Below, piece by piece: positions 1 through 39,705 of a stretch of DNA of 39,705 bases (position 1 is the first letter of the stretch; each line of letters starts with the position of its first letter). The notes under the pieces were generated by a model, which was not told the origin of the DNA, did not search any database, and saw only the letters and a program-made list of their open reading frames with translations. The stretch is taken from positions 1 to 39,705 of the forward strand of contig CAIPID010000498.1 of NCBI GenBank assembly GCA_903865015.1, written 5' to 3'. This DNA is from an uncultured beta proteobacterium (lineage in GTDB: Bacteria; Pseudomonadota; Gammaproteobacteria; Burkholderiales; Burkholderiaceae_B). The position numbers and the translations under genes were made by a program.

Positions 1-522
1 TGCCGCCATCATTAGATTTTCTGTGCCGGTCACGGTGACCATATCAGTGCGCACCACAGCACCCTTGAGTCGGGTAGCGCGTGCAACGACAAAGCCATGT
101 TCGATTTTGATGTCCGCACCCAGCGCGGCGAGCCCCTGTATGTGCTGATCAACCGGACGCTGTCCAATTGCACAACCACCAGGCAGACTGACACGCGCTT
201 CGCCAAATCTGGCAAGTAAAGGACCCAGCACCAGAATCGACGCGCGCATGGTTTTAACCAACTCGTAGGGCGCCTCAAGTGTTGTGACTTCATCCGCCGT
301 CATGCAGACGCTGTCATCGCTATTGCGGATAGCCTTGACACCTAGCTGATTCAAGAGCTTGAAGGTGGTCGCGATATCGTTAAGCTTTGGGACATTGGTC
401 AGCGTAATCGTGTCTGCTGTGAGCAAGCTTGCGCAGAGGATCGGCAACGCAGCGTTTTTGGCGCCTGAAATGCTGATCTCGCCCTTGAGCGGTGAGCCGC
501 CAATGATGCGCAACTTATCCAT
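1..522 (-). CDS. murA: UDP-N-acetylglucosamine 1-carboxyvinyltransferase, partial (C-terminus runs off the left edge)
   Basis: Reverse-strand translation from the ATG at 522 gives [50 protein letters not shown]..., the typical MurA N-terminus. Follows the bolA-like gene on the same strand. Confidence 0.93.
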
Positions 523-776
523 TAACTGTTTGCCTTGTATTCCGCAGGGGTTAGTGTGCGCATCGAGAGTGCGTGAATTTCCTGTTTCATGCGATCACCT
601 AATACTGCGTACACCAGCTGATGGCGTGCGATCGGGCGCTTACCCGCAAATGCTTCGCTCACGATGACGGCTTCGAAGTGCGAGCCGTCGCCGGTGACTT
701 CCAGGTGTTCGCAGGTCATACCTGCTGCAATATATGCGCGGATGTCTTCAGGTGTGGGCAACATGTTCAGTGGCAT
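522..776 (-). CDS. BolA/IbaG family protein
   Basis: 84 aa ORF ([74 protein letters not shown]) with the BolA/IbaG pattern. Immediately upstream of murA, as in many proteobacteria. Confidence 0.9.
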
Positions 777-867
777 TCCTAGAATATTTATAAGCGGACT
801 ACGTAATTGTTATTAGACGTGAGCGGTTTAATGGGTACAAGCGGTATCTATCGTTGGCATTGAATAA

Positions 868-1659
868 TCAAGTCCGCAGCTTGTAGCCACTGGCCAACAA
901 CCTCAGAGCGAACAAAGCCAGCGCTGCAAATACACCTGCGACCACAGACAAACTATGCCAGGGCGAGACATCCGCCACGCCGAAAAATCCATAACGAAAA
1001 CCATCAATCGTGTAAAAAATCGGATTCCAGTGCGTGACATGTTGCCAGAAAGTTGGCAAGCTATGGACTGAATAAAATACGCCAGACAGGAATGTAGCAG
1101 GCATGATTAAAAAATTCTGAAAAGCAGCGAGCTGATCGAATTTTTCTGAAGTCAGACCGGCGATTAAACCCATGATGGCCATAATCCCGCAAGACAGCAC
1201 AGCAAACCCAATCGCCCATAACGGTTGTTTGACAGGCAGTGCGACAAAATACAACGATACAAACCATACGCAGCATCCGACCGCGATGCCTCGCACGATT
1301 GCAGCCAAAACGTACGCGCTAAAAATCTCGCGGTGTGTCATCGGGGGCAACAGCATGAAAACCAGATTGCCCGTGACACGACTCTGAATCAGTGAGGAGG
1401 AAGGATTTGCGAAAGCGTTTTGCAGCATGCTCATCATCATCAGGCCGGGAATCAGAAAGGCTGTATACGGAACAGAGCCATACACCTGCACATGATCCTG
1501 CAGCACCTGCGCAAAAATAACAAGATACAACAGTGCGGTAATGACGGGTGCAGCAATTGTCTGGAAACTGACCTTCCAGAAACGCAGCAATTCCTTGCCT
1601 AGCAATGTGGGAAAGCCTGAGCCGGAACCAGGACGCGCCGAAAGAATGGGGGTGTTCAT
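868..1659 (-). CDS. ABC-2 type transporter permease
   Basis: 263 aa, six hydrophobic segments, ABC-2 permease-like (FLIPGLMMMSMLQNAFANPSSSLIQSRVTGNLVFMLLPPMTHREIF). Overlaps the partner ATPase by 4 bp. Confidence 0.9.
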   Translation of the reverse strand: MNTPILSARPGSGSGFPTLLGKELLRFWKVSFQTIAAPVITALLYLVIFAQVLQDHVQVYGSVPYTAFLIPGLMMMSMLQNAFANPSSSLIQSRVTGNLVFMLLPPMTHREIFSAYVLAAIVRGIAVGCCVWFVSLYFVALPVKQPLWAIGFAVLSCGIMAIMGLIAGLTSEKFDQLAAFQNFLIMPATFLSGVFYSVHSLPTFWQHVTHWNPIFYTIDGFRYGFFGVADVSPWHSLSVVAGVFAALALFALRLLASGYKLRT

Positions 1660-2447
1660 ACAATGCCCTCCGGTTGTGGCGCTGGCTCATTCATAATTTG
1701 TACAAAGGCTTGCTCCAGACTGCCACCACCTGTACGTGCAAGCAGATTTGCAGTCGTATCGAGCGCGACGATCTGGCCGCGTTTGAGCATGGCAATCCTG
1801 TTGCACAGGGTTTCGGCTTCTTCGAGATAATGTGTGGTGAGCAAAATAGTATGCCCTGCACGGTTCAGGCGTGAAATGAATTCCCACAGACTGCGACGCA
1901 AGTCTACGTCGACGCCAGCGGTCGGCTCATCCAGCACAATCACGGGTGGACGGTGGACAAGTGCCTGAGCAACCAGCACACGTCTTTTCATACCGCCGGA
2001 AAGCGCGCGCATATTCGCATCGGCTTTATCCGTGAGCCCGAGGTTAGCGAGGATTTCGTCGATCCAGTCATCGTTATTTCTGAAACCGAAATACCCTGAC
2101 TGGATCCTGAGCGTCTCGCGTACGGTAAAAAAGGGGTCATAGACCAATTCTTGTGGCACGACGCCGAGCGAGCGACGCGCTTGTTGATAGTCATCCACGA
2201 CATCGTAGCCACAGACACTCGCCCGGCCGCTGGTTGCACGCGAAAGTCCGGCCAGGACTGAAATCAAAGTGGTTTTGCCTGCGCCATTGGGCCCGAGTAA
2301 AGCGAAAAACTCGCCATGGTCAATGGAAAGGGAGACATCGTCGAGCGCCTGAAAACCCGTGCCTTGTTGTTTCTGGAACAACGACTTCCAGCCGTGGGAG
2401 CGCGGAGGATAAACCTTACGGATGTGTTCGATCGAAACGGCTGACAT
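1656..2447 (-). CDS. ABC transporter ATP-binding protein
   Basis: Walker A GPNGAGKTT, signature LSGGMKRR, Walker B VIVLDEPTAGVD. Confidence 0.95.
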   Translation of the reverse strand: MSAVSIEHIRKVYPPRSHGWKSLFQKQQGTGFQALDDVSLSIDHGEFFALLGPNGAGKTTLISVLAGLSRATSGRASVCGYDVVDDYQQARRSLGVVPQELVYDPFFTVRETLRIQSGYFGFRNNDDWIDEILANLGLTDKADANMRALSGGMKRRVLVAQALVHRPPVIVLDEPTAGVDVDLRRSLWEFISRLNRAGHTILLTTHYLEEAETLCNRIAMLKRGQIVALDTTANLLARTGGGSLEQAFVQIMNEPAPQPEGIV

Positions 2448-2506
2448 GAAAAATTGCTAGGCCTTGAGTATGGAGGAAGATGGCTGAGCGAACGCACAGT
2501 CTGTTG

Positions 2507-3145
2507 CTATTTATTTTTTTGGTTCAGCGCCGAGATCAGTCCATCAATACCATTTTGTCCGATCTGTTGAGAAAACTGATTACGATAGTTTTCAATGAGC
2601 CAGACATTTTCAACATTGATATCGTATATTTTCCAGCCTTGTGCAGTTTTTTCAAGCCGGTAGTCGAGCTGCACAGGTTGACTGTTGGCGTGCTGGACGA
2701 CCTGGGATTTCACGACAACATCACGCGCATCGTCTTCACCCCGGTAGGCGAGCGTTTTCATGGAGGTCGCGTCGTCCACTCTTGTCAGTGCGCCGCTGTA
2801 GGTGCGACCAAGTGTTGCGCGAAAGGCTTTGACTAGCGCAGCTTGTTGCTCAGGCGTTGCTTGTTTCCAGTAACGCCCGGCGGAGAGGCGGGTCGTTTTT
2901 TCGAAATCTACATAAGGCAGAAGAAGCGCATCAACGATTTCGTTGACGCGCACGGTATCACCTGCGCGCACGTTGTTGTCTGCTTTAAGGGCGAGCAAGG
3001 CTTGATCGGCGACTTGTTGCACAAAAACATTGGGTGCCGCATTTGCATCAGGTTTGGTTTGCGATTGTGATTGCACACTTGCCAAGACACCGCATGCGGC
3101 AAACAAAACGACTAGATAGCGAATGGAGAGAAAACGTTTCATCAT
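2507..3145 (-). CDS. mlaC: Phospholipid-binding protein MlaC (Tol_Tol_Ttg2 family)
   Basis: Signal peptide followed by an MlaC-like body (VNEIVDALLLPYVDFEKTTRLSAGRYWKQATPEQQAALVKAFRATLGRTYSGAL). Located in an mla operon. Confidence 0.93.
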   Translation of the reverse strand: MMKRFLSIRYLVVLFAACGVLASVQSQSQTKPDANAAPNVFVQQVADQALLALKADNNVRAGDTVRVNEIVDALLLPYVDFEKTTRLSAGRYWKQATPEQQAALVKAFRATLGRTYSGALTRVDDATSMKTLAYRGEDDARDVVVKSQVVQHANSQPVQLDYRLEKTAQGWKIYDINVENVWLIENYRNQFSQQIGQNGIDGLISALNQKNK

Positions 3146-3159
3146 GATTCGGGGTAATC

Positions 3160-3963
3160 CTATTTCTTTGCAGGCATGTCAAGCGCTTTATCGTCTTGTG
3201 GCACATCTTCAAAGTCTTCGTAATTGGGGAGCTTTTCAGCTTCGCCTTTAGTGCCGCGAACTTGCGCCGCACGTTTTTTAAGGTAAGCGTCTCGGATAAA
3301 GCTATACGGATCAGGCGCTGTACGATCAACCATGTTAGTGACATCAAGCAGGGCTTCCCGACGTTCGATAATCTCAAAGCCGTAGATTGAATTGCGAACC
3401 TCCACGTCATGGACCAGCTGACCGTAGCCGTATTGGTTAAAGTATAAGTCTGGAATTTTGCCCGTACCATCTCTGAGGGTTGTTCCACCAAGTATTGGCA
3501 GGACCATATAGGGACCTGAGCTGATACCCCATACGCCAAGCGTTACGCCGAAATCGTTTGAAATACGTTTTGCGCCATTCATGCTCGCCAGGTCAAAGCA
3601 GCCGCCAATACCCATCGTAGAGTTCAACAAAAAGCGACCCATCGTGTTGAGTGCGTCTTCGTGACGACCTTGAATGGAGCTATTAATGAAGGACCAGACT
3701 TCACCCAGATTCAAAAAAATATTATTTATACAGGAGCGAACAGGCTGAGGTGTGACAAAAGCGTAGGCCTCGGCCACGGGCTTGAATAATGCCCGGTCGA
3801 TTGCATCATTAAACGCGTAGACAGAGCGGTTCGAGGACTCCCATGGGTCCTGTGGGTTTGCCGTAACGACGTGCTGAGTGGCGCAGCCAGCCAATAGCAA
3901 CGCGGCTAAGACGCTATTCAGTCTGATCGCAGTGCGTAGTGTGAATGTTTGAAGTATTTTCAT
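3160..3963 (-). CDS. mlaA: MlaA/VacJ family lipoprotein
   Basis: Lipobox LLLAGC and VacJ motifs (DPWESSNRSVYAFNDAIDRALFKPVAEAY; FGVTLGVWGISSGPYMVLPILGGTTLRDGTG). Confidence 0.95.
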   Translation of the reverse strand: MKILQTFTLRTAIRLNSVLAALLLAGCATQHVVTANPQDPWESSNRSVYAFNDAIDRALFKPVAEAYAFVTPQPVRSCINNIFLNLGEVWSFINSSIQGRHEDALNTMGRFLLNSTMGIGGCFDLASMNGAKRISNDFGVTLGVWGISSGPYMVLPILGGTTLRDGTGKIPDLYFNQYGYGQLVHDVEVRNSIYGFEIIERREALLDVTNMVDRTAPDPYSFIRDAYLKKRAAQVRGTKGEAEKLPNYEDFEDVPQDDKALDMPAKK

Positions 3964-3973
3964 GGCCGTCTGC

Positions 3974-4573
3974 TTAATCTTTTTGCGGCGTAACTGCCGT
4001 CGCGCTATTAGCAGGTTGTTCGGTTTGTGCAGGAAGTTGCGACTGTGACTCAGTGGGAGCTGGGTCAGACGGAGCCGGTGCTACCGCTGCGGGTAGAACC
4101 GGCGCTGCAGGCGTGCCTTGTTTTTCGGCTGTGCTGTAGAGGAATTTGCTGATCAGTGTTTCGAGCACGATGGCGCTTTGAGTCATGCTGATCGCGTTGC
4201 CATTCTCAAGGTTTTTGTCATCGCCACCAGGCTCGATGCCAATGTATTGTTCGCCGAGTAAACCGGAGGTCAGGATTTTTGCGGAGGAGTCCGCTGGAAA
4301 GTTAAAGCTCTTTTCCATTTTGAGTGTGACCACAGCCTGGAAGGTTTTGTCATCGAGCTTGATATCGGCAACGCGTCCGACCACCACGCCAGCACTTTTA
4401 ACGGGCGCGCGTACTTTCAAGCCTCCGATATTGTCAAATTTAGCCGACAGATTGTAGGTGGAGGCAAAGGTAAAGGTGCTGAAATTGCCTGCGCGTAGCG
4501 CGAGAAACGCCAGAGCGATTGCGCCTAGCAAAACAAATAGTCCCACCCACCAGTCACTTTTTTCGTTGGACAT
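3974..4573 (-). CDS. mlaD: Outer membrane lipid asymmetry maintenance protein MlaD (MCE domain)
   Basis: One N-terminal TM plus MCE domain (YNLSAKFDNIGGLKVRAPVKSAGVVVGRVADIKLDDKTFQAVVTL...LTSGLLGEQYIGIEPGG). Pro/Ala-rich tail. Confidence 0.95.
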   Translation of the reverse strand: MSNEKSDWWVGLFVLLGAIALAFLALRAGNFSTFTFASTYNLSAKFDNIGGLKVRAPVKSAGVVVGRVADIKLDDKTFQAVVTLKMEKSFNFPADSSAKILTSGLLGEQYIGIEPGGDDKNLENGNAISMTQSAIVLETLISKFLYSTAEKQGTPAAPVLPAAVAPAPSDPAPTESQSQLPAQTEQPANSATAVTPQKD

Positions 4574-4588
4574 TTTGTGGCTCCAGAA

Positions 4589-5377
4589 TCAGTTGCTGAA
4601 CATCAGTGCGGTCAGCAGAAAATCGAGTCCCAGTACAGATAAAGAACTGGTGACAACAGTACGAGTGGTCGCGTGCGCGACGCCCTCAGGGGTTGGTTGT
4701 GCCTGCCAGCCCTCGTATAGGGCGATCAGCGTCACAGCGATACCAAAAACAAAACTTTTAATCACGCCATTAGCGACATCTTTCCAGACATCCACTCCGG
4801 ATTGCATCTGGGACCAGAAGGCCCCCGTATCGATGCCGATCAGCAGCACCCCGACCGCCCAGCCGCCAAGAATACCCACCATAGAAAATACTGCGGCTAG
4901 TATCGGCATGGCGATCACGCCCGCCCAGAATCGCGGCACCAGGACACGGCGTATCGGGTCAACGGCCATGACTTCCATGGCGGCGAGTTGCTCGCCTGCT
5001 TTCATGAGACCGATCTCGGCGGTGAGTGACGTGCCGGCACGCCCTGCAAATAATAGCGCTGTAACGACCGGACCGAGCTCGCGCGTGAGCGAAAGTGCGA
5101 CAAGCAAACCAAGCGCTTCTTCAGAGCCATAGCGATTAAGCGTGTAATACCCTTGCAAACCAAGCACAAAGCCTACAAATAGTCCGGAGACGGCAATAAT
5201 AAGCAGCGAATAGTTGCCGATAAAGTGCACTTGTTGCGAAACGAGTCGCGGACGTTGAAACACGATGCCGGTGCGCGCGAGCAAGGTGAAAAAGAAACGT
5301 GTAAAAAATCCAAGACCCGTTATCCGCAGGCGCGTCTGTTTGCCCATCTGGGTGAGCGCACGAGAAATCTGATTCAT
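4589..5377 (-). CDS. mlaE: Lipid asymmetry maintenance ABC transporter permease MlaE
   Basis: MlaE-like permease ([54 protein letters not shown]). Start placed at MNQISRAL, overlapping the mlaF stop by 4 bp; the ORF extends to 5404. Confidence 0.93.
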
Positions 5378-6207
5378 CGCAGGCCTCTTTGTAGCGTAAG
5401 CCAAGACATGAACGCAGGTGTTTCAGGATAATCAAAGGCGACCGGGCCATCGGCCTGGCCTTGCAAAAACTGCTGTACATATGGGTCTGACGAGGTGCCG
5501 AGTGTCGCAGGCGAGCCGTGGGCTTTCAGGACGCCCTGGCCGACGAGATAGACCTGATCAGCGATCGCAAAGGACTCAGCTACATCATGGGTGATGACAA
5601 CCGAAGCACAGCCTAGTTTGTCAGACAGGTGACGGATCAGTCTGGCAGTGATGCCCATGGAGATCGGGTCAAGCCCAGCGAAAGGTTCATCGTATAGCAC
5701 TAGCTCAGGTTCAAGGACAACAGCGCGCGCAAGTGCGACGCGTCTGGCCATACCACCTGAAATCTGAGAGATTTTGAGGTGGGCCGCCGCGCGCAGACCG
5801 ACTGCATTCAGTTTGTCGAGCACACGCTCAAGCAGCTTGGCTGGTTTCATGTGCAGATGTTCGCGCAACGGAAAGGCGACGTTTTCAAATACATTGAGAT
5901 CCGTAAACAGCGCACCCTGCTGAAATAGCACACCCATGCGCTGGCGTAAAGATTCTATTTTTGTACGGTCGGCCGTAGCCAGATTTTGACCAAACACCTC
6001 AACGGTGCCAGCCATGGCGACCAGTTGACCAGTTGCGGCGCGTAATAAGGTTGTTTTGCCTGAGCCCGACCCACCCATCATTGCGACGACCTGACCACGC
6101 AGCACTTCGAGAGAAATATCGTGCAAAACAGTGAATTCGCCATAGCCTAGCGTTACGCCATCAAGGCGTAATACAGGATCACTAGGATATAGAGGGGGCG
6201 CTAGCAT
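5374..6207 (-). CDS. mlaF: Phospholipid transport ATP-binding protein MlaF
   Basis: Walker [24 protein letters not shown] signature, [13 protein letters not shown]. First gene of the mla cluster. Start chosen at [11 protein letters not shown]; the ORF extends to 6255. Confidence 0.93.
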
Positions 6208-6339
6208 GGTGAACCATAGAGGTCGGATGGTGAGCCAAAGGGCACGGGCGACCATAGCCGCCCCAGAAGCCTATTGTATCCCGATCTCCTAAGGGTTTTG
6301 CCTGATAAGAGGGCAGCGAAATCAATACTCTCGAAATAT

Positions 6340-7329
6340 TTATTCCGGCTTGATTCCAGCTGTTTGGATGACTTTTGCCCATTTAGCCCGTTCCGTCTCG
6401 ATAAACTGAGCAAACGTTTCCGGGGATCCCCCTCGGACCTGGCTGCCTGTTTCGGCAATTGCTTTAATTACGTCAGGATCTTGGAGTATTTCATTGAATA
6501 CTTTGTTAAGTTTTTCAATGATTGAGGCCGGGATGCCTGCCGGTCCAACGATGCCTTGCCAGTTGTAGGACTCGAAATCGGCGACACCAGATTCAGCCAT
6601 GGTGGGTACATTAGGCAGGATCGCCAGACGTGTTTTTGAGGTCACGGCGATCGGATGGATTTTGCCAGCCTGAATGGATGGCAGGGCTGAGTAACCCATT
6701 TCGAACATCATGCTCAAGTGCCCAGCCATTAGATCGGTCGCTGCGGGAGAGCCGCCTTTATAAGGTACGTGCGTAATGTCCAGACCCGCTGTCTCGCGAA
6801 ACATTTCACCTGAAAGGTGATGTGCACCACCCACGCCGGAGGAGCCAAAAGTCAGTTTGCCCGGCTCTTTTTTCGCTAGGGCGATCAGGTCGGCCAGGTT
6901 TTTGACAGGTAGGCTGTTTGCGACGCTGAGAACCAGGGGGGCTTGCTCGATCAGGATAATGGGCGCAATGTCCTTGACCGGGTCATAGGGCATTTTTTTC
7001 ATCATTGATGGGTTGACCGCCAACGGGGCCATATTGCCCGAACCAATCGTATAACCATCGGGCACGGCTTTTGCAATGGCTGCAGTACCAATCACACCAC
7101 CCGCACCGCCTTTGTTTTCAACGATAACAGGCTGCCCAAGCTTTTCAGTGAGCTTGCGTGCCAGCAGTCGCATGCGGGTATCAGCAGATCCTCCCGCAGC
7201 GTACGGCGCAATAAGCGTAATGCTTTTAATTGGCCACTCAGGCGTGGATTGTGCCGCAACCTGAGTGAAGGGGAGTGCAGCAGTCATAGCGACCAAACTG
7301 ATTTTTAGCAGCTGATTTAGACCTTTCAT
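6340..7329 (-). CDS. Tripartite tricarboxylate transporter substrate-binding protein (Bug family)
   Basis: Signal peptide plus Bug motifs (WPIKSITLIAPYAAGGSADTRMRLLARKLTEKLGQPVIVENKGGAGGVIGTAAIAKAVPDGYT). Confidence 0.95.
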   Translation of the reverse strand: MKGLNQLLKISLVAMTAALPFTQVAAQSTPEWPIKSITLIAPYAAGGSADTRMRLLARKLTEKLGQPVIVENKGGAGGVIGTAAIAKAVPDGYTIGSGNMAPLAVNPSMMKKMPYDPVKDIAPIILIEQAPLVLSVANSLPVKNLADLIALAKKEPGKLTFGSSGVGGAHHLSGEMFRETAGLDITHVPYKGGSPAATDLMAGHLSMMFEMGYSALPSIQAGKIHPIAVTSKTRLAILPNVPTMAESGVADFESYNWQGIVGPAGIPASIIEKLNKVFNEILQDPDVIKAIAETGSQVRGGSPETFAQFIETERAKWAKVIQTAGIKPE

Positions 7330-7370
7330 GCGGTACTCTCCTTGGTGCGTTGTTTAAAACGTTGACTTGT

Positions 7371-8837
7371 TTAGCGTGGCAATACTGATGAACCCATCAG
7401 GAACTCGTCAACGGAACGCGCGCATTGACGGCCTTCACGGATTGCCCACACAACCAATGACTGACCACGTCGCATATCGCCCGCGGCAAACACTTTGCTG
7501 ACATTAGTTTTGTAGTCATCGGTGTTGGCACGTACGTTACCACGCGGGTCTTGTTCGACAGCAAACGCTTTCAGCACGTGATTGACGGGGGCAACAAAAC
7601 CCATTGCTAACAGGATCAGATCAGCTTTGATATCAAATTGCGATCCTTTGATTTCTTGCATTTTCATCTGTCCGGTCGCTTCGTCTTTGATCCATTCGAC
7701 TTTAGCTGCGACGAGCTTTTCAACTTTGCCGTTTTTGCCTTCGATGGATTTAGTGGTGATCGCCCAGTCACGCTCCGCACCTTCTTCGTGCGAAGACGAG
7801 GTGCGCAGTTTGGCTGGCCAGTAAGGCCACGTCATTGTTTTGTTTTCGCTTTCTGGAGGCTTTGGCATCAGCTCGATTTGTGTCACTGATTTCGCACCAT
7901 GACGGTTGCTTGTGCCCACACAATCAGAGCCCGTATCTCCACCACCGATCACGACCACATGCTTGCCTTTTGCAAGGACTTGATCTGTCAGTTTGTCACC
8001 AGCGACAACTTTGTTTTGTGGGCGCAGAAAATCCATGGCGTACATGACGCCCTCGAGCTCGCGACCTTGTACAGGTAAGTCGCGTGGTGTTTCGCACCCG
8101 CCAGTCAGCACGACTGCATCAAATTCTTTTTGCAATGCCTCAGGTGTTTTAACAGTGAGGCCAGCTGCTGCCGCATCATTTGCGGCGCCAATGTAATGCG
8201 ATGTTTTGAATGTCACGCCTTCGGCTTGTAACTGTTTGACGCGGGCATCGATCAGTTGCTTTTCAAGCTTGAAGTCAGGGATGCCATAACGCAGCAAACC
8301 ACCCACACGATCGTTCTTTTCAAATACCGTCACATCATGTCCGGCACGCCCCAGCTGTTGCGCGCACGCCAGGCCCGCAGGGCCAGAACCTACGACAGCA
8401 ACTTTTTTACCGGTTTTTGTCGCAGCAGGCTGTGCAACGACCCAGCCCTCTGACCAGCCTTTGTCGATGATCGCATGCTCGATGGATTTAATACCGACTG
8501 CATCATCATTGATATTCAGTGTGCAGGCTGCTTCGCAAGGTGCGGGACAGATACGACCGGTGAACTCCGGAAAGTTATTGGTCGAATGCAAGACATCCAG
8601 CGCACCACGCCAGTTCTGGCGATAAACCAGATCATTCCAGTCGGGAATCACATTGTTGACTGGGCATCCGGTATTGCAAAACGGAATGCCGCAATCCATA
8701 CAGCGGGCAGCTTGTTTGCCTGCCTGTGCATCATCCAGATGCAGAACAAATTCACGCCAGTGCTTCAGACGACTCGCGGGAGCCTCAGAGCCCTCTTGCA
8801 GGCGTTCGAGTTCGAGAAAACCAGTAATTTTTCCCAT
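7371..8837 (-). CDS. gltD: Glutamate synthase small subunit
   Basis: 488 aa with cysteine cluster [27 protein letters not shown] and dinucleotide-binding motifs [26 protein letters not shown] and [21 protein letters not shown]. Confidence 0.97.
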
Positions 8838-8846
8838 GATGGTTCC

Positions 8847-13580
<4,734 letters not shown>

Positions 13581-13657
13581 GTCGTGCTCCGGAGACACCG
13601 CGGCTATGTTGCAGTGCGAGGCAGAAACAATACTCGGGAAAACACGGATATGCAAGT

Positions 13658-13724
13658 AAATAAAATAGGGTGCGTCCCTAATTTATTTTGGCTTCAGCAT
13701 GGTGCTCAATAAAATAGGGACGCA
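13658..13724. repeat. REP-like palindromic repeat: AAATAAAATAGGG-TGCG-TCCCTAATTTATTTT hairpin plus a downstream inverted copy AATAAAATAGGGACGCA
   Basis: TGCGTCCCTAATTTATT (13671-13687) and AATAAAATAGGGACGCA (13708-13724) are inverted copies matching 16/17 with a 20 bp spacer. AATAAAATAGGG also occurs as a direct repeat at 13659-13670 and 13708-13719. Confidence 0.75.
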
Positions 13725-14429
13725 TCATCCGTGCGCCATTGTGGTGCTGGATTTTGGCCGGCCGCGCTTGGCCGGCCTGACTCTACGGCTTGATAACGGT
13801 GAAATCTCATTTAAAAATGCCTCACTCCCTAAAGGCCATTGCCCTCGCAGGGCTTTTTCGATAGTTATGTCTGTTGAGTGAGTATTGCCCTCCTGCAGTT
13901 TTTTACGATAAATCGCCTGGCGGTCAAATGGGGTGTTTCCGCATGCCCAGTAATCAAGATGCTGCGATAACCACACTGGCGCCAGTCCTGCAGCACCTGT
14001 ATGAGCCGCTACAGAGCACCAGGGCCAGAGTTCAGGGTCTGTACTGGATTGTTCCCTCACGGATTGCCGCTCAAGCCAAAGCAGTGCCGGCAATACCCAG
14101 ACACCAGGCTCCAGTAAAGTCGATCGGTAGCGACCAGAAAATACTGCACCCGTCTTGAGCGCTGCAGCAAGGTGTCGGCCAAGTGACTGAATAAGTTTAG
14201 AAATACCCTGAGGGTCTTTAGGCGTCGCCAATAATAAAATAGACTTAGGTGTTAAGGACCATCCGTGGATCGCGACGTGATACTGAGTGGCGGCCTCGCC
14301 CAGCCAATTTACGATCGTGGGTAATGTTGGATTGGTTAAGTCAAAAGGGAAAATCGTGTTGATATCAGCGAATTCGGCGATGGCAAGCTGGACAGAGCCT
14401 GGAGCATAGAGTCTTGGCAAGCGTGCCAT
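13725..14429 (-). CDS. REP-associated tyrosine transposase (RAYT/Y1_Tnp)-like protein with degenerate catalytic motifs
   Basis: N-terminus MARLPRLYAPGS, SGRYRSTLLEPGVWVLPALLWLE, HLDYWACGNTPFDRQAIYR and C-terminal RRVRPAKRGRPKSS fit the RAYT layout. The HUH segment reads LTPKSILLLATP instead of the usual LMPNHVHLLLTP. Confidence 0.75.
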   Translation of the reverse strand: MARLPRLYAPGSVQLAIAEFADINTIFPFDLTNPTLPTIVNWLGEAATQYHVAIHGWSLTPKSILLLATPKDPQGISKLIQSLGRHLAAALKTGAVFSGRYRSTLLEPGVWVLPALLWLERQSVREQSSTDPELWPWCSVAAHTGAAGLAPVWLSQHLDYWACGNTPFDRQAIYRKKLQEGNTHSTDITIEKALRGQWPLGSEAFLNEISPLSSRRVRPAKRGRPKSSTTMAHG

Positions 14430-14451
14430 AGTCTTGGCCTATGTCTGACGC

Positions 14452-15396
14452 TTAAGGTTTGCGTAAGCGATAAAAAAGATTTGGTTCACTGACGATGTAG
14501 ATATTGCCGGCGTCATCCGTTGCGATACCTTCTGGTCTTGGCATGGGCTTGGTGCCTTTTGGGGATAAAGAAAGCATGCCACGGCCTTCGCCTGTATCAC
14601 CGTCGAGCTGAACAATCATTTGTGACTCTTCGCTTAGCAGAAAAATACGACCGGTAGAGGGATCAACCTCTACTGAGGACAAATCTGTCGCAAAGGGAAT
14701 GTCATCGAGCCAATAACTGAAATTTTCGATACGCAAACCACGCGACTCTGATGATTGCAGGTAGTTGAGGCCGCTTATGCGGTAAAGCGCCCGCGGGCTG
14801 TGTTCTTTAGCGATATACAGGCGATCACGTTTGAGGTCATAGCCCAGGCCATCAAAACCAAAGTTACTATCGTCGCTTTCGCCAAAACGCAACACAAGTG
14901 AAAAGGCACGTGTGACATCCATCACCTGTGGCGTTGGGGGTACTTCGGTGATCAGCACGCGACTTCTTCGCCCGTTAACCATGGCGATTCTGTTGCCGCC
15001 AACCCAGGCAATGCCGTTAACGTCTGAGATCCCTTTGAGAGGATATGTGGCCAAAATCTGACCGTCTACGGACATCGCAACGAGACTGGCAGGTTTATTC
15101 GTCACGGCCCAGAGGCGTTTTTGCAACGGATCGTAGGTTAAACCAGCAAAGTTACCCTCAAGTCCCTGAACTGAAATTGGTTTGTCAGGGGCCGCATAGC
15201 CTGTCAGCGTGTTGCCACCCGAGGCTGCGATTTTGGTTTCCCACTGTTGTTGTTTGGCAGCCAGACCAGATAACCAGCGATAAGCGACCTGCTCCGCATG
15301 GTAATAGCGCACGCCGATATACGTTGCCCATCCAACGAGGATGACAAGCACGCAAGCCAGCAGAATTTTTGAGAGAAACTTAACTAAATCGGACAT
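14452..15396 (-). CDS. SdiA-regulated domain-containing (YjiK-like) protein, membrane-anchored
   Basis: N-terminal TM followed by a beta-propeller-like sequence (GLEGNFAGLTYDPLQKRLWAVTNKPASLVAMS...DVNGIAWVGGNRIAMV...PRPEGIATDDAGNIYIVSEPNLFYRL). Start placed at MSDLVKFL. Confidence 0.75.
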   Translation of the reverse strand: MSDLVKFLSKILLACVLVILVGWATYIGVRYYHAEQVAYRWLSGLAAKQQQWETKIAASGGNTLTGYAAPDKPISVQGLEGNFAGLTYDPLQKRLWAVTNKPASLVAMSVDGQILATYPLKGISDVNGIAWVGGNRIAMVNGRRSRVLITEVPPTPQVMDVTRAFSLVLRFGESDDSNFGFDGLGYDLKRDRLYIAKEHSPRALYRISGLNYLQSSESRGLRIENFSYWLDDIPFATDLSSVEVDPSTGRIFLLSEESQMIVQLDGDTGEGRGMLSLSPKGTKPMPRPEGIATDDAGNIYIVSEPNLFYRLRKP

Positions 15397-15504
15397 ACCC
15401 GGATCCAGGTGGGCGCTTTTCGGCAAATTCGCCGCTGCGCCGAGCCCCTTGAGATTAACACTCCAGAGGAAATTACGGAACTTTTATAGAAATTAATAGT
15501 CAGA

Positions 15505-15531
15505 TTAGCACTCGGGATGCAAGAGTGCTAA
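15505..15531. promoter_or_regulatory. CIRCE operator (HrcA binding site)
   Basis: Exact TTAGCACTC-N9(gggatgcaa)-GAGTGCTAA, ending 43 bp before the rpoH ATG. Confidence 0.95.
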
Positions 15532-15574
15532 GATTTAATCGTAGCTTGCACCTAAGTCTAGGAGCAACAATATC

Positions 15575-16456
15575 ATGACAAGTTCAAACGCTTTGACATT
15601 GCAACCAAATCAACTCGCGATGGCGATCTCGAACCCAGGTGCCTTAGGGACCATCGAGGCCTACATCGGAACTGTAAATCGCTTGCCGGTGCTTTCGCCC
15701 GAGCAAGAGCAGACGCTTGCGCGTCGCTTGCGTGACCAAGAGGACATCGACGCGGCGCGTGAACTCGTTCTATCCCACCTGCGACTGGTGGTCTCCGTCG
15801 CACGCCAGTATCTTGGATACGGCTTGCCCCATGCTGACCTGATTCAGGAAGGTAATCTTGGCCTGATGAAAGCTGTCAAACGATTTGACCCCGAGCGCGG
15901 TGTGCGTCTGGTGTCGTTTGCCGTGCACTGGATCAAGGCCGAAATTCATGAATATATCGTGCGTAACTGGCGCATGGTAAAGGTCGCGACCACGAAAGCG
16001 CAGCGTAAGTTGTTTTTCAATTTGCGCAGCATGCGTCCAGATGGTCTGACGCTGGATCCAACGCAGGTCGATGAAATCGCCAAGACATTAAATGTAAAAA
16101 CCGAAGACGTTCGCGAAATGGAAGTTCGCATGTCGGGTCGTGAGATGTCCCTGGAAAATCAGGATGACGATGACGACTCCTACGCACCGATCGCTTATTT
16201 GTCTGATGATGGGCGTTCTGATCCCACGCAGGTGCTTGAGCGTCGTGCAACCGACACGATGCAGGGCGACGGCCTGACTCAGGCCCTTGAGGGCCTGGAT
16301 CCTCGTTCACGTCGTATTGTTCAGGCGCGCTGGCTGCAGGATGATGGTGGTGCGACATTGCATGAGTTGGCTGCAGAATTTGGTGTCTCGGCTGAACGTA
16401 TCCGCCAGATTGAGGTGGCGGCGATGAAAAAAATGCGTGTTGCGCTCGCAGACTAA
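15575..16456 (+). CDS. rpoH: RNA polymerase heat-shock sigma factor sigma-32
   Basis: Sigma-70 region 2 (RLVVSVARQYLGYGLPHADLIQEGNLGLMKAVKRFDPERGVRLVSFAVHWIKAEI) and RpoH-box-like QRKLFFNLR; C-terminal region 4 HTH. Confidence 0.96.
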   Translation: MTSSNALTLQPNQLAMAISNPGALGTIEAYIGTVNRLPVLSPEQEQTLARRLRDQEDIDAARELVLSHLRLVVSVARQYLGYGLPHADLIQEGNLGLMKAVKRFDPERGVRLVSFAVHWIKAEIHEYIVRNWRMVKVATTKAQRKLFFNLRSMRPDGLTLDPTQVDEIAKTLNVKTEDVREMEVRMSGREMSLENQDDDDDSYAPIAYLSDDGRSDPTQVLERRATDTMQGDGLTQALEGLDPRSRRIVQARWLQDDGGATLHELAAEFGVSAERIRQIEVAAMKKMRVALAD

Positions 16457-16509
16457 TTCAAAGTTCGGGCTGCCAGTGCTTTTGGTAGCCGATAATTCGC
16501 TTTACCATT

Positions 16510-16534
16510 AAGCATCCTCAGGGGTGCTTTTTTA
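16510..16534 (+). terminator. Rho-independent terminator after rpoH
   Basis: AAGCATCC-TCAG-GGGTGCTT followed by TTTTT. Confidence 0.7.
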
Positions 16535-16574
16535 TTGCAACGAAAGTTGGTGCAAAGAACTTGGACAAAAAGAA

Positions 16575-19106
16575 ATGGATATAGGTTCTTTTGTATTCGG
16601 ATTAGCGGGCTTGCTTGCACTGATATGTTTCGTGCCGCCACTGGCTGGACGCATTAAATTACCGCATTCGGTTTTCCTGGCAATTTGTGGCTGCCTACTC
16701 GCCTATGCCGCGCACGTTTTAAGATGGGCGCCACCAGTAATTGGCGATTTTCTAGGCATTATCAACACCTTTGAAATTTCTTCCGAAACTTTTCTAATCG
16801 TTTTTTTGCCCATCTTATTGTTTGAAACAGCACTATCCATGAACGTGAGAAGGCTCATGGATGACATCGGTCCGATTCTGATGATGGCGATCGTCGCGGT
16901 GGTGGTGAGCACCCTGTTGGTGGGCGTGGTGTTGTCGGAGTTCTCCGGCATGGGTATTGTCGCGTGCCTGTTGCTGGGGGCGATCGTGTCAACGACCGAT
17001 CCGGCCGCGGTGATCGGAATTTTCAGAGAGGTTGGCGCACCTAAAAGATTGACTACGCTGGTGGAAGGCGAGAGCCTGCTCAATGACGCCGCAGCGATTG
17101 CTTTGTATTCCGTACTTTTGGGTGTTCTTTCTAAAGACACCAACTGGGCAATGGGTTTGGTGGTTAAAGAGTTTCTGGTGCTCTTTTTGGGAGGAGGCTT
17201 AGCAGGATTTGTCATTGGTCGGCTTGCCTGCGCGTCGTTTGCCTGGTTGCGCGGATGGCCTGCAGCAGAGATTTCAATGACGGTGGCCGTTGCCTACCTG
17301 TCGTTTTTTATTTCTGAGCATTATTTGCACGTATCAGGCGTGGTCGCAACCGTTGTGGCGGGTCTTGTGGTCGGCTCGACGGGCCGCACACGCATGTCGA
17401 CGACAACATTTGAAACACTTTCGCACTCCTGGCACCAGTTTGGTTTCTGGGCGAATTCCCTGATCTTTTTATTTGCTGCCATGCTGATACCTAAGATGAT
17501 GCAAAACATCTCATGGAATCATGCGATCCAAATTTTGCTAGTGTTCCTGAGTACGTTGCTGGCCAGAGCCGTCGTAGTGTTTGGGTTGATTCCGTTGTTG
17601 TCGTCCGTTGGTTTCGGTGCGCGCGTGGGGATACGTTTTAAAACTGTGATCTGGTGGGGCGGACTCAGAGGTGCGGTGTCGCTCGCGCTTGCGTTAGCCG
17701 TGACAGAGCGCGCAAGTTTGCCCGCGGACGTTCGGGAATTTATCGCGATTGTCGTGACAGGTTTTGTGCTGGCTACGCTGTTTATCAACGGCTTGTCTTT
17801 GCAGTCGCTTATCCGGATGCTGGGATTGACGCAGTTGACAAAAAAGGAGCGTGCGTTACGTGATCAGGCTGTTCTTGTCGCGGCGACCCTCACACAGCAC
17901 GAAACCGATGTGATTGCACAAGAAGAGCATGTGCCTCACGAAGTCCGTCAGCGTATTCAGGATGTTTTTAATGAGAGCATGGCGGCTTCGGCACAAACGC
18001 CAATCGATTACTTTTCAGAACAAGACAAGATAGATCTTGGGTTATCGATTTTGGCGCGCAGGGAATTCGAAATATATTTTGACGTCCTCAAGCATCAGAT
18101 CATTGATCGCAACATGGCAGAAATTTTGATCGGTAAGGCTGAGCGGCTTGAGGATGCGGTGAGAGTGCGCGGCTTGGGAGGCTTTAATGTGGTTGCAGCG
18201 CGCGCGTTACGCTATCCACGCAGGTTTCGCCAGGCCTTACGTGTTTCGGAAATTTTCGGTATCCAGCGCTGGCTCGCGCATGAGCTGAGCCAGCGTTTTG
18301 TTGCATTGATGTGCATGCGCTCAGTATCCAGGCAGCTGATCATCTTTGCCGATCAAAAATTGCGAGAGATTCTGGGTGATGCGGCAACAGAGCAGGTCAG
18401 GCAGGCGCATCAGCGCCGTTTAGATCTCATCGCCGAGGGGTTGCAAGCCTTGGAATTGCAGTATCCCTCCTATTCTTTGTGGTTGCATGAACGTTATCTT
18501 GGGCGGATTGCGCGACGTATTGAGCGCGAACGCTATGACGAGATGCTGGAGCAGTCTCTGATTAGCGGTGAGGTGTATGCAGACTTGACGGGTAAGGTTG
18601 GCAAGCGCTGGGAGTTTATCGATCGCAATCCGCCGCTTGATATTCAGATGGAGGCGGCTGATCTGGTAGCCAGAGTTCCTTTGCTCAATACATTGACGCC
18701 CGATGTGCAACGTCAGTTGGCAAAGATGCTGACACCGCGTTTGTTTTTACCTGACCAGTTGGTCTGGGGCCAGAAAGGCCCTGCATTTGCGCTTTACATC
18801 GTTGCCTCTGGAGCGGTCAAAGTGCTGTTGCCAGACGGCACCCACATTGAGCTAGGTTCGGGAGAATTTTTTGGCGAGCTCTACATGCTGGCGAAAGAGA
18901 AACTGGATGAGTTTGAGGTCCGCTCACTTGGCTACAGCAAATTATTGTGTTTGCCAGCACGCGATTTTGAAGCATTGCTTTCGCGAGACCCGGCTTTGCG
19001 TGCAAGCATCGAGTTGGTTGCAAAACAACGGATGAGAGCCCTTGAGGTCTGGCGCAGTCAACCGCCTACGCCACCTGTGCCTACGCCACCTGCCGCGAAC
19101 GTCTGA
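16575..19106 (+). CDS. CPA1-type Na+/H+ antiporter with C-terminal cyclic-nucleotide-binding-like domain
   Basis: ~12 TM segments with LLGAIVSTTDPAAVIGIFREVGAPKRLTTLVEGESLLNDAAAIALY. C-terminal LNTLTPDVQRQLAKMLTPRLFLPDQLVWGQKGPAFALYIVASGAVKVL...GEFFGELYML. Start placed at MDIGSFVFG; the ORF extends upstream to 16524. Confidence 0.9.
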   Translation: MDIGSFVFGLAGLLALICFVPPLAGRIKLPHSVFLAICGCLLAYAAHVLRWAPPVIGDFLGIINTFEISSETFLIVFLPILLFETALSMNVRRLMDDIGPILMMAIVAVVVSTLLVGVVLSEFSGMGIVACLLLGAIVSTTDPAAVIGIFREVGAPKRLTTLVEGESLLNDAAAIALYSVLLGVLSKDTNWAMGLVVKEFLVLFLGGGLAGFVIGRLACASFAWLRGWPAAEISMTVAVAYLSFFISEHYLHVSGVVATVVAGLVVGSTGRTRMSTTTFETLSHSWHQFGFWANSLIFLFAAMLIPKMMQNISWNHAIQILLVFLSTLLARAVVVFGLIPLLSSVGFGARVGIRFKTVIWWGGLRGAVSLALALAVTERASLPADVREFIAIVVTGFVLATLFINGLSLQSLIRMLGLTQLTKKERALRDQAVLVAATLTQHETDVIAQEEHVPHEVRQRIQDVFNESMAASAQTPIDYFSEQDKIDLGLSILARREFEIYFDVLKHQIIDRNMAEILIGKAERLEDAVRVRGLGGFNVVAARALRYPRRFRQALRVSEIFGIQRWLAHELSQRFVALMCMRSVSRQLIIFADQKLREILGDAATEQVRQAHQRRLDLIAEGLQALELQYPSYSLWLHERYLGRIARRIERERYDEMLEQSLISGEVYADLTGKVGKRWEFIDRNPPLDIQMEAADLVARVPLLNTLTPDVQRQLAKMLTPRLFLPDQLVWGQKGPAFALYIVASGAVKVLLPDGTHIELGSGEFFGELYMLAKEKLDEFEVRSLGYSKLLCLPARDFEALLSRDPALRASIELVAKQRMRALEVWRSQPPTPPVPTPPAANV

Positions 19107-19920
19107 GCAGATCTTCCGCGATCACGATCGAAGCCTCGACGGTAAAGGCACCGCCTTGCAACATTTCAAATACAAGCGCAGGTGCTAAGCACTGTATCTC
19201 CATGACTTCGCCATCGCGGTTTTTAGGTGTGATGTGCATAGGCAACACGCATTCGCAAGTTAAAACGTCCTCTACTTGCAGTCCTTCAGGAATGCGTCTG
19301 TTCATGCGGGTGATTGTGTGCAGGGGCGTGCGCTGTGCGATGTCAGGTGCATCGAGTCCGGCCTCCTCATCGGTCTCGCGGACCAAGGCCAGATCGGCGT
19401 CCTCTTGACTTCCAACCAGACCACCGACCAGCGTGTCCCACATGCCTGGGTCGGTTGCTTTAGTCAGCGCACGTCGTGCGACCCAAAGCCCACCATGTTC
19501 GGACCAGGCATTCAGGTGCACCGCTCGGGTGATCAATCCGAGGGGGCGCATAACGCCGCGTTCAATCGCTCCCAGTCTGAATGGCGCTGGGGATGGATCT
19601 GCCCATATGTCGAGCAACTCATTTCGCCAGCCGGGTGCGCAGCCCGCGGCCCGGAGTGTTTCTGCAACATCAGCTAATAACTGATCAAGCTCTGTTCCGG
19701 GTTTAAGGTCGGCGCCAATGTCCAGCTCGGTTGGGTGAACCGCAATGCCTGTTAAACCAGCGAGCGCCGTCGCTGCTGTTGGAAACACCCAGCCACAGAG
19801 ATGGCCTGCGATGCGCAGCCTTTTAGACCCTGGATGCGCAGTGTGTTGAGCCTGATGGATGAGTCGATCGAGCAGGGTTTGGACATCTTTGGTTGGCAAA
19901 GAAATGCTTAATTCCGACAT
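19081..19920 (-). CDS. NUDIX hydrolase (DUF4743-like)
   Basis: NUDIX box GLVGSQEDADLALVRETDEEAGL. Convergent with and overlapping the antiporter gene by 26 bp. Confidence 0.85.
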   Translation of the reverse strand: MSELSISLPTKDVQTLLDRLIHQAQHTAHPGSKRLRIAGHLCGWVFPTAATALAGLTGIAVHPTELDIGADLKPGTELDQLLADVAETLRAAGCAPGWRNELLDIWADPSPAPFRLGAIERGVMRPLGLITRAVHLNAWSEHGGLWVARRALTKATDPGMWDTLVGGLVGSQEDADLALVRETDEEAGLDAPDIAQRTPLHTITRMNRRIPEGLQVEDVLTCECVLPMHITPKNRDGEVMEIQCLAPALVFEMLQGGAFTVEASIVIAEDLLRRSRQVA

Positions 19921-19981
19921 GATCAAAAGCCAGTTGAGAAAAGACTTTAATTGTAGTGCAGCGAATCGCACGCTCCTCCGC

Positions 19982-19987
19982 TATAAT
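19982..19987 (+). promoter_or_regulatory. Candidate -10 box (TATAAT) for the cox operon
   Basis: TATAAT about 160 bp upstream of the coxB start, in the NUDIX/coxB divergent gap; no convincing -35. Confidence 0.35.
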
Positions 19988-20147
19988 CCTCCCGTTTCTT
20001 TATGATTCGCGCGGAGAGTGGGTTCGAAGAATGCGAAAAATCCATTCGTAGTTCTACGAGATCATAATCAGCCGTCCAATAATTTTTGCGTCAGGCACCT
20101 TTTGCGATTTCGCACAGGTGCTAGGCGCGACGTGTTTCGAGGTCAGC

Positions 20148-21305
20148 ATGAAGAAGTTGATGGGGTTACTAGGTGCCTGTGCCATGTTTTTCAGTGGTAT
20201 TGCGTTCGCACAAGTAAAAGATATGCCAGGTGGCCCTGGTGTAAACCAGCTTAATTTGCGCGAGGGCGTGACCCAGATTGGTCATGACGTCGTCTGGCTG
20301 CACTGGTTGATGCTGATCATCTGTATGGTGATCTTTGTCGCCGTGTTTGGGGTAATGTTTTATTCGATCTGGGCGCACCGCAAGTCACGTGGTGCCATCG
20401 CTGCGACATTCCATGAGCACATGGGTGTAGAGGTTGCCTGGACGATTATCCCATTCATCATTGTGATTGCGATGGCTTTGCCCGCAACACGTACCGTGGT
20501 GGCAATGAAAGATACCAGCGGCGCTGACATCACAGTGAAAGTCACTGGTTATCAGTGGAAATGGGGCTATGAATACATCGACGGCGCAGCTGCCGGCGTC
20601 AAATTCCTGTCCAACCTGTCAACACCTCCCGCGCAGATTGCCAACAAAGAGCCAAAGGGCCCTTTCTATCTGATGGAAGTCGACAATCCACTGGTTGTAC
20701 CCGTCGGTAAGAAAATCCGTATTGCTGTTACAGCTGGTGACGTGATTCACTCTTGGTCGGTGCCTGATCTGGCTGTTAAGCAAGATGCGATCCCTGGTTT
20801 TATCCGTAACACCTGGTTCCGCGCTGAAAAAGTCGGCGAATATCGTGGCTTGTGTTCAGAGCTTTGCGGTAAAGACCACGCCTTTATGCCTATCGTTGTC
20901 AAAGTTCTTTCCGAGCAAGATTTCGCTAAGTGGGCAGAAGACCAGAAAAAATTACTGGCTGCGGCCGCGGATGATCCAAGCAAAGAATGGACTGGCGCTG
21001 AGCTGATGGCGCGCGGTGAAAAAGTCTACGCTGCGAACTGCGTAGCTTGCCACCAAGGCAGTGGTAAAGGCATTGTCGGCGCATTTCCAGCACTTGACGG
21101 CAGCAAAGTCGTGATGGGTCCAAAAGGCGATCAGATTCAGGTGTTGCTCAAGGGTCGACAGGGAACGGCAATGGCTTCTTTCGCCAGTCAGTTAAATGAT
21201 GTTGAGATTGCAGCGGTCATCACGTATTCACGTGGCGCCTGGGGCAACGCCGGCAAAGGTCAGGACCCTGTGGTCCAGCCCGCTGACGTAAAAGCCGCAC
21301 GTTGA
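20148..21305 (+). CDS. coxB: Cytochrome c oxidase subunit II fused to a C-terminal cytochrome c domain (caa3-type)
   Basis: CuA ligands HSWSVPDLAVKQDAIPG and CSELCGKDHAFM; c-type heme site CVACH; two TM helices. Confidence 0.96.
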   Translation: MKKLMGLLGACAMFFSGIAFAQVKDMPGGPGVNQLNLREGVTQIGHDVVWLHWLMLIICMVIFVAVFGVMFYSIWAHRKSRGAIAATFHEHMGVEVAWTIIPFIIVIAMALPATRTVVAMKDTSGADITVKVTGYQWKWGYEYIDGAAAGVKFLSNLSTPPAQIANKEPKGPFYLMEVDNPLVVPVGKKIRIAVTAGDVIHSWSVPDLAVKQDAIPGFIRNTWFRAEKVGEYRGLCSELCGKDHAFMPIVVKVLSEQDFAKWAEDQKKLLAAAADDPSKEWTGAELMARGEKVYAANCVACHQGSGKGIVGAFPALDGSKVVMGPKGDQIQVLLKGRQGTAMASFASQLNDVEIAAVITYSRGAWGNAGKGQDPVVQPADVKAAR

Positions 21306-21407
21306 TTCATTGACGCGCAAGCATTTTTAGATACGACACTTTCATACAGATTTGCTGATAGTCACACCAAACGTGTGACTGCAGCCTAAGCAGGATAGGA
21401 GTTCACA

Positions 21408-23012
21408 ATGAGCAGCGTCACAGCAGACCACGTTTCGGGCCACGGCCACGACGATCACGACGACCACGGGCATATGCTCCACGGCTGGCGCCGTTGGCTA
21501 TTTGCGACCAACCACAAAGACATCGGCACGATGTACATGATTTTCTCGTTTGCCATGTTGATGGAAGGCGGCTTGCTTGCCCTCTTGCTGCGCACCGAGT
21601 TGTTCCAGCCAGGTTTGCAGTTTTTCCGCCCAGAGCTGTTTAACCAGTTCACCACAATGCATGGCCTGATCATGGTGTTCGGCGCGATCATGCCAGCCTT
21701 CGTAGGCTTTGCTAACTGGATGATTCCTTTGCAGATCGGTGCATCGGATATGGCCTTTGCCCGGATGAACAACTTCAGCTTCTGGCTGTTGCCTGTTGCT
21801 GGTGTGTTGCTCACCACATCATTTTTTGTTCCTGGTGGCGCGACCGCTGCGGGCTGGACGCTTTATGCGCCCCTGACTCTGCAGATGGGCCCAGGTATGG
21901 ATCTGGCGATTTTCGCAGTCCATATCATGGGTGCTTCATCCATCATGGGTGCGATCAATATCGTGGTCACCATCCTGAACATGCGCGCGCCTGGCATGAC
22001 ACTGATGAAAATGCCATTGTTCTGCTGGACATGGTTGATTACTGCTTATTTGTTGATTGCTGTGATGCCTGTGTTGGCTGCTGCGATCACGATGGTTCTG
22101 ACCGACCGTCATTTTGGTACAGGCTTTTTTAATGCCGCTGCCGGTGGTGATCCAGTTCTGTATCAGCATATTTTTTGGTTCTTCGGGCACCCCGAGGTCT
22201 ACATCATGATTTTGCCGGCCTTTGGTATCGTTTCTGCCATCGTGCCAGCCTTTGCCCGTAAGCCTTTATTTGGTTACGCCTCAATGGTGTATGCAACAGC
22301 ATCGATTGCGATTCTGTCGTTCATCGTCTGGGCACACCATATGTTTGCAACAGGTATGCCTGTGACAGGTCAGCTGTACTTTATGTACGCAACGATGTTG
22401 ATTTCGATCCCAACTGGCGTAAAAGTATTTAACTGGGTAGCAACGATGTGGAAAGGTTCGATGACCTTCGAAACTCCCATGTTGTTCGCAGTAGGCTTCA
22501 TCTTCGTGTTCACGATCGGTGGCTTTACCGGTCTGATTTTGTCGATGGCGCCGATTGATATTGCGGTTCACGACACGTACTACGTTGTGGCGCACTTCCA
22601 CTACGTGCTGGTTGCAGGTTCGTTGTTTGCACTCTTTGCAGGCACTTACTACTGGCTGCCAAAGTGGTGTGGTTTCATGTATGACGAAAAATTGGGCAAA
22701 TGGCACTTCTGGATGAGCATCATCTCGTTCAACATCACCTTCTTCCCAATGCACTTCCTGGGTCTTGCAGGTATGCCACGTCGCTATGCTGACTACGCTG
22801 CGCAGTTTACTGATTTCCATCAGATTGCGACCATTGGTGCTTTCTGGTTTGGTCTTTCACAATTATTGTTCCTCTACATCGTTCTCAAAGCCTACGCTGG
22901 TAAGGGCAAACCTGCTCCAGCCAAGCCATGGGAAGGCGCAGAAGGTCTGGAGTGGACGGTTCCTTCACCTGCCCCTTTCCATACCTTTGTGACACCTCCA
23001 GAGGTCAAGTAA
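21408..23012 (+). CDS. coxA: Cytochrome c oxidase subunit I
   Basis: Heme-copper oxidase motifs [57 protein letters not shown]. Confidence 0.98.
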
Positions 23013-23016
23013 TAAT

Positions 23017-23139
23017 ATGGCACCGACCCCAGAGCAACGTCGTAAAAACAAACGTACCGGACTTATTTTCCTGGTGATTGTATTGGCGATGTTTGGCTGG
23101 ACCATCGGCAAGCAGGTTTATTTGCATTACTTTTCCTGA
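23017..23139 (+). CDS. Small cytochrome oxidase assembly-type protein (40 aa, single TM)
   Basis: Direct translation MAPTPEQRRKNKRTGLIFLVIVLAMFGWTIGKQVYLHYFS*; resembles the small ORF after coxA in betaproteobacterial cox operons. Below the ORF-track size cutoff. Confidence 0.75.
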   Translation: MAPTPEQRRKNKRTGLIFLVIVLAMFGWTIGKQVYLHYFS

Positions 23140-23160
23140 CTCAAGAGTCGATAAGGCATC

Positions 23161-23385
23161 ATGGGTCAGGATCTAAAAGAATCTAGTCAGCGCAAGCTGA
23201 ATTTTTTCCAGACACTCAAAGCAATTGCGTGGGCCATGTTTGGTGTACGCAAAGGCTCCGGGTACCAGGAAGACGTGTCCAAACTCAATCCTGTGCATCT
23301 GGTTATCGCGGGGTTGTTGTGTGGTGTTTTGTTTGTGGCTGGTCTGGTGATGGTGGTCCGTTTAGCCATATCCAGTCTGAGCTAA
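23161..23385 (+). CDS. DUF2970 family protein
   Basis: 74 aa with an F..TLKAIAWAMFGVRKGSGYQEDVSKLNPVHLVIAGLL pattern typical of DUF2970, in a cox operon. Confidence 0.85.
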   Translation: MGQDLKESSQRKLNFFQTLKAIAWAMFGVRKGSGYQEDVSKLNPVHLVIAGLLCGVLFVAGLVMVVRLAISSLS

Positions 23386-23409
23386 GTGCAGTCTTTAACG
23401 AACTGAAGC

Positions 23410-24297
23410 ATGGAGAATGACATGAGTGCATCCCACTCGATCCAAGGCAAAGAGGCACCTTACTACTACGTGCCCAACGATTCAGCACATCCCGTGCGCG
23501 CGAGTATCGCGTTGCTGGTGGTGATGCTTGGCGCATCAGCCTGGGTAAACGGTATTGAGCTTGGCAGATACGCTGTATTTGCTGGTCTGCTGGGTTTGAT
23601 CACGGTACTTTATTTCTGGTTTGGCGATGCCATCCACGAAGAAGAAACCGGACTGAATAGCAAGCGTGTGGATGTTTCCTATCGCTGGAGCATGAGCTGG
23701 TTTATTTTCTCCGAAGTCATGTTCTTTGCAGCGTTCTTTGGTGCACTCTGGTACACCCGCACGGTTACAACTCCATGGTTAGGAGATCTAGACCACAAAT
23801 TGCTGCTCTGGCCGACTTTTGTCGCAACCTGGCCAAACAACGGCCCTGCAGGTGTGGTTGAAATTTTCCAGACGGTTGGACCATTTTGGTTGCCAACAAT
23901 CAACACAGCGCTGCTGTTGACCTCGGGCGTTACGCTGACCCTGTCACACCATGCATTGCGTGAAGATCACCGCGGCTCAGCCAAATTCTGGTTGTTTGCA
24001 ACTATCGTGCTTGGTTTTGTATTTGTCGGCTGCCAGGCATATGAGTATTACCATGCCTACCATGCGTTGAATCTGAAATTCAGCTCAGGCGCTTATGGTT
24101 CGCTTTTCTACATGTTGACCGGCTTTCACGGCTTTCACGTGATGATGGGCGCAACCATGCTGACAGTTATATTTGTCCGTATGTTGCGCGGCCACTTTAC
24201 CGCAAACAACCACTTCGGTTTCGAAGGCGCCGCTTGGTACTGGCACTTCGTTGACGTGGTTTGGCTCGGCTTGTATTTGTTCGTGTACTGGTTCTAA
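23410..24297 (+). CDS. coxC: Cytochrome c oxidase subunit III
   Basis: Subunit III motifs (RWSMSWFIFSEVMFFAAFFGALWYTR; FYMLTGFHGFHVMMGATML; YWHFVDVVWLGLYLFVYW). The alternative ATG 12 bp downstream is possible. Confidence 0.97.
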   Translation: MENDMSASHSIQGKEAPYYYVPNDSAHPVRASIALLVVMLGASAWVNGIELGRYAVFAGLLGLITVLYFWFGDAIHEEETGLNSKRVDVSYRWSMSWFIFSEVMFFAAFFGALWYTRTVTTPWLGDLDHKLLLWPTFVATWPNNGPAGVVEIFQTVGPFWLPTINTALLLTSGVTLTLSHHALREDHRGSAKFWLFATIVLGFVFVGCQAYEYYHAYHALNLKFSSGAYGSLFYMLTGFHGFHVMMGATMLTVIFVRMLRGHFTANNHFGFEGAAWYWHFVDVVWLGLYLFVYWF

Positions 24298-24321
24298 ACA
24301 GTCGCGATTGCCATTTGCAAT

Positions 24322-24354
24322 AAAAAACGACCGGTCTCTACCGGTCGTTTTTTA
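24322..24354. terminator. Bidirectional rho-independent terminator
   Basis: AAAAAACGACCGGT-CTCT-ACCGGTCGTTTTTT, perfect hairpin between convergent coxC and the DUF2909 gene. Confidence 0.92.
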
Positions 24355-24375
24355 TTGGCACTAGTGCATGTGGCA

Positions 24376-24576
24376 CTAGCGAATGCCGGTCGCCTCGATC
24401 CATCCCATCCAGTGTGCGAAAAGTAAGAATAAAAACAGTGCGACAGAAAGGCCAATACGCACGGTGAGTGCGTTGACGGTTTTGTTGCTAGTACCTTTGT
24501 CGCGCATTAAATAAAACAATGCTGAGGCAAGGCTGCCCAGAATAATGATGAAAGCCAGTCCAACTACAATACGCAT
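24376..24576 (-). CDS. Twin transmembrane protein, DUF2909-like
   Basis: 66 aa with two TM helices, between coxC and SURF1 as in related Burkholderiales. Confidence 0.7.
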   Translation of the reverse strand: MRIVVGLAFIIILGSLASALFYLMRDKGTSNKTVNALTVRIGLSVALFLFLLFAHWMGWIEATGIR

Positions 24577-24611
24577 AAGGCCTCCCGCCTAAAAAAGGAA
24601 TTATCGCAGAC

Positions 24612-25412
24612 ATGGCCGCATCGCACAGCAAACTGCTCAATCTCATTGCAACAATATTGTTGGCGGCTACAGCGATCACCTGTATCTCACTGGGGCGATG
24701 GCAGTTATCGAGGGCACATGAGCGGCAACAAATTGCGGCCATGATTCAGCAAGGGCGCTCGGGCCCGCCGGTTGATCTCAATGCCCATCCGACAGTCGAA
24801 CAATTGCAACCATGGCGCCCTGCGCAGGTAGAGGGTGTCTGGCAGCCACAATTCAATCTATTACTTGATAACCGTAATCTGGATGGAAAGCCAGGTTTGT
24901 GGCTAGCGACTCCGCTATTGTTGGCAGATGGCAGTGCAGTACTTATTTTGAGAGGATGGTTTGCGCGTCCAATAGGAGAACAAACGGCACCCGTGATCCC
25001 GACACCTTTGGGACCGCAAAAAATTACCGGGGAATTATCTTTGCACGTGCCCCGGTTGTTTGAGTTGTGGGGTACCCGACAGCCGTCTGAGGGCAATTTA
25101 CCCGCAGATTGGCCAAGTTCTGACCCGGTCGATCAATCAATCCAGCGCAGCGAGGATATGCGTGCGTTGCCCAGGCTACAAAATATAGAGTTAGAAAGCT
25201 TGAGCAAGAGATTAGGTATCAAGTTTTTACCTGTCGTACTGATGCAAAAGGACGAGCCCAGCGAAGTACTCAAACGCGTGTGGCCAGAGCCTTCCATCGA
25301 TTCAGATAAAAATATGGGCTATGCAATGCAGTGGTTTGGTTTTGCCGCAATTGCTGTGGTTGCATGGCTAGGATTTGCATGGCGAATATGGCGGCGCAAA
25401 AAAAACAGATGA
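24612..25412 (+). CDS. SURF1 family cytochrome oxidase biogenesis protein
   Basis: N-terminal TM, SLGRWQLSRAHERQ, NRNLDGKPGLWLATPLLL, LRGWFARP, NMGYAMQWFGFAAIAVVAW. Confidence 0.92.
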   Translation: MAASHSKLLNLIATILLAATAITCISLGRWQLSRAHERQQIAAMIQQGRSGPPVDLNAHPTVEQLQPWRPAQVEGVWQPQFNLLLDNRNLDGKPGLWLATPLLLADGSAVLILRGWFARPIGEQTAPVIPTPLGPQKITGELSLHVPRLFELWGTRQPSEGNLPADWPSSDPVDQSIQRSEDMRALPRLQNIELESLSKRLGIKFLPVVLMQKDEPSEVLKRVWPEPSIDSDKNMGYAMQWFGFAAIAVVAWLGFAWRIWRRKKNR

Positions 25413-25473
25413 CGACTAAAATGCATAGGTTCGCCGCCCAATACTGAGTGCGCGATACGGAACGAATCAAATA

Positions 25474-26136
25474 GTGAAACAACAAGTGAAACAACCACAA
25501 TTGAAACCAAGCGCAGTGAACTCAACAGTATCGAAGTCCCGCTCAAAGACGCCGATGGTGATCATTTTTTTGCTGAGCCTGGCGCCCGTGCTCGCAGCTG
25601 TTCTCGTCTATTTCAACCCCCAGTGGCGCCCTGAAGGCAGCAACAATTACGGCCAGCTTGTGGAGCCCCAACGTCCGATGCCCGCACCGGCGGACTTAGC
25701 GCTGACAACGCTGGACGGTAAGCCTTTTGATCTCAATACCCTCAAAGGTAAGTGGCTACTTGTCGCAGCGGATGGCGCTGCCTGCCCCGACTCCTGCGCG
25801 CGAAAGCTCTTTATTTTGCGCAACTCACACGCAAGCCAGGGTAAAAACGTAGAGCGCCTGGCGCGCGTCTGGTTTATTACCGATGACGCACCGGTACCTG
25901 AAAAAGTACTTGAGGCGTATAAAGGTACGAACATGGTCCGCGTGAGCCCCGAGCAATTACAAAAATTCCTGACGACGATGGGAGTGCAAGCCGCCACGCC
26001 TGCGGACGCTTTAGCGCAACCCATGTGGATTATTGATCCGAACGGCAACCTGATCATGCAGTACCCCCTAGATGCAGAGCCAGAAAAAGTTCGCAAAGAT
26101 ATCAGCAAGCTCGTCTATAACTCACGGATAGGCTAA
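25474..26136 (+). CDS. Membrane-anchored thioredoxin-fold SCO-like protein of the cox cluster
   Basis: GTG start; N-terminal TM; KGKWLLVAADGAACPDSCARKLFILRN with CxxxC; MWIIDPNGNLIMQYPLDAEP. Confidence 0.7.
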   Translation: MKQQVKQPQLKPSAVNSTVSKSRSKTPMVIIFLLSLAPVLAAVLVYFNPQWRPEGSNNYGQLVEPQRPMPAPADLALTTLDGKPFDLNTLKGKWLLVAADGAACPDSCARKLFILRNSHASQGKNVERLARVWFITDDAPVPEKVLEAYKGTNMVRVSPEQLQKFLTTMGVQAATPADALAQPMWIIDPNGNLIMQYPLDAEPEKVRKDISKLVYNSRIG

Positions 26137-26141
26137 GCATC

Positions 26142-27167
26142 ATGGCAGATCAGGCACAGGATCGGGTACGTGCACGTTACAAAAAAATATTGTTTCTGAC
26201 ATGGTTTTTAACGCTTGATCTCATCATGTTCGGCGCCTTTGTACGCCTCACAGACTCAGGCCTGGGTTGCCCCGACTGGCCTGGCTGCTATGGCAATGTG
26301 ACGCCTGTTGGTGCGATGACAGAGATCCGTCAGGCTGTCAGTGTGATGCCTGAAGGTCCTGTGACGTTGCCTAAAGCCTGGATTGAGATGGTGCACCGTT
26401 ACGTTGGTGCGCTGCTCGGATTTTTAATTATCTGTATTTGCTGGATGGCCTGGCGTCATCGTAAGGCGTTTAAACAGACCCCTATATTGGCCATCGTCGC
26501 ATTAATCGCAGTTTGCCTGCAGGGTGCTTTTGGTGCCTGGACGGTGACTCATAAATTAATGCCCGTCGTTGTAACAGGGCATCTCCTGGGCGGGATGTTG
26601 TTGCTGGCGCTGATGACCTGGCTTGCCGCACGAGAACGCCCGCACGCGCCTGTCGCGATCACCATGAAGCGATTTACCGCCTGGATGGGATTTGGTTTCG
26701 TACTGTTATGTTTGCAGATAGGGCTCGGCGGGTGGGTGAGCACTAACTATGCAGCATTAGCTTGTATGGATTTCCCCACATGTCATAGTCAGTGGTTGCC
26801 TGATATGGATATCTCAAGCGGTTACTCCTTAATTCGCGGCCTGGGCGAAATGCCAAATGGCGAGATGATTTCCCAGCCAGCTTTGACAGCGATTCACTGG
26901 GTACATCGTAACTTTGCATTCGTGGTTTTTGTTTATCTGGGTATCCTTGCCTGGCGTTTGCGTGCCGATCTTGGACTCAGAGGCCCCGCAACATTGATGC
27001 TGATCTTGTTGCTTGCACAGTTAATGACAGGGCTCACCACCATATTTTTTCAGTGGCCTTTGTTAATTGCCGTGCTGCATAACGGAGGCGCCGCGGGTCT
27101 GGTGCTGGCGAGCGTTACTTTGCTTGTTCGCCTTGGCCGGGCGGGTTCAACAGCTTTGCGCGCCTAA
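26142..27167 (+). CDS. ctaA: Heme A synthase (COX15/CtaA)
   Basis: GAFVRLTDSGLGCPDWPGCYG, EMVHRYVGALLG, HWVHRNFAFVVF. Confidence 0.95.
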   Translation: MADQAQDRVRARYKKILFLTWFLTLDLIMFGAFVRLTDSGLGCPDWPGCYGNVTPVGAMTEIRQAVSVMPEGPVTLPKAWIEMVHRYVGALLGFLIICICWMAWRHRKAFKQTPILAIVALIAVCLQGAFGAWTVTHKLMPVVVTGHLLGGMLLLALMTWLAARERPHAPVAITMKRFTAWMGFGFVLLCLQIGLGGWVSTNYAALACMDFPTCHSQWLPDMDISSGYSLIRGLGEMPNGEMISQPALTAIHWVHRNFAFVVFVYLGILAWRLRADLGLRGPATLMLILLLAQLMTGLTTIFFQWPLLIAVLHNGGAAGLVLASVTLLVRLGRAGSTALRA

Positions 27168-27204
27168 CCGGTACAATCATGGCTGATTGCCTAAAATAGA
27201 AACC

Positions 27205-28098
27205 ATGTCCAGCCTTGCAGCCACTCCTTCCGGTTTATTGCGTCAGTACCTCGTACTGACTAAGCCCCGCGTCACGCAATTGGCCGTGTTCTGCGCTGTA
27301 ATTGGTATGTTTCTGGCGACCCCTGGCTTGCCTGATATGTTGAAGGTCGTCGCAGCGACCACTGGAATATGGTTGCTGGCAGCCGCTGCGTTTGCAATTA
27401 ATTGTTTAATCGAGCAGCAGGTTGACGCGCGCATGTTACGTACAGCGCGTCGTGCGACCGCGCAAGGCACCATCTCTACTTTTCAGGTGCTGAGTTTGTC
27501 AGGTTTGCTTGGCGGAGCAGGGATGTTTGTGCTGTATCGCTGGGTCAACCCTTTAACCATGTGGTTAACGTTTGCCACCTTTGTTGGCTATGCCGTGATT
27601 TACACGGTGATCCTCAAACCGCACACACCTCAAAACATTGTGATTGGCGGTTTGTCGGGCGCCATGCCACCCGCGCTGGGCTGGGCTGCGATTGCAGATT
27701 CAGTACCCGCCGAGGCGTGGTTGCTGGTGCTGATTATCTTTATCTGGACGCCGCCACATTTCTGGGCGCTGGCCTTATATCGCACCAATGACTATGCGCG
27801 TGCTGGTTTACCGATGCTGCCGGTCACGCATGGTCAGCAATTCACCCGCTTGCATATTCTGCTTTATAGCGTCGCATTGCTGGCAACGACTCTTTTGCCT
27901 TACATCATTGGCATGAATGGCTGGCTTTATCTCATCGCCGCCTTAGTACTGGGTTTGATGTTTGTTCGTTACGCCTGGCGCTTGTATAAGAACTATAGCG
28001 ACGAGTTGTCGCGCTCAATGTTTCGCTTTTCGATTCTGTATCTCTCACTGCTATTTGCCGCATTGCTAGTGGATCACTGGCTGATCGTGGGTGCGTGA
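27205..28098 (+). CDS. ctaB: Protoheme IX farnesyltransferase (heme O synthase)
   Basis: [22 protein letters not shown], prenyltransferase motif [46 protein letters not shown]. Start at MSSLAAT. Confidence 0.95.
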
Positions 28099-28113
28099 GC
28101 GGGGTCTAGTCCA

Positions 28114-28722
28114 ATGAAAAGTCACATACTCCAATCCTTACTCCGCGCGATGCTTGCTGCGATCGTGACACTCGGCCTTTGCTCAGCGCTAACCGCTTGT
28201 GGGGATACCACGACCGCCTTTAAGGGCAGTGACATCACAGGCTCTCACCTGGGCCAGAAATGGTCATTGACAGGGATGGACGGCAAAACCTACACCCCAG
28301 CGAATTTCAACGGAAAGGTAACGCTTGTCCTGTTTGGTTTTACTCAATGTCCTGATGTGTGCCCGACCTCGCTGGCTGAGCTTTCCCAAGTCATGCAGCT
28401 ACTCGGGGATCTTGCTTCACGCGTACAGGTATTAATGATTTCAGTCGATCCAGAGCGAGATTCACCAGAGGTTTTGCGTGCTTATGTTTCTGGATTTGAT
28501 CCCAGGTTTTTAGGGCTAACCGGGACGCCCGAGCAGATCAAGGTCGCTGCGGCAGCTTTTAAGGCTTACTACGCACGCGCTGCGACGGTTAATGGCAACT
28601 ACAACATGGATCACAGTGCTAACTTTTATTTGTTAGACGCTAAAGGTGAATCACGCGTGTTACTTGCGAATAATGCTGGCGCTGAAAATATTGCCCACGA
28701 TATCCGAGCCCTGTTGCGCTGA
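28114..28722 (+). CDS. SCO1/SenC family copper chaperone
   Basis: Lipobox-like LTACG, LFGFTQCPDVCPTSLAELSQVM, MISVDPERDSP, NMDHSANFYLLD. Confidence 0.94.
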   Translation: MKSHILQSLLRAMLAAIVTLGLCSALTACGDTTTAFKGSDITGSHLGQKWSLTGMDGKTYTPANFNGKVTLVLFGFTQCPDVCPTSLAELSQVMQLLGDLASRVQVLMISVDPERDSPEVLRAYVSGFDPRFLGLTGTPEQIKVAAAAFKAYYARAATVNGNYNMDHSANFYLLDAKGESRVLLANNAGAENIAHDIRALLR

Positions 28723-28746
28723 TTTACTTAGTCAGTACCTGGCAAG

Positions 28747-28971
28747 TTAATTGGCAACTACGGCACGCCATTCATGAAAAGCTTGCTGGGCGGTCTCTGA
28801 TAGCTCGGACACCGGCAATGATTGGCGGCGCTCAATAATCATGCGCGCATAGGGTGTCGCAAGGGAAGACGCCTCTCGGCACAGGCGAAGCTCCTCTCCA
28901 ACGGAAGGGCTGCGCTGGCGCCAAAAATTGATGGCGGACTCGATCTCGGGGAGGGTAATCAAACTTTGCAT
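28747..28971 (-). CDS. DUF3717-like protein
   Basis: 74 aa ITLPEIESAINFWRQRSPSVGEELRLCREASSLATPYARMI pattern. Confidence 0.75.
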   Translation of the reverse strand: MQSLITLPEIESAINFWRQRSPSVGEELRLCREASSLATPYARMIIERRQSLPVSELSETAQQAFHEWRAVVAN

Positions 28972-29129
28972 TCCTCTATTGTCCCAGATTAATGGCTCAA
29001 GAAACGAGTCACTGATGCTGCTCTAAAGGTTTTGTCGAGTAAAACGGGATGCTCGCTCTGCCCGATGCGGGTAATATCTCATACAGGGTCAATTGCCCGC
29101 TAATCAGTCATTGCCAGAAAGGATCCACC

Positions 29130-29858
29130 ATGAGCGTATCGCCTACGAATCCCTTTGTGCTGCCCGGACTCGGCCAGACAGGAGAGCAAGCTGGAAATCC
29201 TTTGCTCGCCAGTATGGAAATGATGCGTCAGGCGTTTGCAGGTCTGGCGGGTTCCGGCGGCTTTTCGGCCGGTATGCCATTGACCCCATCGATGAACCCC
29301 GAAGACCTCGAGAAACGCATTTCGGAATTAAAGACGGTTGAAAACTGGCTCAAACTTAATCTCTCTATGCTGAGCAGCACCATTCAGGGCATGGAAGTCC
29401 AGTTGGCGACGATTGCTACCTTGCGTTCATTTGCAAGCTCCATGAGCCATACGCAACAAGCGACAGGTGTGGATGCGCCATCAGCCTTAGAGGTTATGTT
29501 GGGTTTGCGACCACAAACACGCACGTCTCAAACGGATACCAAACCCGAGCCTGCCGCACCGACGCAGAGCGAAGTTCTTCAGGAGCCGATCGCCAACACC
29601 TCAGCAGCAAGCAGTGACGAGCAGTCTCCACCATCGGCTGCAGATGAGTCAAATGCTGTGCCCGCAGCCGCGCGCGCCTGGTGGGATATGCTGCAAAAAC
29701 AGTTCAATCAGGTTGCTGCCGCAACAGCGGCGACACTGCACCACAAGGCTGATAAAGCGCCAGCTAAAAAAGCGGTAACGAAAAAAACAACGACTTCACG
29801 GGCAACTAAAAAAACAGTTGTCAGTAGTGCACGCAAAAAACCAACCATTAAAAAATAA
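29130..29858 (+). CDS. PhaM-like polyhydroxyalkanoate granule regulatory protein
   Basis: MSVSPTNPFVLPGLGQTGEQAGNPLLASMEMMRQAFAGL, LEKRISELKTVENWLKLNLSMLSSTIQGMEVQLATIATLRSF, plus Lys/Ala/Thr-rich histone-like tail. Confidence 0.82.
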   Translation: MSVSPTNPFVLPGLGQTGEQAGNPLLASMEMMRQAFAGLAGSGGFSAGMPLTPSMNPEDLEKRISELKTVENWLKLNLSMLSSTIQGMEVQLATIATLRSFASSMSHTQQATGVDAPSALEVMLGLRPQTRTSQTDTKPEPAAPTQSEVLQEPIANTSAASSDEQSPPSAADESNAVPAAARAWWDMLQKQFNQVAAATAATLHHKADKAPAKKAVTKKTTTSRATKKTVVSSARKKPTIKK

Positions 29859-29870
29859 TCTTTTACGCTT

Positions 29871-31244
29871 ATGTTGAATATCGTCATTCTGGCTGCTGGG
29901 CTGGGTAAAAGGATGCAGTCCAATCTGCCCAAAGTACTGCACACGATTGCAGGTCGATCGATGCTCGCGCATGTGCTCGATGGTGCGCGCGCACTCAACG
30001 CGGATAGTATTGTTGTTGTCGTGGGCCACGGCGCCGAACAAGTTAAGACTGCCTTCAGCGCACAAGCTGATTTACAGTTTGCGCTGCAACAGCCTCAGCT
30101 TGGGACAGGTCATGCTGTACAGCAAGCGATCCCGTTACTGAAAGAGGATGGTGAGGACGATGTCACAATCGTTTTGTACGGTGATGTGCCTTTAGTCCAG
30201 CTCTCAACATTGCAGGCTTTACTGGATGCGCGTCAGGATGGCTTGGCTGTTCTAACAGAAATCCTCCCAGACCCTACAGGCTATGGACGTATCGTGCGTG
30301 ATCTGCATGGCGATGTCCGCGCGATCGTTGAGCATAAAGATGCAAATGAGGTTGAGCGGGCGATCACAGAAGTCAATACCGGCATTATCGCAGCACCTAC
30401 GGCGGCGCTCAAACGCTGGCTCGCACAGCTCAATAATAATAATGCGCAGGGCGAGTATTACCTGACCGATATTATTGGAATGGCTGTTGCTGACGGGGTT
30501 AAAGTCGCCGTCGCACATCCTCAGGCTGCTTTCGAAACTCTGGGTGTAAATAGTCGCATGCAGCAAGCGCAGCTCGAACGGCTCTGGCAGGCAGAGCAGG
30601 CAAGACGGCAGCTTGAGGCCGGTGTGACACTAGCAGATCCGGCCAGATTTGATGTGCGTGGTCAATTAGTCTGCGGACGCGATGTCTTTATCGATGTGGG
30701 CTGCGTATTCGAAGGAGTGGTGACGCTCGCTGATGGCGTGCGTGTAGGCCCACATTGTGTTTTACGTGATGTTCAGATTGGAGCCGGCACGCAGATTGAG
30801 GCATTTAGCCATCTGGACCATGCGCAGGTCGGGTTGGATGCGCGTATCGGACCTTACGCACGACTGCGCCCGGGCGCAAAACTTGCCAACCATACGCATG
30901 TCGGTAATTTTGTTGAAATCAAAAACACCAATTTAGGCGAGGGCAGTAAAGCGAATCATCTCGCCTATGTCGGCGATGCCGATATCGGTGCGCGCGTCAA
31001 TATCGGTGCCGGTACGATCACCTGCAATTATGATGGCGTCAATAAATTCAGGACAGTGATTGAGGATGATGCGTTCATTGGCTCGGACACGCAGCTTGTC
31101 GCGCCCGTACGTGTGGGGCGTGGCGCAACCATTGGTGCAGGTACAACATTAACTGTAGACGCGCCAGCTGATCAGCTCACGATCTCGCGTATTAAACAAA
31201 CAACGATCGCAGGCTGGAAGCGTCCAGTCAAAAAGGCCAAGTGA
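29871..31244 (+). CDS. glmU: Bifunctional UDP-GlcNAc pyrophosphorylase / glucosamine-1-phosphate N-acetyltransferase
   Basis: [22 protein letters not shown]; left-handed beta-helix hexapeptide repeats; [37 protein letters not shown]. Confidence 0.98.
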
Positions 31245-32644
31245 GTACTGTTGCTGAATCAGATAAGGTAGAGTCATCGGCCGTAGAGCCAATGGAAGGG
31301 CTGCCAAACCCGCGAAGGCGCTGGGCAGCCATGACCATGCTTGTTGGTATCGGCATGTCAGTGCTTGACTCCTCAATGTCCAATGTGGCGCTGCCAACGA
31401 TTGCGCGAGAGTTGAATCAAAGTGCTGCGGCGGTTGTGTGGATTGTCAATGCTTACGGCCTAACCTTGGTGATGACATTATTGCCAATGTCAGCGATTGG
31501 TGAGCGTACGGGGTTTAAACGCTTATTTAAATATGGGTTGATGTTGTTCACGGTTGCCTCGGTCGCAAGCTCGCTCGCACCTTCATTGCCATTTTTGCTT
31601 GTGTGCCGTGTACTGCAAGGACTAGGTGGCTCGGCCATCATGTGTTTGTTTGGTGCCTTGGTCAGACATATCTACCCGCCAAAGATGATGGCACGTGGTA
31701 TCGGCATCAATGCGATGATGGTCGGTGTGACCTCCGTCTTGGGGCCAACGATTGGTTCATTCATCTTGTCGGTTTCAAGTTGGCATTGGATTTTTGCAGT
31801 CAATATTCCTGTCGGTTTGCTCGCATTACTCGGTGTTAAATATTTACCTGACGTCACGCCAGTTAAAGGTCGTTTTGACTGGTTGTCCGCATGCTTGAGT
31901 ATGGTGACGGTGGGCCTGATCATTGTTGGTATCGATTATCTTTCAACCTATACTTGGCAATCTTTATGCATCATTGTGTTGGGCGCTTTGACAGGGGTTG
32001 TGCTGATCCGGCGCAGCAATCAGCAAACTGCGCCATTGGTACCTGTTGATTTACTCAAAATATCTTCTTTACGTTTTGCGATCGCAGCCTCGTTATGCAC
32101 GTTTTCCGCACAGATGGCGACGTTTATTTCCCTGCCTTTTTATTTACAGCAGACCTTGCATCGTCCACAATCATCGGTCGGGATGCTGATGGCTGCCTGG
32201 CCAATGGGGGCGGCACTGATCGCACTCGTGGCGGGGCGGTTATCAAATATTTATCCTGTCGCGATCCTTAGCGGTTTGGGGGCGGGATCGATGGCAACCG
32301 GCATCGCAATCATTGTCCTGATGCCAGAGTCGGCGAGTGATATCTGGTTGATGCTCGCGATGGGGCTTGCAGGAATTGGGTTTGGATTTTTTCAGACACC
32401 CAACAACCGCGTCATTATCGGCTCTGCTCCCAGGCATCGCGCGGGCGCTTTGGGTGGCTTGCAGGCAACGACGCGTGTGTTTGGTCAGACCTTTGGCGCG
32501 GCCATGGTCGCCTCGGCCTTTAGTCTGAGCGTCACGGTTGGTCCGACACTTGGTCTGACTGTCGGAATTACTTTTGCCTCCATTGCCGTGCTCGTGAATG
32601 TGATTCGCCATCGTCAGGCGGGTGTGTCGCGCAGTGAGGGTTGA
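31241..32644 (+). CDS. MFS transporter, DHA2/EmrB-QacA-like
   Basis: [34 protein letters not shown]; ~14 TM; GTG start overlapping the glmU stop. Confidence 0.9.
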
Positions 32645-32650
32645 CAGGTA

Positions 32651-33724
32651 ATGGCCCATCCTCCGATGCGTATTTTGCAGATCAATACCGAGCATGGTTG
32701 GCGCGGTGGGGAGCGCCAGACCTTATTAACCGCACTAAATCAACGCAAACTTGGTCATCAGGTCGAGTTACTGGTGCACAGCAAGGGCGAGCTTGCAAAA
32801 AAAGCGCGTGAGCATGGTTTGACAGTGCATCTCGCGCGCAGCGGTGCAGGTTTTGGTGCCTGGCTTGCATTACATGGCCGGCGTTATGACGTTTTACATG
32901 CGCAGACGGCAAAGGTTGTAGCCTGGGCTGTCTTGTCGAAAATTTTTCATCATCGGCCGATTGTTTTTTCGAGACGCACGAGTTTTCCTGTTGGCTCAAA
33001 CAAATGGGCAACGCACTGGAAATGGCAGAATGTCGACCAGCTTGTAGCGATCAGTGATGCCGCCGCTGCCGCACCCCGTGCGATGGGTCTGCAGCCAATT
33101 GTGATTCAGAGTGCCGTGCCCGCAGTTACGCCTGCTCCGGAGCGCGTGCAAGCTTTCGTGACCCAATACGAACTTGAGGGCCTGCGCTTAGTTGGGACGG
33201 CCAGTGCGCTCTCACCAGAAAAGGATCCCATTACTCTGATTCGTGCCGCGGCAATTGTTTGCGCGCAATTCGATGATGTGCGTTTTGTGCATTGGGGCGC
33301 ACCTGGCCAGGCGAGCGCTGTCGCGCATGTGTGCATAGAAGATCTTGGTTTGCAGGATCGTTATTTGTTAGCGGGGTTTACGACTGCCGTTGAGCAACTC
33401 TATCCTGCCTTGTCGGTTTTTGTGATGGCCTCAAAATTCGAAGCGCTCGGTTCAAGTGTCCTCGATGCGATGATGCAGCATGTACCCGTCGTCTCAACCG
33501 ATGCGGGCGGCTTGAAAGAAACACTCTCCAACGGACGGGGTTTGCTTGGTGGTGTTGGCGATGTGGAGGCGATGGCGTTGAGTATTATTCAACTGCTCGA
33601 TCATCCTCAGCAAGCCCGAGCGATGGCCGAGCACGCCTATGCAGAAGTCATCGCAGAATACGATGTCGAACGCATGGCGCGTCGTTATTTGAATGTGTAT
33701 GCCTCGGTATTGTCGCGTCGCTAA
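32651..33724 (+). CDS. Glycosyltransferase family 4-like protein
   Basis: MRILQINTEHGWRGGERQTLLTALNQRKLGHQVELL N-domain and FVMASKFEALGSSVLDAMMQHVPVVSTDAGGLKET donor-binding region. Confidence 0.9.
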   Translation: MAHPPMRILQINTEHGWRGGERQTLLTALNQRKLGHQVELLVHSKGELAKKAREHGLTVHLARSGAGFGAWLALHGRRYDVLHAQTAKVVAWAVLSKIFHHRPIVFSRRTSFPVGSNKWATHWKWQNVDQLVAISDAAAAAPRAMGLQPIVIQSAVPAVTPAPERVQAFVTQYELEGLRLVGTASALSPEKDPITLIRAAAIVCAQFDDVRFVHWGAPGQASAVAHVCIEDLGLQDRYLLAGFTTAVEQLYPALSVFVMASKFEALGSSVLDAMMQHVPVVSTDAGGLKETLSNGRGLLGGVGDVEAMALSIIQLLDHPQQARAMAEHAYAEVIAEYDVERMARRYLNVYASVLSRR

Positions 33725-33727
33725 ATA

Positions 33728-34207
33728 TCAAGCGGTTGCGGTCACGGTAATGTTCGTCTCAAATTTACTTCGATGGACGGAAAAGAAACTTCGGACGTTG
33801 CGCACATTGGCCTCTGCCGTCAGTGCGCGATGAACCAGTGCGTGATAGGCCGGCATATCAGTTACTTGAGCAATCAATACAAAATCCGGTCCGGTCGAAA
33901 CCCGATAGCACTGTAGGACAGTTGCCTCTAGCCCCACGCGTTGTTCAAACTGCTGAAGCCTTTCGGCAGTTTGTACGTCGAGCGTGACTTCGATAATCGC
34001 GGTCAGCGTATTGGCGACTTTCTCGGGCGCAACAATAGCAATCTGTTTTTCAATAACGCCGGATTCGATCAGTCTGCGCACGCGACGCATACAAGTCGGA
34101 GGCGAGGCATGCACAATCTCAGCCAAATCTTGATTGGTCAGGCTGGCATCTTTTTGCATCTGCGTCAGGATTCGGACATCGAGTTCATCGAGCGCAACGG
34201 TCGTCAT
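33728..34207 (-). CDS. Lrp/AsnC family transcriptional regulator
   Basis: LDELDVRILTQMQKDASLTNQDLAEIVHASPPTCMRRVRRLIESGVIEKQIAIV HTH plus RAM domain. Start at MTTVALDEL; the ORF extends to 34234. Confidence 0.93.
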   Translation of the reverse strand: MTTVALDELDVRILTQMQKDASLTNQDLAEIVHASPPTCMRRVRRLIESGVIEKQIAIVAPEKVANTLTAIIEVTLDVQTAERLQQFEQRVGLEATVLQCYRVSTGPDFVLIAQVTDMPAYHALVHRALTAEANVRNVRSFFSVHRSKFETNITVTATA

Positions 34208-34233
34208 GGGGAGCCTTGAGGTCAAAAATGGCA

Positions 34234-34315
34234 ATAAAGTGAAATATTATTTCACTTTATATATTTAATGATATTAAATTTCATACTTGCCGAATATATG
34301 AAATTTAATATCATT
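34234..34315. promoter_or_regulatory. Three-palindrome intergenic regulatory array between lrp-like and glmS
   Basis: ATAAAGTGAAAT-ATT-ATTTCACTTTAT (34234-34260), then a perfect 19 bp inverted repeat AATGATATTAAATTTCATA (34267-34285) / TATGAAATTTAATATCATT (34297-34315), each arm itself near-palindromic. Confidence 0.85.
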
Positions 34316-34356
34316 CTTTTGTGTGCACAATACAACCATAACAAGGAGAGTGCAAT

Positions 34357-36189
34357 ATGTGTGGCATCGTCGGTGCAGTAGCTTCGCGCAACATCACGCC
34401 CATTCTGGTCGAGGGCCTTAAACGCCTTGAATACCGTGGCTACGATTCCTGCGGCGTTGCCGTATTCGACAATGGTGGTTTACGGCGTGTGCGCAGTACC
34501 GAGCGCGTAGCCGAGCTCGAGGAGCACATTGCGCGAGATCATGTTGCAGGATTTACGGGGATTGCGCACACTCGCTGGGCAACGCATGGCGCACCGGTTA
34601 CGCGTAACGCCCATCCGCATTTCTCTGGACAAGGCACCGACGGCCCAAGTATTGCGCTAGTGCATAACGGCATTATCGAAAACCACGAAGAACTTCGCGC
34701 AGAGTTGCAAGCGCAAGGTTATGTATTTGAGAGTCAGACAGATACCGAAGTGATCGCACATCTTGTGCACCATCTATATCACGGTGATTTGCTCGACGCT
34801 GTGCAACAGGCGATTAAACGTTTGCATGGTGCGTATGCGATTGCAGTGTTTTGCCGCGACGAGCCGCACCGAATCGTGGCTGCGCGTCAAGGCTCACCGC
34901 TTGTAATCGGTCGTGGCAAAAACGAAAACTTTCTTGCCTCTGATGCATTAGCGCTTGCAGGTACGACCGACCAGATTGTTTATCTTGAAGACGGTGACGT
35001 CGCCGATTTACAGTTAGGAAATGTCTGGATCATGGATCAATCAGGCAAAGCCGTGACACGTACGATCAATACGGTGCATGTGCATACAGGCGCTGCAGAT
35101 TTAGGCCCATACCGTCATTACATGCAGAAAGAAATTTTTGAGCAACCAAGAGCCGTAGGTGACACGCTCGAAGATGTTGAGTCGATTGCGCCAGAGATGT
35201 TTGGTGATCAGGCGTATAAAGTTTTTAAGCAAATCGATCGCGTCCTGATACTCGCATGTGGCACAAGCTATTACGCAGGCTTAACCGCCAAATACTGGAT
35301 CGAGTCGATTGCAAAAATACCGGTATCGGTTGAGATCGCAAGCGAATACCGCTATCGAGATAGCGTACCAAATCCCAACACGCTAGTCGTCACTATCTCC
35401 CAGTCAGGCGAAACGGCCGACACGCTCGCGGCCTTAAAGCACGCGCGCGGGTTGGGTATGGAGCAGACGCTCACCATCTGCAATGTCTCGACAAGCGCGA
35501 TGGTCCGTGAGTGCAAGCTCGCCTTCATTACCCGCGCAGGCGTTGAGATTGGCGTGGCGTCTACAAAGGCGTTCACCACGCAGTTGACCGCGTTGTTCAT
35601 GCTGACACTTGCACTGGCGCAAGTCCATGGGCAACTGACCGACGAACAGGAAATAGAGCACGTAAGAGCCTTGCGTCATTTGCCTTCTGCGATTAGCGCA
35701 GTACTCGCGCTCGAGCCGCAAATTATGGCGTGGTCTGATAAATTCGCTGCAAAAGAAAACGCATTGTTCCTCGGTCGCGGCATGCATTATCCGATCGCGC
35801 TCGAGGGCGCATTAAAGCTCAAGGAAATCAGCTATATCCATGCTGAAGCCTACCCCGCCGGTGAGCTTAAGCATGGGCCGCTCGCACTTGTGACCGAGCA
35901 AATGCCGGTTGTGACGATCGCACCTAACGATGCGCTGCTCGAAAAACTCAAATCAAATATGCAAGAAGTCCGCGCGCGCGGTGGTGAGCTGTATGTGTTT
36001 GCAGATGCGGGCACAAAAATTGTGAATAGCGAAGGCGTGCATGTGATCCGTATGCCTGAAAACTACGGACCTCTTTCACCTATCCTGCATACGATACCTT
36101 TGCAACTGCTGGCTTATCACACGGCTTGCTCAAGGGGAACGGATGTTGATAAGCCTAGGAATTTGGCTAAGAGTGTGACGGTGGAGTAG
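34357..36189 (+). CDS. glmS: Glutamine--fructose-6-phosphate aminotransferase (isomerizing)
   Basis: [36 protein letters not shown]; two SIS domains; C-terminal [11 protein letters not shown]. Confidence 0.98.
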
Positions 36190-36347
36190 TTTCGTTAGGG
36201 GGTAATAATCAGGAAGGTTTTCTTGTCCGTTTCAGGCTAACGATCAGGACGAGAGGCTTGATGATTGGGGCATATTCAGGCTATCAAATTGAGCTTTCAG
36301 ACAAGATTATTGCCCTACGTATAGGCAATTTGTTTCGCGGCACTTAA

Positions 36348-36380
36348 AACTAACGCACCTCTGGCTCCAGTGGGTTAGTT
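36348..36380. terminator. Candidate (possibly bidirectional) terminator hairpin
   Basis: AACTAACGCACCTCTGG-CT-CCAGTGGGTTAGTT with one mismatch and a bulge. On the minus strand it is followed by TTT, downstream of the 36405 gene. Confidence 0.5.
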
Positions 36381-36404
36381 AAAAGTGATCGACAACAGTC
36401 AGTG

Positions 36405-36992
36405 TTAAGCGCAAAGCATAATCAGATTGTTGATTTCAGCCTCTGCCATCTCATGCATTTTTGTACTGTTCAGAATCAGCGCCTCAAGATCGGGTGCGCT
36501 GAGTGCATTCTGGGGATCCATGTTGATGATCTCAAGATACATCGCGATCAGCTCCTCCAGCACATTGATGCTTTCGGCGGCATCAGGATCGAGATCAAAA
36601 TCTTCCTGATCCTGAAAAAATCCATCCATAAACGCATCAAGTTCTTCGCCACGAATACGTGCCTGATTCATTAAGTCGCCAATCGTTGCAGGAATTGCGA
36701 TGGGTGTCAGGGTAAAGGGATTATCTTGATCGGAATGTGCAGAGAGAGCATCCCAGAGACGCGTTAGGAAAGTATCCTGAATTTCTTTGATCGCATCATC
36801 TGAGTCGATCTCAGGAAACTCCCCATCCCACAAGGCATGCAGCTCAAAAGCAGGATCCACAACAAAGGGGCTGGCGATCGCTCCCATGAAGGCAGCTCTG
36901 ACCTCGTGAAGCTTGTAAGGACATTCGTATTTGGTGAGTAAGCGTTCGACGTCTTGATTGAGCACGGTTTTGGAATCCAGAGAGGTAAGCAT
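36405..36992 (-). CDS. Acidic UPF0149/YgfB-like hypothetical protein
   Basis: ~195 aa ORF, Asp/Glu-rich, with LLTKYECPYKLHEVRAAFMGAIASPF and GEELDAFMDGFFQ segments weakly resembling UPF0149. Start at MLTSLDSK; the ORF extends to 37013. Confidence 0.5.
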   Translation of the reverse strand: MLTSLDSKTVLNQDVERLLTKYECPYKLHEVRAAFMGAIASPFVVDPAFELHALWDGEFPEIDSDDAIKEIQDTFLTRLWDALSAHSDQDNPFTLTPIAIPATIGDLMNQARIRGEELDAFMDGFFQDQEDFDLDPDAAESINVLEELIAMYLEIINMDPQNALSAPDLEALILNSTKMHEMAEAEINNLIMLCA

Positions 36993-37006
36993 ATGATTAG
37001 AAGTAT

Positions 37007-37408
37007 ATGACACCCTTACAGAAACTCACGCTTTATTACGATGCCGCCTGCCCTCTGTGCAGGGCGGAGATTCAGTTCTTGTCCCGTCGTAATCAACAGG
37101 GATTGCTTGCGTTTGTTGATATCAACTCTGAGCACTACCAGCCCGAGATTGTCGGGGTGTCGTGTGAGCAAGCCTTGGCTGCGATGTATGGCCAATATGC
37201 TGATGGAAAGTTAATCAGTGGCGTAGATGTGTTTGCCGCCGCCTATGCTCGCGCAAACCTTAAGGCCTTAGCCTGGCTATTTTCGCGAAAAGCGTTGCGA
37301 CCTGTTATGGACTGGGGTTATAGATTTTTTGCTAGAAACCGACATACTATTTCCAGAATGTTCGGACCATTCGCTTTGTGGTTAGTTACGCTCGCAAACA
37401 AAAAATAA
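37007..37408 (+). CDS. DCC family thiol-disulfide oxidoreductase (DUF393)
   Basis: LYYDAACPLCRAEIQFLSRRNQQGLLAFVDINS (DxxCPLC) and WLFSRKALRPVMDWGYRFFARNRHTISR. Confidence 0.9.
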   Translation: MTPLQKLTLYYDAACPLCRAEIQFLSRRNQQGLLAFVDINSEHYQPEIVGVSCEQALAAMYGQYADGKLISGVDVFAAAYARANLKALAWLFSRKALRPVMDWGYRFFARNRHTISRMFGPFALWLVTLANKK

Positions 37409-37447
37409 AATTAAATGTCATGAATACCTAACCTCGTGAGATTGCAA

Positions 37448-37807
37448 ATGAAATTATTCAGCAAAACAGTTTTGTTCATTGTGATTTTTTCATTAGCATC
37501 CTGTGCAAACAACTATTACGCTGGTGTGGACGCAGAGGATCAGTTGACGATTAACGCTGCAACCTGTGGAGAATTGCTGGAGGAGTATCCCGATTATCTG
37601 GCAGCAGAAAACGAACTCGCTGCAAACCTCAAGGATCGCGTGCAGACGCAAGTTGCGACTAATTTGATTGGCGCAGCGACCCTTGCCACACTTGGACTGG
37701 GCTTATTCAGTTTTGACGATACTTCTGATGCTAGCGCAGCACTCGCCGAGTTGAAGGCGATCCGCATTGCCTTGGCCACTGCAATACAGACTCGTGGTTG
37801 TAAATAA
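37448..37807 (+). CDS. Small putative lipoprotein, hypothetical
   Basis: MKLFSKTVLFIVIFSLASCANNYYAGVDAEDQ: signal peptide with lipobox LASC. Confidence 0.65.
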   Translation: MKLFSKTVLFIVIFSLASCANNYYAGVDAEDQLTINAATCGELLEEYPDYLAAENELAANLKDRVQTQVATNLIGAATLATLGLGLFSFDDTSDASAALAELKAIRIALATAIQTRGCK

Positions 37808-37813
37808 ATAGAT

Positions 37814-38782
37814 TTACTCTGCCGCCTTAATCCCCGCGTCTTTAATAATCTTGCCAAATAATTCGTAATCAGCCTTGTAGCGTTTAGCCATTTCCTCTGG
37901 CGTGCTTGCAATAATGTTGTAGCCACTTGCGCGCAATTTTTTGGCAATCTCAGGATCCGCCAACGCTTTGAGTAGTCCTGCGTTTAATGTTGCGATTGTC
38001 GCGGGCGGCGTTTTGCCGGGAGCAGTCAGTCCCCACCAGATCGATTGGTTCAGCTCTTTGTAACCACTTTCTACAAAAGTCGGTACATCAGGCAGGACTG
38101 GTGAGCGTTCAGTAGCAACGATTGCGAGTGCGCGGACTTTACCAGACTGGATTTGTGGCAAGAGGCTTGCGACTGAGCCTGTATAGAGGTCAATACGCTG
38201 ACTGATCAGATCGGTATAAGCAAGCGCCCAGCCACGGTAGGGGATGTGTGTCAGATGCACTTTGCCAGTCGAGCGCCACAGGTGGCCGAGCAGATCGCCG
38301 GTACCACCTGCGCCAGGAATACCGAGCGTAAGCTTGCCTGGATTTTTCGTAGCGGCGGCGGCGACATCGGCTAGTGTTTTATAAGGCGAGTCAGGTGCGA
38401 CAACAAATACGCTTGGTGAGGAGGCAACTAAGCCGACGGGGGTGAAATCCTTAAACGTGTCGTAGGATAATTTTTCATAGAGCCACGGGTTGAGTACGAT
38501 GTTGTCAGTCTGAGCGAGTACCAGCGCGTAGCCGTCGGGATTTGCGCGCGCGGTGGAGTCTAGTGCGAGGTTGCCACCTGCTCCAGGTTTGTTTTCAACG
38601 ACCGTTTTCCAGCCCATTTTTTCTGTCATCCCGCCTGCGACTAAACGTGCGAGCGTGTCAGTGCCACCGCCTGGGGGGAAGGGTGAAATGATGGTGATAG
38701 GCTTGGTTGGGAAATCTTGTGCTGAGGACAAGGAGGACATTAGGGAAAGTGCAGAGGCGATTAGAAGTTTTTTTATTTTCAT
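37814..38782 (-). CDS. Tripartite tricarboxylate transporter substrate-binding protein (Bug family)
   Basis: FPTKPITIISPFPPGGGTDTLARLVAGGMTEKMGWKTVVENKPGAGGNLALDSTARANPDGYALV. Confidence 0.95.
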   Translation of the reverse strand: MKIKKLLIASALSLMSSLSSAQDFPTKPITIISPFPPGGGTDTLARLVAGGMTEKMGWKTVVENKPGAGGNLALDSTARANPDGYALVLAQTDNIVLNPWLYEKLSYDTFKDFTPVGLVASSPSVFVVAPDSPYKTLADVAAAATKNPGKLTLGIPGAGGTGDLLGHLWRSTGKVHLTHIPYRGWALAYTDLISQRIDLYTGSVASLLPQIQSGKVRALAIVATERSPVLPDVPTFVESGYKELNQSIWWGLTAPGKTPPATIATLNAGLLKALADPEIAKKLRASGYNIIASTPEEMAKRYKADYELFGKIIKDAGIKAAE

Positions 38783-38926
38783 TGGTTTTATATCTCTTTG
38801 TATGAAATTTAGTTCACATCGAGCTTATAGCGATAGTGACTTATTAGTCTAATTGAATTTAGGGATATAAATATTCAAAATGATTAACTCAAGTCCAGTT
38901 CAAAAATATTGATTTGCACAAGGGTT

Positions 38927-38957
38927 TAACGTTTGACGTTATTAACGATAGTCGTTA
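38927..38957. promoter_or_regulatory. Two tandem palindromes, probable HigA operators
   Basis: TAACGT-TTG-ACGTTA (38927-38941) and TAACGA-TAG-TCGTTA (38943-38957) just upstream of the toxin start. Confidence 0.75.
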
Positions 38958-38964
38958 TTATTTC

Positions 38965-39243
38965 ATGATAGAAAGTTTTGCGTGCGAAGACACGCGAGAT
39001 CTTTTTATGGGTGAGAAGGTTGCAAGATTCGTCAATTTTCAGACGACGGCGATACGCAAGCTTCAGCAGCTCCATGCTGCTCAAACACTTTCTTTTTTAA
39101 GAAAACCGCCAGGTAATCGATTAGAACCACTTCAGGGTGACCTAAAGGGTTATTACAGCATTCGTATTAATGACCAATGGCGATTAAGTTTCTTATGGGG
39201 AGATGGGTCCGTTCATCAAGTACAAATTATTGACTATCATTAA
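38965..39243 (+). CDS. higB: HigB/RelE-type toxin
   Basis: MIESFACEDTRDLFMGEKVARFVNFQTTAIRKLQQLHAAQTLSFLRKPPGNRLEPLQGDLKGYYSIRINDQWRLSFLW: HigB-like. Start chosen downstream of the operator; the ORF extends to 38914. Confidence 0.93.
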   Translation: MIESFACEDTRDLFMGEKVARFVNFQTTAIRKLQQLHAAQTLSFLRKPPGNRLEPLQGDLKGYYSIRINDQWRLSFLWGDGSVHQVQIIDYH

Positions 39244-39255
39244 TCGAGATAAACG

Positions 39256-39576
39256 ATGGCCCGAAAATTACCGCTTGCCCATCCTGGTGTGATCCTCAGC
39301 GAAGACTGGCTAAAACCGCTAGGTTTAAGCCAATATGCACTAGCACGTGCAATCTCGGTGCCGCCAAGAAGAATCAATGAAATAGTAAAAGGCTTAAGAG
39401 GTATTACTGTTGATACAGCATTAAGACTTGCAGCGTTTTTTGGAACCGATGCCCAAAGCTGGATTAACTTGCAAACACACTACGACACAGAGCTCGCACG
39501 TGAGGCGATGTCTGAAGTGCTTTCACATATTGTTCAATATGAATCTTCGGCTGTTAGACACGTTAGTAAGAAATAA
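39256..39576 (+). CDS. higA: HigA family antitoxin (XRE)
   Basis: HPGVILSEDWLKPLGLSQYALARAISVPPRRINEIVKGLRGITVDTALRLAAFFGTDAQSWINLQTHYD. Confidence 0.95.
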   Translation: MARKLPLAHPGVILSEDWLKPLGLSQYALARAISVPPRRINEIVKGLRGITVDTALRLAAFFGTDAQSWINLQTHYDTELAREAMSEVLSHIVQYESSAVRHVSKK

Positions 39577-39607
39577 CTCTTAGTATTCATTGCTCAGGCA
39601 GCTCCGA

Positions 39608-39705
39608 TTACCGCAAACTATCCGTAGCCGTTTCATTGAGCAACAACCTCACACCAAGAGAGCCATTACCCTGGCGAACAGGTGCTTTTTTTAAATAAAC
39701 CTCAA
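39608..39705 (-). CDS. Possible C-terminal end of a gene continuing past the right edge
   Basis: Reverse-strand frame reads ...EVYLKKAPVRQGNGSLGVRLLLNETATDSLR* with no internal stop to the window edge. Short, so weak. Confidence 0.4.
   Translation of the reverse strand, partial: EVYLKKAPVRQGNGSLGVRLLLNETATDSLR

Follow-up and report, generated by a model that had tools for sequence, protein, structure and literature searches.

A rigidly spaced array of palindromic sites between a divergent Lrp-type regulator gene and glmS in Burkholderiales

Results

The regulator gene and glmS

The window analysed here is a 39,705-nucleotide stretch of DNA from an uncultured beta proteobacterium, in which a gene for an Lrp/AsnC-type regulator and a divergently oriented glmS gene share an intergenic region (Table 1). 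GlmS is the first enzyme of amino-sugar/cell-wall synthesis and directs both carbon and glutamine into precursors of the cell wall and of LPS; glmU (29871-31244) lies upstream of glmS within one gene cluster. The window also carries a 202-aa minus-strand ORF without a Pfam match (36405-37013), which adjoins a DCC1-like thiol-disulfide oxidoreductase gene (37007-37408), a minus-strand gene for a TctC-type tripartite tricarboxylate receptor (37814-38782) and, at 38914-39576, a HigB-like (RelE-type) toxin gene beside an HTH antitoxin-like gene, probably a type II toxin-antitoxin pair.

Table 1. Genes, binding-site candidates and expression signals at the lrp/glmS locus.
Feature	Position	Strand	Details
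lrp/AsnC-type regulator gene	33728-34207	minus	ATG at 34207; 159 aa; winged HTH and RAM ligand/oligomerisation domain
Site S1, TGAAATATTATTTCA	34240-34254		centre 34247; adjoins lrp, may overlap lrp -10
Site S2, TGATATTAAATTTCA	34269-34283		centre 34276
Site S3, TGAAATTTAATATCA	34299-34313		centre 34306; over the position of the glmS -35 hexamer
Perfect 19-bp inverted repeat from S2 and S3	34267-34315		arms 34267-34285 and 34297-34315, 11 bp between
Probable glmS -10 element, CACAAT	34326-34331	plus	inferred from conservation
glmS ribosome-binding site, AAGGAG	34343-34348	plus	read from sequence
glmS, glutamine--fructose-6-phosphate transaminase (isomerizing)	34357-36189	plus	610 aa; NCBIfam TIGR01135, 828.6 bits (cut-off 418)

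The 159-aa regulator scored above cut-off with the Pfam models HTH_24, HTH_AsnC-type and AsnC_trans_reg: an AsnC-type winged helix-turn-helix forms its N-terminus (PF13404, 52.4 bits, cut-off 27; PF13412, 61.2 bits) and a RAM/AsnC ligand-binding domain its C-terminus (PF01037, 47.9 bits, cut-off 25). Its nearest solved relatives are an Agrobacterium AsnC-family protein (3i4p), N. meningitidis NMB0573 (2p5v) and E. coli Lrp (2gqq), the latter two also being matched by Foldseek with the structure model. That model is a monomer with a pTM of 0.50 and an unreliable domain arrangement, and domain placement accounts for a whole-chain TM of about 0.47. Residues 67-143 are modelled confidently (pLDDT about 90) and match stand-alone RAM structures at 1.6-2.0 A, so that the model backs an Lrp/AsnC identity at the level of the domains only. 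A preliminary description of this DNA had called the gene product Lrp-like, an assignment borne out by both defining Lrp/AsnC domains in Pfam and by Foldseek. Judged by its profile scores the regulator is nearer to Lrp than to AsnC (90 vs 27 bits), and it falls far under the cut-offs of both equivalogs (E. coli-type global Lrp, NF008370, 90.2 bits against 233; AsnC, NF008384, 26.7 bits against 227).

Three phased sites in the window

Between the two divergent genes lie three 15-bp sites of the form TGAwATnnnATwTCA, spaced 29 bp (S1-S2) and 30 bp (S2-S3) from centre to centre. S1 sits at the centre of a perfect 27-bp palindrome (13+1+13, 34234-34260). The preliminary description had reported three palindromic units 29-30 bp apart, the second and third forming a perfect 19-bp inverted repeat around an 11-bp spacer; the coordinates and spacing of the units were reproduced exactly, and the repeat was confirmed.

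The array is not due to chance. The strict pattern TGAWATNNNATWTCA matches the window three times, where shuffles predict 0.02 matches, and none of 5,000 dinucleotide shuffles of the intergenic region gave three sites scoring at least 9/10. Across the whole 3.58-Mb assembly (86.7% complete) the strict pattern occurs in four places and a reversed control pattern in none. Three of these places are S1-S3; the fourth (C342:4407-4421) lies within an unrelated ORF and looks accidental.

Conservation of the gene pair

Relatives were recruited with the regulator protein alone, using neither glmS nor the sites. Among them glmS was divergent from the regulator at every locus long enough to show the neighbour, and in 79 of 80 named genomes, the remaining one being cut by a contig end. 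It also held for all 15 additional loci from the order, among which identity of the regulator protein fell to about 50%. Testable orthologues with the lrp-glmS pairing span Alcaligenaceae, Oxalobacteraceae and further Burkholderiales; the genera include Sheuella, Zwartia, Achromobacter, Bordetella, Pusillimonas, Advenella, Pigmentiphaga, Massilia, Herminiimonas, Noviherbaspirillum and Undibacterium. The regulator orthologue is not universal in the order, being found in 19 of 220 sampled genomes at E <= 1e-40. Two MAG records titled Bordetella parapertussis (L047 and L062) match Sheuella/Zwartia-like genomes (L047 as L013, L062 as L012) and are probably mislabelled.

Base-pair-exact conservation of the array

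From the relatives 121 intergenic regions were extracted, of which 102 were non-redundant and 71 formed a stricter non-redundant set. In the 102 regions, GAAATnnnATTTC sites scoring at least 8/10 numbered 2.45 per region, compared with 0.38 in dinucleotide shuffles. Without any anchoring, the distances between site pairs in these regions were 59 bp (82 pairs), 30 bp (44), 29 bp (40) and 89 bp (11), and all other distances together accounted for 18 pairs; in the strict set 124 of 139 pairs stood 29, 30, 59 or 89 bp apart. Phylogenetic footprinting thus returned almost only spacings of 29, 30 and 59 bp, and the three-site array, whose loss from genomes with the same gene pair had been named as grounds for abandoning the preliminary description, keeps its exact spacing in about 100 non-redundant genomes with the pair.

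Anchoring on the 59-bp pair aligned 97 of the 102 regions over about 85 bp free of gaps, with the order S1-29-S2-30-S3-20-"-10 box". S1, at -59 from S3, scored at least 8/10 in 91% of the 97 loci and S3 in 89%; S2 is the most degenerate site (at least 8/10 in 44% of loci, at least 7/10 in 76%). Median pairwise identity was 33% in the linkers vs 77% in S1 and S3, so that selection appears to act on how long the linkers are and not on what sequence they have. The flanks vary: S1 lies 13 to 380 bp from the lrp start and S3 49 to 111 bp from the glmS start, and the distance from the -10 box to glmS is likewise variable. Five loci have no clear 59-bp pair (L085, L130, L133-L135) and show that the array can decay while the lrp-glmS pair persists.

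In 24% of loci a fourth site scoring at least 7/10 lies 30 bp beyond S1, against a background of 1.1%, making a symmetric 30-29-30 arrangement; it is absent from the window's own array. Since S1 and S3, with S2 at half weight, were used for anchoring, this site and the downstream hexamer described below are independent results. Individual examples, with the site 29-30 bp to the lrp side of S1 and mostly symmetric, come from some Bordetella, Advenella and Massilia-type loci (L064, L066, L099, L104, L112, L083). Might a four-site array mean one site for each dimer of an octamer?

Two features of the window did not generalise: neither the 27-bp extension of S1 nor the 19-bp S2/S3 repeat is general in relatives, and the family feature is the 15-bp site. 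In a separate clade-specific variation, S1 of Achromobacter and Bordetella (L053, L055, L057, L060, L061 and others) has a conserved TTTAATCAC in place of TTTCA, so that the right half of the site is altered in this clade with the spacing unchanged.

Register of the array with the promoters

A conserved hexamer (CACAAT, TACGAT or TAGCAT) occupies positions +20 to +25 from the centre of S3 in the 97 aligned regions, and the unanchored check found it at +20 in 53 of 71. If this hexamer is the glmS -10 element, transcription would start near 34338 with a leader of about 19 nt, and S1, S2 and S3 would be centred near -91, -62 and -32. A TTGACA-like -35 element with a 17-bp spacer was matched at 4/6 or better in a single one of the 97 loci; the -35 position falls inside S3. 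A promoter proposed by scanning (TTGCCG-16-TATCAT, 34287-34314) was rejected, as it scored at chance level and its first hexamer lies in the unconserved S2-S3 linker. On the lrp side, many relatives' copies of S1 (GAAATTATATTTC) hold a perfect TATAAT on the opposite strand, which could serve lrp; the window's S1 has only a weaker version. As read from these motifs, the array would cover the glmS promoter and probably that of lrp as well.

Specificity and co-absence

Of 61 related genomes, 28 have the 59-bp-spaced pair (at most 3 mismatches) at lrp/glmS. Extra matches came from a second lrp/glmS copy in one assembly (G005) and from an overlapping register at the same place in another (G032); two genomes (G042, G056) each had one match away from lrp/glmS, probably by chance. 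The near confinement of the paired pattern to lrp/glmS points to a local regulator with one target, and the strict and paired patterns both indicate one target region. In a search for a wider regulon, a relaxed pattern (at most 2 mismatches) hit 218 places vs 61 for its reversed control, an excess not interpretable alone because the control differs in dinucleotides. The two lrp/glmS copies of G005, on C38 and C1, carry different arrays within one assembly, which at 7% contamination is probably a mixed bin.

Neither regulator nor sites were found in a genome of the same genus (G013, 100% complete) or in one of the same family (G035), both with intact contigs at this place and both retaining glmS behind a glycosyltransferase gene. 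The sites were likewise not found at five more distant glmS loci lacking a regulator orthologue. Five further assemblies (G002, G009, G016, G018, G022) were left out as negative controls, as no glmS was found in them either. The co-absence in G013 and G035 is supporting rather than decisive, because one deletion, or a missing insertion, could remove gene and array together.

Discussion

The exact spacing of the sites, and their distance to the glmS promoter, are kept in about 100 relatives, which makes the array very probably a dedicated switch for both genes. From sequence comparison we hold with considerable confidence that it serves as operator for a dedicated, local regulator of the Lrp/AsnC family; this regulator would repress its own gene through S1 and set glmS expression through S3. 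Dimers of Lrp-family proteins are established to bind at sites separated by two or three helical turns, in many cases as a DNA-wrapping multimer (PMC2995911). The preliminary description had proposed that the phasing fits such multimers, and both the 15-bp site type and the three-turn spacing agree with known Lrp operators (PMC2995911, PMC10201364).

We propose autorepression via S1 and glmS control via S3 on the strength of these precedents (PMC2995911, PMC10201364) and of the promoter register. At intervals of three helical turns, and all on the same face of the DNA, S1, S2 and S3 would each take a regulator dimer; the dimers would probably belong to a single octamer, with some 90 bp of DNA bent or wrapped around it. 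Self-repression would act through S1, where overlap with the lrp -10 is possible, and glmS transcription would be set through S3, at the -35 place and a fixed 20 bp from the -10. A fixed S3-to-minus-10 distance without a -35 leans towards activation and a site over the -35 position towards repression; we slightly prefer activation, which a small-molecule effector might relieve or strengthen. The effector could be an amino-sugar phosphate or an amino acid, for example glutamine. Glutamine appeals as a candidate: GlmS uses it as a substrate, and some Lrp-type regulators, such as Sa-Lrp, are known to bind it as a ligand (PMC3584215).

The nearest competitor keeps the same regulator and array and makes the multimer a pure repressor, which would occlude both promoters and turn lrp and glmS off whenever the cell has ample amino sugar or amino acid. 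This is quite possible, its chances in our estimate somewhat below even: S3 sits on the -35 position and S1 can sit on the lrp -10, in the usual class II activator geometry a site with its centre at about -32 would collide with sigma region 4, and PA2577 provides an example of a local Lrp-type regulator that represses a divergent gene (PMC8707732). However, simple occlusion needs neither an S3-to-minus-10 distance fixed to the base pair nor the lack of a -35 consensus, and glmS is normally needed for growth, which would require its promoter to function unaided and with no -35. That fixed distance also bears on whether the array autoregulates lrp alone, with glmS a bystander that starts nearby. 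Lrp-type regulators most commonly serve in autoregulation (PMC2995911) and S1 is among the best conserved sites, but S3, nearest glmS, is equally conserved, it is the glmS -10 that holds a constant position relative to the array whereas the S1-to-lrp distance wanders, and the pairing is retained in every testable orthologue; we regard this explanation as unlikely.

It is rather less likely still that the sites belong to another DNA-binding protein. The adjacent regulator is assigned to them by inference, but array and regulator occur together and are jointly absent from G013 and G035, and both the 15-bp site and the spacing of three turns resemble those of Lrp proteins (PMC2995911, PMC10201364). 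With its 11-nt loop, the perfect 19-bp inverted repeat could also suggest an RNA element, whether leader hairpin, terminator or riboswitch, comparable to the glmS ribozyme of Firmicutes. We rejected this as highly improbable, with Rfam, terminator scan and leader fold all against it: no Rfam family reached gathering score (the glmS ribozyme included), no terminator-like site was found by the scan, and the predicted leader together with the beginning of glmS has a poorer fold than shuffled sequences (z = +2.1). Moreover, it is the 15-bp sites and not the 19-bp repeat that relatives share, and the conserved -10 would put the repeats upstream of the glmS transcript, making S1-S3 DNA operators rather than leader RNA.

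With the dedicated operator as the preferred reading, a broader proposal can be put forward tentatively, as one less likely than not to hold. In a large part of Burkholderiales, glmS might be controlled by a dedicated Lrp-family multimer on a rigid site-29-site-30-site-20-minus-10 unit, sometimes with a fourth site and a symmetric 30-29-30 spacing; RNA polymerase would need the wrapped octamer for its recruitment to the -35-less promoter, and in place of a classical Lrp amino acid the ligand might be glutamine or an amino-sugar phosphate.

Several ~15-bp palindromic sites, spaced 29 and 30 bp and conserved in a divergent intergenic region, give the locus a layout of the BarR/Ss-LrpB type. Ah-BarR and Sa-BarR, Lrp-type regulators of Sulfolobales, are likewise local and divergent from an enzyme gene, and the intergenic region between the two genes holds three semipalindromic sites of 15 bp, some of them separated by three helical turns; BarR forms an octamer with wrapped DNA, and in a heterologous host Ah-BarR represses itself and activates the divergent gene (PMC10201364). 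BarR differs in being archaeal, in its aminotransferase target and in its response to beta-alanine, and its spacings are mixed (17 and 27-29 bp) and vary among related species, whereas here 29 and 30 bp are fixed over ~100 genomes (PMC10201364). Ss-LrpB of Sulfolobus also has three conserved sites in its own control region, where cooperative dimers wrap about 100 bp in a concentration-dependent autoregulation; it differs in being archaeal and unpaired with glmS, and no amino-acid effector was found for it (PMC2995911). Among bacterial systems, E. coli AsnC, in the summary given in PMC8707732, is a local AsnC-type regulator that activates the adjacent amino-acid synthetase gene and represses itself, with product feedback; its target is asnA, not glmS, and the regulator described here is closer to Lrp. 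PA2577 of Pseudomonas aeruginosa is a local Lrp/AsnC regulator divergent from one target, PA2576, but it represses a transporter gene and has one reported pseudopalindrome (PMC8707732).

In the literature searched, subscription journals and RegPrecise aside, control of glmS by a regulator of the Lrp type was not found described. The level of GlmS is set by NagC and the sRNAs GlmY-GlmZ in Enterobacteria and by the glmS ribozyme in Firmicutes, systems that serve the same purpose through other classes of regulator. The array is a concrete candidate controller of glmS in Achromobacter, Bordetella, Massilia and relatives, and its exact spacing over ~100 genomes makes it a good natural system for studying how Lrp multimers read DNA geometry. 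Set beside the known systems, the protein family and the style of the operator are familiar; new, as far as the searched literature shows, are glmS as the target, the wide distribution of the pairing and a rigidity of operator plus promoter that is exact to the base pair.
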